NCBI RefSeq assembly: GCF_014930455.1
Contig: NZ_JAAIYO010000001.1
Coordinates: 1,302,001-1,366,000, forward strand
Direction: 5' to 3'
Origin: Corallococcus soli
GTDB taxonomy: Bacteria; Myxococcota; Myxococcia; Myxococcales; Myxococcaceae
Length of the DNA: 64,000 nt
Shown here: one piece after another, positions 1 through 64,000 of the stretch
Position numbering within the stretch: the stretch's first letter is position 1
Layout: each line of letters opens with the position of its first letter
Position numbers and translations under genes: made by a program
The notes under the pieces: generated by a model
The model's database searches: none
What the model was told of the DNA's origin: nothing
Seen by the model: the letters and a program-made list of their open reading frames with translations, nothing else

Positions 1-1
1 C

Positions 2-652
2 TACCTGATGGTGCAGGAGCTCGTGAGTGGCCGGACGCTTGGCTACATGCAGGAGCTGCTGATCAAAGCGGGCGCCGCGATGCCGCCGGAGTCCGCCTGC
101 TACATCGCGTGGTGCGTGCTCAAGGCGCTGGACTACATCCACCGCGCGAAGGTGGGGGAGAATGGCGCCACCATCGTCCACCGCGACGTGAACCCCGCGA
201 ACGTGCTGCTGGGCATCCTGGGCGACGTGAAGCTCACCGACTTCGGCGTGGCGGAGGTGGAGGGCATGATGCGCGGCGACTCCGGCGCGCTGCGCGGCAC
301 GCTGCCCTACATGAGCCCGGAGCAGGTGCTGGGCCTGGCGGTGGACGCGAGGACGGACCTGTACGCGGTGGGCGTGATGCTCTGGGAGCTGTGGGGCGGC
401 CGGCGCCTGTTCACCGGGGAGAACGAAGCGCAGCTCATGCACCAGGTGCGGGACGCGCGCGTGCCGCTGCTGTCCACGGTGTCGCCGGACCTGCCGGACT
501 ACGCGGCGCAGGTGGCGCGCAAGGCGCTGTTCGCGGACAAGGCCCGCCGCTTCCAGTCCGCCGCGGAGTTCATCAAGGCGCTGGAGGTGCTGTCGCGCCG
601 CGCGGGCTGGCCCCTGACGGTGGAGGCGCTGCAGCCTCTGCTGGGCGGCTGA
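2..652 (+). CDS. Ser/Thr protein kinase, C-terminal part (5' end outside window)
   Basis: Open from the first bases, so only the C-terminal ~216 residues of a Hanks-type kinase are present. Visible motifs are the catalytic loop HRDVNPANVLL, the Mg-binding DFG (DFGVAEV) and the activation-segment end GTLPYMSPEQ, followed by the helical C-lobe with DLYAVGVMLWEL. The usual Lys of the HRDxKPxN loop is Asn here. The frame stops soon after the kinase fold, so no C-terminal sensor or membrane region follows. The stop TGA shares its A with the next gene's ATG, so the downstream lipoprotein is probably translationally coupled. Substrate unknown. Confidence 0.93.
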   Translation, partial: YLMVQELVSGRTLGYMQELLIKAGAAMPPESACYIAWCVLKALDYIHRAKVGENGATIVHRDVNPANVLLGILGDVKLTDFGVAEVEGMMRGDSGALRGTLPYMSPEQVLGLAVDARTDLYAVGVMLWELWGGRRLFTGENEAQLMHQVRDARVPLLSTVSPDLPDYAAQVARKALFADKARRFQSAAEFIKALEVLSRRAGWPLTVEALQPLLGG

Positions 653-1143
653 TGCGCTCGCGCCGGGCGGTGCTCGGGCTGCTGCTGGCCGGCGCCCTGA
701 CCGGCTCCGGCTGCCTGGGCGTGGTGCCCTTCCAGCCGAGCGCCTACGACGAGGCGGTGCGGGTGGAGGCGGTGGACGTGGCCTTCACGCGCGAGGGCGC
801 CGGGGCACTCACGCTGAAGCTGAAGGTGCGAAACCCGTCCTCCGACGCGGCCTCCATCACCCGCGTGGACCTGGACCTGCGGGTGGATGGCCAGCGCATG
901 GTCACGGGCGAGCAGGTGATGGGCGTGCCGCTGGATGGCCGGAGCGAAGTCCCGCTGGAGCTGCGCTTCCCGCTGGCCGTTCCCCGTTCTGCGGCCCGGC
1001 CGGAGCCCACGTCCCACGCGGTGCGCCTGGAGGGCGGCGTGGTGCTGCGCTTCGGAGGCTCCGAGCGGCGAGCGCCCTTCCGCGAGGCGCGCGTGCTGGG
1101 CATCCCGTGGATGCCGGGCGGAGCGGTGGTCCCGGCGCCCTGA
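652..1143 (+). CDS. LEA14-like lipoprotein
   Basis: 163 residues. The signal peptide is Arg-rich, then hydrophobic, and ends at a lipobox (GSGC), so it should be a lipid-anchored envelope protein. The mature part (VDVAFTREGAGALTLKLKVRNPSS, then DLDLRVDGQRMVTGEQ) has the pattern of LEA14/WHy domains, in which a beta-sandwich contains a 'conserved N-P' strand. The start overlaps the kinase stop by one base (TGATG), implying coupling. A second LEA14-like lipoprotein lies at 6285-7127 on the other strand. Specific function unknown. Confidence 0.8.
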   Translation: MRSRRAVLGLLLAGALTGSGCLGVVPFQPSAYDEAVRVEAVDVAFTREGAGALTLKLKVRNPSSDAASITRVDLDLRVDGQRMVTGEQVMGVPLDGRSEVPLELRFPLAVPRSAARPEPTSHAVRLEGGVVLRFGGSERRAPFREARVLGIPWMPGGAVVPAP

Positions 1144-1158
1144 GCCGTCCCGGGCCGC

Positions 1159-2583
1159 TCAGCGCTTGGCTTCGGGAGGGGTGCCGGAGTCCGTCGGAGA
1201 CGACTCGTTGTCGGCGCGGCGCGCGGCGTCCCGGGCCTCTTCCTTCACGGACGACGTGGGCGCGCCGTCGCGGGGCACGCCGTCGGACGCCAGGCCGGGC
1301 ACGGCGCTCTTGAGGCGGCTCATGCGCACGCGGTCGATGCGGGCGCCTTCCTTGGTGGCCACGACGAACTGCCAGCCGTTGTAGGTGAAGCGCTCGCCCA
1401 CGTCGGGCAGGTGGCCCGCGAGCGACGACAGGTAGCCGCCCAGCGTGTCGAAGTCGCCTTCGGGCAGGGGGAAGCCGAAGACCTTGGTGAACTGATCCAC
1501 CTCCATGGCGGCGTCCACCAGCGAGCTGCCGTCGGCCATCTTCTCGACGAGCTTCTCCTCCACCTCGAACTCGTCGCCGATGTCGCCCACGATTTCACGC
1601 AGGATGTCCTCCAGCGTGACGACGCCCATGAAGCCGCCGTACTCGTCGACGACCATGGCCATGTGGATCTTCCGCTTCTGCATGTCCCGCAGCAGGTCGC
1701 CCACGGGCTTCATCCACGGCACGAAGTGGGCGGGGCGGATGACGTCATGCAGGACGATGAGCTCCGGGTGCTGGAGCAGCGGGATGAGGTCGCGCGCGTG
1801 CAGCACGCCGACGATGTGGTCCACGTCGTCGTGGTACACCGGGATGCGCGAGTGGTTCTCCTCCGCCAGGATGCGCAGCACCTCGTCCGGCGGGGTGGTG
1901 ATGTCCACGGAGATGACGTCCGTGCGGTTGACCATCACGTCGCGGCAGCGCTTGTCGGACAGCTCGAAGATGGAGCGGATGAGCTGGGGCGCGCTCTTGT
2001 CCACCTCGTTGCGGGCGGCCTGGGCGGCGAGCAGCTTCTCCAACTCCTCCAGGGGCGGCGGCGGCGGCTCGAAGCGCAGGGTGCGGCCGAAGGTGCGGGC
2101 GCCCAGGTTGAGCAGGCCCAGCATGATGCGCATGGGCGGATAGAGCAGCAGCACCAGCATGGACACCAGCGATGCGAGCCGCAGCGCCCAGCGCTCCGGG
2201 TTGCCGTTGGCCAGGCCCCGCATGGTGACCTCCATGAGGCTGGCGAGCACGCCCACGAAGAGGGCGCCCGCGCACACGGTGGCCACGGGCACCCAGGCCG
2301 CCTCGCCGTAGCGGCTGAAGTCCAGCAGGCGCGGGGGCACGAACGCGCCGATGGCGGCGGCCAGGAAGCCGCTGAGCACCATGCCCAGGCGCAGGGCGGT
2401 GGCGGTGGCCTCGCGCTCCGTCTTGTGGCGCAGCACGCGGCGGGCGGCGGAGGACTTGTCCTCCTCGGCGAGTTCCTGGGCGCGCAGGTCCGATGTCCCA
2501 TAGAGGGCGGACTCCGCGGCGGCGACCAGGGACCTCGTGAAACAGAGGGCCAGGCAGGCGACCCAGAGGGTCCAGGTAGGCAT
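1159..2583 (-). CDS. CNNM-domain/CBS-pair membrane protein (HlyC/CorC family)
   Basis: 474 residues. The N-terminal ~170 residues hold several hydrophobic spans of the CNNM (DUF21) domain. Two CBS motifs follow (about residues 205-320: DVISVDITTPPDEVLRILAE and MAMVVDEYGGFMGVVTLEDI), then a CorC/HlyC C-terminal domain (~340-430: GDFDTLGGYLSSLAGHLPDVGE). The family is associated with divalent-cation (Mg/Co) efflux and was historically called 'hemolysin'; transport is a family inference. Length is normal. The C-terminal tail after residue 430 is hydrophilic and not conserved in the family. It is convergent with the lipoprotein gene ending at 1143. Confidence 0.9.
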   Translation of the reverse strand: MPTWTLWVACLALCFTRSLVAAAESALYGTSDLRAQELAEEDKSSAARRVLRHKTEREATATALRLGMVLSGFLAAAIGAFVPPRLLDFSRYGEAAWVPVATVCAGALFVGVLASLMEVTMRGLANGNPERWALRLASLVSMLVLLLYPPMRIMLGLLNLGARTFGRTLRFEPPPPPLEELEKLLAAQAARNEVDKSAPQLIRSIFELSDKRCRDVMVNRTDVISVDITTPPDEVLRILAEENHSRIPVYHDDVDHIVGVLHARDLIPLLQHPELIVLHDVIRPAHFVPWMKPVGDLLRDMQKRKIHMAMVVDEYGGFMGVVTLEDILREIVGDIGDEFEVEEKLVEKMADGSSLVDAAMEVDQFTKVFGFPLPEGDFDTLGGYLSSLAGHLPDVGERFTYNGWQFVVATKEGARIDRVRMSRLKSAVPGLASDGVPRDGAPTSSVKEEARDAARRADNESSPTDSGTPPEAKR

Positions 2584-2638
2584 AGGGCGTCGTTCTTATC
2601 CCGTGCTAGAGGGGCATACCACCCTGGCGGGAGGCACC

Positions 2639-3436
2639 ATGCGGGGACGTCGGATGTACGTCATTGGCGGACTGCTGGGCCTGCTGGCCCCCACGGTGGC
2701 CCTGGCCTGGCCGGTGGACCAGGCCCTGACGCTGGAGCCGGGCAAGGAGACCTTCCAGAAGCTGACCGCCGTGGACTGGGCGGAGGTGGAGGACCCCGCC
2801 GTGGCGTCGGCGGAGGCGCTGTCGGGCAGCGGTGAGCTGCTGCTGACGGCCCACAAGCCCGGCGTCACGCAGATGCTGCTCTACGCGGAGGGGCGCTTCG
2901 CCGTCTGGCGCCTGGCGGTGGGGCCCACGGAGCTGGAGAACTTCGCGCCCCAACTGGCGGCGGCGAAGAAGGCCTGTCCGGACCTGAAGGCGACGCAGGG
3001 CGTGGACAAGTCACTGACCGTCACGGTGAAGGACACCGCGTGTCGCAAGGCGCTGCGCGAGCTGCTGCGCACGGAGGCGTACCTGGCGCGGGAGCTGGAC
3101 CTGACGTTCGACATGCCGCAGCTCCAGGCGCAGCTGGAGGACTTCACGGCGGGGATGCCGCCGGGGCTGGCGGTGCGCTACAGCGGCGCCGGGCTGGTGC
3201 TGACGGGCAAGACGGACCGGGCGGGGCACCGCAAGGCGCTGTGGGTGCTGTTCAACCGCGCGGTGGGGCGCGTGCCGCTGGAGGACCGCGCGGAGGTGGA
3301 GGCCCCCCCGAAGCCGGAGTCTCCGCCAGCGGAGGAGACCGTGGACCCGACGGTGTCGGACGTGCCGGCGCCGGACGCGGGGACGGTGCCCGCGCAGGGC
3401 AAGCCGAAGGCCGTCCCGGCGAAGAAGAAGCGCTGA
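2639..3436 (+). CDS. Secreted protein with secretin-N (T2SS/T3SS pilus N-like) domain
   Basis: 265 residues from an ATG with GGGAGG six bases upstream. A signal peptide (MRGRRMYVIGGLLGLLAPTV) is followed by a domain (residues ~30-90) with the pattern LEPGKE...VEDPAVASAEAL...LLLTAHKPGVTQMLLY. This is the layout of the N-terminal domain found in pilus/secretion secretins of the CpaC type (dP.va.....LlltakkpGtT). No secretin pore domain follows; the C-terminus is Pro/Glu/Lys-rich and low complexity. It may be a periplasmic partner of a secretion or gliding system. That role is inference. Confidence 0.65.
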   Translation: MRGRRMYVIGGLLGLLAPTVALAWPVDQALTLEPGKETFQKLTAVDWAEVEDPAVASAEALSGSGELLLTAHKPGVTQMLLYAEGRFAVWRLAVGPTELENFAPQLAAAKKACPDLKATQGVDKSLTVTVKDTACRKALRELLRTEAYLARELDLTFDMPQLQAQLEDFTAGMPPGLAVRYSGAGLVLTGKTDRAGHRKALWVLFNRAVGRVPLEDRAEVEAPPKPESPPAEETVDPTVSDVPAPDAGTVPAQGKPKAVPAKKKR

Positions 3437-3458
3437 GCGCCGTGCCCCCGCCGTGAGG

Positions 3459-3477
3459 CGGGACGACCTGCGTCCCG
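3459..3477. terminator. Short GC hairpin after 2639-3436
   Basis: Seven-base-pair stem CGGGACG/CGTCCCG with a five-base loop, 22 bases after the stop. There is no T-run. It may be a terminator or an RNA-stabilising hairpin. Confidence 0.35.
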
Positions 3478-3516
3478 GGGCCCGCTTGCGGTATGACTTC
3501 CGGCGGAGGTCCGACG

Positions 3517-4533
3517 ATGACGGGACGAGCGATGCGCGCGGTGTTCGCGGGGGTGCTGGTGCTGGCGGTGTGGCCCATGGCCGCGCGGGCCCAGGTGGAT
3601 GAGGACAGCGGCGACGCGGTCGTGGTGGACATGCCGGAGCCGGACCGGGGCTGCCCGGTGAAGCCGGAGTTCCTGCCGATGACGCCCATGGGGCTGGTGG
3701 GCATCGAGCGGCTGGGCTGGCTGGTGCACCAGGCCATCATCCCTCCCGCCAAGGACAAGTTCTTCCAGGCCGGGGCGCGCAGCCGCTCCGGGGTGAAGCC
3801 GGTGCCCGCGGAGATGGCGCGCAAGCTGGGAGCGCCCGACACGAAGGTGCCGCTCTGGGTCTTCGGCAAGGCGGACGCGAAGGCGTGCAAGGCGACCCCC
3901 ACCGAGTGGTGGGCGGTGCGGATGGGGACGGACGAGGACCGGCAGACGTACCTGATGGCGGAGGTGGCGGTGGACTGCGAGCTGCTGCCGCCCGGCAGGC
4001 TGTCGGGCACGCCCATCGCCCTGCGCCAGAAGGAGGAGCCCACCGGGTGCAGGCTGCGCCGGCCCAACCGCCATCAGACGGGCAAGGACTCGGACGGGCT
4101 GCCGCCGGACTACGCGGAGCACGTCCCGCCGCAGGACTGCGCGTCCCCGGAGTGCGTGCGGGTGTGGGAGTACTTCGGCGTGACGGGCGAGGACTCGGCG
4201 GGCGCGTTCGACCTGACGGTGTCCTACCTGCACCGCAACGGCAGCAACCCGTGCAACTGGGCCACGGATGACATGTCCAAGCTGTTCGTGCGGCAGCCGG
4301 AGAGCCTGTCATTGCAGGAGCTGAAGCCGGGAGGCGTGCTGTTCGGAGGCCTCTGGGACTTCAGCGGCCTGCGCTTCATCCTGAGCCGGCAGATGGGCAT
4401 GTTCTACGCGTACGACTATCAGCAGGTGACGGCGCCGAAGCCGAAGATGACGCCCAGGACCGTGCGCTACGGCAGCCCCACGGAGGAGGACCTCATCCAC
4501 GCGAAGCGCAGCCTGTCTCCCTGCAAGAAGTAG
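3517..4533 (+). CDS. Hypothetical secreted protein
   Basis: 338 residues. I chose the ATG at 3517 because GGAGG lies eight bases upstream; an ATG at 3493 is in frame but has no site. A signal peptide (MTGRAMRAVFAGVLVLAVWPMAARA) is evident. The mature protein has several Cys (GCPVKPEF, DCELLPPG, TGCRLRRP, DCASPECVRVW, NPCNWATDD), suggesting disulfides in the periplasm or outside the cell, and no family I recognise. The next gene is convergent, 22 bases away. Confidence 0.7.
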   Translation: MTGRAMRAVFAGVLVLAVWPMAARAQVDEDSGDAVVVDMPEPDRGCPVKPEFLPMTPMGLVGIERLGWLVHQAIIPPAKDKFFQAGARSRSGVKPVPAEMARKLGAPDTKVPLWVFGKADAKACKATPTEWWAVRMGTDEDRQTYLMAEVAVDCELLPPGRLSGTPIALRQKEEPTGCRLRRPNRHQTGKDSDGLPPDYAEHVPPQDCASPECVRVWEYFGVTGEDSAGAFDLTVSYLHRNGSNPCNWATDDMSKLFVRQPESLSLQELKPGGVLFGGLWDFSGLRFILSRQMGMFYAYDYQQVTAPKPKMTPRTVRYGSPTEEDLIHAKRSLSPCKK

Positions 4534-4554
4534 CCGGGCCTCCAGCCGCGCTGC

Positions 4555-5469
4555 TCAGCGCGCGCTGGACGCGTGATACGTCTTGCGCAGCTTCAGGATC
4601 GGCACCTCCACGGTGTTGGGCGCACCGTTCTGGCAGAACCACAGGGACGTGTGTGGCAGCGCGCCACCGTGGCCATGCGTCAGGCCGTTGTAGACGGAGC
4701 CGGCGATGAGGTAGCGGAACACCTGGGGCGCGGTGGCGCTGACCAGCTCGTTGTTCTGCTGCATCTCCTTCCAGACGACGCAGTACTGCTTCAACGCGGC
4801 CCAGGCCCCCTTGGAGTAGCGGGGGCTGGCCAGCATCCAGACCTCCAGTTGGGGACACGTCTCCGCCTCGCCGTCGTCCGCCGCGCCATAGTGCATGGCG
4901 GCGCAGACATCGTCCGCTTGCCTGTCGTTGAGCGTCACGTCGCCCTGGGCCTGCCACCCGGCGAGCCGGGACAACTGGAAGCGGCGCATCGACAGCACGT
5001 CATCGCGGGTCAGCGACGGGCTCATGAAGGCCGTGGGCTCCGGGAGCGCGAACGCGCCGCCACCGTGCGGACCGACGCCCGCGTCCAGCACGTAGCCGCC
5101 CCAGGTGTACATGAGGAAGAGCGACCACGCGTCCTTCACGAAGGCGCGGTAGGAGGGCGGCGTCCCGACAGTCAGTCCCCAGTTGAGGATGTCTGTTATT
5201 GCCGCGACCGCCCAGTCGTCGGACTCCTTGTACCAGTAGTACCAGCGGTAGGCTTTCGTCGCCGCGCCCGCCAGGAACGCCTGCATGCCCCGCACGGTGA
5301 CGTTCGCGTGCGCGGCGAAGTCCCGCGTGTACGCCGCGACCTGCGCGTCGAGACACCAGAAGTAGATCTTCACGCCCTTGCCCACGCGGCCCGCCAGCAG
5401 CCTGGGCTCCGCGATGTCCCGCTGACGGTCCGCCGGCGGTGGGCCAATCCAGGTGTAGTGGACATCCAT
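4555..5469 (-). CDS. Glycosyltransferase-like protein (TcdA/TcdB / GT32-type fold)
   Basis: 304 residues, no signal peptide. It begins MDVHYTWIGPP, resembling the h-x-I/W-I-G-P opening strand of DXD-type sugar transferases, and has WSLFLMYTWGGYVLDAGVGP where those enzymes carry their 'GGxYxDxD' motif. Only the first Asp of the DXD is kept (DAG instead of DXD), so metal/sugar-nucleotide binding may be altered. The C-terminal half has no motif I recognise. It stands alone between a convergent neighbour and aat. The family call rests on these two motifs and is moderate at best. Confidence 0.5.
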   Translation of the reverse strand: MDVHYTWIGPPPADRQRDIAEPRLLAGRVGKGVKIYFWCLDAQVAAYTRDFAAHANVTVRGMQAFLAGAATKAYRWYYWYKESDDWAVAAITDILNWGLTVGTPPSYRAFVKDAWSLFLMYTWGGYVLDAGVGPHGGGAFALPEPTAFMSPSLTRDDVLSMRRFQLSRLAGWQAQGDVTLNDRQADDVCAAMHYGAADDGEAETCPQLEVWMLASPRYSKGAWAALKQYCVVWKEMQQNNELVSATAPQVFRYLIAGSVYNGLTHGHGGALPHTSLWFCQNGAPNTVEVPILKLRKTYHASSAR

Positions 5470-5565
5470 CTGTCGCGGCTCCGGGAGTAGGGGGGCCGGC
5501 AGTCTACGGACGTGGTCCTTCGTTCACCAGGACTTCAAAAATTCACTCCGGTTCGCGCTGCCCGG

Positions 5566-6270
5566 CTACGTCGGCCCGGCCGCCGGTTCCGTCCAGGGGC
5601 CGCGCCGCGTGGGCTCCTTCAGCGCTTCCTTCAATGCCCCCAGGAAGCGCTTGCGCGGCCAGGACTCCGCGCCGAAGCGCTCCAGGTGCTCCGTCTCCAC
5701 CTGGCAGTCGACGAGGTGGAAGCCCCAGCCCTGGAAGCGCTCCACCGCCGTGGCGAACGCGACCTTCGACGCGTCCGGCGCCAGCGCGAACATGCTCTCC
5801 CCGAAGTACGCCGCGCCCAGCGACACGCCATACAGCCCACCCACCAGCACCTCGTCCTGCCACGCCTCCACGGAGTGCGCGAACCCCAGCGCGTGCAGCG
5901 TGACGTACGCCTGCTTCATGGCGTCGGTGATCCACGTCCCGTCCTGCCCCGGCCGGTGCACGCGCGAGCACGCGTCGATGACCTTCGCGAACGCGGTGTC
6001 GTAGCGCACGGTGTACGTGCCCCGGTTCATCACCTTGCGCAGCGAACGGCCCACGTGGACCTTCGCCGGCTCCAGCACGAAGCGCGGGTCGGGCGAGTGC
6101 CACAGGATGGGCTGCCCCTCGCTGTACCAGGGGAAGATGCCCTGCGAGTAGGCGGCCAGCAGGCGTTCGGGGCGCAGGTCCCCGCCCACCGCCAACAGAC
6201 CGCTCTTGTCCGCCTTGCCCGGAGGGGGAAACAGCTCCGGCTCGTCATCGCTCAACAGGTAGATGGGCAC
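5566..6270 (-). CDS. aat: Leucyl/phenylalanyl-tRNA--protein transferase
   Basis: 234 residues, the normal family length. Aat transfers Leu or Phe from aminoacyl-tRNA to proteins with N-terminal Arg/Lys, marking them for ClpS/ClpAP degradation in the cytoplasm. Signature stretches are GLLAVGGDLRPERLLAAYSQGIFPWY near the N-terminus, WHSPDPRFVL, then HSVEAWQDEVLVGGLYGVSLGAAYFGESMF and FHLVDCQVETEHLERFGA. The start is GTG at 6270. It lies 14 bases downstream of the lipoprotein gene on the same strand, so the two may be co-transcribed. Confidence 0.96.
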   Translation of the reverse strand: MPIYLLSDDEPELFPPPGKADKSGLLAVGGDLRPERLLAAYSQGIFPWYSEGQPILWHSPDPRFVLEPAKVHVGRSLRKVMNRGTYTVRYDTAFAKVIDACSRVHRPGQDGTWITDAMKQAYVTLHALGFAHSVEAWQDEVLVGGLYGVSLGAAYFGESMFALAPDASKVAFATAVERFQGWGFHLVDCQVETEHLERFGAESWPRKRFLGALKEALKEPTRRGPWTEPAAGPT

Positions 6271-6284
6271 TTTCGCGCCCCAGT

Positions 6285-7127
6285 CTAGCGGGACACGTTG
6301 AGCTTCACGTCACCCTTCAAGCTGTAGGGCTGTTGCAGCATCGGACCCTTCACCTCGCCCTTCACGCTGTAGGGCAGGGTCCCCTTGGCGATGAGCGCCT
6401 TGACGCCCGGCCCCCACGTCTGCTGCGTCACCGACACCTCCACCGGGTACACGCCCGTCGCGGAAGCATCCACCGTGTCCGCCTGCGCGACGGTGCCCTC
6501 CTCCAGCGGCTTGTCCGCCACGGACACCTGGTAGGTGAGCGAGTCGAGCCGCAGCGGGAACGGGTTCGGGTTGCGCACGCCCAGCCGCAGGTTGAGCTGC
6601 ACCTCCTCGGGCGAATAGCGCGCGCCGTCCAGGCCCTCCACGACGACCTCCGGCAGCCGGGGCACGCGCACGGCGCGGCTGGCGGCGAAGGGCAGGGTGT
6701 CCTCCGTTTCGCCGGAGCGCACCACCAGCGTGCCGCGCAGGGCGATGAGCACCGTGCCGCCCTGGGCGCTCAGGCGGGTGAGGTCCTCGGGGCTCTTCAC
6801 GTAGGAGGACTTCTCCTCGAAGGAGAAGTCCGCGGGCGTGCCCGGGGCGAAGGGCACGCCCAGCTTCGCGGTGCCCGTCTTGATCACCTGTCCGTCGGCG
6901 ACCAGCTCATAGTCGGCGCGTTCGATGATGCCGTTGACGGTGCCCGTCACCTGGCCGGTGTAGCGCACGGTGGCGTCGGTGAGTCCCTGCGACACCACGG
7001 CGGTCTCCTGCGCCGTGAGGGCGGGAGGGGCGCCGGAGCGGACCGGGGCGGAGGCACACCCGGCGAGGAAGGCGAACACCACGGACACGACGGCCGACAG
7101 GGAGGGCGAGCGATTCACGTTGGACAT
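6285..7127 (-). CDS. LEA type 2 (LEA14-like) lipoprotein
   Basis: 280 residues from ATG 7127. The signal peptide ends at the lipobox FLAGC. The mature protein appears to hold two LEA14-like units; the second contains EVQLNLRLGVRNPNPFPLRLDSLTYQVSVADKPLEEG, the NP-centred core of that domain. It is probably anchored in the outer membrane. No ribosome-binding site is visible before the ATG; a TTG 54 bases upstream would add 18 residues without improving the signal peptide. Related in type to the lipoprotein at 652-1143. It precedes aat on the same strand and is divergent from the metallopeptidase gene. Confidence 0.82.
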   Translation of the reverse strand: MSNVNRSPSLSAVVSVVFAFLAGCASAPVRSGAPPALTAQETAVVSQGLTDATVRYTGQVTGTVNGIIERADYELVADGQVIKTGTAKLGVPFAPGTPADFSFEEKSSYVKSPEDLTRLSAQGGTVLIALRGTLVVRSGETEDTLPFAASRAVRVPRLPEVVVEGLDGARYSPEEVQLNLRLGVRNPNPFPLRLDSLTYQVSVADKPLEEGTVAQADTVDASATGVYPVEVSVTQQTWGPGVKALIAKGTLPYSVKGEVKGPMLQQPYSLKGDVKLNVSR

Positions 7128-7183
7128 TCTGGGGAGGCGGGGGGCTGGCCCCAAGGGGTTTTCCGCTAGACTGTCCACCAACC

Positions 7184-7828
7184 GTGGCTCCCCGACGCCC
7201 CAACTTCAACCGCACCCTGCGCGCCCTCATCCGGGACATCGCCGCCCGCATGCCCGAGTTCCGGCACGTGAAGGTGGGCCGCATCCTGGTGGTCGCGGGA
7301 GAGGCCCGGAGGGCGTCGCGCGGCACGGTGAAGCCGCTGTGCTTCAAGGGCGGCAAGAGCATCGACAAGGCGGGCCGGCGCAAGCCGGTGGTCCGCATCC
7401 GGGGCCGGCGCATCCTGTATTGCATCACCCTGCGGCCGCTCTTCTTCCGGGGCTCCACCGCGAAGGCGCGGCTGGAGACGCTGATGCACGAGCTCTTCCA
7501 CATCTCGCTGCGCTTCGACGGCACGCTGCACGCGGGCCGCCGGCACGCGAAGCTGGGCGAGGAGTTCGGCCGCCGGCTGCGGCCCCTGGTGCGGCGCTAC
7601 CTCAAGCTGTGTCCGGAGGCGCTGCTCGCCTCGCTGGCCCACTCGGGCGAGGTGCGCGTGCTGCAATGGCTGGAGCGTCCGGGCCCGGCGTACCACCCGC
7701 GCACGGCGAAGCGCCGCGTGCGCAAGGTCTACACCGAGGACCAGCTCTTCTCCGGCGTGGCCCGCATGGTGACGCCGCGTCCCCGCGTGGTCCGCGAGAC
7801 CAGCGCCCGCGACGACAAGGTGCACTGA
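7184..7828 (+). CDS. Small putative zinc metallopeptidase (HELFH)
   Basis: 214 residues from a GTG. The central motif LETLMHELFHISLRFDG places HExxH at residues 102-106, and the surrounding helix is what a zincin needs; I cannot identify the third ligand with certainty. The protein is very basic (many Arg/Lys at both ends) and has no signal peptide, so it should be cytoplasmic and might contact nucleic acid. It resembles small 'putative metallopeptidase' families found in phage and bacteria. Fifteen bases separate it from the hemerythrin-like gene, suggesting one operon. Confidence 0.72.
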   Translation: MAPRRPNFNRTLRALIRDIAARMPEFRHVKVGRILVVAGEARRASRGTVKPLCFKGGKSIDKAGRRKPVVRIRGRRILYCITLRPLFFRGSTAKARLETLMHELFHISLRFDGTLHAGRRHAKLGEEFGRRLRPLVRRYLKLCPEALLASLAHSGEVRVLQWLERPGPAYHPRTAKRRVRKVYTEDQLFSGVARMVTPRPRVVRETSARDDKVH

Positions 7829-7843
7829 AGGCGCCTCCCCGCG

Positions 7844-8335
7844 ATGTCCGTGCCCTCCGACTTCGTCAGCCTTGGCGCGCTCCACCGCGAGCTGGAGGAG
7901 CTGTTCCTGCTGCACCAGGAGGCGCTGATGGGCATGGACCTGCCCGTGGCCCGCGAGCGGCTGGCGCGCTACCGCGAGGACCTCACGCGGCACCTGGAGG
8001 CGGAGGAGGCCCTGCTGCTGCCGGAGCTGCCCCGGGCCGGGAGGATTCGCGGTGCCGCGCCGGAGCTCTTCACCGGCGAGCACCAGCGCATGCTGGAACT
8101 GCTGGCGAAGTGTCAGGACGCGGTGGACGCGTTGGAGCCAGCGGCACCGGACTACCGCCGCGCGGTGCTGCGGGTGTTCGACATGGAGAGCACGTTCAAG
8201 CACCTGGAGCACCACCACTCGCTGCGCGAGGAGACGCACCTGTTCCCCGCGTTGGACCGGGTGCTGGACGGGCCGGAGCGACAGGCGCTGCTGGCCGCGT
8301 TCCTCGCCCGCGCGGAGCCGCCGGAACACGGGTAG
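7844..8335 (+). CDS. Hemerythrin-like (HHE) domain protein
   Basis: 163 residues, a four-helix bundle pattern with His/Glu at metal-binding spacing: LHRELEELF, LTRHLEAEEALLLPEL, FTGEHQRMLELL and LEHHHSLREETHLFPALD. Such proteins bind a di-iron centre and sense or carry O2 or NO, or act in iron/redox homeostasis. Cytoplasmic, with no extra domain. It follows the metallopeptidase gene closely. The annotated family is clear; the ligand is not. Confidence 0.88.
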   Translation: MSVPSDFVSLGALHRELEELFLLHQEALMGMDLPVARERLARYREDLTRHLEAEEALLLPELPRAGRIRGAAPELFTGEHQRMLELLAKCQDAVDALEPAAPDYRRAVLRVFDMESTFKHLEHHHSLREETHLFPALDRVLDGPERQALLAAFLARAEPPEHG

Positions 8336-8471
8336 GCCACGCCGTGCCATGGGCGAGCAGGCAGGGAGGCCTTGGGCTGCCTGTCTCTGCCCGAGCGCGC
8401 ACCGTGCGTGCTGTCCTCGCCGTGCATCCAGCCATGGCGTGGCACGCCGGCTCGAACGAGGTTTGCTCCTG

Positions 8472-10124
8472 GTGGGACGTGGTTCCGCGGCGCGGTGGCT
8501 GACAGGGTTCTTCGTCTGGGCGCTGCTGGGCCTGGGGGCTGGCTGCGACCCAGGCGTGGAGCTGACGCCCTGTGCTCGCGACTGCGAGGGCGCGGCCTGC
8601 GCGGCGTGCGTCTCCACCGTGCCCGACGAGGCGCTCCGGCCCACGCTGGCGTGTGATGAACTCCCCGCGCAGGGCCGGTGCCTGGGGCCTCGCGTGCTGG
8701 AGCGCTGTGAGGTCGGCGTCGTGCACCGGGAGGACTGCGGCGCGGACTCCGCCTGCGTCGAAACCCCCATGGCGGCCTGTGTCTCCGGGCTGGCCTGTGT
8801 GGATGGCGTCTCACGGTGCACGGAGGCCCGGAGCTTGGAGGTGTGCACGAACGGCCAGTGGTCCGCGCGGGCGTGCGACTCCGGCTGTGAGGCCGCGCCG
8901 GGCCGGGGCTTCTGCGGCGCACCGGGCCCCACGCTGAGCGGCACTGTGCACTACGCCCGCCGCTTCCCGGATGCGGCGTTCCGGACGTGGACCTCCGAGG
9001 CGGAGCCCGTGCCCGCGCGGGGCTTCCTCATCATGTCCTTCCAGGGCGACACGCCGCTGGACTCGCAGGTGACGGACGAGGCCGGCCGCTACACGCTGAA
9101 GGTGCCCGCGTCCCCTCGCGAGGACGACCGCATCGTCGTGTACGCGGCGGGGAGGGGGCGCGACGGCGCCGTGGCCTACGCGGTGGCGGACCCGGACCTC
9201 CCGGACACGCAACGGGTGCCGACGCCGCCGGGCGAAGCCGCGCGCATCTGGAGCTGGGCGCGCACGACGCGCGAGCTGTCACGGCAGACGGCCATCACCC
9301 TCACCGAGTCCGAAGGCTCGGGCGCGGCGGCCGTGTTCGACGTGCTGGGCACGGCGTGGCGCCGGATGCGCGAGCGCTACGGCGGGAAGGACGGCCTGCC
9401 CGTGGTGGCGTGGCTGGGCTTCGGCACGTCCTGGTCCTGCGGTGCGTGCTTCGCGCGCTGGCCCGTGACGGCGGCGGGGCGCCGGTGGGACGCGCAGGTG
9501 TGGCTGCCCGGGGACTCGGATGCGGCGTGGTGGTCGGACGCGATGGTGATGCACGAGTTGGGACACTGGGTGATGGCCAGCCGGGGCACCAGCCCCGACG
9601 AAGGGGGCCCGCACTACGTGGGCGTGCCCACCTTCCCGGGACAGGCGTGGAGCGAGGGCTGGGCCACGTGGTTCAGCGCGGATGCCCGGCGCAGTCCGCG
9701 CTACTACGACCGGCAGGGCGGGACGATGTTCTGGGTGGACCTGTCCGCGCGAGCTTCGTCGGTGAGCGCCTGGACGCGGCCCCATGCGGAGGAGGGCCTG
9801 TTGCAGCGCGTGGATGAGAACGAGGTGGCCGCCATCCTCTACCGCACCGCCACCGCTACGCCGTCGAGCCAGCCGCTGTACGACGCGCTCGCCGCGCCCG
9901 CGATGAACCGGGCGCCCTGGGCACGCGGCTACACGCGGCACACCTGGAGCCGGGACGCGCAGGGCGCGCTCACGGACGTGGTGGACACGGGGAAGTCCTC
10001 ACCATTCCTCGCGGACTTCCTGGATGCGTTGGTGTGCCAGGGCTTTCCGCGAGCCCTCGTGGACGCGGCCACGGAGCCCACCGCGGCCTTCCCGTATCCC
10101 AGCCACCAGCCCCTGTGCCCATGA
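8472..10124 (+). CDS. Secreted lipoprotein zinc metalloprotease
   Basis: 550 residues if started at GTG 8472, which gives a short basic-hydrophobic signal ending in the lipobox LGAGC; an ATG at 8349 is in frame but would bury the signal. Order of parts: a Cys-rich region (residues ~30-150, about 20 Cys), a carboxypeptidase-regulatory-like beta-domain (LSGTVHYARRFP...DEAGRYTLKVP), then a catalytic region with HELGH at 361-365 and a downstream WSEGWATWF whose Glu (~395) could be the third zinc ligand, as in gluzincins. Likely an extracellular or surface protease. The target is unknown. Confidence 0.78.
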   Translation: MGRGSAARWLTGFFVWALLGLGAGCDPGVELTPCARDCEGAACAACVSTVPDEALRPTLACDELPAQGRCLGPRVLERCEVGVVHREDCGADSACVETPMAACVSGLACVDGVSRCTEARSLEVCTNGQWSARACDSGCEAAPGRGFCGAPGPTLSGTVHYARRFPDAAFRTWTSEAEPVPARGFLIMSFQGDTPLDSQVTDEAGRYTLKVPASPREDDRIVVYAAGRGRDGAVAYAVADPDLPDTQRVPTPPGEAARIWSWARTTRELSRQTAITLTESEGSGAAAVFDVLGTAWRRMRERYGGKDGLPVVAWLGFGTSWSCGACFARWPVTAAGRRWDAQVWLPGDSDAAWWSDAMVMHELGHWVMASRGTSPDEGGPHYVGVPTFPGQAWSEGWATWFSADARRSPRYYDRQGGTMFWVDLSARASSVSAWTRPHAEEGLLQRVDENEVAAILYRTATATPSSQPLYDALAAPAMNRAPWARGYTRHTWSRDAQGALTDVVDTGKSSPFLADFLDALVCQGFPRALVDAATEPTAAFPYPSHQPLCP

Positions 10125-10218
10125 CGCTGCCGCACGCGAAGCGGCGACGCCGAGAGCCCATGCCGATGACGCCATTCCACGCGGAGCCTCGAAGCCGTGC
10201 TGACGGGGGTTGGCGTCC

Positions 10219-11004
10219 GTGACATTGCCGCGCTCGAAGCTGCGAAGACGGATGGCGGGGGCCGTGCTGGCCCTGGCGCTGATTGGCGCGCTGTCGGCGG
10301 GGATGGCGTCGGGCGTGGAGCGCATGCGGCGCAAGAAGCCGCCCCGTGCCTCCGACGTGGCGACCCCCACGGAAGAGGTCCCTCCGCGCGGTGCCCGGGC
10401 TCCGTCGGCTGTCGCGCACCCGACCGCGATGCATGCCGAACCGGAGGCGTCGCGAAACACGCCGACACGCCAGGGGCATGTCCCCAGGGCCGTGACGCTC
10501 AAGACGCAGGCTCCGGTTCCACCGCCATCGGTCACGGTGCTCGCGCGGGCCTCGAACGAAGAAGCTCCGGACGCGGACGGCACCCAGCCCCCGCCGCCCA
10601 TGTTCGCAGCCACGACCCGGGTTCCCGCGCCCCTGCGCATCTCCTGGCGGGTGGTGGAGTCCAGCGCGGCAACGGTGAAGCTCATCGCGCGGCTGGAGCG
10701 CAGCCCGGGCTTCACCGCGCCCGTGGAGGTGTCGCTGCGCGTGCCGTCGCGGACCCTCCTCCGGGAAGGCCCCACGTCGCCCATCGTGCTGGACGCGGAC
10801 GTCCAGGAGGTCCCCTGGACGCTGGCGCTCACCGGGGACACGGACCCCGAAGAGGACCTGGTGCTGCTGGCGAGCGCGGAAGGCGAATCCTTCGGCGTCC
10901 ACGCGGAGGCGCGCTACCGCTTCGGCCGCGCGCTCGCGGAAGGACCCCGGCCGACTCCCACGGGCCCGCCGCTGCCCGAAGGCTTCATGCGGGCCCGCGA
11001 GTAG
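10219..11004 (+). CDS. Hypothetical single-span envelope protein
   Basis: 261 residues from GTG 10219 (GGGGG nine bases upstream); a TTG nine bases earlier is also possible. One hydrophobic segment (AGAVLALALIGALSAGMASG) acts as signal or anchor, followed by a Pro/Ala-rich linker to about residue 135. A C-terminal domain follows (LRISWRVVESSAATVKLIARLERSPGF, then VEVSLRVPSRT) whose alternating pattern suggests a beta-sandwich. No family recognised. It is convergent with the LamG gene, with only ten bases between them. Confidence 0.65.
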   Translation: MTLPRSKLRRRMAGAVLALALIGALSAGMASGVERMRRKKPPRASDVATPTEEVPPRGARAPSAVAHPTAMHAEPEASRNTPTRQGHVPRAVTLKTQAPVPPPSVTVLARASNEEAPDADGTQPPPPMFAATTRVPAPLRISWRVVESSAATVKLIARLERSPGFTAPVEVSLRVPSRTLLREGPTSPIVLDADVQEVPWTLALTGDTDPEEDLVLLASAEGESFGVHAEARYRFGRALAEGPRPTPTGPPLPEGFMRARE

Positions 11005-11014
11005 GCCGCGGACG

Positions 11015-11743
11015 TCAGTCCAGGTTGAAGTACACGTCGTCGATGGCGCCGTGGAACTGGTCGTTGTTGCTGCCCGCGCTCTTGGCCCCGATGGCGACAG
11101 GCTGGCCCGCCGGGGTGATGTCGTAGGTGCTGGCCAGCACCGCGCTGCCCCGGGCCACGTTGTCGATGAGGATGGTCAGCGTGGTGCTGGTGCGCTGACA
11201 CGTCACCTTGTGCCAGGTGCCGTCCGCGATGCCCACCGACGCCTTGACGATGACCGCGCCCGTGCCGCCCGTGGTGCGCACCACGCAGCTCGGCTTGCCC
11301 GTCGCCGCGTCGTCGAGCTGCAGCTTCCACTGCGGCGTGTTGTAGAGCCCCTTCTGCACCAGGTTGGAGCCGTGGTCCGCGCTCAGCTCCGCGAGCGTGA
11401 CGCGCACGCGCGCGCCGAACGAGAACGGCGCCGTCCCCGGGTTGAGCGACGTGGCGTCCGCCGCGCTGATGAACGCCCTGGCGCACGTCGTCCCGACACA
11501 GACGGGCGGAAAGCGCACGCCCTGGCCGTCGTAGCCCGGCGTCTCGATGATGACGGCGCCACCGTTGCCGCCCTGCGCTGTGCCCGTGTGGCCCTTGCCG
11601 CTGTCGTCCACCACGGTGGTCACCGGGTCCGACACCGACTCGAACTTGTAACGCAGCTTCTGGCTCACCGCGCCCGCGGTCAGCGGCCCCAGCAGCAGCA
11701 CCGCGGCCATTCCCATCCGCACCGGCTGGCTTCGCACCTTCAT
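11015..11743 (-). CDS. Secreted LamG (concanavalin-like) domain protein
   Basis: 242 residues from an ATG with GGAGGAGG upstream. Signal peptide MKVRSQPVRMGMAAVLLLGPLTAGA. The rest is one LamG-like jelly-roll: KLRYKFESVSDPVTTVVDDSGKGHTGTAQG at the start, PFSFGARVRV, then DGTWHKVTCQRTSTTLTILIDNV and FHGAIDDVYFNLD at the end, the usual final strand. Such domains bind carbohydrate or protein outside the cell. It lies just downstream of the TPR gene of the gliding-type operon, with 79 bases between, and has its own ribosome site. Confidence 0.8.
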   Translation of the reverse strand: MKVRSQPVRMGMAAVLLLGPLTAGAVSQKLRYKFESVSDPVTTVVDDSGKGHTGTAQGGNGGAVIIETPGYDGQGVRFPPVCVGTTCARAFISAADATSLNPGTAPFSFGARVRVTLAELSADHGSNLVQKGLYNTPQWKLQLDDAATGKPSCVVRTTGGTGAVIVKASVGIADGTWHKVTCQRTSTTLTILIDNVARGSAVLASTYDITPAGQPVAIGAKSAGSNNDQFHGAIDDVYFNLD

Positions 11744-11822
11744 GACGTGCCTCCTCCTGGACTTCGTGACCGTGCCACTCCAGCACAGCCACGACCCGCC
11801 CAGGAGGGGGGATGCTTCTTCG

Positions 11823-13736
11823 TCAGGGCACGTCGGAGGCGACGAGCTTCTGCAGCGCCGACTTCGCGTCCGCGTGGTCGGGCTGCAGGCGCACCGCGGC
11901 TTCGTATTCCTTCTTCGCCTCGTCCTTGCGGCCCGTGGACTCCAGGAGCTGCGCCAGCGCGAAGTGGGGCTCACCCGCGATGGGGTCCACCTGCGCCGCG
12001 CCCCGGAAGGACTTCTCCGCGTCCTTGGGCTTGCCCTGCCGGTACAGCGTGTGGCCCAGGTACAGCAGGCCCAGCGAGTTGCGCGGCTCCACGGCCAGCA
12101 GGTCGCTCAGCACCTGCACGGCCTTGGATTCGTCACCGCCGCGCAGGTACAGGAAGCCCAGCTCCGCGCGGGCCTCCAACTGCGCGGGGTCCTTCGCCAC
12201 CACCGCCTCCAGCTCCGGCACCGCCAGGTCCGGCCGGCCGCGCCGCGAGTGCAAGATGCCCAGCCGCGCGAGCGCCGCCGTGTCCGCCTCCTCGCCCGAA
12301 GCGGGCGTCAGGAGCTTCTCCGCCTCCACGTAGTCGCCCATGGCCAGCAGCAGGTCCGCGAGCCCCAGCTTCGCCCCGCGGTGGTTCGGATCCTCCTTGA
12401 GCACCGCCTCGTAGAGGGGCCGCGCCTGCGCGCCCACGCGCTTCTTCGCGTAGGCCTCCGCCAGCACCAGCCGGTTCTCCGTCGTGGGCGCCAGCCGCAG
12501 GCTCTCCGTGTACTGCGCGATGGCGCCGTCCAGGTCGCCCTTGGCGCGCAGCGCGTCGCCGTAGCCCGCGCGGGTGCCGGGCTCGTCCGGGAAGGTCTCC
12601 ACCGCCGTCTTCAGCGTGGCCACCGCGTCGTCCACCTTGCCCAGCCCCAGGTACGCGCGCGCGAGGCCCTGGTAGGCCTCCGTCGTCTTCTTGCCGTCGT
12701 CGGCGCTCTTCTCGATGGCCTTCTGGAACGCGGTCACCGCCTGCGTCTTCTTGCCCTGCGCGAGGTAGAGCTGGCCCAGCTGCGTGTACGGGCCGCTCGC
12801 GCGGCGGGGCTCCAGCAGCAGGGCTTTCTCGAAGGCGCGCGTCGCCCGGGCGTTCTCACCCAACTGGAAGCACACGAGCCCCAGGTTGAAGTGCGCTTCC
12901 GCGTACTTCGGATCCAACGCGATGGCGCGGGTGAAGGCCTCCGCCGCCTTGCGCGCGTTGCCCTGGCCGTCCAGCACCACGCCCAGGTTGTTCTGTGCCC
13001 GCGCGTGCTTGGGGTCCGCCTTGATGGCGGCGTGATACTCCGCGAACGCCCCCGCCGCGTCGTTCTCCCGCATCAGGATGACGCCCAGGTTGTAGTGCGC
13101 CTCCGCGTCGCCGTCCTTCTGGCGCAGCGCCTCGCGCAGCGTCTCCTTGGCCTCCGCGTTCTGGCCCTTCTCCGCCAGCGCCTTGCCCAGGTTCACCCGC
13201 GCGACGTGCAGCTTCCCGTCCAGCTTCAGCGCCTCGCGGTACGCTTCGATGGCGTCGTCCGTGCGGTTCGCGCGCTGGAGCACCTCGCCCAGGTTGAAGC
13301 GCAGCTCCGCGTCCTGCGGCGCCAGCTCCGTCGCCACCGAGTACTGGGTGATGGCCTGGTCCATGTCGTCCTGGATGCGCGCCAGCAGGCCGCGCTCCGA
13401 GCGCAGCGTGGCCTCTTCCGGGAAGCCGGCCAGCGCCGCGTCCAGCACCGCCTTCGCCTTGTCCACGTCGCCCGACAGGCGCAGGGCGCGCGCCAGGGCC
13501 ACCCTCGCCGGCACGCCGTCCGGGGTCAGGCCCACCAGCTTCGTCAGCGGGGCCAGCGCGCGGCGCGGCTGGTTCTGCGACAGGAAGGCCGTGCCCAGCC
13601 TGTAGAGCGCGTCCGGGTCGTCCGGCAGCTTGTCCGCGCGGGTGGCGGTCACGACGGGCTTCTCTGGAGGCGCGGCCTCCGGAGCGGGGGCCTGGGCAGC
13701 GAGCAGCTGGAGGATGAGGACGGTGGCGTTCGTCAT
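11823..13736 (-). CDS. TPR repeat protein, last gene of the Glt-type operon
   Basis: 637 residues. After a short hydrophobic N-terminus (MTNATVLILQLLAAQAPAPEA) nearly the whole protein is tetratricopeptide repeats, with units such as AEAHYNLGVILMRENDAAGAFAEYHAAIKADPKHA and KYAEAHFNLGLVCFQLGENARATRAFEKALLLEP; I estimate 14 or more units. ATG 13736 overlaps the previous stop (TGATG); a GTG three bases earlier is possible. Probably a periplasmic scaffold of the same complex. GltC and GltI of M. xanthus are also TPR proteins, but I cannot say which, if either, this corresponds to. Confidence 0.82.
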   Translation of the reverse strand: MTNATVLILQLLAAQAPAPEAAPPEKPVVTATRADKLPDDPDALYRLGTAFLSQNQPRRALAPLTKLVGLTPDGVPARVALARALRLSGDVDKAKAVLDAALAGFPEEATLRSERGLLARIQDDMDQAITQYSVATELAPQDAELRFNLGEVLQRANRTDDAIEAYREALKLDGKLHVARVNLGKALAEKGQNAEAKETLREALRQKDGDAEAHYNLGVILMRENDAAGAFAEYHAAIKADPKHARAQNNLGVVLDGQGNARKAAEAFTRAIALDPKYAEAHFNLGLVCFQLGENARATRAFEKALLLEPRRASGPYTQLGQLYLAQGKKTQAVTAFQKAIEKSADDGKKTTEAYQGLARAYLGLGKVDDAVATLKTAVETFPDEPGTRAGYGDALRAKGDLDGAIAQYTESLRLAPTTENRLVLAEAYAKKRVGAQARPLYEAVLKEDPNHRGAKLGLADLLLAMGDYVEAEKLLTPASGEEADTAALARLGILHSRRGRPDLAVPELEAVVAKDPAQLEARAELGFLYLRGGDESKAVQVLSDLLAVEPRNSLGLLYLGHTLYRQGKPKDAEKSFRGAAQVDPIAGEPHFALAQLLESTGRKDEAKKEYEAAVRLQPDHADAKSALQKLVASDVP

Positions 13737-14374
13737 CACAGGTTCTCCACGTAGGGGCTGGCGCGTGCGTCGAAGGTCTTCTTCGCGAGGGCGGCCTTCT
13801 TCGCCTCCCAGGCCTCCTTCGCGGTCTGCGCTTCCTTGGTGTCCTCGGCAAGCGCGGCGCGCTCTTCCTTCACCGCCGCTTCACACTCGGACAGTTGCTC
13901 TTCGTAATCCTTGGGCTCCAGGCGTTCACTGCCCTGCACCTTCGCCTTGCGCGCGGCTGTCAATCGCGCCAGCTCGAACTTCGCGAATGCACAACGAAGC
14001 GCCAGCTTCTCCACGTCGCGCAGGCCCACGTTGAGGCGCTGGTGCGCGCGCAGGAACTCCACGCGGGACTCGGACTCCGCGATGGCCAGCTGCGCCACCT
14101 CGCGCGACGACGCGTCCGGGGCGCGGTCCTCCTCGTCCTCGGCGGCCTCCTGGCGGGACTTCGCCCGGCGGATGTTGTCCCGCGCGCGGTTGACCTCGTT
14201 GTCCGCTTCATCCACGCGGTCGATGGCCAGCGCCAGGTCGTTCTCCGCCTCCAGCAGCTCGATGCGCGTCTCGTACGGCAGCTTCTTCACCAGCGAGTCC
14301 GGCACGCGCATGCCGTAGCTGGGGCCGCAGGCGGAGGCCAGGAGGGTCAGGCTGAACAGCAGGGTGCGCTTCAT
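13736..14374 (-). CDS. Coiled-coil lipoprotein in Glt-type operon
   Basis: 212 residues. Signal peptide MKRTLLFSLTLLASACG with lipobox SAC. The mature protein is almost entirely charged alpha-helix (LEAENDLALAIDRVDEADNEV, EQLSECEAAVKEERAALAED), predicted coiled coil, with two Cys in the mature chain (ALRCAF, LSECEA). ATG 14374 overlaps the stop of the upstream lipoprotein gene by four bases, and its own stop overlaps the TPR gene's ATG. Probably a periplasm-facing, lipid-anchored spacer or adaptor of the complex. Confidence 0.75.
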   Translation of the reverse strand: MKRTLLFSLTLLASACGPSYGMRVPDSLVKKLPYETRIELLEAENDLALAIDRVDEADNEVNRARDNIRRAKSRQEAAEDEEDRAPDASSREVAQLAIAESESRVEFLRAHQRLNVGLRDVEKLALRCAFAKFELARLTAARKAKVQGSERLEPKDYEEQLSECEAAVKEERAALAEDTKEAQTAKEAWEAKKAALAKKTFDARASPYVENL

Positions 14375-14874
14375 GGAGCGGTCGCCTCGAAGCGGCCGAA
14401 GATGGTGCGGCCGGAGTAGACGTCGGTGCCGTTGACGAAGGTGACGTTGAATTCGCCCGACACGCGGTCACCGGGGTTTTTCGGAAGGGACTTCACGAAG
14501 AGGTTGCCGCGCGCCAGCAGCGGGAAGGGGCGCACCGGTTCATCCAGCACGCTGCGGTCCACGCTGCCCCGCTGCGAGCCGTCGTCCAGCGCCTGCGCCA
14601 GGTCGATGTCCAGCGAACCCGCGTACGCCGGGTCCTCTGGCAGCATGTCCGCCACGCGGGCGCTCACCTTGAGCACCACGTCCTGCCCGGTGCCCTGCGT
14701 GTCGACGAAGCTCACCGCCAGCGAGCCCTCCGCCAGCCGCGCCTCCGCCCGCTGGTAGCGCAGGTCCAGCAGCGGCGTCACGCTGCCCTCCAGCGCGCCG
14801 CCCTCGCCCTCGCCACACGCGGCGGTGGCGAGCGCGAACAGCGCCGGGGCGATGAAGCGAAGGCGCGCGCTCAC
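14371..14874 (-). CDS. Lipoprotein, beta-rich, in Glt-type operon
   Basis: 167 residues from GTG 14874, which overlaps the gltD-like stop as GTGA and has GGAAGG seven bases upstream; a GTG six bases earlier is a weaker choice. Lipobox LATAAC. The mature part is predicted beta-structure with ALEGSVTPLLDL near the start and VSGEFNVTFVNGTDVYSGRTIFGRFEATA at the end. The same two blocks occur in the lipoprotein at 42493-43044, so the two are paralogues. No named family is recognised. Confidence 0.75.
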   Translation of the reverse strand: MSARLRFIAPALFALATAACGEGEGGALEGSVTPLLDLRYQRAEARLAEGSLAVSFVDTQGTGQDVVLKVSARVADMLPEDPAYAGSLDIDLAQALDDGSQRGSVDRSVLDEPVRPFPLLARGNLFVKSLPKNPGDRVSGEFNVTFVNGTDVYSGRTIFGRFEATAP

Positions 14875-17800
14875 TTGCACGCCTTCCAGCCCGTGTCCAC
14901 GTCCGGACCGTTGAGCGTGCCCATGTCCTTGAGCACGGCCAGCTCGCGGCGCGCGCCGTCCGTGTCGCCGAAGCGGCAGCGCAGCGCGGCCAGGTTGAGG
15001 CGGGCCTTGTCGTAGGTGGGGTCCGCCTCCAGCGCCTTGGCGTACGCGGCCCGGGCGCCCATCGCGTCACCCTGGTTGAGCATGGCCCAGCCCAGCGCGG
15101 CGTGCGCGGAGGCGCGCGTGTCCTGCAGCTCCGTCACGCGGCCGAAGGTGAGCTGCGCCATGCCGTACTGGTGCGCGTCCAGGTAGCCCATGCCCAGGGC
15201 CTCCAGCGCTTCGGCGGACAGCACCTTCTCCGCCTTCTTGCGCAGGTCCTCCAGGGCCGCGGGCTGCGTGGGCGCGGCGGGCGACGGCACCGGCAGCGCG
15301 GCCACGTCCGTGCGGTTGCGGCAGCCCAGCACCGCCGCGTTGAAGACCTCCAGCGACTCCGCGCGGGACAGGCACGCCTTGAACGCGTCATCCGAGCGGG
15401 ACTTCAGCGGTCCCACCTGCTGCTTCACCGCGTCCTGGAACTGCTTCGTCTCCGCGGCGGACAGCCCGCCCGGCACCGGCGTCTGGTCCACCACGTCCGC
15501 GATGTGGCCGTACGCCAGGGCGATCTTCCACAGCGACGCCACCGCCCACTCCGGATACCCGAGCGACGCGGCCTGCGTGTACACGCCCTCCATGGCCTGG
15601 AGCGCGGCGACCTTCTCCTCCACCTTGTCGGCGGGCAGGTCCTTGTAGCCCCGGAAGAGGATCTCCCCCAGGTACCACAGCCCCTTGGCGGCTTCTTCCG
15701 ACTGGCCGTTGGGGCCCTGCACCGCGGCGGTGAGGGTGGCGATGAGCGCGTCGGGGCTCGCCGTGGGCGCCGTCACCGCCTGCACCTCCGCGAGCACCGC
15801 GGCGGCCGCCACGTTGTTCTTGTCCAGCCGCAGCGCGGTCTCCGCGGTCGTCTTCGCCCGCGCGTAGTCCTTCTGCTTCAGGCGCGTCTCGGCGAGCAGC
15901 GACAGCACCTCGCCCTTGCGCGCGCCCGCGGACTCCGCCGCCGTCTCCAGGTTGCGGGACGCTTCCCTGTATTCGCCCAGCGCCAGCCGCAGCCGCGCGC
16001 CGGCCATCCAGCCGTCCACCGCCGCCAGGTCGCCGCCCAGCTTCTGGCCCACCTGTTCGAACCAGCTGGCGGCCTCCGTGAAGGCCGCCGCTTCGGCCGA
16101 GTGCCGGCCCAGCGTCAGCAGCACGTCCGACAGGTACTGGCTCTTCGGGTAGGACTGCACCAGCTTCGTGCCCAGCTCGCGCTCGCGGGGCAGGTCGCGC
16201 TTCTCGCGCGCCGCGGTGAACGCGCCATAGAGCGCCTTCTCGCCAATGTCGGTGTTCTTGTTCTCGTCCGCGACCTTCATCAGGCCGGAGATGACGTCGC
16301 CCGTCTCCTGGGCGCTCTGCAGGGCCAGCTCGTCCAGCGCCTCGGACTTGCTCTGCGTGAGGATCTTCTGCACCTCGCCGCGGAAGTTGGCCGGCAGCGA
16401 CGACGCGAGGAACTTGCGCCCCGTCTCATCCAGCTTCTTGAAGTCGTTCACCTGCCGGAGGCTGTCCAGCGCCAGGTTGCCCGCCACCGGCGCGTCCTTG
16501 TACTGGGGATGCGCCAGCGCGAACGCGGTGAACAGCTCCGCGGCCTTCGGGTAGTCGCCGTCCTCGTAGTAGGCGCGCGCGATGTTGAACTTCACGTCCA
16601 GCACATGCGGGCTCTGCGGGTAGCGCGACACGTACGTGCCGCCCAGCAGCTTCAGCGCCTGGCGCGCGTCGGCGACCTCGAAGGCGTTGCGGCGGAGGGC
16701 CTCCTCGGGCTTGAGCGTGGAGAAGTGGGCCAGCAGCGCGCCGTACATGGCCGCGTCCACCGCCTTCTCGTCCTTCGCCTTGGCCTTGTCCTCGTAGCGG
16801 GCCAGCTCCTCGAACTGGCGCGCGGCGTCCGGGAACTCCTTCGCCGCGAAGAGCGCGTCCGCGCGGTTCTTCATGATGGGCCGCACGTACTGCTCCGGCC
16901 GGAACAGGCCCAGGTACTCGCGGTAGGCCGCCGCGGCCTTCACGTACAGGTCGCGCTCGTCCTTCTTCTGCGCCGCCAGGTGCACCTGGGTGGACAGGTC
17001 GCGCGCCATCTCCTCCAGCTCCACCAGCTGCTTCTTGCGGTCCGTCTCCGCCAGCTCCGGGTCCGTCTTGCTCTGCACCGCGGCGCGCACCAGGAAGCGC
17101 AGGTCCTCCGGCTCCGGCAGCACCTTGCCCTTGGCGGCCTTGAGCGAGTCGTACAGCTTCTGGCTGCGCTCCAGGTCCAGCTCCGGGTCCGGCTGCACTT
17201 CCATCAGCTTGCGCAGCGTGGGGATGGCCCACTCGTACTGCTGCTTGATGAAGTAGCGGTTGCCCAGCTTGTCCAGCGCGAGCGCGTACGTGGCGCGGCT
17301 GTCGCTGAGCTTCTCGAAGTAGTTGAGCGCGCCCTTGGGGGGCTTGGCCTCCGTGTAGCTGTACACCAGGTCCAGCAGCGCCTCGCGCTTGACGTTGAGC
17401 GCCTTCTTCACGTCCGTGCCGGGCAGGGGCGCGCTGGCGGCCGCCGCCTCGAAGAACGTGACGGCCTCCGCGTGCTTGGCCTGGTTCACGCGGATCCAGC
17501 CCATCTTGTAGCGGGCCAGGTCGTGCACCGGCGACGGCGGCAACTCCAGGATGGCCTGGTAGTGCTTCTCCGCCTCGACGAGGTCCGCCTTGTCGAAGAA
17601 GTGGTCGCCCAGAATCTGCTCGGACTCCAGCCGCAGCGGGCTGTTGGGGTACTTGCGCGTCAGGTCCCCCAGCGTCTTGAGCATCTCGTCGAACTGGCCC
17701 AGCTCGCGCTGCTCGTGCGCCAGGTAGAACGTCACCTGGTCGCCGTCCTTGAAGTCCGGGTACTCGCGCAGCAGGCGGTAGTACATCTGCACCGCCTTCT

Positions 17801-18149
17801 GCTTCATCAGGCGCGTCTCCGGGGAGACGATGGCGCCCGACGCGCCCTCCGGCCGCTCCTCGGCCTGGAGGTAGTACACGTAGCGGCTCTTCTCCACGTA
17901 CAGCTCCGCCAGCCGGAACTGGAGGTCCGGGAGGTAGGGCGCGTTGCGGCTCTTGGAGATGAGCTTCTCCGTCTCCCCGATGGAGCGGTCCACCTTGAAG
18001 ATGTCGCGCTTGAGCTTGGCGATGAGCTCGTCGCGCTCCTTCGCCTTGGAGACGATGGGGTTGAGGTTCGGCCCGGCGCGGCCGGCGGCGCCAGGGGCAG
18101 CGGCCGCGAGCATCGCGGCGGTGATGAGGCCGGTGAACGGGCCGGTCAT
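14871..18149 (-). CDS. gltD: Large periplasmic TPR protein, GltD/AgmU-like
   Basis: 1092 residues from ATG 18149 (GAGG seven bases upstream; overlaps the upstream stop as ATGA). After a signal peptide comes a helical region containing KLKRDIFKVDRSIGETEKLI and LPDLQFRLAELYVEKSRYVYYL, then many degenerate TPR units to the C-terminus (SAHAALGWAMLNQGDAMGARAAYAKALEADPTY). Size, export and place beside gltG- and gltE-like genes fit GltD (AgmU), the periplasmic TPR protein of the M. xanthus gliding complex. The Nfs sporulation system has a homologous protein, so orthology is not settled from sequence alone. Confidence 0.68.
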   Translation of the reverse strand: MTGPFTGLITAAMLAAAAPGAAGRAGPNLNPIVSKAKERDELIAKLKRDIFKVDRSIGETEKLISKSRNAPYLPDLQFRLAELYVEKSRYVYYLQAEERPEGASGAIVSPETRLMKQKAVQMYYRLLREYPDFKDGDQVTFYLAHEQRELGQFDEMLKTLGDLTRKYPNSPLRLESEQILGDHFFDKADLVEAEKHYQAILELPPSPVHDLARYKMGWIRVNQAKHAEAVTFFEAAAASAPLPGTDVKKALNVKREALLDLVYSYTEAKPPKGALNYFEKLSDSRATYALALDKLGNRYFIKQQYEWAIPTLRKLMEVQPDPELDLERSQKLYDSLKAAKGKVLPEPEDLRFLVRAAVQSKTDPELAETDRKKQLVELEEMARDLSTQVHLAAQKKDERDLYVKAAAAYREYLGLFRPEQYVRPIMKNRADALFAAKEFPDAARQFEELARYEDKAKAKDEKAVDAAMYGALLAHFSTLKPEEALRRNAFEVADARQALKLLGGTYVSRYPQSPHVLDVKFNIARAYYEDGDYPKAAELFTAFALAHPQYKDAPVAGNLALDSLRQVNDFKKLDETGRKFLASSLPANFRGEVQKILTQSKSEALDELALQSAQETGDVISGLMKVADENKNTDIGEKALYGAFTAAREKRDLPRERELGTKLVQSYPKSQYLSDVLLTLGRHSAEAAAFTEAASWFEQVGQKLGGDLAAVDGWMAGARLRLALGEYREASRNLETAAESAGARKGEVLSLLAETRLKQKDYARAKTTAETALRLDKNNVAAAAVLAEVQAVTAPTASPDALIATLTAAVQGPNGQSEEAAKGLWYLGEILFRGYKDLPADKVEEKVAALQAMEGVYTQAASLGYPEWAVASLWKIALAYGHIADVVDQTPVPGGLSAAETKQFQDAVKQQVGPLKSRSDDAFKACLSRAESLEVFNAAVLGCRNRTDVAALPVPSPAAPTQPAALEDLRKKAEKVLSAEALEALGMGYLDAHQYGMAQLTFGRVTELQDTRASAHAALGWAMLNQGDAMGARAAYAKALEADPTYDKARLNLAALRCRFGDTDGARRELAVLKDMGTLNGPDVDTGWKACK

Positions 18150-19732
18150 GGGGTTTCCTCGATGCAACGGCTCTCGATGCGGACCCGGTAGGACTTGAGC
18201 TCGTCGTTCCAGTATTCGTTGTCGAAGCGGAAGGCGACCTGCGCGGGGGACAGCATTTCCTCTTCCTCGGCGGCCACCACCTGGGCGCCCTTCTTCACGC
18301 GCTCGTACAGCTTCAGGCCCACCTCGTACTCCATCAGTCGCACCTGTTCGGCGGCGCGCAGGAGCGTGTCCGCCTCCTGGCGCACGGCCTCCGCGAGCCG
18401 CGCGTCGTACACGCGCACGGCCTCCGCGTGGGACAGGTCATACACCCGCGTCAGGTGCCCGAAGAGCCGGTCGCCGAAGCTGCCGGCGAAGCGGCCCAGG
18501 CGCTCCCCCTCCAGCTCCAGCAGGGACACGAACCGGGCGGCGCGCTTCGTGCCGCCGTGCGCGTTGGCGGCGCGGCGCAGGCGCGCATCCTGGCTCAGGT
18601 CGTCGCGGTTGCGCACGGACTCCAGCGAGTCCGCGTACCGGCGCGTCAGCTCCTTCGCGGCGCGCTTGGCGGGCAGGTAGTGGCACAGGTCGCGGAAGAT
18701 GAGCGCGCGCAGCAGGTACTTGTCCGGCAGGAACTCGTCGCGGAACGACGGCGCGTCCAGCGTGGTGAGGATGCCCAGCGAGGCGCGCAGGTCGCCCAGC
18801 TTGTAGCGGGTCCACGCCTCCTCCAGGTAGAGGCTCGCGCGGCCCGGATCCAGCTGGGGCAGCTTCACCTTGCCGTAGGCGTCCAGCGCGCCCGGCCAGT
18901 CCTTGCGCTCGTAGCGCAGGCGGGCCACCGCGAGGGCGGCCTCGTTGCGCGACTCGCGGGTGAGCTTCTCGTCCTCGGACAGGGTGAGGAAGTCCTTCAC
19001 CATCTCGTCCGGCGGGTCCTTCACCTGCTTGAGGCGGGTGACGAGCAGGGCGAACTTCGCGCGGCTCGCCTCCGCGCTGGTCTCCGGCAGCTTGGAGAAG
19101 TGCGTGCCCGCCCAGCGCTCGTTGCCTACGCGCAGGTCCACCAGGCCCTGCTGGTAGTGCGCGTACGCGCCCGTCTCCTCCGGCAGGAAGCCCAGGTCGA
19201 GCGCGCCGAAGACCTGCTCGTCGATCATCACCTCGTCGTGCGGCCGGTCCGTCAGGTCCTTGAGCGCGTCCAGCGCGCGGGGCAGCACGTTGGGGTTGGT
19301 GCGCTCCCGCGCGATGCGCGCCAGGTACGTGGCGCCCGCGTGGGTGAGCCCCAGGTCGATGAGGCTCTTGGCGAGGAAGTACTGGCCCCACGCGTAGTTG
19401 TCGTCCGTGCGGGGGGTGGCCTGGAGCCACGCGTACAGCGGGCCCGCGGCGTCGCGCGGCTTGCCGTCGAAGTACGCCTTGAGGGCTTTGTCGAAGGTCT
19501 CCGGCGGCACCTTCTGGGGCGGAGGCGGCGGGGCCTCCGCGACGGCGGCCTTCGCGGGGGCCGCGGGCGCGGCGGCGGTGCCCGCGTCCGGCGAGGAGGC
19601 CGTCCCCGCCGCGGCGGCGGGCGCGAGTGGCATGGGCGGCACGCCCGCGTCCGGGGCGGCGCGGGCGGCCGTTGGGAACACGAAGAGCGCGGCGCTGGTG
19701 AGCGCGGCGACGATGAGCGGGCGGGACGTCAT
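18146..19732 (-). CDS. gltE: TPR-type envelope protein, GltE/AglT-like
   Basis: 528 residues. Signal peptide MTSRPLIVAALTSAALFVFPTAARA without a clear lipobox, an Ala/Pro/Gly linker to ~residue 70, then helical repeats (AWGQYFLAKSLIDLGLTHAGATYLARIA; ALAVARLRYERKDWPGALDAY). Near the C-terminus a long helix (ARLAEAVRQEADTLLRAAEQV) precedes FRFDNEYWNDELKSYRV. Size and context match GltE (AglT) of the gliding machinery, although that protein is described as a lipoprotein. Both ends overlap neighbours as ATGA, arguing for tight stoichiometry with CglE and GltD. Confidence 0.65.
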   Translation of the reverse strand: MTSRPLIVAALTSAALFVFPTAARAAPDAGVPPMPLAPAAAAGTASSPDAGTAAAPAAPAKAAVAEAPPPPPQKVPPETFDKALKAYFDGKPRDAAGPLYAWLQATPRTDDNYAWGQYFLAKSLIDLGLTHAGATYLARIARERTNPNVLPRALDALKDLTDRPHDEVMIDEQVFGALDLGFLPEETGAYAHYQQGLVDLRVGNERWAGTHFSKLPETSAEASRAKFALLVTRLKQVKDPPDEMVKDFLTLSEDEKLTRESRNEAALAVARLRYERKDWPGALDAYGKVKLPQLDPGRASLYLEEAWTRYKLGDLRASLGILTTLDAPSFRDEFLPDKYLLRALIFRDLCHYLPAKRAAKELTRRYADSLESVRNRDDLSQDARLRRAANAHGGTKRAARFVSLLELEGERLGRFAGSFGDRLFGHLTRVYDLSHAEAVRVYDARLAEAVRQEADTLLRAAEQVRLMEYEVGLKLYERVKKGAQVVAAEEEEMLSPAQVAFRFDNEYWNDELKSYRVRIESRCIEETP

Positions 19733-20364
19733 TCCGTGGCGCCGAAGTTGAAGGCCGTGCCCAGCTGCACGGTGGGCACGTTGATGATGCGCGACGCGCC
19801 CGCGAAGACGGTGTTGTTCGTCACGTCCAGGCGGAAGGACACGTTGCGGCTGGAGAACACGCGCACGCCCAGGCCCAGGTTGATGGCCGGACGGAAGCCG
19901 TCGCTGCGCTCCACCTTCACCACCGTGCCGCCGCCCAGGAGGAAGACCTCGAAGTGGATGACGTTGGTGTTGAGGAAGGACGTCTTGCCGTACAGCGGGC
20001 TCCACATGAGGTCGGAGCCCACCATCCACTGCACCTGGTCCTCGAAGGCGGTGTTGGTGGGGGACACGTCGAAGTCGCGCTCCAGCTGGGTGCGCAGGCT
20101 GGTCTGCAGGTTGTAGCTGTACGTGCCGCGGCCCACCTGCCACGCGAAGCTGTCGCTGAAGTGGTACGTGTAGCCGACGGTGCCGATGAGCCCCTTGTAG
20201 TAGGCGTCCGCGGGCAGCACGCCCACGCCGAGCGTCAGCTCGTGGTGCATGCGGTAGAGCCGGTCCTGCACCGCGGAGACGGTGCCGGGGTTCTCGAGTT
20301 CCTCGGCCTGGGCGCGCGCGAGGCCGGGCACCAGGCACAGGAGGGTGAGCAGGATGAATCGCAC
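19729..20364 (-). CDS. cglE: Outer-membrane beta-barrel protein, CglE/GltH-like
   Basis: 211 residues from GTG 20364. Signal peptide (VRFILLTLLCLVPGLARA), then a short helix (AVQDRLYRMHHELTLGVGVLPADAYYKG) and alternating amphipathic strands ending VPTVQLGTAFNFGATE, i.e. a small 8-strand-type barrel. This pattern is the myxobacterial outer-membrane barrel family to which CglE (GltH) belongs; CglE is a contact-stimulatable gliding protein in M. xanthus. It sits between gltG-like and gltE-like genes, as expected for an outer-membrane partner of the TonB-like GltG. Confidence 0.7.
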   Translation of the reverse strand: MRFILLTLLCLVPGLARAQAEELENPGTVSAVQDRLYRMHHELTLGVGVLPADAYYKGLIGTVGYTYHFSDSFAWQVGRGTYSYNLQTSLRTQLERDFDVSPTNTAFEDQVQWMVGSDLMWSPLYGKTSFLNTNVIHFEVFLLGGGTVVKVERSDGFRPAINLGLGVRVFSSRNVSFRLDVTNNTVFAGASRIINVPTVQLGTAFNFGATE

Positions 20365-20423
20365 GGGGGATGTTTCCTGTCGGGGGGGACGGGGCTGGCG
20401 CGGGTGGGGGAGCAACCCCCGCG

Positions 20424-22940
20424 TCAGTAGCCGACCGAGTTGAAGAGGAACGGATACGTGATGATGACGAGGCCGCCCTTGGGGGTGGGGAACTGCCAGC
20501 CCTTCAGGCTGCTGAGGATGCACGCTTCGACGGAGGCGTTGCGCAGGGTGGACGACTTGGTCTTCGCGGAGGCGACGCGGCCGTTGAGCCCGATGCTCCA
20601 CTCCAGCACGACCTTGCCGGCGAGGCCCGGGTCCTTGAGCAGCGCGCGTTCATAGCAGCCGTGCACCTCGTTGAGGTGGCTGTTGATGACCTTGGCCACG
20701 GCCTCGCGGTCCACGGTGCCCTGGGCGGAGGAGATGCTGCGCGCGGTGGCGCGCGTGACGGTGCCGCCCACCGCGCCCTTGCCCACGCGGCCCGCGCCCA
20801 GCGCGCCAATGCCGCCGCCGCCCTTGCCGCGCAGCAGCTCCGCGCCCAGCGTGGCGCCGCCGCCCTTGCCGCCGCCGCCCAGGCCGAAGGTGCCCAGGCC
20901 CGCGTTGGCGATGGGCGCCTTGCCGATGAGCCCGGAGAGCTTGTAGTTGGTCTGCTTGACGTTCTTGTTGCCCGGGCCGCTGCCCAGCTTGTCCACGGCG
21001 GCCAGCAGGTCGTTGGCGGCGGGGCCGGCGGCGGACAGCTTCGCCAGCGCCTTGAGGGCCTTGCTCTCCGGCGCGGCGGCCACGGCCTTGGGCTGCGGGG
21101 CCTGCTTCACGGGCTTGGGCGGGGCCTTCTCCGCGACGACGGGCTTCTCCTTGACGGGCTCCTTCTTCTTGAGCGCCTCCAGCTTCTTCTTGGCCTCTTC
21201 CTTCTTCTTGGGCTCGGGCGCGATGAGGCGCAGCGCCACGGGGGGCAGGTTCTTCTGGGTGAAGTCCGCGGTCGCGGGGCCCGGCGGCCGCATGGCGATG
21301 AAGTAGCCCAGGCCGCCGCCGAAGAGGGCGATGAAGAAGAGCGTCAACCAGGGCAGGCCCTTGAGCGGGTTGACGAAGACGCGCTCAGGGACGGGCGCCG
21401 CGTAGGCGACGAGCGACATCTTGCCCTGCGTGAGGCGGGCCGCCGCGCCGTCGCGCAGCGTGACGAAGCGGCGGCTGCCGTCGGACTCGAGCGCCGCGGA
21501 GGTGACGGGGGCGAAGCGGCCGTCCGCGCCGCCCTTCTCCACGTCGGTGCCGGGGGGCACGAAGAGGCGGTAGTTGCCGTTGACGGATTCGGCGAGCGAG
21601 AACGCGTCACCCTCGGGGAGGGTGAAGCCCCAGAGCGGCATGGGGGCCTGCTCGTCGAGGGCGGCCTTGACGGGCTTCTTCGCGTCCGGGGCGAAGCGGC
21701 GCGCGTCGCGGCGCACGGCGCCCCAGTACAGCTCCAGGTAGAGCTGGGAGGCGCCCTTGCCCGGGCCGATCCTCGGCGCGTGCGTGGGGCGCGTGGCCGC
21801 GGCCTTGTCGTGCAGCAGCGGGCCGGAGGGGCTGGGGGCGTCCAGGTCCACGTCCGCCAGCAGGTCGTCCGCGACGAGGAGGCTGGGCATGGCCTCGGAA
21901 GGAGGCCGGCGGCGTGTGGAAGGGACCGTGCCCGCGGGAACCCCCGGCGCAGCGGAGCGCTGCGCGGGCGCGGGCAGCGCGACCGCAGCCTGGGCGTGCT
22001 GCGCCTGCGCATGTCCCGCCCGCGCGTGGGGCGCATGCGCTGCCTGCTGCTGCGCGTGCGGAGCCTGAGGATGCGCGGCCTGCGCGTGAGCGGCGTGCTG
22101 TGCCTGCGCGGCGTGCTGTGCCTGCGCGGCATGATGCGCCTGGGCAGCCTGAACGGCGTGCTGCGCCTGCGCGGCCTGTTGGGCGTACGCGGCCTGCTGG
22201 GCCTGTTGCGCCTGCTGCTGCGCATACGCGGCCTGCTGCGCCTGCTGCTGCGCATGCGCGGCCTGCTGCGCCTGGGCCGCCTGCTGCTGCGCGTAGGCGG
22301 CCTGCTGCGCCTGCTGCTGCGCATACGCGGCCTGCTGTGCCTGGGCTGCCTGCTGCTGCACGTAGGCGGCCTGCTGTGCCTGCTGCTGCGCGTAGGCGGC
22401 CTGTTGGGCCTGGGCTGCCTGCTGCTGCGCGTAGGCGGCCTGCTGCGCCTGTTGCTGCGCGTACAATGCCTGCTGGGCCGGGGTCCCGTGCTGTAGCGCG
22501 ACGGTCTGCTGCGCTCCGTTCGTGCCATGCGGCGGCATGGCGTGCGGCGGCGCCGCGGGCGGTGCTCCGGGGTTGCCGAAGAGGGCGGCGACTTCGGGAG
22601 GCGGCTGCGGCTTGGACTCGGCGGGGCGCTGGTTCAGGATCCGCGTCTTCAGGACGAACGGGCCGCACAGGACCTCGTCCACGGAGCGGATCTCACACGC
22701 GGTGACCTGGTGCCCGTTGACGAAGACGCCGCTGGTGCCGCCGCCTGCGTCCTGGATCGCGGTGCGACCGTTCTGGAAGTACAGCAGCGCGTGGCGCGGG
22801 GACACGGAGGCATCGTCCAACCGCAGGTCCGACGACGCGTCGGATCCGAGCGCGTAGGTACCAGGGACGAACACCTCCGTCCCCACCAGGAGGCCGTCGC
22901 GGAGGATGACGACTTGCAGGACGCTGGGCTGGCCGCTCAA
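20424..22940 (-). CDS. gltG: FHA-TM-TonB_C protein, GltG (PglI)-like
   Basis: 838 residues from TTG 22940 (GGGAG eight bases upstream). Domains: FHA (~5-98, GSDASSDLRLDDASVSPRHA and phosphopeptide-binding Ser-x-x-His), a Gln/Ala-rich linker (~145-335), a soluble segment, one membrane span (~530-548, LTLFFIALFGGGLGYFIAM), a Lys/Pro-rich periplasmic stretch and an AgmX/PglI-type TonB_C domain (~744-838, VINSHLNEVHGCYERALL and SLKGWQF). In M. xanthus GltG spans the inner membrane, with cytoplasmic FHA and a periplasmic end that couples to outer-membrane parts. NfsG has the same layout, so function (gliding versus spore coat) is not certain. Confidence 0.75.
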   Translation of the reverse strand: MSGQPSVLQVVILRDGLLVGTEVFVPGTYALGSDASSDLRLDDASVSPRHALLYFQNGRTAIQDAGGGTSGVFVNGHQVTACEIRSVDEVLCGPFVLKTRILNQRPAESKPQPPPEVAALFGNPGAPPAAPPHAMPPHGTNGAQQTVALQHGTPAQQALYAQQQAQQAAYAQQQAAQAQQAAYAQQQAQQAAYVQQQAAQAQQAAYAQQQAQQAAYAQQQAAQAQQAAHAQQQAQQAAYAQQQAQQAQQAAYAQQAAQAQHAVQAAQAHHAAQAQHAAQAQHAAHAQAAHPQAPHAQQQAAHAPHARAGHAQAQHAQAAVALPAPAQRSAAPGVPAGTVPSTRRRPPSEAMPSLLVADDLLADVDLDAPSPSGPLLHDKAAATRPTHAPRIGPGKGASQLYLELYWGAVRRDARRFAPDAKKPVKAALDEQAPMPLWGFTLPEGDAFSLAESVNGNYRLFVPPGTDVEKGGADGRFAPVTSAALESDGSRRFVTLRDGAAARLTQGKMSLVAYAAPVPERVFVNPLKGLPWLTLFFIALFGGGLGYFIAMRPPGPATADFTQKNLPPVALRLIAPEPKKKEEAKKKLEALKKKEPVKEKPVVAEKAPPKPVKQAPQPKAVAAAPESKALKALAKLSAAGPAANDLLAAVDKLGSGPGNKNVKQTNYKLSGLIGKAPIANAGLGTFGLGGGGKGGGATLGAELLRGKGGGGIGALGAGRVGKGAVGGTVTRATARSISSAQGTVDREAVAKVINSHLNEVHGCYERALLKDPGLAGKVVLEWSIGLNGRVASAKTKSSTLRNASVEACILSSLKGWQFPTPKGGLVIITYPFLFNSVGY
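22137..22470. repeat. Gln/Ala-codon repeat tract inside gltG-like gene
   Basis: Imperfect direct repeats of about 30-60 bases built on the codons for YAQQQAQQAA and AAQAQQAA, read on the minus strand. They encode the linker between FHA and membrane span. Such tracts can change length by slippage. Confidence 0.8.
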
Positions 22941-22979
22941 CGGTGACGCTCCCTTCGAAGGGTGATGGGCGGTACAGCC

Positions 22980-23396
22980 CTACTGGTCGTAGACGGTGGC
23001 GAGCGTCTCGGAGCGGAAGCTGTCGCGCTCACGGAGCATCGACCGCACCTTCAGCTCCTTGCGGTCATACAGGTACACCGCGCCGGACTTGTTCGTCTGG
23101 CCCTGGATGAGCCGATCATCGAAGTCGATGCGCGACGGTCCCCGCTGCGGAGGCGCGGAGGACGCGGTCGCCGCGGCGTCGCCCGTCACCGGATCCGTGA
23201 CGGTGCCCGGACTCGACTTCGTCTCGATGCGCGGAGGCGCCTTGTTCGCGCCCTTCTTGGCCTTGGCGGCCTTGGCGGCCTTGGCCTTGGTGGCGGCACG
23301 TCCACGCCCCTGGGCCCAGGCATCGTTCGCGGTGGAGAGGGGACCGAAGCCGAGCACGCTGGCGACGGCACAGAAGAAAAGGAAACGTCGCATCAT
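22980..23396 (-). CDS. cglF: Small secreted gliding protein, CglF/GltF-like
   Basis: 138 residues starting with two Met codons. Signal peptide MRRFLFFCAVASVLGFGPLS, a Lys/Ala-rich low-complexity stretch (ATKAKAAKAAKAKKGANK), then a compact conserved-looking end with SRIDFDDRLIQGQTNKSGAV and KELKVRSMLRERDSF. First gene of the operon, 39 bases before gltG-like. By size, position and the C-terminal block it fits CglF (GltF), a contact-stimulatable gliding protein; this match comes from memory of the family, not a search. No ribosome site is visible, consistent with a leaderless transcript. Confidence 0.62.
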   Translation of the reverse strand: MMRRFLFFCAVASVLGFGPLSTANDAWAQGRGRAATKAKAAKAAKAKKGANKAPPRIETKSSPGTVTDPVTGDAAATASSAPPQRGPSRIDFDDRLIQGQTNKSGAVYLYDRKELKVRSMLRERDSFRSETLATVYDQ

Positions 23397-23402
23397 CAAC
23401 AG

Positions 23403-23431
23403 GTTAAGCGATGCGAGCCCCAAGCTGTCAA
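23403..23431 (-). promoter_or_regulatory. Probable sigma70-type promoter of the cglF-gltG operon
   Basis: On the minus strand a perfect -35 (TTGACA, 23431-23426) is followed after 17 bases by CTTAAC (23408-23403). Transcription would start about 6-7 bases on, at or next to the A of the cglF ATG (23396). This implies a leaderless mRNA and agrees with the missing ribosome-binding site. Confidence 0.5.
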
Positions 23432-23523
23432 CGCACACTCCAGCGCCATGCGCTGACGGTGTCAGGCAGGTGTGGGGGGCAGTCCACCTCATGTGGGGCG
23501 GGATCTCCACGCCGGCCCTTCTT

Positions 23524-23543
23524 CTTTCCAGCATGCTGGAAAG
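23524..23543. promoter_or_regulatory. 20-bp perfect palindrome between cglF and the cytochrome gene
   Basis: Perfect inverted repeat, half-site CTTTCCAGCA with no spacer, in the divergent intergenic region. Part of it (CAGCATGC) recurs at 23578-23585. It lies ~93 bases upstream of the cglF -35 box. It is a candidate operator; it is not followed by a T-run and is not at the end of a gene. Confidence 0.45.
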
Positions 23544-23662
23544 GTCGCGTGGGATTCCCTCCATCGTTTTGCTCCCCCAGCATGCGAGCAGACGTGGTGC
23601 GAAGTCTTCACGGGGCCCGGGGCGGATGGAGGATGCTCGCGGGCCGGAGGTTCGCGCTCGTG

Positions 23663-25972
23663 ATGGGAGGCATTCGTTGGTGGGCAGTGACCGCGGGCGT
23701 GCTCGGGGTCCTGGGGCTCGCGGTCGTGGGGCTGCGGCAGCGCGAGGCCGTGCCGCCGCCACCGCCCGTCGCGGCGCCCGTGCCCGCCGAGCCGCGTCCC
23801 ATCCTGCGGGCCGTGGGCCCGAAGCTGACCAGCAACCAGACCTCGCAGCCGCTCTCCCTCTATGGCGAAGCGCTGGTGCCGGGCTTGAGGCTGGTGCTCG
23901 GCGCGCCCTTTTCGCGGGAGGTGCCGCTCACGGTGGTGGACGCGGGCCATGCGTACGCGAGGCTGCCAGCGGACCTCGCCCTGCCCATGGGCACGTTCCA
24001 GGCGGACGTGCAGCTGTCGCTGGCCGCGAGCACGGGGCCCCGGCCCACGGGCACCGCGCGGCTCACGGTCGTCAACGACGCGGCCTTCCCGGACCTGACG
24101 GCGCTCGCGCTCGCGCCGGATGGACGCACGCTCTTCGTCGCCTCGCCGCCCACGGACACGGTGTTCGCGCTGGACGTGGCGTCGGGCCAGGTGGAGGCGA
24201 TGGCGGTGGGGGATGGCCCGTCCGCGCTGGCGACGTGGAAGGACCGGGGAGGCCGTCCGTGGCTGGGCGTGGCGCACCAGTCGGACGCCGGGCTCTGGCT
24301 GTACGCGCTGGAGGGGCCGGAGCGGAAGCCCCGCGTCGTGCCCACGCCTCCGGGCGTGTGGGGGCTGGAGGTGGATGGCGCGCGCGGCATGGCCTACGTG
24401 GCGGAGCACGTGCGCGACACGGTGCGTGCCGTCGCGCTGGAGGACGGGCGCGAGCGCTGGAGCGCGCCGGTGGATCCGAACCCGCGCGCGCTGGCGCGGT
24501 GGAAGGGCTTCCTGGCGGTGGGCAGCCTCCAGACGGGGCAGGTGGTGCTGCTGCGGCAGGAGGACGGCCGGGAACTGGCGCCGCTGGTGCCGAAGCCGGG
24601 CGTGCCCATCGTCGGAGGGACCACGGAGGCGTACTCCGCGCAGGTGATGGGCGGCAAGGCGCCCCGCGCGCTGGTGGCGAGCGAGCGGCTGGGCCGCGTC
24701 TTCATGGCGAGCCTGGGCCCGAACGTGGGCCCCAACGCCCAGCGCATGGAGGTGAGCGCGAACAGCGGCGTCGCGGTGCTGGACCTGGACCGTCAGCAGG
24801 TGGTGCGGCACCGGGGCTTCGGCGCGGGCGTGACGGAGGGGCTCGCGCTGGATGACCGCTCCGGGCTGCTCTACGCGGCGGACGTGGGCCTGGGGCAGGT
24901 GCGGGTGCTGGACGCGAAGAAGCTGGTGGAGGGGGACGCGGCCGCGCGCGACGCGGTGGTCCAGACGCTGCCCATCCCCGCGCCCGACGACACGCCGCGG
25001 ATCCGTCCGAAGGAGGACCTGGGGACGAAGGGGCGGGCGGGGGACGAACTGCATTCAGGGCCGCGCTCGCTGGTGCTGGCGCCGGACGGACGCACGCTCT
25101 ACGTGCTCAACCGCTTCACGGGCACGGTGGCGGTGGTGGACGTGCGCGAGGCCCGCGCGGGCCGGGCCCGGGTGGTGCGGCAGTGGCCGGTGGTGGACGT
25201 GCGCTCGCGCGAGCAGCGCCGGCTGGGGCAGGTGCTCTACTTCTCGGACGTGGGGCGCACGGGGATGAGCTGTGACGCGTGCCACATCGAGGGACACACC
25301 GGCGGGGTGTTCTTCGAGAAGACGCGGCCCATGCGCATCTACCGCTCGACGACGGCGCTGGGCAGCCGGGACACGCCGCCCTACTTCACCCCGGCGAGCA
25401 CGCGCAGCCTCGCGGAGACGGCGGACACGGTGGGGGGGCGCAACCGCTACCACAACCCGGATCCGCTGCCCTCGGAGGTGGAGGCGCTGGCGCTCTTCAC
25501 GGCGCTGCTGCCCACGCCGCCGAATCCCTACCGCGACGCGGGCGGAGCGCCGCTGGAGACGGTGACGCTGCCGGATGGCAGGTCGGGGCATCCGGCGAAG
25601 GGGAGGGCGCTGTTCGACGGGAAGGCGCGCTGTCAGGCCTGCCACCCCGCGCCACTGTTCACCCTGGATCAGGACCCCTCGACGCGGGGCCAGTACCAGG
25701 ACGTCGGCACGCCCATCGCGCTGCCGCTGCGGCTGGAGCAGCAGCACCTGGTGCCGGGCGCGGCGCCACCGTCGCTGGTGGGCACCTGGGACGTCTGGCC
25801 GCTGCTGACGAGCGCCACGGCGGGCTACGCGGTGCGGGAGGACCGGCTGGTGGTGGACTCCCGCTTCCCGCTGCGCACGCTGCTGGAGACGCCGGGCCTG
25901 AAGCACGGAGAGGCACAGGTCCTCACCCCGGAAGAGCGCGACGACCTGCTCGCCTACCTGCTCACGCTGTGA
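23663..25972 (+). CDS. Beta-propeller / di-haem c-type cytochrome fusion protein
   Basis: 769 residues from ATG 23663 (GTG 23660 adjacent; GGAGG ~10 bases upstream). N-terminal signal anchor (WWAVTAGVLGVLGLAVVGL), then repeated YncE-like beta-propeller blades (FPDLTALALAPDGRTLFVAS, SLVLAPDGRTLYVLNRFTGT), then two haem-c sites, CDACH and CQACH, with the domain order of MauG/cytochrome-peroxidase-like proteins. Probably periplasmic or surface electron transfer or oxidation. Substrate unknown. A paralogue with the same design, but lipid-anchored, is at 51181-53214. Divergent from cglF. Confidence 0.82.
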   Translation: MGGIRWWAVTAGVLGVLGLAVVGLRQREAVPPPPPVAAPVPAEPRPILRAVGPKLTSNQTSQPLSLYGEALVPGLRLVLGAPFSREVPLTVVDAGHAYARLPADLALPMGTFQADVQLSLAASTGPRPTGTARLTVVNDAAFPDLTALALAPDGRTLFVASPPTDTVFALDVASGQVEAMAVGDGPSALATWKDRGGRPWLGVAHQSDAGLWLYALEGPERKPRVVPTPPGVWGLEVDGARGMAYVAEHVRDTVRAVALEDGRERWSAPVDPNPRALARWKGFLAVGSLQTGQVVLLRQEDGRELAPLVPKPGVPIVGGTTEAYSAQVMGGKAPRALVASERLGRVFMASLGPNVGPNAQRMEVSANSGVAVLDLDRQQVVRHRGFGAGVTEGLALDDRSGLLYAADVGLGQVRVLDAKKLVEGDAAARDAVVQTLPIPAPDDTPRIRPKEDLGTKGRAGDELHSGPRSLVLAPDGRTLYVLNRFTGTVAVVDVREARAGRARVVRQWPVVDVRSREQRRLGQVLYFSDVGRTGMSCDACHIEGHTGGVFFEKTRPMRIYRSTTALGSRDTPPYFTPASTRSLAETADTVGGRNRYHNPDPLPSEVEALALFTALLPTPPNPYRDAGGAPLETVTLPDGRSGHPAKGRALFDGKARCQACHPAPLFTLDQDPSTRGQYQDVGTPIALPLRLEQQHLVPGAAPPSLVGTWDVWPLLTSATAGYAVREDRLVVDSRFPLRTLLETPGLKHGEAQVLTPEERDDLLAYLLTL

Positions 25973-26037
25973 AGGCGTTCCAGAAGCGGAACTCCACCGG
26001 AGGCTTCAGTGCGAGTGACGCGTTCAGCGTTCCCGGA

Positions 26038-26068
26038 CGTGGGCTCGACCTGCGTCATCAAGCCCACG
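26038..26068. terminator. Hairpin between convergent genes
   Basis: Stem CGTGGGCT/AGCCCACG (8 bp) with a 15-base loop, lying just before the 3' end of the minus-strand HTTM gene and after the cytochrome gene. Could end both transcripts. No T-run. Confidence 0.38.
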
Positions 26069-26081
26069 CGGTAGCCGCGAG

Positions 26082-27044
26082 TCACCGCGCCGGTTCGGAG
26101 TGGAACGGAAGCACCGCCGCGGCCCGGGCCCGCGTGTACAGCGCCTCGGCGATCAGGGCCCACCCGAACGCGGAGAAGGTGAGCACGGCCATCATTCCGC
26201 TGAACAGCCACAGCCCCATCATCACCGCGATGCCCAGGTGCATCCCCAGGGTCATCATCACCCAGAGACCCCGGGTGCGCTGGGGCCAGACGAAGACGAC
26301 GTAGCCCACTTCCACGATCAGCGTGGCCCACGAGGCAAGCTTCACCGCCCACGGCACCGTCGCGAGCCAGGCGAAGTCGAACTGGCCATACTGGGGCTGC
26401 ATCAGCACCTTCCAGATCGCCGTGCCCTCCCGCCAGAGCGGGCCCAGCACCTTCTCCAGCCCCGTGGCGAAGTAGATGATGCACATGTGGATCTGCAACA
26501 CGCGCAGCGCGAGCGTCGCCGCGGAGGACGGGGCGCCGGAGGCCCTTCCCACGCGCACGTCCCAGGAGAAGGCCTCGCCCACCGGCATCACCGCGCAATA
26601 GAACAGGCTGATGTGCGCGAAGGTCTCCACTCCGTAGGCGAAGAAGGGGCCGCTGTTCAGGATCACCGTGTGAGAGATCCACGCCACCACCGCGGACAAC
26701 CGGGAGCGGTAACCCAGCAGCAGCCCGACGAGCGAGATGCTGTAGAGGAGCACGAGGCCCCGGACACAGGCCTCGGGTGACAGCCCCAGCGGCGCCAGCG
26801 CGGCGACCAGTGCACCGAGCCGGGGCACCACGGGGGAGGCCAGGGGTTCGGAGATGCTCCAGGGGACCAGCCCCCGGTCATCCAACAGGACAGGGAGGCT
26901 GTCCGAGATGCTGAACGCCTGCGCGAGCAGCATCAGCGCGACGCCAATGCGCATGATGCCCAGGGGGCCGGCGGAAGAAGGGGCCCCGAAGAACGTGGCC
27001 AGGCGCCGACGCGAGACGGGACGCTGGAGGTGGGGCGTGCTCAT
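26082..27044 (-). CDS. HTTM-domain membrane protein (vitamin K gamma-carboxylase-like)
   Basis: 320 residues with about eight hydrophobic spans. The stretch MRIGVALMLLAQAFSISDSL, the loop LDDRGLVPW and the later HMCIIYFATGLEKVLGPLWREGTAIW are typical of the HTTM domain shared with eukaryotic vitamin-K-dependent gamma-carboxylase. The extracellular domain of true carboxylases is absent. ATG 27044 overlaps the stop of the upstream gene (ATGA), so the two are one unit. Bacterial HTTM proteins have no general assigned function; lipid- or quinone-linked chemistry in the inner membrane is a guess. Confidence 0.82.
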   Translation of the reverse strand: MSTPHLQRPVSRRRLATFFGAPSSAGPLGIMRIGVALMLLAQAFSISDSLPVLLDDRGLVPWSISEPLASPVVPRLGALVAALAPLGLSPEACVRGLVLLYSISLVGLLLGYRSRLSAVVAWISHTVILNSGPFFAYGVETFAHISLFYCAVMPVGEAFSWDVRVGRASGAPSSAATLALRVLQIHMCIIYFATGLEKVLGPLWREGTAIWKVLMQPQYGQFDFAWLATVPWAVKLASWATLIVEVGYVVFVWPQRTRGLWVMMTLGMHLGIAVMMGLWLFSGMMAVLTFSAFGWALIAEALYTRARAAAVLPFHSEPAR

Positions 27045-27580
27045 GGCGCCACCGCCCGCGCATCACTGGGCGTGGAGCGCCGATGCTCGAAGACGGCCCG
27101 GTAGGTTTCCGTCCAGACGAGCGGCGCGCCTTCGCGGTGCGCCTCCATGGTCGGCACTTCGAGCACCTCCATGCGCACGGTGACGGAGCGCGCATCCGCG
27201 TGCCGGCCGAACATCGACGCGGCCCAGGCACGGGCCATCTTGTCCTGGCCGTCATTCAGCCCGAAGCGCAGCAGCATCGCGTAGACGCGCACATTCAACG
27301 CGCTGTTGTCGAACTGGAAGTCGTCCTTCACGCGCTCGCCGTCCGGACGCTCCACGTCGAACGCGACGCGCACCGCCGGACTCACCCCGGGCGCGAAGAA
27401 GCTGAAGCGACTGCCCGCCCCCGTCCAGTGCGCGTAGCCGCGGATCCATGTGTTCACGGCGCTCTCGCCCTGGAAGAGCCGGATGTGCAGGGCGCCACAG
27501 GTCACCAGCAGCAGGTGCAGCAAGGCAAAGCCTGTGACGAACCCGTGCCAGGGCGTCAGGGCGGGAAAAGGCTGTCGCAT
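27041..27580 (-). CDS. Membrane-anchored partner of the HTTM protein
   Basis: 179 residues from ATG 27580 (GGAG six bases upstream). One membrane span near the N-terminus (VTGFALLHLLLVTCGALHI), followed by a soluble domain (WTGAGSRFSFFAPGVSPAVRV; RSVTVRMEVLEVPTMEAHRE). No named family recognised, but the overlap with the HTTM gene shows joint expression and suggests that the two act together. It could be the periplasmic half of the HTTM enzyme. Confidence 0.72.
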   Translation of the reverse strand: MRQPFPALTPWHGFVTGFALLHLLLVTCGALHIRLFQGESAVNTWIRGYAHWTGAGSRFSFFAPGVSPAVRVAFDVERPDGERVKDDFQFDNSALNVRVYAMLLRFGLNDGQDKMARAWAASMFGRHADARSVTVRMEVLEVPTMEAHREGAPLVWTETYRAVFEHRRSTPSDARAVAP

Positions 27581-27696
27581 GGGGGCTCCGGAAAACGGGC
27601 GAAAAGGACGCCAGAGGGGGAAGTCCTCCGGCGTCAAGAGGTGGCGTGGGCGCTGCGAATTTCAGGATGGGACTGGGGCCCTGTGGGGCAGGCGCC

Positions 27697-28149
27697 TTAC
27701 AGCAACACGCCGGTGATGGAGCCCAGGAGGTCCCCGAGCACGGTGCCGAGGATGTCGCCGAGCACGGCGCCGGTGATCGTGCCGGTGACCGTGCCGGTGA
27801 CCGTGCCGGTGGTCGTGCCGGTGGTGCCGCCGGTGACAGCCCCGGACAGGGTGCCGGACGTGTTGCCCGTGATGTTGCCGATGGTGTTGCCGACGGTGTT
27901 GCCCGTCGTGTTGCCGGACGTGTTGCCCGTCGTGTTGCCGCCGCCCGACGTGCTGCCCGACGTGCCGCCCGTGCCGCCCGTGCCGCAGGTGCCGCAGCCG
28001 CCATTGCCGGCGATGCTCACGCTCTTCGACACCATGACGGCTTCCTCCAGGGGAACCGCCGGGCGCGGGTCGTGGGCCATGGCACCCGTCGCCCCCAGCG
28101 CCATCGCGAACATCGCCACCGTGCCGACCATCTTCATGTGCGTCTTCAT
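27697..28149 (-). CDS. Secreted Gly/Asn/Thr tripeptide-repeat protein
   Basis: 150 residues from ATG 28149 with AAGGAG six bases upstream. Signal peptide MKTHMKMVGTVAMFAMALGATGAMA. After a short linker comes CGTCGTGG with two Cys, then an Asn/Thr/Gly array with three-residue period (GNTTGNTSGNTTGNTVGN), passing into TGTVTGTVTGTITGAV and ending in a hydrophobic GAVLGDILGTVLGDLLGS tail. No family recognised. The regular G-x-T spacing suggests a beta-solenoid or fibre-like fold. Same strand as the HTTM pair, 116 bases upstream of it. Confidence 0.7.
   Translation of the reverse strand: MKTHMKMVGTVAMFAMALGATGAMAHDPRPAVPLEEAVMVSKSVSIAGNGGCGTCGTGGTGGTSGSTSGGGNTTGNTSGNTTGNTVGNTIGNITGNTSGTLSGAVTGGTTGTTTGTVTGTVTGTITGAVLGDILGTVLGDLLGSITGVLL
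27700..27975. repeat. Short tandem repeats coding G-x-T array
   Basis: Nine- to eighteen-base imperfect repeats (forms of gtgccggtgacc and gtgttgcccg on the plus strand), producing the three-residue period of the protein encoded on the minus strand. Prone to length change. Confidence 0.7.
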
Positions 28150-28383
28150 GTGCTGCTCCTTGGGAGTGGACAACGAGGGCAATGTTTTTCCTCTCCTGGA
28201 ATTCGGTAGCATCCCGGTAAGGCAGGGATTCTGTCGGGCACCGGGTGCATGGCGGGAGCGCACGCCCATGAGCGCCAGGCAGGCGTGGTTTTTCTCCATC
28301 CGCGCGAAATGTCGGTCCTGGCTGCGTGTCCGCGCGCGGCCTCATGCTGCTGGACGCTTGCGTCACACCGGGGGGCTGGGGTC

Positions 28384-28389
28384 TACAAT
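28384..28389 (+). promoter_or_regulatory. -10 box TACAAT just before the VWA-like gene
   Basis: TACAAT lies seven bases before the ATG at 28397, so transcription would begin at or next to the start codon (leaderless). The best upstream element, TTGCGT at 28358-28363, has a 20-base spacer, longer than usual. No ribosome-binding site is present. Confidence 0.35.
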
Positions 28390-28396
28390 CCAACGG

Positions 28397-30034
28397 ATGC
28401 GTTCCTCCCCCCGGGTCGCCTGGCTCCTCGTTCCAGCGTTGTTGCTGTCGTGCTCCGACGCGGGGCTGTACGCACTCGACCGTCGCTCGGGAGGCTCGCG
28501 CGACCGCGCCAGCTTCGAGGGGGAACTCTGCGTCCCGGAGGCCACCGGGGACGCGTTCCCCGTGAAGGTCATCTTCGCGCTCCAGGGCGGCACCGGCGTG
28601 GAGACGGAGCTGGTGGAGCACGCGGTGGACGGGCTCACGACGCTCACCTCGCGCTTCACCGGCCCGCAGATGCGCTTCGGGCTCGTGGCCTTCCACTCGG
28701 TGGCCACCGGCCTGCAAGGCAGCTTCACCGACGCGGCCACCTTCCAGGCCGTGCTGCCGCGCTACGCCAGCTACCAGCAGCAGGGGCCCATCAGCATCCG
28801 CTCCGCGCTGCGGCTGGCCAAGAGCCTGATGTCCGGCGACATGCAGGCCTCCTGTCGGGGCGAGGTCGCGCGCTCGCGCTACGTCGTGGTGCCCGTCATC
28901 CGCAGCGCGGACGTCAGCTGCGACAACCCGGCGTACAACATCGGCATCGACAGCCGCTGCACCGCGCTGGCGCAGGCCTCCTCCTGCCGCGACAACCCCC
29001 AGGCCCAGCTGGATTGCAACGCGGCGTGCAGCCAGTGTGAGCTGACCGCGGTGGTGGGGGAGCTCAAGGCGCTCGCGGAGCAGTTCGGCGCGGGCGAGGT
29101 CAGCATCCAGCCCATCTACGTGCGCGGCGTCGAACCGGACTCCACCACCCGCCTCCAGGTGGCCGCCATCGCCAACGCGGGCGGCAGCGAGCCGGTGGAG
29201 ACGGACTTCGCCGGTCTGCCCAACGCGCTCGCGCGGCTGGACTACGGCTCGCTCGACAACGCGCTCAAGCTCAAGCGCTTCCTCGCCTTCAACCGCAACG
29301 TCCAGGTGCGCAACGGCCAGATGCTGGCGGACAGCGACGGCGACGGGGTGGGGGACGACGACGAGCGCGCGCTCGGCCTGGACCCCACCGTCTCCGACAC
29401 CGACCAGGATGGCCTCATGGACGGCGTCGAGCTGCGCATGGGCCTGGACCCGCTCGCCGTGGACGTCATCAACGGGTGCAGCGTGGTGCAGGACACCGAC
29501 GGCGACCGGCTCAACGACTGCGAGGAGCGCGTGCTCGGCACCGACCCCTGCGTGGGCGACAGCGACGGTGACGGGCTGCCGGACCTGGTGGAGGCCCTGT
29601 CCCAGACGAACCCGCTCGTCCCGGAGGACCTGCTCGACAGCGACCGCGACGGCCTGTCCAACGTCGCGGAGGTCGAAGCCCACGGCGACCCGCTGAGCGC
29701 AGACCGCGACTTCCACCGGGAGCGCGGCTACGGCTACTCCATCGTCCCGCTGCCCCCCGCCGGCACCAGCAACCGCGCCTGCTACCAGACCCGCGTGGAG
29801 AACGTCTCCCTGGTCCCCACCCTGGAGCGCCCCCACCCGTTCTTCCCCGGCGAGTTCATCCCCGCCGGCACCAACGAGGTCTACCTCTACCTCCAGGTGG
29901 GCCGGGACAATGATCCGCGCGGCGCGGGCGTGGGGTCTCTCTTCATCCAGGAGATCCAGTACGACGCCGACACCGGACGCACCCCCGCCGGCATCGTTCC
30001 CCTCACCTCCGACGACTTCATCGTCGGGACCTGA
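28397..30034 (+). CDS. VWA-like lipoprotein lacking MIDAS, with DxDxDG Ca-binding repeats
   Basis: 545 residues. Lipobox LLLSC (Cys19). Residues ~45-300 align with the VWA domains of the two lipoproteins downstream (VPEATGDAFPVKVIFAL), but where they have DxSxS this one has ALQGGTG, so the metal-ion-dependent adhesion site is lost. A Cys-rich insertion (SCRDNPQAQLDCNAACSQCE) follows. Residues ~312-428 carry five DxDxDGxxD motifs (DSDGDGVGDDDE, DTDQDGLMDGVE), as in thrombospondin type 3/EF-hand-like Ca sites, then a C-terminal beta domain shared with the paralogues. Surface-anchored; role unknown. Confidence 0.8.
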   Translation: MRSSPRVAWLLVPALLLSCSDAGLYALDRRSGGSRDRASFEGELCVPEATGDAFPVKVIFALQGGTGVETELVEHAVDGLTTLTSRFTGPQMRFGLVAFHSVATGLQGSFTDAATFQAVLPRYASYQQQGPISIRSALRLAKSLMSGDMQASCRGEVARSRYVVVPVIRSADVSCDNPAYNIGIDSRCTALAQASSCRDNPQAQLDCNAACSQCELTAVVGELKALAEQFGAGEVSIQPIYVRGVEPDSTTRLQVAAIANAGGSEPVETDFAGLPNALARLDYGSLDNALKLKRFLAFNRNVQVRNGQMLADSDGDGVGDDDERALGLDPTVSDTDQDGLMDGVELRMGLDPLAVDVINGCSVVQDTDGDRLNDCEERVLGTDPCVGDSDGDGLPDLVEALSQTNPLVPEDLLDSDRDGLSNVAEVEAHGDPLSADRDFHRERGYGYSIVPLPPAGTSNRACYQTRVENVSLVPTLERPHPFFPGEFIPAGTNEVYLYLQVGRDNDPRGAGVGSLFIQEIQYDADTGRTPAGIVPLTSDDFIVGT

Positions 30035-30048
30035 GTCCCCGCCGTGAC

Positions 30049-30064
30049 GTGGGGTTTCCCCCAC
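30049..30064. terminator. GC hairpin after first VWA-like gene
   Basis: Stem GTGGGG/CCCCAC with a four-base loop (TTTC), fifteen bases after the stop at 30034. Short, and without a T-run. Confidence 0.4.
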
Positions 30065-30204
30065 AGTCTCAATGGGGTGTGCCCCCCACACCCTGCCTGT
30101 AGCACTCCCTCACGAACCGCCAACCTCTTGATTTTCCTGGCACCTAGAGCAGACAGGCAGACGGATCGCCTCTTGCTAGGAGAGGGGTTGTGAAAGGAGT
30201 CACC

Positions 30205-31527
30205 ATGACTATCCCTCGCTTTGCCCCGCTGCTGGCGCTCGGCGCCTTCCTGGTGCTGTCCCCCAGCACCGTGCAGGCCCAGGATCAAAACCCGGACAAC
30301 CCGGAGTGCCTCGGAGATGAGTGCGGTCGCCCGAAGGAGGTGGGTGGCGGCTGTGGCTGTGGCTGTGGGTGTTCCGTCTGGGTCGCGTACACGGACGACG
30401 GCAAGACGCTGTCGTACACGGACGACGCGGACGGCGACGGCAAGGCGGACGACAAGGACAACTGCCCGTTCTCGTCCAACCGCGACCAGACGGACGGCGA
30501 CGGCGACCTGGCCGGTGACTCCTGCGACAACTGCGCGGCGGTCTCCAACACCACGCAGCTGGACACGGACGGCGACGGCATCGGCGATGCGTGCGACCCG
30601 GACGACGACAACGACGGCAAGCTGGACGGCGAGGACAACTGCCCCTCCGTGCCCAACGCCACCCAGGCGGACAACGACGGCGACGGCCTTGGCGACGTCT
30701 GCGACGACGACGACGACAACGACGGGCACAAGGACGGCGCGGACAACTGCCCGCTCGTTGAAAACCGGATCCAGACGGAGATGCCCGCGGACGTGAGCCT
30801 GTGCCGCGTGGACGCGGACGGCGACAACGTCTCCGACAACCTGGACAACTGCCCCGGCCTGTCCAACCCGGACCAGAAGGACTCGGACGCGGACGGCATC
30901 GGTGATGGCTGCGACGCGGACATCGACAACGACTCGGTGCTGAACGCGCAGGACAACTGCCCCGCGTTCGCCAACCGCGACCAGGCGGACGACGACGGCG
31001 ACGGCATCGGTGACGCGTGCGACACGCGCTACTGCGTGGTGCTCAACAAGGACCGCCCCAACGACTGCCTGGATCCGAAGGCGCCCTTCAGCGTGGGCAC
31101 CGGCGGCGTGCTGAGCGTGGAGAAGACGGGCCTGGCCGTGCGGCCTCCGCTGTTCGCCAACCGCAACGGCGCGGCCATCGAGTACACCTGGACGGTGGTG
31201 AAGCGTCCCTCCGGCTCCACCGCGGTGGTGGAGAACCCCAAGGGCGCCGTCACCTACAGCCGCCACTGGGAGTACCAGTACGTGGACGGCAGCGTGCCCA
31301 ACTTCCAGCCGGACAAGGAAGGTGAGTACGAGCTGCAGGTGTCCACGCGCCTGGCCTTCGCGGACCGCGTGTTCCCCGACCAGCGCGCCTCCGTGTCCAG
31401 CCTGTTCCTGAAGGTGGGCCAGGACGAGTCCGGCAGCGGCTGCACGTCGCTCCCCGCGGGAGGCAGTGTCGCCGCCCTGGGTGCGGGCGTGCTCGGCCTG
31501 CTGCTGCGCCGCCGTCGGAAGGCGTAA
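30205..31527 (+). CDS. Thrombospondin type 3 repeat protein with MYXO-CTERM-like tail
   Basis: 440 residues; ATG 30205 has AAAGGAG seven bases upstream. Signal peptide to ~residue 25, a Cys/Gly cluster ([13 protein letters not shown]), then about seven true TSP3 units with DxDxDGxxDxxDNC ([33 protein letters not shown]), residues ~73-275, predicted to bind many Ca ions. A beta-domain follows ([20 protein letters not shown]). The C-terminus [10 protein letters not shown], hydrophobic span, RRRRKA is the MYXO-CTERM sorting pattern, so it should be surface-anchored after processing. It sits between VWA paralogues. Confidence 0.85.
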
Positions 31528-31562
31528 GGTTTCCCCCCCCAATGCCCGGAGGTCCGCATCGC

Positions 31563-33551
31563 ATGCGCCGTCAGCTCGTGGTTCCGCTTCTTGCGACCGG
31601 CCTCCTGGCCCTGGTGGGTGGGCTGTCCTGCTCCGACTCGCTCCTGGAGCCGCGCGCCCAGGAGCAGTCGCAGTTGGATGACAAGCTGACGCTCACCGGC
31701 CGGGTGTGTACGCGCCCGGCCAACCCCACCGGCTTCCCGGTGAAGGTGGTGCTCGTCGTCGACGAGTCCGGCAGCATGTGCGTGTCGGATCCTCCGGGCT
31801 CGCAGGAGGGCAGCGGCTTCTGCGAGCGCGCGGAGGTGCAGGCCATCATCCCGCCCGGCGTCACGGAGCCGGCGCGGGTGCGCGCGCTGAAGAACCTGGT
31901 GGCGGGGTTCAAGCGCATCAACGACCGCAGGGAAGGCAACATCAGCATCGCCATCGCCCCGTTCGAGACGAACGTGAAGAACACCTGGCCGCCCGCGGCC
32001 ACGGGTGACCGCTTCGCGCCTCCGGGGAACATCAACGGCTACATCGAAGGGCTCCAGTCCCAGCTGGGCAAGGGCACCGACTACCAGGGCGCGCTCAGCT
32101 ACGCGTACAGCATCATCGCCAGCGACATCGCCGCGGTGTCCCAGGCGACGCCGGAGCTGCTGCCGCGCACGCGCTACGTCGTCGTGTTCCTCACCGACGG
32201 CACGCCGTACCCGCGCTGCTCCGGCAACGACGACCTGTCCGTGTACGCCGGGCCGGACAGCCCGGACCTCACCTGGCGCGACTCCATCTCCAGCTTCTGC
32301 AACGCCACCAGCACCACCGACGCCATCACCGGCTTCGAGGTGGGCACCGACCGCAACCAGAACTACCAGCTCTTCAGCTACGTGCGCCGGCTGATGGAGC
32401 TGAAGACGCAGTACAACGTGGGCGACGTGCGCATGCACACGGTGCTGCTCTTCAACGAGGAAGCGGTGCGCGCCTGCGGCCCCATCTGCCAGGACATCTA
32501 CGGCACCTACCCGGGCGTCCCGGAGGCGCAGTACCCGGCGGCGGCGAAGAAGATCGCCTCCTACCTGCTCAAGCGCTTCGCGGAGATGGGCAACGGCGTG
32601 TATCAGGAGTTCAGCGACACGGCGGAGATCTCCGAGCTGGGCCTGGGCGCGCTGGACTATTCCTCCTTCGCGTCGCCCAACGTGATGAAGACGCTGATGG
32701 TGGAGCCGCTCAGCTCCGCGCCCGGCGACGACGGCCGCGAGCTGGACAGCGACGGCGACGGCGTGCCGGACTCCCTGGACAACAGCTTCCAGCTCAAGAC
32801 GAACCCCTTCACGCTGGACAGCGACGGCGACTGCCTGGGCGACGGCTTCGAGTACCGCCGCCAGGACCAGGGCTTCCGTCCGGGCAACGACCTGGACGCG
32901 CGCGGCTGCGACCCGCAGTCCCCGCTGACGCCCGGCTGCGTGTGCCGCGACACGGACGGTGACGGGCTGTCGCAGTTCGCGGAGGACTACCTCAAGACGC
33001 GCCAGGGCATCGTGGACAGCGACGGCGACGGCGCGCCGGACGGCCTGGAGGCCAAGTACGGCCTCAACCCGCTGCAGTCCAGCGTGTCGGGCCTGGACAC
33101 GGACGGCGACGGCGTCCCGGACGACGTGGAGCTGAAGGCGGGCAGCGACCCCACCCGGCGCGACCGGCCCTTCCACGACAAGTACGGCATCCAGTACGAG
33201 GTGACGAAGGTGGCCGGCGGCGACGACCTGGATGGCGTCTGCTACGACTTCACCGTGTCCAACCTCCAGATGGTGACGCCGCCGGACCGCTCGGGCGTGA
33301 AGCAGGGCTACAACCTGTTCAAGGTGTGGTTCGCGGAGGCGCCGGAGAGCGGCGTCGCGACCGACTACGGCGTCTGGCGCACCGGGTGCGCCTGGGCGCA
33401 GTACGCGCCGCCCAGCGTGCGCGTGCCGCTGGGGCCGGACCTGGCGATGGAGGACCGGAACTTCATCCGTCCGGACCTGCTGGTGGATCCCTGGAGGGCC
33501 CAGGGCAGTTGCGTCGGCGTGTCGCCGTCGCAGGGGGGCGCGTCGCCGTGA
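31563..33551 (+). CDS. VWA-domain lipoprotein with DxDxDG Ca-binding repeats
   Basis: 662 residues from ATG 31563 (GGAGG ten bases upstream). Lipobox GGLSC (Cys23). The VWA domain runs from ~residue 58 (FPVKVVLVVDESGSM; MIDAS DxSxS at 67-71) to ~385 and includes the strand YVVVFLTDGTPYPRC. Five DxDxDG motifs follow (~394-526: DSDGDGVPDSLDN, DTDGDGVPDDVE), then a C-terminal beta-domain. An intact MIDAS suggests metal-dependent ligand binding at the cell surface, as proposed for the VWA gliding adhesin CglB. Its stop overlaps the next start as GTGA. Confidence 0.85.
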   Translation: MRRQLVVPLLATGLLALVGGLSCSDSLLEPRAQEQSQLDDKLTLTGRVCTRPANPTGFPVKVVLVVDESGSMCVSDPPGSQEGSGFCERAEVQAIIPPGVTEPARVRALKNLVAGFKRINDRREGNISIAIAPFETNVKNTWPPAATGDRFAPPGNINGYIEGLQSQLGKGTDYQGALSYAYSIIASDIAAVSQATPELLPRTRYVVVFLTDGTPYPRCSGNDDLSVYAGPDSPDLTWRDSISSFCNATSTTDAITGFEVGTDRNQNYQLFSYVRRLMELKTQYNVGDVRMHTVLLFNEEAVRACGPICQDIYGTYPGVPEAQYPAAAKKIASYLLKRFAEMGNGVYQEFSDTAEISELGLGALDYSSFASPNVMKTLMVEPLSSAPGDDGRELDSDGDGVPDSLDNSFQLKTNPFTLDSDGDCLGDGFEYRRQDQGFRPGNDLDARGCDPQSPLTPGCVCRDTDGDGLSQFAEDYLKTRQGIVDSDGDGAPDGLEAKYGLNPLQSSVSGLDTDGDGVPDDVELKAGSDPTRRDRPFHDKYGIQYEVTKVAGGDDLDGVCYDFTVSNLQMVTPPDRSGVKQGYNLFKVWFAEAPESGVATDYGVWRTGCAWAQYAPPSVRVPLGPDLAMEDRNFIRPDLLVDPWRAQGSCVGVSPSQGGASP

Positions 33552-35338
33552 GCCGCACCGGACGTCTGTGGGCGCTGAGCCTGCTGGGGCTGGCCGTGGT
33601 GGTGGCCTGCACCGATTCCTACCTCTACGACCCGCGCCGGGACACCGACGTGCCGGCGGACCGCGCGGTGGCGCTGGACGGGCGCTTCTGCACGCTGGGC
33701 GCCAATGAGGTGCTCCGGCCCATCAAGATCATCGTCGCCATGGACGCCAGCCAGTCCATGCGCGTGAGCGACCCGGATGGCAGCCGCGCCACCGCGCTGG
33801 TGGAGCTGATTGAGAGCCTCCCGCAGGACGACGAGGTGTCCATCGCGGTGATGCTGTTCGCCGGCAGCACCACGGCGTTCCTCACGCAGAACCCGGGCCC
33901 CCCGCTGGAGGACGGCTTCGTGCAGCTGTCGCTCTTGGACGCGACGGCGAAGGCGAAGCTCACCGAACAGCTGCTCACCTTCCGCAACACCGACACCTCT
34001 CCGAACCGGGACTCGACGGACTTCGTCAAGCCGCTGTCGGACATCTACTCGCTCATCAACACGGACATCGCGCGGGCGCGGTTGCAGCCCGACGGCAACG
34101 AGGCGCTGGCGCAGGCGCGCTACTCCGTCATCTTCCTGTCGGACGGCAAGCCCACGAACAACCAGGACGACGAGCTCATCCGCGGTGACGCGGTGGTGCG
34201 CATCCGGCAGCTGCGGGACCTGGTGGAGGACGTGCGCTTCAACACCGTGCACGTCTTCAACCCCACGCAGCCGGTGCCGTCGGTGTGCGACCTGGTGGCG
34301 GAGGACGGCGGCTTCGGGGACGGCGGCTGCCCGCTGCTCATCATCAACCAGAACGCGGACCGGCTGGAGAAGATGGCGGGCCTGGGCGGCGGCAACTTCC
34401 GCGACTTCCGCAACAACGAGCCCATCAACTTCCTCAACTTCCAGTTCGGCCAGGTGCGCCGCGCCTTCATCCTGAAGGAGCTGGTCGCCTCCAACTTCTC
34501 CGCCCCCGCCGGCAGCCCGCTGGACGAGGCGGATACGGACGGCGACGGCCTCACCGACGCGCGCGAGGCCCAGCTGGGCACCAACCCCAACCTGCGCGAC
34601 ACGGACGGCGACGGCTTCAGCGACGGCGTGGAGGTCTACTTCCGCGACCGGGGCGTGCAGTTCGACCCGAACCAGGAAGTGCAGCCGGACGGCGGCGGCC
34701 TGGACAAGGGCTGTCCCCCCGCGCTGCGCGGCACGGACACGGACTGTGACGGCCTGCTGGACTGCGACGAGCAGTTCATCGGCACCAACGCCACGCTGCA
34801 GGACAGCGACAGCGACGGCGTGCCGGACGGCATGGAGTGGCGGGGCGGCACCCAGGGCGCGAGCAACGACCTGGACGAGGACCCCGACACCGACGGGCTG
34901 ACCAACCGCAACGAGGTGCGCATGCACATGCGGCCGCTCCAGGTGGACACGGCGAACCTGGCGTCGGATGCGTACCGCTACAGCATGGAGGCGGACGGCC
35001 CCGTGGATGCGGACGGCCGCCAGTGCTACCGCTTCCGCGTGGACAACGTGCTGCTCGCGCCCACGCTGGCCCTCATCGCGGACGGCGGCGTGGACGGTGG
35101 CGTGGACGCCGGCACGGTGCAGCGCGGCGCGGGCTACAACGACATCTACCTCTCCGTGTCCATGCTGCCCGCGGATGACCCGACCGCGCGCACGCTGGTG
35201 CGCACCTTCCGCGTGGACTCCGTGCGCTACCCGGTGGGCGGCATCAAGTCGCCCCCGGACGGCATCATCCGCGTGAACCCCGAGGACTTCGTGGAGGGCT
35301 GCCCCGGCGTCCTCCCTACCCTCGCGCCCATCCCCTGA
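33548..35338 (+). CDS. VWA-domain lipoprotein with DxDxDG Ca-binding repeats (second copy)
   Basis: 596 residues from GTG 33548, overlapping the previous stop by four bases. Lipobox VVAC (Cys21). VWA with intact MIDAS (IIVAMDASQSM; DxSxS at 66-70) and the later YSVIFLSDGKPTNN. Five Ca-type motifs (~328-456: DTDGDGLTDARE, DTDGDGFSDGVE, DSDSDGVPDGME), then the shared C-terminal domain (YRFRVDNVLLAPTL). Clearly a paralogue of 31563-33551, and the overlap indicates they are made together, possibly as a hetero-complex. Confidence 0.85.
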   Translation: MSRTGRLWALSLLGLAVVVACTDSYLYDPRRDTDVPADRAVALDGRFCTLGANEVLRPIKIIVAMDASQSMRVSDPDGSRATALVELIESLPQDDEVSIAVMLFAGSTTAFLTQNPGPPLEDGFVQLSLLDATAKAKLTEQLLTFRNTDTSPNRDSTDFVKPLSDIYSLINTDIARARLQPDGNEALAQARYSVIFLSDGKPTNNQDDELIRGDAVVRIRQLRDLVEDVRFNTVHVFNPTQPVPSVCDLVAEDGGFGDGGCPLLIINQNADRLEKMAGLGGGNFRDFRNNEPINFLNFQFGQVRRAFILKELVASNFSAPAGSPLDEADTDGDGLTDAREAQLGTNPNLRDTDGDGFSDGVEVYFRDRGVQFDPNQEVQPDGGGLDKGCPPALRGTDTDCDGLLDCDEQFIGTNATLQDSDSDGVPDGMEWRGGTQGASNDLDEDPDTDGLTNRNEVRMHMRPLQVDTANLASDAYRYSMEADGPVDADGRQCYRFRVDNVLLAPTLALIADGGVDGGVDAGTVQRGAGYNDIYLSVSMLPADDPTARTLVRTFRVDSVRYPVGGIKSPPDGIIRVNPEDFVEGCPGVLPTLAPIP

Positions 35339-35358
35339 AAGCCTCTCCCGAGTCCCCC

Positions 35359-37662
35359 ATGCGCCTTCGTTCCCGACTGCTCCCGCTCGCGCTCCTCCTC
35401 CTGGCCGCCTGTTCCTCGGGCGGAGAGGACACGCCGGATGCCGGCACCGGCGTCGTGGAGGACCTCTGCAACAGCCGCGACGAGGCCCTGACGAACGCCG
35501 ACTGTGAATTGAAGCCCGGCGTGGCCCTGGAGCGCTTCCTGGCGCTCACCGGGGACGTGAAAGCGGGGGACGAGGACTGGTACAGCATCCGCATTCCCGC
35601 CAGCGCCAACGCGCGCACGCTGGTGCACATCACCGGCGTGTACCTGGCCTCCAGCACCCCGGTGAACCTGTCCGTCACCGTGCAGGAGAAGGACAAGGAC
35701 ACCGCGCTGGTGGGCAAGTCGGACCAGCACGGCGCGGGCGCGCCCCGGCCGGTGGACATCATCCTGCCGTACGGCACCCCGGACACGCAGCTCATCGTGG
35801 TGGTGCGCGACGCGCCGACCAACCCCGCGCGCCCCGCCTTCGACGCGCGCAGTCCCTACCGGCTCACCGTGGAGCTCATCGAGAACCCGGACGCCAACGA
35901 GCCCAACGACGTCTCGCCCACGCCCATCGCGCTCGCGACGGAGGGGGCCGCGCAGGTGGGCACCGCGAACGGCTACCTCGCGACGGACGACGACGTGGAC
36001 CGCTTCAGCTTCCCGCTGACGGTGGGCAAGGTGGCCTACGTGCGCGTCACCGCGCCGGACCAGGGCTTCGCGCCCAACTACCGCCTGTCCTATGAGCTGC
36101 TGCGGCCCGGCACCTCCGACAAGGAGGCCGAGGGCAACGTGCTGCCCAAGGTGCACCCGGGCCAGCTCGCCACCGCGCGCAAGGTGAAGCTCGCCGGGAC
36201 GTGGACGCTGGTGGTGAAGGGCTACCGCCCGGCCAACGAGCCGCCCCCCGCGGGCGACCTGCGCCAGCCCTATGAAGTGGAGGTGCGCGTCCTGGACGAG
36301 GCGGATCCGCAGGACCAGTCCGGGGACAACGACGCCTACGCCCGGGCCTTCTCGCGCGACCTCGTGGGCTCGCCCGGCACGTCCACGTCCTTCACCGGCC
36401 GGCTGGGCTACGTGTCCGACCGCGACTGGTACGCGCTGCGCGTGCCCGCGTACAACAAGCCCAGCGTGCTGCGCTACCGGCTGGTGTCGCTGGGCACGGG
36501 GGGCCGCTTCGCGCCGCTGCCGCTGCCGCTGGGCCAGCTGGCGGACCGGCAGGTGCTGGTGTTCACCACCGTGGGCGCGGCGCCCACGACGGAGCTGCGC
36601 GCCACCTGCTCCAACGACGCCACCGTGTGTCCCCGCGACGTGCGCGAGCACCCGGATGCGCCGTCGCTGGTGCAGACCTACTGCAACAACGCGGAGGCGG
36701 TGCTGTGCCTCCAGTCGCTGCGGGAGGAGGGTGACCCGGCGCGCTTCCCCAACCTGGGCAACTTCCAGGGCGCGCTGCCGGTGCCGGCGCACACCGCGAC
36801 CGCGACGTACCACTTCGTGGTGCAGGACGACGGCACCAACTGGGCGGACGACCGCGACTACCGGCTGGAGGTGAGCTGGGAGGACGACGACGCTGAAGAA
36901 GTGGCCGCCTACAGCGGAAGCACGGAGCAGGAGCGCCCCAAGACGCTCAACGGCGTGGGCGCGGGCAACCTGCCGACGAGCGACGCCACCTTCGAGGCGA
37001 AGGGCCAGCTGTCCTACGGCCACGGCCGGCTGCGCGACAACGACCGCGCCACGGGCCGGGGCGTGCGCGGCCCCACGGACTACGACGCGGTGCCGTCCGA
37101 CACGGACACGTTCGCGTACACGCTCCCCAGCCGCACGGCGCCGGAGGACGCGGCGTGGCTGGTGCAGTGGGAGGTGGACAACCTGCCCGACGGTGGCACC
37201 CCGCATGGGCTGGCGCTGGACTTGACCTTCTGTGACGGCAGCCCCTCCACCGACGGCGGCGTCGGCCCGTGCAGGCCGGTGTCCACCACCAACTCGGGCG
37301 GGGCGCTGACGCTCGCGTACAGCGGGAGCGTGATGCGCGCCTGGCACACCACGGCCAGCACGCCGCTCTCCAGCTACCAGGCGCAGTACCAGCTGGAGAA
37401 GACGGCCAGCACCACGCGCGTCACGGTGACGCCCTACGCGTGTGCCTGTCTGGAGCGGCGCTTCATCCAGGGCGGCACGCTCAAGGTGGCGGTGAGCGCC
37501 ACCGAGCGCGGCGACTACGGGCGCGTGGGCTACACGCTGCGCACCGGCTGGGGTGACTACCCGCGCAGCTACACGGCGCCGGACGGTGGCAGCCCCACCC
37601 AGTGCCCGGCGCCCACGCAGGACGCGGGGACGTGGGTGGGCGGTTGCCAGTTCACCCGCTAG
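35359..37662 (+). CDS. Large lipoprotein with PPC-like beta domains
   Basis: 767 residues. Lipobox LLAAC (Cys18). At least three segments look like bacterial pre-peptidase C-terminal (PPC) domains, with D-x-D-W-Y/F patterns: GDEDWYSIRIP, DDVDRFSFPL and SDRDWYALRVP. The C-terminal third has several Cys (DLTFCDGS, YACACLERRF, GGCQFTR). PPC domains usually accompany secreted enzymes, but no catalytic domain is visible here. It starts 20 bases after the second VWA lipoprotein, so it probably belongs to the same transcription unit. Confidence 0.78.
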   Translation: MRLRSRLLPLALLLLAACSSGGEDTPDAGTGVVEDLCNSRDEALTNADCELKPGVALERFLALTGDVKAGDEDWYSIRIPASANARTLVHITGVYLASSTPVNLSVTVQEKDKDTALVGKSDQHGAGAPRPVDIILPYGTPDTQLIVVVRDAPTNPARPAFDARSPYRLTVELIENPDANEPNDVSPTPIALATEGAAQVGTANGYLATDDDVDRFSFPLTVGKVAYVRVTAPDQGFAPNYRLSYELLRPGTSDKEAEGNVLPKVHPGQLATARKVKLAGTWTLVVKGYRPANEPPPAGDLRQPYEVEVRVLDEADPQDQSGDNDAYARAFSRDLVGSPGTSTSFTGRLGYVSDRDWYALRVPAYNKPSVLRYRLVSLGTGGRFAPLPLPLGQLADRQVLVFTTVGAAPTTELRATCSNDATVCPRDVREHPDAPSLVQTYCNNAEAVLCLQSLREEGDPARFPNLGNFQGALPVPAHTATATYHFVVQDDGTNWADDRDYRLEVSWEDDDAEEVAAYSGSTEQERPKTLNGVGAGNLPTSDATFEAKGQLSYGHGRLRDNDRATGRGVRGPTDYDAVPSDTDTFAYTLPSRTAPEDAAWLVQWEVDNLPDGGTPHGLALDLTFCDGSPSTDGGVGPCRPVSTTNSGGALTLAYSGSVMRAWHTTASTPLSSYQAQYQLEKTASTTRVTVTPYACACLERRFIQGGTLKVAVSATERGDYGRVGYTLRTGWGDYPRSYTAPDGGSPTQCPAPTQDAGTWVGGCQFTR

Positions 37663-37674
37663 TGGCACCGGGCA

Positions 37675-37699
37675 GGCGGCGGGGCTTCAGCCCGCCGCC
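37675..37699. terminator. Strong bidirectional terminator hairpin
   Basis: Nine-base-pair stem GGCGGCGGG/CCCGCCGCC around a seven-base loop, between the convergent genes ending at 37662 and 37722. Confidence 0.6.
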
Positions 37700-37721
37700 G
37701 CCTTCCGGTGGCGCGCGGTGG

Positions 37722-38156
37722 CTACGGGGCGATGCCCTTGCCCTTGAGCAGCAGCTCCCGCGTGTCGCCGTTGGCGGCGTTGGACTTGATGGTGAGCTTG
37801 CCCTCGAAGTCGCGGGCCGCGTTGGGCTTGAAGGCGACCTCAATGAAGGTGCGCTGGTAGGTCTCCAGCTTCATGGGGCCGTTCTCCGGCCAGTTCTCCG
37901 GCTTCTTCATGGTGAAGACGCCCGGGCCGGAGAGGGAGGCCTCGTTGAGCTCCAGCGTCTGGATGCCGCGGTTCTCCAGGTAGAGCGTGTTGAAGGTCGT
38001 CGCCCCCACGTAGGTGCCGGCGGCGAACTCGGTGTCGAAGCTCAGTTCGGTGCGGTCGATGAGGAGCTGCGGCGTGTCTTGCAGTTCCTCCACCTCGTCT
38101 CCGCAGCCCGACAGGGCGATGATGGTGAGGGGCAGCCACAGGTTGCGCAGGCGCAT
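37722..38156 (-). CDS. Lipoprotein with immunoglobulin-like (Hydin/ASH-type) domain
   Basis: 144 residues from ATG 38156 (GAGGAG nine bases upstream; an ATG six bases earlier is too near the site). Lipobox ALSGC. The single domain (LLIDRTELSFDTEFAAGTYV, FNTLYLENRGIQTLELNEAS, ending FEGKLTIKSNAANGDTRELL) is the abnormal-spindle/Hydin or choice-of-anchor type beta-sandwich common in secreted myxobacterial proteins. Divergent from the next lipoprotein, with 30 bases between starts. Confidence 0.75.
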   Translation of the reverse strand: MRLRNLWLPLTIIALSGCGDEVEELQDTPQLLIDRTELSFDTEFAAGTYVGATTFNTLYLENRGIQTLELNEASLSGPGVFTMKKPENWPENGPMKLETYQRTFIEVAFKPNAARDFEGKLTIKSNAANGDTRELLLKGKGIAP

Positions 38157-38186
38157 GGACATCCACTCCTCGGAGAGGTTCAGAGA

Positions 38187-38684
38187 ATGTTTGGCGTTGT
38201 AACACGGAGTGCCCGCGTGCTGACGGGGGCGTTGCTGCTGATGCTGATGGGCGGTTGCGGCGGCTCGCGCGAGGACTTCATCGGCGCGCGCGTGCTGGAT
38301 GTCTGCAAGGCGTCCTGGCCCGTGTGCAACCAGTTCGCGGGCTGCATCCTGGGGCCGGAGAGCTACTCCGAGGGCCGCTTCCCCGGGCGCGGGCAGGTCA
38401 TCGTCCGGGTGCCGGAGGCATCCACCATCAAGGTGAGCTTCTTCCTGGAGGAGGTGACGGCGGCGGGCGAGGAGACGGCCGTCACCGTGCACGAGGAGGG
38501 CTGCCGGGCGCGTCAGCGACAGGCCGCCACGGGCCGCGCGGCGTTGGACCAGATGGAGAAGTTCGGCGAGTTCACCCGCCAGGTGGACGTCACCGGCGTG
38601 GGCGACCACCTGGTGGAGTTCGACTCCGACATGCAGGCGCGCTACGTGGTGAAGGTGGACGTGACGCCGCTGCGCATCCAGTAG
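38187..38684 (+). CDS. Hypothetical lipoprotein
   Basis: 165 residues. Signal peptide with lipobox LMGGC. Mature protein has four Cys (VCKASWPVC, FAGCILG, EEGCRARQ) and beta-strand pattern (RGQVIVRVPEASTIKVSFFL). No family recognised. Its start is 30 bases from the divergent lipoprotein's start, so the two promoters must overlap. Convergent with the GMC oxidoreductase. Confidence 0.7.
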   Translation: MFGVVTRSARVLTGALLLMLMGGCGGSREDFIGARVLDVCKASWPVCNQFAGCILGPESYSEGRFPGRGQVIVRVPEASTIKVSFFLEEVTAAGEETAVTVHEEGCRARQRQAATGRAALDQMEKFGEFTRQVDVTGVGDHLVEFDSDMQARYVVKVDVTPLRIQ

Positions 38685-38701
38685 CAGCGGCGCCGTGCGC
38701 G

Positions 38702-40348
38702 TCAGCCCTTGAGGGTGCTCACCAGGTGGTGGGCCACGCGGAAGCTGTTGGCCGCGATGGTGAGCGTGGAGGGCACGCTGCCGCCCGTGGGCATGAAGCT
38801 GCCGTCCACCACGTAGAGGTTGGGCACTTCGTGCGCGCGGCAGTGCTTGTCCAGCACGGAGGCGGCCGCGTCGTCGCCGAAGCGGCAGGTGCCGTGCTGG
38901 AGGATGGTCGTCTCGCCCTGCGTGCCCACGCGCTCCACGGCGTCGGGGTCCAGGCGCAGCAGCACCTCTTCCCCGCGCTCCACCAGGAAGCGCGTGGCGG
39001 CGTAGTCCGCCGGGTGCCGCTCCAGCGTGATGGCGGCCACGGGGATGCCGTACTTGTCCTTCACGCCGGGCTCCACCGTGACGGAGGTGCCGGGCGTGGG
39101 GAGGAACTCCGCGTAGACCTCGAACTCGAGGATGCGCGAGTCGCGGTACGCGCGCATGCGGTCCTTCAATTCCTTGCCGAACACGCCCGACTTGCCGGCG
39201 CCCGCCAGCCCCACCGCCGCGAAGATGGGGTTGGGGTGCGACCACATGAAGCCCAGCGTGCCGCCCTTGCGGAAGCCGTGGCGCGCGTCCGGCATCAGGT
39301 AGAAGTCCTGGATGCTGCGGTTGACGAAGGGCGCCGGATCCATGAGCCACGGCCGCGCTTCCTTCTGTTTGGACACGCGGAAGATGGCTCGCGAGGCGCC
39401 AAACGAGCTGAACAGCAGGTTCTTGCCCACGAGCCCGCTGCCGTTGGCCAGGCCGTTGGGGAAGCGGCTGGAGGTGGAGTTGAGCAGCAGGCGCGCGCTC
39501 TCCACCGCGGTGGCGGAGACGATGATGACCTTCGCGGGCTGTTCCTGCGCGACGCCGTCCTTGTCCAGGTACACCACGCTCCTGGCGCGGCCCTGCCGGT
39601 CCACTTCGATGGAGCGCGCCATGCTGCCGGGGCGCAGCTCCACGTTGCCGGTGGCGAGCGCGGCGGGGATGAGGCTGACGTTGGTGCCGCTCTTGGCGCC
39701 CGTCTCGCAGCCGTAGCTGCCGCACAGCGCGCAGTACGCGCACGAGGCCCGGCCCTTGTACGGCTTGCTGAGGATGCCGCGCGCGGTGGGCGTGGAGTGC
39801 CAGCCGAGCGCCGAGCACGCCTTGTCGATTTCGGACGCGACGGGGTGCACGTCCAGCGGCGGCAGCGGGTAGGGGCCGCTCCGGGGCTCCGCGAAGGGGT
39901 GGGGGACGGCCTGCCCGGAGACGCCCATCTCCGCTTCGGCCTTGTCGTAGAAGGGCGCCAGCTCCTCGTAAGAGATGGGCCAGTCCGCCACGGTGGTGCC
40001 GGGCACGGCGCCCAGCGTGGAGCGCAGGTGGAAGTCCACCGGCTTGAGGCGGTAGAAGAAGCCGCTCATGTGCACGGTGCCGCCGCCCACGCAGTTGGCG
40101 GTCCACGCGACGTTGCTGCGCTCGTAGCGGCCCTTGGCGCCGTGGCGCACCAGGTGCGGCTCCTCCCACGGCAGCGGCATGAAGAAGTTGCGGCGGCTGT
40201 TGAGGATCTCGTCGTGGACGAAGTCCTTCGCCTGGTAGTGCCGGCCCTTCTCCAGCACCACGACCTTGAAGCCCGCGCGGCCCAGCTCCAGCGCGAGCGG
40301 CGCTCCGCCCGCGCCGCTGCCGATGATGCAGACGTCCACCGCCTTCAT
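38702..40348 (-). CDS. GMC-family FAD oxidoreductase
   Basis: 548 residues. N-terminal Rossmann FAD motif GSGAGGAPLALELGRAG, then VGGGTVHMSGFFYRLKP. A Cys cluster (SCAYCALCGSYGC, ~residues 200-215) may be structural. The C-terminal GMC domain has HGTCRFGDDAAASVLD and VDGSFMPTGGSVPSTLTIAA, where the catalytic His and Asn are expected. It oxidises an alcohol or sugar-type substrate using FAD; the actual substrate is unknown. ATG 40348 overlaps the stop of the small subunit gene (ATGA), as in membrane-bound gluconate/sorbitol dehydrogenases. Confidence 0.9.
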   Translation of the reverse strand: MKAVDVCIIGSGAGGAPLALELGRAGFKVVVLEKGRHYQAKDFVHDEILNSRRNFFMPLPWEEPHLVRHGAKGRYERSNVAWTANCVGGGTVHMSGFFYRLKPVDFHLRSTLGAVPGTTVADWPISYEELAPFYDKAEAEMGVSGQAVPHPFAEPRSGPYPLPPLDVHPVASEIDKACSALGWHSTPTARGILSKPYKGRASCAYCALCGSYGCETGAKSGTNVSLIPAALATGNVELRPGSMARSIEVDRQGRARSVVYLDKDGVAQEQPAKVIIVSATAVESARLLLNSTSSRFPNGLANGSGLVGKNLLFSSFGASRAIFRVSKQKEARPWLMDPAPFVNRSIQDFYLMPDARHGFRKGGTLGFMWSHPNPIFAAVGLAGAGKSGVFGKELKDRMRAYRDSRILEFEVYAEFLPTPGTSVTVEPGVKDKYGIPVAAITLERHPADYAATRFLVERGEEVLLRLDPDAVERVGTQGETTILQHGTCRFGDDAAASVLDKHCRAHEVPNLYVVDGSFMPTGGSVPSTLTIAANSFRVAHHLVSTLKG

Positions 40349-40995
40349 GGGTGACCTCCGCACTCGCGCAGGCACCTGGGGCCGTCGTAGCCCTCTGGCG
40401 GCGCCATGGCGACGGTGCCCACGGTGTCGAAGCCCATGAGCCGCCAGCCCACGCGGCCCTTGTTGCCGCCATAGGACGGGTCGCCCAGGAAGCCCTCCAG
40501 GCTGAGCGTCATCAGCAGCTCGAAGAAGTGCGCCTCGCCGCTGCCGGCGGGGCTGTCCTTGAAGATGGCGAGCAGTTCGTCCTGCTGGGCGGGCGTGGCC
40601 TGGGCGAAGCCCTTCTGGAACATGCGGTCGGCGCGGCGCTGCAGCGCGGCCAGGCCCTGGAGGAAGTCGCGGTGCATGGACTCCAGGCCCTGCGTCTCCA
40701 GGATGCGGTCGATGTAGAGGGCCACGTCCGCGTCCTGGGCGCCGGGGTCCTCGTCGCGGGGCAGCAGGCGTTCGGTGGCCGCGGCGACGACGGCGTACTC
40801 GAAGGCGGAGAAGGTGCGCAGGGCCTGCCCGGTGGCGGTGGTTCCCGAGGGCTCGGAAGGTTTCGCGGGCTCCGGGTCCTTGGAGCGCTTGCAGGCGGCG
40901 CCGCCCAGCAGCACCACGCCACCGCCGAAGAAGGTGAGGCGCTGGATGAAGGTGCGCCGGGACAACCGTCGGGGGAGCGAACGCGCGCGGGCCAT
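40345..40995 (-). CDS. Gluconate 2-dehydrogenase subunit 3-like Tat lipoprotein
   Basis: 216 residues. Twin-arginine signal (SRRTFIQRLTFFGG) with a following lipobox (LGGAAC), so it should be exported folded and lipid-anchored. The body (FSAFEYAVVAAATERLLPRDEDPGAQDADVALYIDRIL) is the gluconate 2-dehydrogenase subunit 3 family. In that enzyme class the small subunit carries the FAD subunit across the membrane, so the GMC protein, which has no signal of its own, is probably exported by hitch-hiking. First gene of the pair. Confidence 0.88.
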   Translation of the reverse strand: MARARSLPRRLSRRTFIQRLTFFGGGVVLLGGAACKRSKDPEPAKPSEPSGTTATGQALRTFSAFEYAVVAAATERLLPRDEDPGAQDADVALYIDRILETQGLESMHRDFLQGLAALQRRADRMFQKGFAQATPAQQDELLAIFKDSPAGSGEAHFFELLMTLSLEGFLGDPSYGGNKGRVGWRLMGFDTVGTVAMAPPEGYDGPRCLRECGGHP

Positions 40996-41176
40996 GGGGG
41001 GAATCCTAGCCCAGATGCATGGCCTTCACGGTGCGACGAAGGGACCGGAGTCGGTTGCCCGCCCACCGCCGGGGTGCAGGAAGGTCGCACCCCACGGCTT
41101 GTCCGACCTGGAAGTCACGCGGCTGGCGTAGGATGGCGCGCTCAAGCAGAACGACTCGACCAAGGAGAAGAACCCG

Positions 41177-42496
41177 ATGAAACGGCACGCGTGGCTACTG
41201 GGTGCGGCGCTCGCGCTGGGATGTGGCGGCGGCAAGCCGGCCAACCCGGACGCGGGGCCGGGCCCCGGGACGGATGCGGGCACGACGGAGACGCCGTTCG
41301 CGCGGCTCACGGTGGACACGGAGCCGAGCGAGCTGCACACCATCTCCTCCATCGCGATGGCGGTGGGGCCCGATGACCGCATCGGCATCGCGTACTTCGT
41401 GAAGGTGAGCGACAAGGACTCCGAGCTTCGCTACCGCGAAGTGAAGGACGGTCAGGTGCAGGCGACGGCGGAGAAGATCGCCACCGTGCAGCGCGTGTAT
41501 GGCGTGTCGCTGGCCTTCGCTCCCTCGGGGCAGCCGGCGGTGAGCTACCTGGGCGGCGGCAGTGACGACTCCATCTTCTGGTTCCAGAGCGACCTGGCGG
41601 TGTCCTACCGCAACGCGAACGGGACCTGGACCGAGCGCATCGCGGTGACGCAGGGCGACCAGGCCGTGGCGGGCAACCCGGTGAGCGACACGGGCTACCT
41701 GGTGGGGCTCAATCCCTCCATCGTCTTCAATGGCAGCCAAGCGCTCGTCGTGTACCGGGATGGGCACAACGGGCAGTTCCCCCAGCAGGACTGGGCCGGA
41801 AGCGACGTGGAGCTGGCCAGCGGCGGCCCCACGGCGTGGCAGCACCGGGTGGTGGCCTCGGGTGGTGACCAGAAGGGCGCGTATGGCGGGCACCTCCAGA
41901 TGCTGATGGCGGACGGGCAGCCCGCGCTGGTGTTCGACCAGGCCTTCGGGGCCGCGGATGCGCCGGGCCAGAACGTCTTCTTCCAGCGCCGCAACGCGGA
42001 TGGCACCACCTGGACGCCGCCGGTACAGGTGCAGGCGGTGGGCAACACGATGCTGGGCGCGTCGATGGCGTACGACTCCACGGTGGGCTTCGGCATCGCG
42101 GCGGTGGATCGCGCGAACAACCGGCTCACCTTCATCTCCTGTGACGGCACGACGGGGGCGAAGTGCGCGGCGGCGGGGGACTGGACGCTGCCGGATCCCG
42201 TGTTCCAGACGGGGTCGGGAGGCTGGTATCCGTCGCTGGCGTTCGACCCGGCGACGCATGATCCGTCCATCGCGTTCCACATCTGCTCGCTGGAGTCCGG
42301 GCGGAACGAAGGCAGCTGCTCGCCCGCGGACGACGCGCTCGTCATCGCCACGCGGGTGGAGGGGCAGTGGCGCGAGACGACGGTGGACTTCGACGGGGCC
42401 TGGTCGCCGAAGCTGGCGTTCCTGTCGTCGGGCCAGCGCGTGCTGCTCTACCGTTCCGGACGCACCCAGGCCCTGACGCTGGCGGTGGAGCGGTGA
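41177..42496 (+). CDS. Hypothetical lipoprotein, propeller-like
   Basis: 439 residues; AAGGAG nine bases before the ATG. Lipobox LALGC, followed by a Gly/Asp-rich linker (GPGPGTDAGTTE). The body has repeated strands of BNR/sialidase-like style (ISSIAMAVGPDDRIGIAYFV; GVSLAFAPSGQPAVSYLGGG; WYPSLAFDPATHDPSIAFHI), so a beta-propeller is likely. No catalytic residues assigned. Its stop overlaps the next lipoprotein's GTG (GTGA). Confidence 0.72.
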   Translation: MKRHAWLLGAALALGCGGGKPANPDAGPGPGTDAGTTETPFARLTVDTEPSELHTISSIAMAVGPDDRIGIAYFVKVSDKDSELRYREVKDGQVQATAEKIATVQRVYGVSLAFAPSGQPAVSYLGGGSDDSIFWFQSDLAVSYRNANGTWTERIAVTQGDQAVAGNPVSDTGYLVGLNPSIVFNGSQALVVYRDGHNGQFPQQDWAGSDVELASGGPTAWQHRVVASGGDQKGAYGGHLQMLMADGQPALVFDQAFGAADAPGQNVFFQRRNADGTTWTPPVQVQAVGNTMLGASMAYDSTVGFGIAAVDRANNRLTFISCDGTTGAKCAAAGDWTLPDPVFQTGSGGWYPSLAFDPATHDPSIAFHICSLESGRNEGSCSPADDALVIATRVEGQWRETTVDFDGAWSPKLAFLSSGQRVLLYRSGRTQALTLAVER

Positions 42497-43044
42497 GGCA
42501 CGCGGGACGCGCCCTGGTGGCGCTGGGGCTCGCGGGGCTGATGTCCGGCGCGGGCATGGTCGGCTGCCGGGGGGACAACGAGCTGTCCGGCAGCGTGTCG
42601 GAGCTGTTCCCCATCACGGACGTGTCGCGCGTGGAGGTGCGCCGCAACCCGGACGCGCTCCAGGTGAGCTACTTCCGCAACAACGGCCTGGACGTGGACC
42701 TCGTCGCGCGGCTCACGGTGGACACCGAAGGGGTGGACTTGAAGCCGGGCACGAAGGTGCAGCTGGGGGGCACCACGCCCTCCGGCCGCGACCGTGCGTC
42801 GGTGGTGCACGTGGCCGCGGGAGAGCCCGCGCGCGTCTTCACCCCAGTGGAGCGCGGCGACCTGGTGCTGGACGAAGGCGGCAACCCGGATCAGCTCACG
42901 CGCGGTGACTTCTCCCTGTCGTTCAAGAAGGGGGACGGGTACGGCGCGGGCCGCAGCATGGAGGGGACGTTCTCCGCCACCGCGCTGGACGCGGGCTTCG
43001 GACCGGACGTGGGTGACGTGGTGGTGGACGAACCCGCTCCTTGA
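42493..43044 (+). CDS. Lipoprotein, paralogue of 14371-14874
   Basis: 183 residues from GTG 42493. Lipobox GMVGC. The start of the mature protein (ELSGSVSELFPIT) and the end (TRGDFSLSFKKGDGYGAGRS, MEGTFSATA) align with the lipoprotein at 14371-14874 of the gliding-type operon. Predicted beta-sandwich. It is translationally coupled to the propeller-like lipoprotein, which may be its partner. Confidence 0.72.
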   Translation: MRHAGRALVALGLAGLMSGAGMVGCRGDNELSGSVSELFPITDVSRVEVRRNPDALQVSYFRNNGLDVDLVARLTVDTEGVDLKPGTKVQLGGTTPSGRDRASVVHVAAGEPARVFTPVERGDLVLDEGGNPDQLTRGDFSLSFKKGDGYGAGRSMEGTFSATALDAGFGPDVGDVVVDEPAP

Positions 43045-43133
43045 ACCCCTGGGGCGTTCCGTGTCGCCGCTCCCCATCCTCGCGGGGAGCGGCGGTGTTG
43101 CTCCGGAGTCCAGGGCCTGGTCGGTGTCCATCC

Positions 43134-43718
43134 ATGACCGCTTCAACGCGAGCCTCGCTACCTCTCTGTTTCGTCGCCGCGGTGCTGGGGGGCGTCTGCG
43201 TGGTCCTGGCCGAAGGCCTGATTTGGACCTCTCTGGGTGGGTTCGCCTCCTCCATCATCCTCTTGCAGGATTCGATACATGGCGGTGAGCGGGTGGGGGA
43301 CGTCGCTGGCGCCGTCGTCATCCTGGGGCTCTGCTTCGCCGGGGCCCGGCGTGCCTGGCGTCATGAAGCCGCTTCGCTGTTCTGGGCCTCCATCGCGCTC
43401 ACCGAAGTCCTCCGGTTGATCGCGGGTCCGGTGGTCCTGGGGCTCCTGCTGCTCCATTTTCGTGGACGCGGAGTGCTTCCGGATTCCCTTGGCGTGTTCA
43501 TGGGCTCCGCCTTCTTCTGGTGGCCCCTGCTGCTGCTGGCAAGCGGTGCCTCGGCGTTCGTGCAGGTGCGCCGCTTTCCCGCACCCCGGGCGCTTCGGCT
43601 GGTCTGCGCGGTAGGGGGCGCGACCACGGCGGTCCTGCTCGTGCTGGCCATGTTCTTCCGCCCGGTGCCAACGCTGTACTACCTGCGGATCCTCTGGACG
43701 TTGTTCGGACCGACCTGA
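43134..43718 (+). CDS. Hypothetical multi-span membrane protein
   Basis: 194 residues with about five hydrophobic segments (LCFVAAVLGGVCVVLAEGLI, GAVVILGLCFAGA, IAGPVVLGLLLLHF, WWPLLLLASGASAFV, ATTAVLLVLAMFF). No motif or family recognised. Codon use fits the window. Convergent with the DUF3332 gene across a strong terminator. Confidence 0.65.
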   Translation: MTASTRASLPLCFVAAVLGGVCVVLAEGLIWTSLGGFASSIILLQDSIHGGERVGDVAGAVVILGLCFAGARRAWRHEAASLFWASIALTEVLRLIAGPVVLGLLLLHFRGRGVLPDSLGVFMGSAFFWWPLLLLASGASAFVQVRRFPAPRALRLVCAVGGATTAVLLVLAMFFRPVPTLYYLRILWTLFGPT

Positions 43719-43722
43719 CAGG

Positions 43723-43754
43723 GGGCTTCCGGTGCCTTCAGCCACCGGAAGCCC
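43723..43754. terminator. Strong bidirectional terminator hairpin
   Basis: Perfect 12-base-pair stem GGGCTTCCGGTG/CACCGGAAGCCC with an eight-base loop, between the convergent genes ending at 43718 and 43775. Confidence 0.7.
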
Positions 43755-43774
43755 GCTGCACGACGTGCCAGGCT

Positions 43775-44422
43775 TCAGGGCGTGCAGGTGTTGAGCGCCG
43801 CCATGCCCTGGGAGAGCTGTCCCTGGTGCGTGGCGAACCGCGCGAGCGCCGGGGCGCCGCCGTCCATGAAGAGCTGCCGCGCGGTGTCCACCGCGTCCCG
43901 GGCGTGCACGGTCATCGTGGTGCCGGTGGCGTTCGTCACCTTCACGGCGCCGTCCTCCTGGCCCTGCGCGCGGATGAGCAGGGCGCCCGCTTCGTCGCGC
44001 GCGACCATGCCGTCCTCCAGCGGTTCGAAGTAGCGCACCAGCGGGGCCTGGCCTTCGCGCTGCAATTCCAGACGCATGACGCCGGAGTCCAGGTCGCGCG
44101 TCATCTTCAGCGTGTCGGTGGGCCCGAGCTTCACGATGCGCGTGTTCGAATCCTCGCCCTCCACGCTGCTCACCGGGTTGCCGCCGGTCCAGAACTCGAT
44201 GCTGTTGACGACGAGCGCGTCCACCAGCGTTCCGATTTCATAGACGGGGACGACGACGAGGACGAGGAACACCAGCCACTGGACGAACTTGTTGCCGGAG
44301 ATGCCCTTGTTGAACTGCCAGATCTTCTGCGTGAGCTTGAACGAGCCGAAGCAGCCCGTCGCATGCGTCATCAGGACACCGGCGCACAGCACGCCCAGCC
44401 AGCGAGACGAACGCATCTTCAT
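43775..44422 (-). CDS. DUF3332 family lipoprotein
   Basis: 215 residues. Lipobox HATGC. The block CFGSFKLTQKIWQFN, NKFVQWLVFLVLVVVPVYEI and LVVNSIEFWTGGNP is the signature of DUF3332, a family of unknown function with a signal and two hydrophobic spans. The C-terminal part (TLKMTRDLDSGVMRLELQRE) is a soluble beta-rich domain. It lies 58 bases downstream of the sigma54 activator gene on the same strand, so regulation by that gene's product is possible but unproven. Confidence 0.85.
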   Translation of the reverse strand: MKMRSSRWLGVLCAGVLMTHATGCFGSFKLTQKIWQFNKGISGNKFVQWLVFLVLVVVPVYEIGTLVDALVVNSIEFWTGGNPVSSVEGEDSNTRIVKLGPTDTLKMTRDLDSGVMRLELQREGQAPLVRYFEPLEDGMVARDEAGALLIRAQGQEDGAVKVTNATGTTMTVHARDAVDTARQLFMDGGAPALARFATHQGQLSQGMAALNTCTP

Positions 44423-44480
44423 GGGACCCTCCTTGGGGGTTAGGTGGACCGCGAAAGCGGCGCCACCATGCCACGAAGGG

Positions 44481-45845
<1,365 letters not shown>

Positions 45846-45977
45846 GAACGGTCGCGCATTCTAGTCGCCTTCCGGCCCGCGCGTGCTTTCTGTCGGAAGT
45901 CGGTGCCCGCCCGGTGGCCGGCCGGGCACGGTGGGTCATGGTGGGTGGGCCCCTGCTCCGTGGCGGGTTGGAAACAC

Positions 45978-46016
45978 CACGGCCGTCCTCCTCGGAAAGT
46001 GAGAAGGACGGCCGTG
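45978..46016 (-). terminator. Strong terminator after the propeller lipoprotein gene
   Basis: Perfect 12-base-pair stem CACGGCCGTCCT/AGGACGGCCGTG, 24 bases beyond the stop of the minus-strand gene 46041-47753. On that strand a short TTT follows. Confidence 0.65.
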
Positions 46017-46040
46017 AACGACTTCAGGTGAGGGTGAAGG

Positions 46041-47753
46041 TCAGTCGCCGTCGTAGATGCCGATGGCGCCAGGCACCACCGGGCCCGTCTTGGGTGCGGT
46101 CCCCTGGAAGGCCACGAGCATGCGGCGCCGTGCCCCGGAGCGGTCCACCTGGATGTCCGGGATGCGCATGTTGGAGAGCGGGGTGCCGAAGAGCGAGTAG
46201 CTGTACTTCGTGACGCCGCCCCCCACGCGACTGATGCCGCCGCCCCATGCCGCCCCGGCCCAGGCGCTGTTGTCCAGGGGATCCACGGCGACGCTGGCCG
46301 TGTGCGGCGCGACGAGGTCGTTCTTCAGGGAGCGGAGGACGTTCCCTTCCGCGTCCAACTGGACGAGGCCGTTGGCGAAGGAGCTCACCCAGACCTTGAT
46401 GTTGGCCAGGTCCCCCGCGGGAACGATGGCCATGCCAGACACGAGGTCCTCCGTCCGCTCCTCCGGCCGGGCGTAGGGCCATTCCTTCTCACCCACCGCG
46501 TCCTGCCAGAGGTCGCGACGGTTCCACTTGTTCACGGCGTCCTCCGTCAGGGACTGCGCCGCCCAGAAGTTGTTGCCGTTCGAGCCGTAGTAGTACTTGG
46601 TGGAGCGGTTGGCGCCGCCAATCCAGACGTCGTGGTTGGGCAGGGGCGCGAGTCCCCAGTACGCGTCCGTGAGGAGCGCGTCCCGCACCTGATACTTCGC
46701 GTAGTCGGTGCCGTAGGCTTCCTTGTCCCGCGCGGCGTTGGTGTAGATGAAGGCGCTGTAGGCCGGGTGGCTGTGTTCCTCGACGCCCGAGCAGGTCAGC
46801 CTGCCATTGCACGTCGGGTTTCCGGCGTAGTGCGCGTCACCCCGGGCAAAGCCGTGGTTCGCGCCGAACCAGACGCTGCTCTTCTTGGGGTCGGGATCCT
46901 TGTCGTAGGCAATCCGCCAGATGTTGCAGATCTTCTCACGCCGATCGTAGCCCGGCACGACGCCGGGACCGGAGGAGATGTCGTAGTGCACGACGTCCAG
47001 GCTGCCGTCGGCGCGCAGGCTGACGCGATCCGCGTCTCCGCTCTTGTAGATGCTGGCGTCCGCGGGACGCCTGTCATTCTCGGCCACGTCGTATTCGCCC
47101 TCGCAGGGCGCGGTTCCAGGGCCTGACGGCTTGCCCTCGTAGCCCACGAAGACCGTGCCATCCCACGCGCCAGCGACGGAGATGACCTTGAGGTAGGGCG
47201 TCCCCGGAGGCGCGCTGCCGTCTGGCATGTAGCCGTAGGGGCGCAGGCCTTCGGCCATGGTGAACTTCTTGAAGCGGTCCTCCCCCTTCTTCAGGAGGAA
47301 CAGCCCTTCTTCACCCCCGGCGACCCAGATGTTGCCGCCTTCATCCGCGGTCACCCCGTAGACGTGGCGCGGTCCACCCTGCTCGCGGCCATAGAACGTC
47401 CAGCCCGGCGCGGAGGGCATCGGGTAGGTCGCCTCTCCAGGATCCACGGTGCCAGCATCCGTGCCGGTGCCCGCGTCCGTGCCACCCGTGCCCGCGTCGG
47501 TGCCGCCCGTGCCCGCGTCGGTCCCGGTGCCCGCATCCGTGCCGGTGCCCGCGTCGGTGCCGCCCGTGCCCGCGTCGGTACCGCCCGTGCCCGCGTCCGC
47601 GCCGGTGCCCGGCAGCCGTGGATCCTCCACGGGCGTCACCGGCACCACCGGATCGTCCACGTCGCGCGTGGCACCGTCATCGCCGCCGCAGCCCGCCCAC
47701 CCCAGCGCTCCCACCAGCAGGACCGCCCCCGTCCACCGCCACCCGTGCCTCAT
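46041..47753 (-). CDS. Propeller lipoprotein with Thr-Asp-Ala-Gly repeats
   Basis: 570 residues. Lipobox LGWAGC (Cys22). Residues ~51-102 are a spacer of eight (G)TDAGTG-like units. The rest looks like a beta-propeller with two-component-regulator-propeller style blades (GGNIWVAGGEEGLFLLKKGE; HDVWIGGANRSTKYY; KVWVSSFANGLVQLDAEGNV; NSAWAGAAWGGGISRV). The spacer would lift the propeller off the membrane. Ligand unknown. It is a single transcription unit closed by a strong hairpin. Confidence 0.8.
   Translation of the reverse strand: MRHGWRWTGAVLLVGALGWAGCGGDDGATRDVDDPVVPVTPVEDPRLPGTGADAGTGGTDAGTGGTDAGTGTDAGTGTDAGTGGTDAGTGGTDAGTGTDAGTVDPGEATYPMPSAPGWTFYGREQGGPRHVYGVTADEGGNIWVAGGEEGLFLLKKGEDRFKKFTMAEGLRPYGYMPDGSAPPGTPYLKVISVAGAWDGTVFVGYEGKPSGPGTAPCEGEYDVAENDRRPADASIYKSGDADRVSLRADGSLDVVHYDISSGPGVVPGYDRREKICNIWRIAYDKDPDPKKSSVWFGANHGFARGDAHYAGNPTCNGRLTCSGVEEHSHPAYSAFIYTNAARDKEAYGTDYAKYQVRDALLTDAYWGLAPLPNHDVWIGGANRSTKYYYGSNGNNFWAAQSLTEDAVNKWNRRDLWQDAVGEKEWPYARPEERTEDLVSGMAIVPAGDLANIKVWVSSFANGLVQLDAEGNVLRSLKNDLVAPHTASVAVDPLDNSAWAGAAWGGGISRVGGGVTKYSYSLFGTPLSNMRIPDIQVDRSGARRRMLVAFQGTAPKTGPVVPGAIGIYDGD
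47448..47603. repeat. Tandem repeats coding TDAGTG units
   Basis: Eighteen- to 21-base imperfect tandem repeats, eight units, encoding the spacer of the propeller lipoprotein. Nearly identical units at the DNA level suggest expansion by slippage or recombination. Confidence 0.8.
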
Positions 47754-47973
47754 ATGACGAACACCTCACATCCGCTCAAAGGGCGGAGCGCCCGGACGGG
47801 CGCCCCGTGATGGGGCGGACCAAGGCAAGGAAGGTGCCAGCCCCTGGGGACGGGACAACCGTCGGGAAGCGTCAGGAGGGCGTCGGTTGGCTGACAGCGG
47901 GTGGGCAAAGGATTGCCCACGGTGCGCACCCGGGAGTCCCGGAGGGCCCCGCAACCGTGCTAGGGCCTGGGCA

Positions 47974-48672
47974 ATGGCTGGGAACGACGCACGCGGCCGC
48001 ACCCCGCTGTCCCTCGTGGGACAGGAGCCGGATCTCGTCTTCTACACGCGGCAGGCGACCGAACACGGCTCGCCCGTGCTGGTGCTGGGCGCCGCCAACG
48101 GCCGGGTGCCCTGGGCCCTGGCGGGCCACGGCTTCGCCACCGTGGGCGTGGATCCCTCGGAGGTGATGATCCGCTCCGCGGAGGAGCGCCGCGCCTCCGA
48201 AGCCCCGGACGTCTCCGGGCGCACGCGCCTCATGTCCCAGGACCTGCGCACGCTGCGGCTGCCGGAGAAGTTCCCGCTGGTGCTCGCCCCGCAGCACGCG
48301 CTGGGCCTGATGCCCGGCCGCGACGACGTGGAGGCCTTCCTCGCCACCGTCGTCCACCACCTGGCCCCCGGGGGCACCTTCGTCTACGACGTGCTCAACG
48401 CCCCGCGCGAGCCCGTGCTGCCGCGCGACGAGGACGAGCCCGGCGCCTCCGTGGAGCCCCGCCGCCCGCTGTTCGCCCTGCACCTGCGCGAGCGGCGCCC
48501 GCCCGGAGGGACGAGCCCCATCCGCCGGCTCAAGCTGCGCCACTTCCTCCCGGAGGAGCTGGAGGCCGCCCTCATCGCCAGCGGCCTCACCCCCCGCGAG
48601 CGCTTCGGCCGCTTCGACGGCAAGCCCTTCGACCTGGAGGACCTGCGCCACATCGGCGTCGCGGGGCTGTGA
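47974..48672 (+). CDS. Class I SAM-dependent methyltransferase
   Basis: 232 residues from ATG 47974. Motif I is VLVLGAANGRVPWALAGHG (SAM-binding Gly-rich loop, with A-A-N instead of the usual GxG spacing), then VGVDPSEVMI and motif post-II/III in LVLAPQHALGLMPGRDDVEAF, then VVHHLAPGGTFVYDVL. Cytoplasmic, one domain. Substrate unknown; the C-terminus (LKLRHFLPEELEAALIASGL) is typical of small-molecule methyltransferases. It stands alone, convergent with the response regulator. Confidence 0.85.
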   Translation: MAGNDARGRTPLSLVGQEPDLVFYTRQATEHGSPVLVLGAANGRVPWALAGHGFATVGVDPSEVMIRSAEERRASEAPDVSGRTRLMSQDLRTLRLPEKFPLVLAPQHALGLMPGRDDVEAFLATVVHHLAPGGTFVYDVLNAPREPVLPRDEDEPGASVEPRRPLFALHLRERRPPGGTSPIRRLKLRHFLPEELEAALIASGLTPRERFGRFDGKPFDLEDLRHIGVAGL

Positions 48673-48690
48673 GCTGGGGAGGGCCGCGCT

Positions 48691-49395
48691 TCAGCGCTCG
48701 AAGCGGTAGCCCAGCCCCCGCACGGTGAGGAAGTGCCGGGGCGCCTCCGGGTCGCTTTCGAACTTCAGCCGCAGCTGCCGCATGAAGTTGTCCACCGTGC
48801 GCGCGCTGCCCTCGTAGTGGTAGCCCCACGCGCCCGACAGCAGCTCCTCGCGGGTGAAGGTGCGGCCCGGGTGCGCCAGGAAGTGCGCGAGCAGCTTGAA
48901 CTCCTGCGCCGTCAGCTCCACCGGCTGCCCGTCGCGCGCCACCGTGCGCAGGCCCAGGTCCACCTTCACGTCCCCGAACGTCACCGGCGGCGCGGTGGTG
49001 CCCGTGGCCCCGAACCGGCGCCGCAGCACCGCCTTGATGCGCGCGAGCAGCTCCTGGAGGCCGAAGGGCTTCACCACGTAGTCGTCCGCGCCCAGGTTGA
49101 GGCCCAGGATCTTGTCCGACTCCTGGCCCCGGGCGGACAGCACCACCACGGGCGTGTCGCGGCCGCGCTCGCGCAGCTCGCGGATGACCTCGTAGCCGTT
49201 GAGCTCCGGGAGCATCAGGTCCAACACCAGCAGGTCCGGCGCTTCGTCCAGCGCCTTGGCCAGGCCCGTGCGTCCGTCCTGGGCCTGGAGCACCTCGTAG
49301 CCCTCGAAGCGCAGGTTCATGGACACGCCGGTGAGGATGGACAGGTCGTCCTCCACCACCAGGATGCGGCGCGGCTTCTCTTCAGGCGTGCTCAT
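48691..49395 (-). CDS. OmpR/PhoB-type response regulator
   Basis: 234 residues. Receiver domain with acidic pair (VVEDD), phospho-acceptor in LLVLDLMLP and the conserved Lys in DDYVVKPF. The winged-helix C-terminus (VELTAQEFKLLAHFLAHPGR and TVDNFMRQLRLKFE, ending LTVRGLGYRFER) binds DNA. ATG 49395 overlaps the stop of the histidine kinase by four bases (ATGA), so the two form a pair. Confidence 0.95.
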   Translation of the reverse strand: MSTPEEKPRRILVVEDDLSILTGVSMNLRFEGYEVLQAQDGRTGLAKALDEAPDLLVLDLMLPELNGYEVIRELRERGRDTPVVVLSARGQESDKILGLNLGADDYVVKPFGLQELLARIKAVLRRRFGATGTTAPPVTFGDVKVDLGLRTVARDGQPVELTAQEFKLLAHFLAHPGRTFTREELLSGAWGYHYEGSARTVDNFMRQLRLKFESDPEAPRHFLTVRGLGYRFER

Positions 49396-50924
49396 GCGCG
49401 GCCCACCGGCAGTTGGATGGTGAAGTGGCTGCCCTGGCCGGGCTCGCTCTCCACGGTGATGCGCCCGCCGTGCGCCTCCACGATGCGCTTGCTGATGGCG
49501 AGCCCCAGGCCGCTGCCCTCCGTCCTGCGCGTGAGCAGGTTGTCCACGCGGTAGAAGCGCTCGAAGATGCGCCTGCGGTCCTTCCTGGCGATTCCCACCC
49601 CGTTGTCCTCCACCGACAGGTTCACGTGTCTGCCGTCCCTGCGCGCCCGTAGCGCGATTCTCCGGTTCGTCGGTCCACTGTACTTGTACGCGTTCTGCAA
49701 CAGGTTGAGCAGCGCGCCGGACACCGCGACGCGGTCCATGTCCACCGACGGCAGCGGCCCGGCCACCTCCACGCTCAGCTCCATGTCGTCCCCCAGCCGC
49801 TGCGCGCGGAAGGCCGCCACCGCCGCCTCCACCACCTCCGCCACCGGCACGGGCTCGCGCTGGTACACCTTGCGGCCGCTCTCGATGCGCGCCCAGTCCA
49901 GCACCCGTTCAATCAATTCCGACAGGCGCTCGGTTTCGCGCGTGAGCAGGTCCAGCACCTCCTGCATCTGCGCGGGGTCCTTCAGCCGGCCCAGCGCCAG
50001 CGTTTCGATGAACATGCGGATGGAGGTGAGCGGCGTGCGCAGCTCATGGCTCACCAGCGACACGAAGTCCGTCTTCATGCGCGACAGGCGCGCTTCGCGG
50101 TAGAGCACGCGGCCGGTGTAGATGACGCCGAAGGTGAGCGTCAGGTAGAAGAGGCCCAGCAGCACGCCGTACACGGCGCGGTTGCGCGTGGAGGTGCTCG
50201 CCACGGGGTCCTCGCCGGTGGGCAGCACCACCAGCCGGAAGTCCTGCAGCGGCGCGGACAGCACCCGCTCCGCGAGCACCGGCGGCCCCATCGCGTTCTG
50301 CCGCGCCTGCGCCACCTCCGACATCAGCCGGTTGACGAGCCCGCCCTCGCTGGTGGTGTCGCGCGGCACGGGCAGCAGCGTGAAGCGCACCGGCTCCGAC
50401 GTGGCCCGCCCCTGGGCCTTGTCCGACAGGAGCCGGTCCAGCGCGATGGCGGACAGCCGCACGCCCTGCACCGTGGAGCCCTTGCGCTCGGCGGCCACCA
50501 TCACCGCCCGGTTGCCCGTCGCGAGCGAGAACACGGTGGGCACCGTCGGCAGCGACGCGGCCTCCGGGACCAGCGCCGCCAGGGACTCGGCGAGCTGCGG
50601 GTCCTTGGTGCGCACCATCCCGTTCTCCACGTGGAAGGTGCCCTCCGGGTCCGACAGCTCCTGGTCGTCCGGCAGGAGGAACGCCAGCCGCCCGTCCTCC
50701 ACCGGCTCCAGCCGTCCGCTGTTCAGCTCGCGGGGCACCTCCGCGGACAGGTCCGCGAGCGTGCCGCGCCAGGCGGCCTCCAGGCGCTTCTCCACCGCGG
50801 CGCGCTCGTTGATGATGGCCACGACGCCGAAGCCCGACAGGCCGGCCGAGGGCAGCACGACCAGCAGGATGAGCAGCGCGAACGTGCGCCGGAAGCTGAG
50901 GATGACGGGCGCGGGGCGTAACAC
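49392..50924 (-). CDS. Membrane sensor histidine kinase
   Basis: 510 residues from GTG 50924; an in-frame ATG at 51029 would add 35 low-complexity residues. Two membrane spans (FALLILLVVLPSAGLSGFGV and GVLLGLFYLTLTFGVIYTG) enclose a ~225-residue periplasmic sensor domain. HisKA has SHELRTPLTSIRMFIETL; HATPase has NLLQNAYKYSG, VEDNGVGIARKDRRRIFERF and GSGLGLAISKRIVEAHGG. No HAMP is obvious. It phosphorylates the adjacent regulator. A TAGACA box at 50938-50933 is close enough to the GTG to give a nearly leaderless mRNA. Signal unknown. Confidence 0.9.
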   Translation of the reverse strand: MLRPAPVILSFRRTFALLILLVVLPSAGLSGFGVVAIINERAAVEKRLEAAWRGTLADLSAEVPRELNSGRLEPVEDGRLAFLLPDDQELSDPEGTFHVENGMVRTKDPQLAESLAALVPEAASLPTVPTVFSLATGNRAVMVAAERKGSTVQGVRLSAIALDRLLSDKAQGRATSEPVRFTLLPVPRDTTSEGGLVNRLMSEVAQARQNAMGPPVLAERVLSAPLQDFRLVVLPTGEDPVASTSTRNRAVYGVLLGLFYLTLTFGVIYTGRVLYREARLSRMKTDFVSLVSHELRTPLTSIRMFIETLALGRLKDPAQMQEVLDLLTRETERLSELIERVLDWARIESGRKVYQREPVPVAEVVEAAVAAFRAQRLGDDMELSVEVAGPLPSVDMDRVAVSGALLNLLQNAYKYSGPTNRRIALRARRDGRHVNLSVEDNGVGIARKDRRRIFERFYRVDNLLTRRTEGSGLGLAISKRIVEAHGGRITVESEPGQGSHFTIQLPVGRA

Positions 50925-51180
50925 GACCTCCGTGTCTACACGCGACGGGGGCCCGGTGCTCGGGGCATTTGGGGCAGGGGGGAGGCTTCCCCACACTGTC
51001 CGGGGGCGCACGGCGGGTGTGGAGGGCATCGACTTCCGGTGGACGGGTGGGCGAGCATGCGGCCCTCGGGACGGCGTGTGAGCAGGGCCGGCACGCTCCC
51101 GACAGGCCGTGGGGCACACGCGCGAAAGAGACCGGGGCCGGGACGGACGCGCGGGCCACACGGGAGGGGATGGCTTTCCG

Positions 51181-53214
51181 ATGCGACGGCAGGGTTGGGC
51201 CGCGTTCTGCGCGGTGACGCTGGTGCTTTCGGGGTGCAGTGAGCGCAAGGTGGTGGACACCTGGAGCAATGCCTCCGGGTCCGTGGCGCTCAGCCGCGAT
51301 GATTCGCTGCTCTACGTGGTGGACGCCGACAACGGCATCCTCGCGGTGGTGGACACCGAGCGCCGGGAGAAGGTGTCCGAGGTGCGCGTGGGGCCGCGTC
51401 CGGAGCGCGTGACGGTGGGTCCGGACGACACCGTGTACGTGACGAACCGGGGCGGCCGCAGCGTGTCCGTCATCCGCAGGGGTGACGCGGTGGAGGCGGC
51501 GCGCATCCCGGTGGGCGTGGAGCCCACGGGGCTCACGGTGTCGCCGGACGGCAGGACGCTGTACGTGGTGAACAGCGCCACGCTCACGTCCAGCGAGCAC
51601 GGCAGCCTCACCGCCATCGACACGGACTCCCTGACGGCGCGCTGGGAGCTGCCGCTGGGCGAGGAGCCGCGCGGCATCGCGCTGCTGGAGGACGGCCGGA
51701 AGGCGGCGGTGACGCTGTTCCGGCAGGGCGACGTGATGACGGTGGACCTGACGGACGCGGACCGGCCCCGCGTCCTGCGCGAGGGGACGGACCTGAACGC
51801 GCGGGCGAACCGGGCGGCCTCCAGGCCCGACCGCGTCTCCGCCCTGGAAACCCCGCTCCCGCCCGGCTCCAAGCAGGGGCCGCGCACCTTCCGCGCCCGG
51901 GCGATGGCGGACCTGCTGGGCGCTCCGGACGGACGGCGGCTCTTCGCGCCGGTGCTCTGGTCGCGCGAGGATCCGCTGGCCGCCTCGCCGGATGACGGCA
52001 TGTCGGGGGGCGGATCCATGTACGGCGGAGGCACGCCCTGCGGCGCGGACGTGGGCGGAGGCGTGGTGGCCGCGGGCCTCATCACCTTCGACGCGGACGG
52101 GGAGGCGCCGGAGCCGGTGGTGGACGACCTGGACGAGTGCAGGCCGCCGCCCGAGGAGAAGCCGGACTACCCCACGTCGCTCATCGCGAGCCCGTCGATG
52201 TTGACGCCCCTGCAGGGGCCCACGGCGGCGGTGGTGGATCCGTCGGGCTCGTGGCTGTTCCTGGTGAACCAGGAGACGAACAACGTGGCCATCGTGCCCG
52301 CCTGGCGTCGTTCGGGCGGCGACATGCCGAACCCGTCCAGCTCCGTGCGGCAGGTGGTGGCGGTGGGCGCGGGACCCAACGGCATCGCCCTCACGCGCGA
52401 CGGGCGCAAGGCGTACGTCTACAACGCGTTCGACCACACGCTCAGCACGCTGGTGAGCGGCGGAGAGGGGCCGGAGGGCGGCGTGTTCGAGGAGCGCCAG
52501 CGGCTGGCGCTCGCGGGCGATGTCCTGGCGCCCCTGGCGGCGGCGGGCCGGCGGCTGTTCTTCTCCGCGGCGGACGAGCGGATGACGAGCCCCAGGGTGG
52601 CCGTCTCCTGCGCGTCGTGCCATTTCGAAGGCCGCGAGGACGGGCACGTCTGGGGCTTCCCGGACGGGCCGCGCCAGACGCCCAGCCTCGCGGGACGCAT
52701 GACGACGTCGACGGCGCCCTTCCACTGGAGCGGGGAGTTCTCCGGGCTGGGTGAGTTCATGAACGCCACGGTGAAGGACCGCATGGGCGGCACGGAGCTG
52801 GACGCCGACACGGTGGCGAAGCTGGCGGCGTTCATCGACACCATCCCGGCGACGGACAACCCGCACCGGGGCGAGCCGCTGAACGAGGCCCAGGCGCGCG
52901 GCGCCGCGCTCTACAAGAAGGCGGCGTGCGACACCTGCCACGGTGGGGCCGTGCTCACGAACAACAGCAACGCGGACGTGGGCACCTTCGTGCGCGCGGG
53001 CGTGTTGCAGGACGCGGCGCAGGTCATCAAGGCGGGGCTCAACACGCCGTCGCTGCTGGGCGTGGGCCGCACCGCGCCGTACCTGCACGACGGCAGCGCG
53101 CCCACGCTCCGGGCCCGCCTGCTGAACGGCCGTGAGACGAACCAGCACGGCCAGACGTCGCAACTGTCCGACGCGGACGTGGACGACCTCGTGGCGTATT
53201 TGCAGACGCTGTAG
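51181..53214 (+). CDS. Beta-propeller / di-haem c-type cytochrome lipoprotein
   Basis: 677 residues. Lipobox LVLSGC. YncE-type propeller repeats (GSVALSRDDSLLYVVDADNG; GLTVSPDGRTLYVVNSATLT; GIALTRDGRKAYVYNAFDHT), then haem-c sites CASCH (with FHWSGEFSGL between) and CDTCH, the pattern of MauG/cytochrome-c peroxidase-like domains. A Met/Gly-rich insert (DDGMSGGGSMYGGG) lies before the second half. Same architecture as 23663-25972 but lipid-anchored. Probably periplasmic electron transfer. Confidence 0.85.
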   Translation: MRRQGWAAFCAVTLVLSGCSERKVVDTWSNASGSVALSRDDSLLYVVDADNGILAVVDTERREKVSEVRVGPRPERVTVGPDDTVYVTNRGGRSVSVIRRGDAVEAARIPVGVEPTGLTVSPDGRTLYVVNSATLTSSEHGSLTAIDTDSLTARWELPLGEEPRGIALLEDGRKAAVTLFRQGDVMTVDLTDADRPRVLREGTDLNARANRAASRPDRVSALETPLPPGSKQGPRTFRARAMADLLGAPDGRRLFAPVLWSREDPLAASPDDGMSGGGSMYGGGTPCGADVGGGVVAAGLITFDADGEAPEPVVDDLDECRPPPEEKPDYPTSLIASPSMLTPLQGPTAAVVDPSGSWLFLVNQETNNVAIVPAWRRSGGDMPNPSSSVRQVVAVGAGPNGIALTRDGRKAYVYNAFDHTLSTLVSGGEGPEGGVFEERQRLALAGDVLAPLAAAGRRLFFSAADERMTSPRVAVSCASCHFEGREDGHVWGFPDGPRQTPSLAGRMTTSTAPFHWSGEFSGLGEFMNATVKDRMGGTELDADTVAKLAAFIDTIPATDNPHRGEPLNEAQARGAALYKKAACDTCHGGAVLTNNSNADVGTFVRAGVLQDAAQVIKAGLNTPSLLGVGRTAPYLHDGSAPTLRARLLNGRETNQHGQTSQLSDADVDDLVAYLQTL

Positions 53215-53222
53215 GCCCTGCT

Positions 53223-53259
53223 GGCGCTCCGGGGCGGAAGCCGCGCCCCGGAGAGCGCC
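53223..53259. terminator. Long bidirectional terminator hairpin
   Basis: Stem CCGGGGCG/CGCCCCGG extended by GGCGCT/AGCGCC with a two-base bulge, between the convergent genes ending at 53214 and 53265. Confidence 0.65.
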
Positions 53260-53264
53260 CCCGG

Positions 53265-55985
53265 TCACCGCCTCTGCTTGCGCGCGGCCACGGGCTTCGG
53301 CGCCTGGGCCGTGATCTCAAACGGGTATGTATAGGTCTTGCTCGCGCCCCCGGCCTGGAGCATCTGCCATTGGCGCACGGGCCCCTGGGTCTCGAAGTCG
53401 AGCCGGAAGGTCGCGTCGTCGAAGTCCGTGCGCTTCTCCAGGTTCGCGCGCACGGGCCTTCCCTGGGCGTCGGCGAACATCGCCGCGAAGCCGGGCTGGT
53501 CCGTGTTCTCGCTCAGGAGGCTGATCTCCTCCTGGGCGATGGAGGAGACGTGGAAGCGCGCTTCCCCAATCGTGGCCCGCGAGTGCAGGCTCAGCGGCGT
53601 GAGCGGCGACACCGCGACGGTTTCGGGCAGGGAGAACGAGAGCTGGCCCTTGATGCGCGCGATGGGGACTTCTTCCAGGCGGTGGGGAAGGAAGTCGCTG
53701 TAGAGGACGCCCCGGAGGTCGTTGGCGGCGACGTTGGGGCTGCCCAGTGAGACGGTCTTGCTCCAGGTGCGCTGATCCCCGAACCGGGAGCCCCAGACGT
53801 ATTCCTTCGCGCCGGACTCTGACTCCTGGGTCTCCTGCATGTTCTCGGGGCGCAGGCGCGTGCCGTCCACGAAGTCCACCTCCAGGATCTCCAGTTGGAG
53901 GGTCGTGTCCATCTGCACGAAGTGCCGCCGCACGTCCTCCGTCCAGACGATCTCCAGGTTGTTCTCGAAGATGCCCTGGGTCTGCAGCAGGACCTTGAAC
54001 GGGGAGGGCACGGCGCCCGGCGCTTCCGGGGAGGCGATCAGCCCGCCGCTGGCGTAGCGGGTGTAGTGCTCCTGCCTCTGGGCGATGGCCTCGGGGGCCT
54101 GGAGCGTCTTCTCGAAGACGGCCTGGCTGAGCGGCTCGAGCGTGGCGCCGGGCTCCTCGCCGCCTTCCTGCTCGTCCTCCTCCGGTGCGGGGAAGGGTGG
54201 GGTGAGCTTGAAGGGCCGGGCGTGCGGCGTGGTCGCGTCCACCAGGACGAACTCGAGCTGGTCGGGCTTGCCACGGGCGAGGATGGAGGTGTCATTGGAT
54301 TGGACCCGGCCAATGAACGGCAGCGTCATGCTGGCGGAGAAGCCCGAGCGCGACTCCGTTTCAAGGTGCTTCCCGGCGGTGTTCAGGACGCGCACGGCCA
54401 GCACCGAGGGCGGGGTGCCCTCCGAGCCCAGCTGGAACGTCAGCCCGTCGCCGCTGACGCGGGTGGCTTCCACGGAGAGCTTGCCCTCGGGGAAGACGAG
54501 TTCCGTCCTGCCATAGGGGGGACGGAAGGCCAGCGTGGCCTTCTTCACCCGCGTGGGGACCTGCACGGTGACCGAGCCTTCGATGGACGACAGCTTCTGC
54601 GTGTCCACGCCGGGCTTGAGCGCGAAGCCGACGCGGGTCTTGGCGACGTCCATGTCGTTGGAGCTTTCGCTGGAGAAGTCCTCCTCGGACGTCATCCCGT
54701 CCGCTTCGTCCGCCAGCGGGCCACAGGTGGGCCGGCCGAGCTCCGGCTGTTGGATGCGGACCTCCATCCACTCGCGCTTCGCGAGGACGGGGGTGTAGTG
54801 CGGCGGCAGGCAGACGGAGGAGGTCAGGCTGACGAAGTCGACCCCCGGCTGGTTCTCCCGGCTGCTCAGGGAGGCGAACGCGAGGCGGAGCTTCTTCGTG
54901 TCATCCAGGGCGAACCCGTTCCTGGGGCTGCAGTCCTCGCCCGAGAGGGTGAAGAAGGACGCGGGCGTCAGGGCTTCGTCGTAGGGGTGGAGGTCCTTGG
55001 GGTCCAGCAGCGCTTCCTCGACGTCGTCGAGTTCCTTGAGGGCCTCCGCCGTGAGCGCTTCGTTCTGGAAGGGGGAGAAGCTGCGGGTCAGCACGTCCGT
55101 GTGCTTCTGGAGGGCGTTCACGTCGACGGTGAGGCGGAAGGCGTCCTTCGAGGGCGTGACCTTGACGGACGTCTCCGCCACGGACTTCAGCGGCGAGTCC
55201 GCGGCCGTGGCCTTCTCCCAGAGCTTCTGGAGTTGATCCGGGTGCTCGCCGAAGACGTCGAGCTCCGCCCAGATGCCTCCGTCCGTGTCCGTGCGCAGGG
55301 TGAGCGTGAGCCTCTTGGCGTTGTCTGTGATCTCCTCCCGCGCCAGGGCCATCTGCACGAGCGGCGGGGCCAGGGACTCAAGGAAGGGGAGCAGGTTGAT
55401 GCCGCCCTGGGCAATCAGCAACGGCGCCATCTTCTGACCGGGCTCCTGGGCGAGCCGTGCCGCGAGGTCCGTCGCGAGCGCGGTGGGGACGAAGGCGAGG
55501 AGCTTGTCGCCCTTGAGCAGCCGAAACGGGCCTTCGCGGTCGCAGGTCTCGGCGTCGATGAGGACGTAGTCCTCGCCGCTGGTGGCTTCGACCAGGTGGG
55601 CCTTCTTGAGCGCGTCGAGGGCCTCCTCCGCCGAGCCGTGGGAGGCGAACATGCGGAAGGGGGCGGGGCCCTCGGCGGTCTTCACGAAGCCCGAGGCGAA
55701 CGACGAGAACGTTTCGAGGAGGAGCTCCCGGTGCCGGTGCGGCAGGTTGCCGACCTTGAGCAGGTACTTCTCCGCCGGCTCGATGCGGTCCTTCCAGGAC
55801 GCCACCGAGCGCACCGACTTCAGCAGCCGCAGGTTGACCACGACCGACGCGACCGTCTCATCGTTCGAGGCGACGGAGAGCAGCCGGTGGTCCGCGTTGG
55901 AGGGCGAGGCGTTGCGGTAGAGCAACGCGCCGGCCACGCCAAGTCCGACGAGGACGACGGCCAGGACGAGAATGACTTTCTTCAT
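53265..55985 (-). CDS. Hypothetical large membrane-anchored protein
   Basis: 906 residues from ATG 55985. N-terminal signal anchor (MKKVILVLAVVLVGLGVAGALL), then a long soluble region with no recognised domain. Predicted mixed alpha/beta, with acidic stretches (PAPEEDEQEGGEEPG) and few Cys. G+C and codon use look slightly lower than in its neighbours (more Lys/Glu/Ser). It is probably periplasmic. A TTG upstream at 56030 would hide the signal, so I prefer the ATG. It lies alone between terminators. Confidence 0.68.
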   Translation of the reverse strand: MKKVILVLAVVLVGLGVAGALLYRNASPSNADHRLLSVASNDETVASVVVNLRLLKSVRSVASWKDRIEPAEKYLLKVGNLPHRHRELLLETFSSFASGFVKTAEGPAPFRMFASHGSAEEALDALKKAHLVEATSGEDYVLIDAETCDREGPFRLLKGDKLLAFVPTALATDLAARLAQEPGQKMAPLLIAQGGINLLPFLESLAPPLVQMALAREEITDNAKRLTLTLRTDTDGGIWAELDVFGEHPDQLQKLWEKATAADSPLKSVAETSVKVTPSKDAFRLTVDVNALQKHTDVLTRSFSPFQNEALTAEALKELDDVEEALLDPKDLHPYDEALTPASFFTLSGEDCSPRNGFALDDTKKLRLAFASLSSRENQPGVDFVSLTSSVCLPPHYTPVLAKREWMEVRIQQPELGRPTCGPLADEADGMTSEEDFSSESSNDMDVAKTRVGFALKPGVDTQKLSSIEGSVTVQVPTRVKKATLAFRPPYGRTELVFPEGKLSVEATRVSGDGLTFQLGSEGTPPSVLAVRVLNTAGKHLETESRSGFSASMTLPFIGRVQSNDTSILARGKPDQLEFVLVDATTPHARPFKLTPPFPAPEEDEQEGGEEPGATLEPLSQAVFEKTLQAPEAIAQRQEHYTRYASGGLIASPEAPGAVPSPFKVLLQTQGIFENNLEIVWTEDVRRHFVQMDTTLQLEILEVDFVDGTRLRPENMQETQESESGAKEYVWGSRFGDQRTWSKTVSLGSPNVAANDLRGVLYSDFLPHRLEEVPIARIKGQLSFSLPETVAVSPLTPLSLHSRATIGEARFHVSSIAQEEISLLSENTDQPGFAAMFADAQGRPVRANLEKRTDFDDATFRLDFETQGPVRQWQMLQAGGASKTYTYPFEITAQAPKPVAARKQRR

Positions 55986-56108
55986 GAGCGATTGGAGCAG
56001 GTGCGAAGAGTGGGAGCGAAGGTCCGCCAAACCCTCCAGTTCCTAGCACACCTGCCACACGCTCCCCTCTGACCGGGCGGAGCTTCAACGTCGTGGAACG
56101 CGTGGGGT

Positions 56109-56128
56109 AGGACGGGCGCACCCGTCCT
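56109..56128 (-). terminator. Terminator after Pro/Ala-rich lipoprotein gene
   Basis: Perfect stem AGGACGGG/CCCGTCCT with a four-base loop (CGCA), 33 bases beyond the stop of 56161-57318. Confidence 0.5.
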
Positions 56129-56160
56129 CGCGCAATCACAGGCGCCGCGTACCGGGAGGC

Positions 56161-57318
56161 CTATCCCGCGTTCGGTGCGTCCGTCGCGGAGGCTGGCGCG
56201 GGCGCTCCCGTCGGAGCGGGAGCCGTTGCGCTCGGAGCCTCCAGCGAGGGCGCTCCCGTCGGAGCGGGAGCCGTTGCGCTCGGAGCCTCCAGCGCGAGCG
56301 CTCTCGTCGGAGCGGGAGCCGTTGCGCTCGGAGCCTCCGGCGCGGGCGTCACGGGCTTGGGTGCAGGCGTCCCGGCCGCCGGTGCATCCGGAGCCGCCGC
56401 GGGCGTGGGCGTCACAGGCTTGGGCGCAGGCGTCCCGGCCGCCGGTGCACCCGGAGCTGGCGCGGGCGTGGGCGGCGCGGGCGCCGTCGCCGGACGCGGT
56501 GTCGCCTCGACGGGCACGTTGGCGGGGAGCGCGGTCGCAGGTCGCACCGGCGCCGCTCCTCCCACCGTGGCGCCAACGTCCGGCGGCGCAGCCCGGATGG
56601 GACGGGGGCGAGGCGGAGGCGGGGCAGGGGGCGGCGCAGGGGCCCGGGTCCCCGAGGGCGCGGACAGCACGTCCGTCGTTCCTGCGCGCGGCGTGGTGAG
56701 GTTGTCCAGCGGCTCCAGCGGCGCATTCCCGAATGGATTGTCGCCCTCGGCGCGCGGTGCCTCCGCCGTGCCCGCGTCGGCGGCCGCGTCCACCATCCCC
56801 TTGTGGGACGTCAACGCGAGCCGGGCCACGTCCATCGCGCGGTCGGGATCATCCCCCAGCAAGGTGACGACGACGACGCACGGCGTGTCGTCATCCCACG
56901 CCACCACCTGCGTCATGCCCTGCACGGGGCTGCGCCGGGCGGCGGCCCGCCCCAGCGCGGAGACCTCCTCGCCGCCCGCGTTCAACGTGGGCGCGAGCAA
57001 CGCGCGCACGTCCGCGCCCGCGTACCCCGGCTGGCAGTCGTAGGTCACGGACAGGGACACGTCGGGCGCGGCGGCCGAGCGCAACGTGCAGAGCGGGCCA
57101 CACGAGGGACAGGCTCGCTCCTCCTTCATCGTGAACCCATTGAGCGTGAGGTCGCGCAGGTCCTCCGGCAGCAGCACGTCGCACGAGGGAATCGCCAGCG
57201 GAGAGGGCCTCCCCGGAAGCCCGATGGCGCCCGCGTCCGCCGCCCCCGTGTTCGCGCCGGGCCTGCCGCACGCGCCCAGGGCGAGCGCCACCAGCCATGC
57301 CCCCCGTCCGACCCTCAT
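56161..57318 (-). CDS. Lipoprotein with Pro/Ala-rich repeat tail
   Basis: 385 residues; AAGGAG upstream of ATG 57318. Lipobox ALGAC. The first ~200 residues form a small Cys-containing domain (PSCDVLLPEDLRDLTLNGFT; ACPSCGPLC; VTYDCQPGYAGADV). From ~215 onward it is Pro/Ala/Thr-rich with repeats (EAPSATAPAPTGAP three to four times; PAAGTPAPKPVTP twice). The tail may cross peptidoglycan or be glycosylated, as Thr/Pro-rich spacers often are. Role unknown. Divergent from the barrel gene at 57505. Confidence 0.75.
   Translation of the reverse strand: MRVGRGAWLVALALGACGRPGANTGAADAGAIGLPGRPSPLAIPSCDVLLPEDLRDLTLNGFTMKEERACPSCGPLCTLRSAAAPDVSLSVTYDCQPGYAGADVRALLAPTLNAGGEEVSALGRAAARRSPVQGMTQVVAWDDDTPCVVVVTLLGDDPDRAMDVARLALTSHKGMVDAAADAGTAEAPRAEGDNPFGNAPLEPLDNLTTPRAGTTDVLSAPSGTRAPAPPPAPPPPRPRPIRAAPPDVGATVGGAAPVRPATALPANVPVEATPRPATAPAPPTPAPAPGAPAAGTPAPKPVTPTPAAAPDAPAAGTPAPKPVTPAPEAPSATAPAPTRALALEAPSATAPAPTGAPSLEAPSATAPAPTGAPAPASATDAPNAG
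56175..56460. repeat. Tandem repeats coding Pro/Ala units
   Basis: Two nested families: ~54-base units (three copies, 56190-56340) and ~75-base units (two copies, 56340-56460), nearly identical at the DNA level. Confidence 0.75.
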
Positions 57319-57504
57319 CCCGTCTGCTCTCCTTACCGACGCATCTCGCGCGAGCGCGGATGGTAGACCGGGGCCAGCCCCCGTCATCAGCATTGTGGCA
57401 GGGCTGCCACTTTCCGGACGCGGCCGGAGGGTGGGACGCAGGACGGGCAGGCCGGCCTCGTTCACGGCCGGAGCGTGGGCTAGGCTGCCTGCCTTCTTTC
57501 CACC

Positions 57505-58467
57505 ATGCGCGTCCCCGGTCTCCTCACCCTGTCGGCCCTGGTCCTGTCCTGGGGCAGCCCTGCCCGGGCCCAGGCCCCCGAAGCTCCCCCTCCGGCCCGC
57601 GACGTAACGCCCGACGAGTCCTGGAGCGAACCGGGAGGTCCCGCGCCCTCCGAGGCCCCACCCCGAAGTGAACCGGACGCGTCCCCCGGCCCCCAGACGC
57701 CTCCCCCCGAAGACGAAGGCTGGGAGGCGTTTCCCGGTGCCCCGGACCCCGTCCCCGCGCCGCCCGCTCCCCCCCGGTACACGCCGCCGCCACTCCCCGC
57801 GGGGCGCCCCTCTCCGCGCCAGGGGACGCCCCCCAAGCCTCCGAAGCCTCCCCAGGCGCCCAACCGGTACGGGCTCTACGGGGGACGGTCGTTGGGGGCA
57901 AGGCGCCTGGGCGTGGGCATGGAGGTGGGCTTCCCCTTCGTGTCCGCGCGGGGCGTGTACGGCGTGCTGCCGCGCCTGGACCTGGGGCTGGGCGTGGACA
58001 GCGTCTACGGCCTGATGACGGAGGCGCGCGCGAGCGCGCGCTTCACGCTCCTGGACAGCCCGAACGTCAGCCTGGCGGCGGTGGTGGACGGCGGGCGCGC
58101 GTTCTTCCTGCGCCCTCCGGACACGGAGCAGAAGGGCGCGCGCTACCTGAGCGGCCGGCGTGACTGGAACGTGGCCCCGGGCGTCGTGGCCTCCTTCCAG
58201 GGAGACGCGCCGCGCGCGGTGCGGCCGTACATGGACCTCCGGTGCCTGCTGGCCTTCGACCTGGACCCCATCCAGTCCGACCCCCTGGGCGGCGTGCCGC
58301 CCGCGTGGAAGGTGGACGCGTCCATCCTCCTGCGCCTGGGCCTGGAGTTTCCGGTCGGTGAAAAGACGTCCTACGCTGTCTCCGTGGGAGGCGACTTCCG
58401 CAGCCGCTCCACGGACGCGGAGTTCATGCCCACGCTGTCCATGGGCGTGGTGTCCACGTTGTTCTAG
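57505..58467 (+). CDS. Pro-rich outer-membrane beta-barrel protein
   Basis: 320 residues. Signal peptide MRVPGLLTLSALVLSWGSPARA; Pro/Glu-rich disordered segment (~23-120); then alternating strands (RLGVGMEVGFPFVSARGVYG, LDLGLGVDSVYGLMTEARAS, ARFTLLDSPNVSLAAVVDGG) ending TLSMGVVSTLF with a terminal Phe, typical of an outer-membrane barrel. Function unknown. It is 32 bases upstream of gpsA on the same strand and may share its transcript. Confidence 0.75.
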   Translation: MRVPGLLTLSALVLSWGSPARAQAPEAPPPARDVTPDESWSEPGGPAPSEAPPRSEPDASPGPQTPPPEDEGWEAFPGAPDPVPAPPAPPRYTPPPLPAGRPSPRQGTPPKPPKPPQAPNRYGLYGGRSLGARRLGVGMEVGFPFVSARGVYGVLPRLDLGLGVDSVYGLMTEARASARFTLLDSPNVSLAAVVDGGRAFFLRPPDTEQKGARYLSGRRDWNVAPGVVASFQGDAPRAVRPYMDLRCLLAFDLDPIQSDPLGGVPPAWKVDASILLRLGLEFPVGEKTSYAVSVGGDFRSRSTDAEFMPTLSMGVVSTLF

Positions 58468-58499
58468 AAGCCCCCTCCCTACTCCCCCCGAGGTCATCC

Positions 58500-59507
58500 A
58501 TGCGCGGCAGTGTCATCGGTGCAGGCTCGTTCGGTACGGCGCTCGCGAACGTGCTCGCCGTGAATTGCGAGGAGGTCCGCCTGTGGGGCCGCGAGCCCGG
58601 CGCGGTGGAAGCCATCAACACCCGCCACGAGAACGTCACCTACCTCAAGGGCATCCCCCTGTCCGAGCGCGTGCGCGCCACCACGGACCTGGAGGAGGCG
58701 CTGGCGGGCTCGGAGATGGTGGTGCTCGCCACGCCCAGCCACGCCACGCGGGAGGTGCTCGCGCGCGCGAAGACGTTCCTGCCCAAGGGCGTGCCCCTGG
58801 TGACGGTGTCCAAGGGCATCGAGAACGAAACGCTCCTCACCATGACGGAGCTGTTGGAGGACTGTCTGCCGGAGGAGTTCCACCCGTACGTCGCGGTGCT
58901 CTCCGGCCCCAGCTTCGCCAAGGAGCTGGCGCGGCGCATGCCCACGGTGGTGACCATCGCGTCGCACTGGGACAAGGTGGCCCAGCGCTGTCAGAAGGCG
59001 CTTCAGACGGACACCTTCCGCTCGTACACCTCCACGGACGTGGTGGGCGTGCAGTACGGCGGCGCGCTCAAGAACGTCATCGCCATCGCCGCGGGCATGG
59101 CGGACGGCCTGGGCATGGGCCACAACGCGCGCGCGGCCATCATCACGCGCGGCCTGGCGGAGATCACCCGGCTCGCCGTGCGCAAGGGCGCCAACCCGCT
59201 CACGCTCTCCGGCCTGTCCGGCATGGGGGACCTGGTGCTCACGTGTACGGGCGAGCTCAGCCGCAACCGCCACGTGGGCATGGAACTGGGCAAGGGCCGC
59301 AAGCTGCCGGACATCCTCGCGGACATGAAGGAGGTCGCCGAGGGCGTGAAGACGGCGAAGAGCGCGCGCGACCTGTCGCTCAAGACGGGCGTGGAGCTGC
59401 CCATCTGCCAGCAGGTCTACGAGATTGCCTACGAGGGCAAGAACGCGAAGACCGCGGTGGTGGACCTGATGACGCGCCAGCCGAAGTCGGAGCTGTCCGG
59501 CGGCTAG
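58500..59507 (+). CDS. gpsA: NAD(P)-dependent glycerol-3-phosphate dehydrogenase
   Basis: 335 residues. Reduces dihydroxyacetone phosphate to sn-glycerol 3-phosphate for phospholipid synthesis, in the cytoplasm. N-terminal dinucleotide fold (SVIGAGSFGTALANVLA), then VLSGPSFAKELARRMPTVVT, the catalytic-Lys helix YGGALKNVIAIAAGMADGLG and LSGMGDLVLTCTGELSRNRH. Full length for the family. Confidence 0.97.
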   Translation: MRGSVIGAGSFGTALANVLAVNCEEVRLWGREPGAVEAINTRHENVTYLKGIPLSERVRATTDLEEALAGSEMVVLATPSHATREVLARAKTFLPKGVPLVTVSKGIENETLLTMTELLEDCLPEEFHPYVAVLSGPSFAKELARRMPTVVTIASHWDKVAQRCQKALQTDTFRSYTSTDVVGVQYGGALKNVIAIAAGMADGLGMGHNARAAIITRGLAEITRLAVRKGANPLTLSGLSGMGDLVLTCTGELSRNRHVGMELGKGRKLPDILADMKEVAEGVKTAKSARDLSLKTGVELPICQQVYEIAYEGKNAKTAVVDLMTRQPKSELSGG

Positions 59508-59520
59508 CGCGCGGTGGGGT

Positions 59521-59544
59521 GGGCTCCGGGGAAGGCCGGAGCCC
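59521..59544. terminator. Bidirectional terminator hairpin
   Basis: Nine-base-pair stem GGGCTCCGG/CCGGAGCCC with a six-base loop, between the convergent ends of gpsA and the gene 59557-60009. Confidence 0.65.
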
Positions 59545-59556
59545 GGGGGCGCGGCT

Positions 59557-60009
59557 TCAGTAGCGGCGGGGTTTGGCTTCCGGACCCGCGCCGCGCACGC
59601 GCCACACGGTGAGCCGCTCGGAGTTGGTGTGGCTCAGCACCAGCCCCTCCGTCTGCATCTCCTCCAGCAGGCGGTTCGTCTTGAGGCGGTCCAGCCCGAT
59701 GGTCTTGCCCAGCAGGTCACCGGGCATGCCGCTGATCTGCCGCCGCAGCTCGTTGATGATGGCGCGCTTGAACTCGTTCTTCTGCACGCCGTCCAGGTCC
59801 TGCGTCCGCCACGCGGAGAGGATGCCCCAGGCGATGAGCGCCAGCGTCACCACGGCGATGGCCGGGTAGAGGATGTGGCTGTTTTTCTCGAGCACCTCGA
59901 TGTAGCCGGTTGAGATGGACGAGACGGGCTTGTCGTAGGCCGGCTCGGAGTCTTGTCCGGGCAGGCCTTCGATTTGAGCCGTCAACAGGGGGATGAGCAG
60001 TTTCAGCAC
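59557..60009 (-). CDS. Membrane protein with winged-helix-like C-terminus
   Basis: 150 residues from GTG 60009; a TTG nine bases upstream is also in frame. N-terminal hydrophobic stretch (LKLLIPLLTAQIEG), then a membrane span (~45-65, ILYPAIAVVTLALIAWGILS) and a C-terminal helical domain with ELRRQISGMPGDLLGKTIGL and TNRLLEEMQTEGLVLSH. That part resembles a small helix-turn-helix/winged-helix and might be a cytoplasmic protein- or DNA-contact domain. No family name. Confidence 0.65.
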   Translation of the reverse strand: MLKLLIPLLTAQIEGLPGQDSEPAYDKPVSSISTGYIEVLEKNSHILYPAIAVVTLALIAWGILSAWRTQDLDGVQKNEFKRAIINELRRQISGMPGDLLGKTIGLDRLKTNRLLEEMQTEGLVLSHTNSERLTVWRVRGAGPEAKPRRY

Positions 60010-60064
60010 GGGAGCCAAGGCCCCTCGACTCTAGAGGGGAGGCCCCCGTGCCGGCAACCCGCTC

Positions 60065-61735
60065 CTACACCCCGGGCGCCTGGACGACGCCCATGGACTC
60101 GGACGCCCCCTCGGCGAACAGGGTGGTGTCCGCCTTGGCGAGCAGCGTCGCCAGGCCCTCGCGCTTCGCAGCGCTGATGGCCACGCCGCCCTGGGAGCGC
60201 AGCAGCGTCTCCACCTCCTCCGGCGCCAGCAGGTCCGCCTTGTTCCACACCATCAGGCGAGGCTTCTCCATCAGGCCCAGCGAGTTGAGGATGGTCTCCA
60301 CCGCCTCCACCTGATCATCCCGGGCGGGGTCGTTCGCGTCCACGACGTGCAGCAGGAGGCTTGCGTCGTACAGCTCCTCCAGCGTGGCGCGGAAGGCGGC
60401 GACCAGGTCCTTGGGCAGGTCCCGGATGAAGCCCACCGTGTCGGTGATGATGACCTCGCGGTCGCGGGGGAAGTTCAGCCGGCGGCTCGTGGGGTCCAAC
60501 GTGGCGAACAGCTTGTCCTCCGCCAGCACCTTCGCGTTGGTGATGGCGTTGAGCAGCGTGGACTTGCCCGCGTTGGTGTAGCCCACGATGGAGATGACCG
60601 GCACCTCGCGCCGGTTGCGCTGGGCCCGCCGGACGCTGCGCTCGCGGCTGATGAGGTCGATGCGCTTCTCCAGATTCGTGATGCGCTCGCGCACGCGGCG
60701 ACGGTCGATCTCCAGCTTCGTCTCGCCGGGGCCGCGTCCGCCCACGCCACCACCCATGAGCCGGCTGAGCGAGTCGTCGCCCTGCACCAGCCGGGGCAGC
60801 CGGTACTTCTGCTGCGCCAGCTCCACCTGGAGCTTGCCCTCCGCCGTCTGCGCGCGCTGGGCGAAGATGTCCAGGATGAGCTGCGTGCGGTCCAACACCT
60901 TGAGGCTGGTCGCGTCACCGATGTGGCGCCCCTGCGACGGGGTGAGGTCCTTGTCGAAGATGAGCAGGTCCACCATGGACTGCATGGAGCGCAGGTTCAG
61001 GTCGTCCAGCTTGCCCCGGCCAATCAGGTAGCGAGGATCCGCTTCCCGCCGCACCTGGAGCACGCTGTCCATCACCTCCACGCCCGCGGTGCGCGCCAGC
61101 TCCTTCAACTCCTCCAGCGAGGACTCCGCCCGCGCGCGGTTGCCGTCCAGGCACACCGCCACGAGGATGGCGCGCTCGCGGCCGGACACCGTGCGCGCGG
61201 CCGCCTTGCGGTTGAACTCCTCCTCCAGCGCGTCCAGCGTCGCCAGCAGGTCCGGCTGCTCGACGTGCACGCTGGGCAGCGTGGCCACCTGCCAGAACTC
61301 GCCGGTGCCGTTCTCCGGCACCAGGTGGGCGTAGTGCAGCACCCCAGGCAGGCCTTCCTGGCCCACGCCCACGGCGGCCACGCAGTCCAGGCGCAGCAGC
61401 GCCAGGTCCGTGAGGTCGTCCTTCGTCAGGGGTTCGCTCTTCAGGTGCGTGTGGACCAGCCGCAGGCCACGAAGGCGGATCTGACCGGCGCGCGCACGGC
61501 CGATGTCCGGCAGCTCCAGCTTGTGCGCGTTGCCCACCACGACGTGCTCGATGTCGCCCTTGCGGTTGATGAGGACGCCCACCTGCCGGTTAAGCTCGTG
61601 CGACAGCTCGGTGAGGTGGCGGGCAAGCTCCGCGGAGACGATTTCGCGCGGATCCACCCGGCGGCGGAAGGTGTTGCGCAGCCGCTGCTGCTCGCTCGAC
61701 TTCAGACCCAGGGTATTGCCGAAGATTTCCTTCAA
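60065..61735 (-). CDS. hflX: Ribosome-associated GTPase HflX
   Basis: 556 residues from TTG 61735, which has AGGAG seven bases upstream. The N-terminal ~200 residues are longer than in E. coli HflX. The HflX domain has [32 protein letters not shown] and [15 protein letters not shown] with the Gly-rich [15 protein letters not shown]. The G domain has G1 GYTNAGKS (~383), G3 DTVGF and G4 NKAD. HflX splits stalled ribosomes under stress in bacteria. An out-of-frame ATG-GTT-TGA (61740-61732) overlaps the start. Confidence 0.95.
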
Positions 61736-61905
61736 ACCATTTCTCCTGGCACGGCCATCGACGGGCCCGCGCCATGTTCAAGGCTTTGGATGGACAGCGG
61801 GCCTTCGGGTTTCATGACAAAGCCACCACCATTCGGACCGCGACGGACATGGGAGAACAATCGGGCCGCGCGCGTCCCTCCCGTTTCCAGCCTACGCTGC
61901 ACCGG

Positions 61906-63033
61906 GTGACCGATTCCGCACGCAACGCCCTGCGCGGGGCCCGCCGCGTGGTGGTGAAGATTGGGACCAACGCGCTGACCAGCGCCACCGGCCGCTTCAA
62001 CCGCGCCCACTTCCAGGCCCTGGGAGAGGACCTGCTGTGGGCCGCCCGGGGGAGGGAGCTGGTGGTGGTGTCCAGCGGCGCCATCGCGCTGGGCATGGAG
62101 CGGCTGGGGCTGCCCGCGCGGCCCCGGGACATCCCAGGCAAGCAGGCGTGCGCGGCGGTGGGGCAGAGCCGCCTGATGCAGGCGTACGAGGAGGCCTTCG
62201 GCCACGCGGCCCGCGCCGTGGCGCAGGTGCTGCTCACCCATGAGGACGTGCAGGAGCGGCGGCGCTACCTCAACGTCAAGCACACCCTGGACCGGCTGCT
62301 GGCAGCGGGCGTGGTGCCGGTCATCAACGAGAACGACACCGTGTCGGTGGACGAGCTCAAGTTCGGCGACAACGACACCCTGGCGAGCCTGGTGGCCGGC
62401 GTGGTGGAGGCCGACGCGCTGGTGCTGCTGTCCGACGTGGAGGGCCTGTACACCGCCGACCCCCGCCGCGACGCCGAGGCGCGGCTGATGTCCACCGTGC
62501 CGGGCGTCACGCCGGAGGTCCTGGCGCTCGCCGGGGACGCCACCAGCGCCGTGGGCACCGGAGGCATGGCGTCCAAGGTCCGCGCCGCCGCGCGCGCCGC
62601 GGAGCTGGGCATCCCGTGCGTCATCACCTCCGGCGCGGTGCCCGGCCGGCTGCGCGGCGTGCTGGAGGGCGAGCCCGTGGGCACGCTCTTCGAGCCCGCG
62701 GGCAGCCGCCGCAGCGCGCGCACCGCGTGGATCGCCCACGCCCTCAGGCCCCGGGGCCGGCTGGTGGTGGACGCGGGGGCCCGGGAAGCCATCGTCACCG
62801 GCAAGCGCAGCCTGCTGCCCAGCGGCGTGAAGGGCGTGGAGGGGGAGTTCAGCCGGGGCGACCCCGTGGACCTGGCGGATGCGGCCGGGACGGTGTTCGC
62901 CCGGGGGCTCTCCACCTACGACGCCAGCGACCTGCGGCGCATCGCCGGACGGCGCAGCGCGGACATCGAAGGGGTGCTGGGCTACCGCTACCTGGACGAA
63001 GCGGTGCACCGCGACGATCTGGCGGTGCTGTAG
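61906..63033 (+). CDS. proB: Glutamate 5-kinase
   Basis: 375 residues from GTG 61906, the size of a full ProB with PUA domain; earlier in-frame starts would add a non-family leader. First step of proline synthesis, ATP-dependent phosphorylation of glutamate. Amino-acid kinase domain: VVVKIGTNAL, VVVSSGAIALGMERLG, NENDTVSVDELKFGDNDTLA, VGTGGMASKVRAA. PUA domain ~278-375. proA is not adjacent, so proline genes are split here. Confidence 0.96.
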   Translation: MTDSARNALRGARRVVVKIGTNALTSATGRFNRAHFQALGEDLLWAARGRELVVVSSGAIALGMERLGLPARPRDIPGKQACAAVGQSRLMQAYEEAFGHAARAVAQVLLTHEDVQERRRYLNVKHTLDRLLAAGVVPVINENDTVSVDELKFGDNDTLASLVAGVVEADALVLLSDVEGLYTADPRRDAEARLMSTVPGVTPEVLALAGDATSAVGTGGMASKVRAAARAAELGIPCVITSGAVPGRLRGVLEGEPVGTLFEPAGSRRSARTAWIAHALRPRGRLVVDAGAREAIVTGKRSLLPSGVKGVEGEFSRGDPVDLADAAGTVFARGLSTYDASDLRRIAGRRSADIEGVLGYRYLDEAVHRDDLAVL

Positions 63034-63066
63034 CGGGAGGCGCAACGGCCGCAGGCCCCGGGCCGC

Positions 63067-63543
63067 CTAGATGGAGGAGGACACCGACTGCACCGTGCCG
63101 GGCGCCTCTTCCGTGAGCCGCATCAGCGCGCGGAACTCCGGCGAGTCCACCTTCATCAGGAGCAGCGATACCTCCAGCTCCCCGGGCACCCGGCCGAGCT
63201 GGAACTTGCGCTCCTGGCCGTGCAGCAGGGCGAGCCGCGAGTGGCCTTCGGCTTCGGGCAGCGACAGGTCCAGCTCCAACTGGAACGCGTCCCCTTCACC
63301 CCGCGGCGTGAGCACCAGGCGGTAGTCCGGGGCCAGGGCGCCCGGACGGCGGCGCTCGGCGCGCAGCGTGCGGCCGGACTGGCCCAGCAGCTTGGGTTGG
63401 GCGATGAGCCGGCCGTCGCGGCGGACCTCCAGCGCGAAGTAGAGCGGTTCGGAGCGCGCGTGCGCCGGGGGCGCGGCGAAGAGGGCCAGCAGCACCAGCG
63501 CCAGCCCGGGAAGCCATGTCTTCAGCAGGGAGGTGCGGTCCAT
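63067..63543 (-). CDS. Hypothetical secreted protein
   Basis: 158 residues. Signal peptide MDRTSLLKTWLPGLALVLLALFAAPPAHA. The mature ~130 residues are beta-rich (LYFALEVRRDGRLIAQPKLL; DAFQLELDLSLPEAEGHSRL; ELEVSLLLMKVDSPEFRAL). No family recognised; probably periplasmic. Convergent with proB. Confidence 0.72.
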   Translation of the reverse strand: MDRTSLLKTWLPGLALVLLALFAAPPAHARSEPLYFALEVRRDGRLIAQPKLLGQSGRTLRAERRRPGALAPDYRLVLTPRGEGDAFQLELDLSLPEAEGHSRLALLHGQERKFQLGRVPGELEVSLLLMKVDSPEFRALMRLTEEAPGTVQSVSSSI

Positions 63544-63905
63544 GGGTGAGCCCCTCGTCTAAAGCATCCGTCCGCCGCGTCGGCCCCACGGCAGCCAACG
63601 GACCCGCGAAGGTCCGCCGTCGCTTCGCACTCATTTCGACAATTCCCAAGGAATAACCCAGACGCGCCCCGAGTGCGAGCCCCACGCCCCTGGTTGTCTG
63701 CTGCCTTGCGGACGAATCAGGGGGGCTTTGCCGATACCTGCTTGCCTGTTCAGGTGGGGGAGGCTATCCCTTCCGGACGGGCGCGGCCTTCCGCGCTGTT
63801 CATGGAGCTGTCCCTTCCCTGGCCCATGTCCCCCCAAAACCTCCCGGAAGTACCCGGTCTGCTTGATCTCCCGGGTCCTGTCCGCCATCGTCACCGATCT
63901 TCTGA
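63544..63905. other. Intergenic region, no gene seen
   Basis: 362 bases between a minus-strand and a plus-strand gene, so it should hold two divergent promoters. Base composition is somewhat lower in G+C than in coding DNA. Short open frames exist on both strands but none has a convincing ribosome site, signal or motif. No tRNA-like or long palindromic structure is obvious. Confidence 0.6.
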
Positions 63906-64000
63906 ATGGACCGCACGGAACGCATCCTTGATCTCGTGGCACTGCTGCTCGACGCGCGGGAACCCATCTCGTGGGCGGAGCTGCGCGAGCACTTCCCCGC
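63906..64000 (+). CDS. Start of a helix-turn-helix (probably WYL-type) regulator, truncated by window end
   Basis: The first ~31 residues (MDRTERILDLVALLLDAREP, then ISWAELREHFP) match the opening winged-helix of WYL-domain regulators such as PafBC or YafY-like proteins, where this first segment is the HTH entry. Only the N-terminus is in the window, so the WYL domain is not seen and the family call is tentative. Confidence 0.6.
   Translation, partial: MDRTERILDLVALLLDAREPISWAELREHFP

Follow-up and report, generated by a model that had tools for sequence, protein, structure and literature searches.

mtsC of Corallococcus soli: first gene of a conserved myxobacterial thrombospondin-like operon with a predicted role in cell-cell cohesion

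The closest described counterpart of the gene considered here is the myxobacterial thrombospondin-like (mts) gene cluster, for which Zhang et al. 2007 (J Bacteriol 189:7937) is cited in the available part of PMC6593220, there as a locus that may take part in constructing the matrix of the cell surface. In the corresponding part of PMC10544341 the same 2007 paper is cited in connection with an S-motility locus that has a link to salt tolerance, and in that of PMC11980579 a gene spelled 'MstC' (sic) is cited for cell-cell cohesion; from the NCBIfam name, 'MstC' and MtsC would be one and the same protein. Literature searches gave no paper on MtsC itself among the matches listed, and the lead to the cluster came by way of these citations. 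Related in another respect are proteins with a MYXO-CTERM tail, whose cysteine, according to the portion of PMC11980579 at hand, is predicted to be lipidated, with cleavage after the cysteine by MrtX and export of the protein by the type II system. TraA of the TraA/TraB outer membrane exchange receptor is, like MtsC, a MYXO-CTERM surface protein, and TraB shares TSP3 repeats with MtsC (PMC6372800, as far as that source was available).

The stretch of DNA analysed, here called the window, comprises 64,000 nucleotides of the C. soli genome. A gene on its forward strand at 30205..31527 encodes a protein of 440 amino acids, with an ATG start codon at 30205, GAAAGGAG ahead of it at 30192-30199, and a stop codon at 31525-31527. 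The product scores 607 bits against NCBIfam NF047638 (MtsC, "cell-cell cohesion MYXO-CTERM protein"; cut-off 350), the alignment running full length from residues 9-438 to model positions 4-428 of 428, and the adjoining gene (31542-33551), after a gap of 14 bp, scores 1280 bits against NF047639 (MtsD; cut-off 800). Judged by these matches the gene is mtsC, an orthologue within the known cohesion locus, apparently the one of Zhang et al. 2007; architecture and neighbour are those of the mts cluster represented by the two family models, the present copy being of Corallococcus type. Added to the known locus are a VWA (von Willebrand factor A) partner without the MIDAS metal site, a sigma54-like element, a phylum-wide gene order and a block deletion, none of which was met among the literature matches listed, in the parts of those sources available; the metal-site-less partner, the sigma54-like promoter of Myxococcaceae-type copies and the natural block deletions in one genus can be put to the test.

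MtsC opens with a hydrophobic, signal-peptide-like N-terminus and a cysteine-rich stretch (CGCGCGC), followed by TSP3 repeats; a PKD/Ig-like domain comes next, and the tail is of MYXO-CTERM type. Six stretches are matched by Pfam TSP_3 (PF02412; E 8.7e-45), profile comparison with thrombospondin-2 (1yo8) gives E 1.8e-77, and six DNC-type units were counted by eye at about residues 73-276. The preliminary description had thus rightly named a true TSP3-repeat protein and, for the flanking VWA genes, shorter repeats, in which Pfam finds TSP3_bac (PF18884); its "about seven" cysteine-containing units are there as repeats, with the number slightly high. The 14 cysteines from C87 to C288 are retained in all 54 aligned rows (52 distinct), and of 21 cysteines in the protein 20 form an even set before the tail, C413 being the odd one. 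In an AlphaFold model (49 aligned sequences; mean pLDDT 78, pTM 0.45) the TSP3 rod and a beta-sandwich at about residues 277-405, the PKD/Ig-like domain, are confident, and residues 1-71 and 408-428 are not. The rod aligns with thrombospondin-2 (2rhp) over 186 residues at Z 12.2, 48% identity and rmsd 6.4. The sandwich is matched by an AAVR domain (6jcs, Z 9.2, 92 residues, rmsd 2.6), by Caf1M (3dos, Z 9.1) and by PKD-titled entries (2yrl, Z 8.9; 2e7m, Z 8.6), and since many Ig-like domains match at similar Z, "PKD/Ig-like" stands for a fold class only.

The thrombospondin-2/COMP signature domain (1yo8, 2rhp, 3fby) likewise contains a TSP3 calcium wire, and its cysteines are spaced as in MtsC. 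In metazoan thrombospondins, however, TSP3 is followed by the TSP C-terminal lectin-like domain. Neither this nor any other thrombospondin domain was found in MtsC by Pfam; in its place the model shows the PKD/Ig-like sandwich, and the protein ends in the MYXO-CTERM-type tail. MtsC may offer a bacterial case of thrombospondin-type calcium rods serving cell-cell contact in a social bacterium.

The tail follows the MYXO-CTERM pattern of an invariant cysteine, a membrane helix and an Arg-rich end, with C413 (retained in 51 of the 54 aligned rows), a helix predicted at 422-439 with low pLDDT, and RRRR. It scores 18.3 bits against TIGR03901, just below the cut-off of 20, and in an alignment of 49 MtsC sequences the matches at E 0.05 number 25 for TIGR03901 and 19 for TIGR03382. 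MrtX (451 bits, cut-off 180) and GspD of type II secretion (669 bits) are encoded in the same genome. The C-terminal sorting tail proposed in the preliminary description is supported. Its contrast of a sorting anchor with a lipid anchor is doubtful, as lipidation of the MYXO-CTERM cysteine is predicted to precede cleavage (PMC11980579, the part available), so that the contrast concerns the route more than the final anchor. MtsC would be delivered by Sec to the inner membrane, be lipidated at its tail cysteine, lose the tail to the myxosortase MrtX and be placed on the outer surface by the type II secretion system.

All neighbours with which mtsC is conserved lie on the same strand. Upstream is VWA1 (28397..30034), whose product is a lipoprotein (lipobox LLLSC) with bacterial TSP3 repeats and a VWA fold from which the MIDAS residues are missing; downstream are mtsD (31542..33551) and VWA3 (33548..35338), which overlaps it by 4 bases, both for VWA lipoproteins with an intact MIDAS and bacterial TSP3 repeats. 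LP767 (35359..37662) specifies a conserved 767-aa lipoprotein of no assigned family, with no PHROGs match and a weak PPC signal in only 3 of 25 orthologues, and LPx (38187..38684; start chosen by eye), beyond a gap of about 0.5 kb, a small conserved lipoprotein. The VWA domain of VWA1 was undetected by Pfam. Its model (pLDDT 84) matches 8s05 at Z 19.3 and the integrin alpha2 I domain at Z 18.6 (183 aligned, rmsd 2.5), and its profile aligns nearly full length with those of VWA3 (2.2e-53) and MtsD (6.2e-54) by hhalign; as modelled, the domain is a real VWA fold. MIDAS (DxSxS...T...D) is absent from VWA1 in all 34 rows covering the site (32 distinct) and retained by MtsD in 40 of 40 rows (38 distinct), as it is in the VWA3 rows except L174 (Thr for the first Ser) and L169_1, which falls with VWA1 in the VWA tree. 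Two VWA1 relatives located downstream of LP767, in L169 and L239, were grouped with VWA1 in that tree (SH-aLRT 99); the former still reads DTSVS and the latter DVTAE, which indicates that the metal site was probably lost within the VWA1 lineage. MtsD, VWA1 and VWA3 also match the gliding lipoprotein CglD (NF033765), around model positions 200-325 of 1124, but at only 25-42 bits (MtsD 41.8) against a cut-off of 400.

In Myxococcaceae the order around mtsC is VWA1-mtsC-mtsD-VWA3-LP767-LPx. A spacer of 158-197 bp separates VWA1 from mtsC in all operon copies read with both frames whole; mtsC and mtsD are mostly 10-16 bp apart in nearer relatives and further in others, and mtsD usually overlaps VWA3 by 4 bases. 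One copy (L170, genome G091) has mtsC and mtsD 2416 bp apart, the sole wide gap among the operon copies read. Places of mtsC and mtsD were entered by hand, leaving aside MtsC rows covering only repeats (such as G045, G082, G097 and G139-G142) and eight MtsD rows (extra copies or partial), and mtsC was found upstream of mtsD on the same strand within 3 kb at 74 of 86 mtsD places. The 12 others comprise three true separations (G137, G138, G139), seven places starting within 500 bases of a contig start, and the places in G132 and G133; with its second MtsC piece excluded, G039 was counted as non-adjacent although the gap is 158 bp. At no fewer than 64 of 82 VWA1 places, at least, mtsC follows within 400 bases, at 170-230 bases by match coordinates.

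In this window one VWA gene indeed precedes mtsC and the other two follow it, an arrangement that had been read as the insertion, between duplicated VWA genes, of a surface gene with a different type of anchor that forms a coat. Such a history would suit the three genomes of families f7/f8 (G137, G138, G139) in which VWA1 stands directly before mtsD and mtsC lies elsewhere, the displaced mtsC of G139 (L168) being without the GG-N10-GC promoter-like element discussed below. The displaced mtsC of G137 (L172), however, keeps this element 50 nt upstream, as if the gene had moved out together with its promoter, and the MYXO-CTERM tail is itself predicted to be lipidated in the part of PMC11980579 seen. 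Synteny places mtsC first in an order mtsC-mtsD-VWA-LP767 with no VWA1 ahead in 14 genomes (13 distant stretches and L169) from 12 families beyond those with VWA1 upstream. Insertion of mtsC is rejected on this order, and the account built on it is considered very improbable; an oddity noticed in raw sequence is thereby tied to a named cohesion locus with the insertion idea corrected, the observation itself confirmed and its interpretation about half right.

In 13 of 20 distant stretches, two VWA genes and an LP767 relative lie downstream of mtsC in the same orientation. Of the remaining seven, L231 ends at a contig edge just past mtsC and six hold a solitary mtsC, four of these being second copies in genomes that also carry the operon. 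By its sequence, mtsC belongs to a conserved operon with two MIDAS-bearing VWA-TSP3 lipoprotein genes and a fourth lipoprotein gene. The VWA tree (76 rows, midpoint root, short search, no bootstrap) was built without L249, L234 at 17688, L020 and L022, the last two being the contigs of L247 and L237, respectively. In it the VWA3 sequences of Myxococcaceae group separately from the distant ones, and for distant genomes the name "VWA3" accordingly denotes the operon's second VWA gene. As the tree is midpoint-rooted, we infer the simplest history rather than read it from the branching: mtsC-mtsD-VWA-LP767 would be old, the upstream place of VWA1 would have arisen in the Myxococcaceae lineage together with its closest relatives, and in f7/f8 mtsC would have left. 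VWA1, which lies downstream in two genomes, is the changeable member of the block.

Upstream of mtsC, at 30163..30178 on the forward strand, GGATCGCCTCTTGCTA forms a sigma54-like GG-N10-GC element, a conserved motif of presumed promoter function, and GGATCGNNYCTTGCTA is conserved across 22 aligned VWA1-mtsC spacers, in which much of the flanking sequence is not. The general form of the element, GG-N8-TTGC[TA], lies 39-58 nt ahead of the start codon in 31 of the 34 mtsC copies that stand in an operon, mostly close relatives and so not independent; the misses are L020, L026 and L169, and the count is without L013, L018 and L021 (element present), L168 (absent) and L185 (no upstream sequence). 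The same form occurs before none of 129 neighbouring genes (VWA1 0/29, mtsD 0/34, VWA3 0/34, LP767 0/32), in 0.39% of random 120-nt windows, and in a single one of 15 rows lying apart from mtsD, that of the displaced mtsC in G137. It is absent in all 14 distinct distant operon copies scored (L026, L169, L232, L234, L237, L239-L244, L246, L247 and L248, the three operon misses included; L250 and L236 left aside) and is thus a feature of the operon of Myxococcaceae type and its closest relatives. The -24 half reads GGATCG in most copies, that of the textbook sigma54 promoter being GGCAC. The mtsC element is probably a sigma54-type promoter, at which mtsC transcription would start on its own. As a regulon marker the 16-base pattern failed: it gave one genome match with at most one mismatch and its backwards control two, so that the match count shows nothing and no regulon can be drawn.

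VWA1 is preceded by a different conserved block, CTTGCG ... GGTCTACAAT (28357..28396, forward strand), with a putative promoter role; its TACAAT ends 7 nt before the VWA1 start codon, a position that suggests a leaderless message. Independent expression of mtsC, which the preliminary description had held to speak against a shared coat, is thus indicated in one respect, since mtsC has an element of its own unlike that of VWA1, but not in the other, since this element heads an operon with the other two VWA genes. Conserved GC-rich inverted repeats follow the VWA1 stop codon on the forward strand (30049..30093) and are terminator- or attenuator-like with no T-run. Their GTGGGG/CCCCAC-type repeats might allow alternative pairings; a fold z-score of only -1.57 led to their rejection as a strong RNA structure, and Rfam gave no element in the window at gathering score.

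As a surface protein of MYXO-CTERM type that occurs in social bacteria together with VWA partners, MtsC could be thought of as a polymorphic kin-recognition receptor like TraA, with specificity set by a variable domain. Among eight Corallococcus-type copies, however, no such polymorphism or hypervariable domain is seen: the segments of MtsC each show a mean pairwise identity of 88-98%, the three VWA domains one of 90-96%, and MtsC, unlike TraA/TraB, has no PA14 or OmpA match in Pfam. We regard this role as highly unlikely. A conserved block of VWA/TSP3 lipoproteins with a surface role, as the preliminary description supposed, agrees with the citations in PMC11980579 (cohesion) and PMC6593220 (surface matrix), in the parts available. 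A structural matrix or coat component, with the cohesion loss of mutants secondary, would accord with the matrix-building suggested in PMC6593220 and with TSP3-PKD rods and VWA lipoproteins that could scaffold polysaccharide; against a merely structural part stand the family name and the statement of cell-cell cohesion in PMC11980579, and the ligand-binding MIDAS kept by MtsD and VWA3. It is a possible reading, though a doubtful one.

We favour, with good though incomplete confidence, the reading of mtsC as the first gene of the mts cohesion operon, encoding an exported, calcium-stiffened protein under a promoter of its own. Calcium would stiffen the TSP3 rod, and MtsC and the VWA lipoproteins would hold neighbouring cells together; predicted calcium-dependent cohesion fits the anatomy of MtsC, and for VWA3, LP767 and VWA1 a part in adhesion is suggested by linkage only. 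Far more tentatively, the mts operon could be a phylum-wide calcium adhesion complex, ancestrally two MIDAS VWA lipoproteins and a TSP3-PKD rod; in Myxococcaceae and their relatives the metal-less VWA1 would have joined it from an upstream position, in a structural or inhibitory part, and mtsC would have been placed under sigma54, allowing cohesion to be switched on with development.

Of 145 genomes of the order, 81 have MtsC and 80 have MtsD above the cut-off, 80 have VWA1 (E 1e-40) and 92 have LP767 (E 1e-20); in a sample of the phylum that overlaps the 145, MtsC exceeds its cut-off in 104 of 195 genomes. One genus (g3) keeps the operon in two genomes (G045, G048), and four others (G043, G044, G046, G047) gave no MtsC, MtsD or VWA1 match at the E-values used. 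In G044 (L221) a flank gene 82% identical to the VWA1 flank in L154 is followed by the VWA1-type promoter, an ATG and then LP767, and in G047 (L223) the flank gene (84%) and VWA1-type promoter are followed by LP767 remnants; from these remains the VWA1-mtsC-mtsD-VWA3 cassette can be lost as a block. L220 and L222 keep LP767 without the VWA1 flank gene or promoter. MtsC paralogues with no mtsD in the stretch read were seen in L175-L184, L227, L233, L235, L236, L238, L245 and L249, two of them in tandem in L178, and those of L177 and L183 have no MYXO-CTERM tail in the frame read.

Further upstream in the window, between a cytochrome-like gene and VWA1, three reverse-strand genes at 26082-28299 encode a 320-aa membrane-type protein, a 198-aa protein and a Gly/Thr/Asn-rich repeat protein; they recur in seven of eight other Corallococcus-type loci read (not L016) and had no match in the loci of other genera read. 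At 23411-25972 on the forward strand, an 853-aa protein with two CxxCH motifs is encoded, as it is upstream of VWA1 in many Myxococcaceae loci, and it might belong to the mts neighbourhood.
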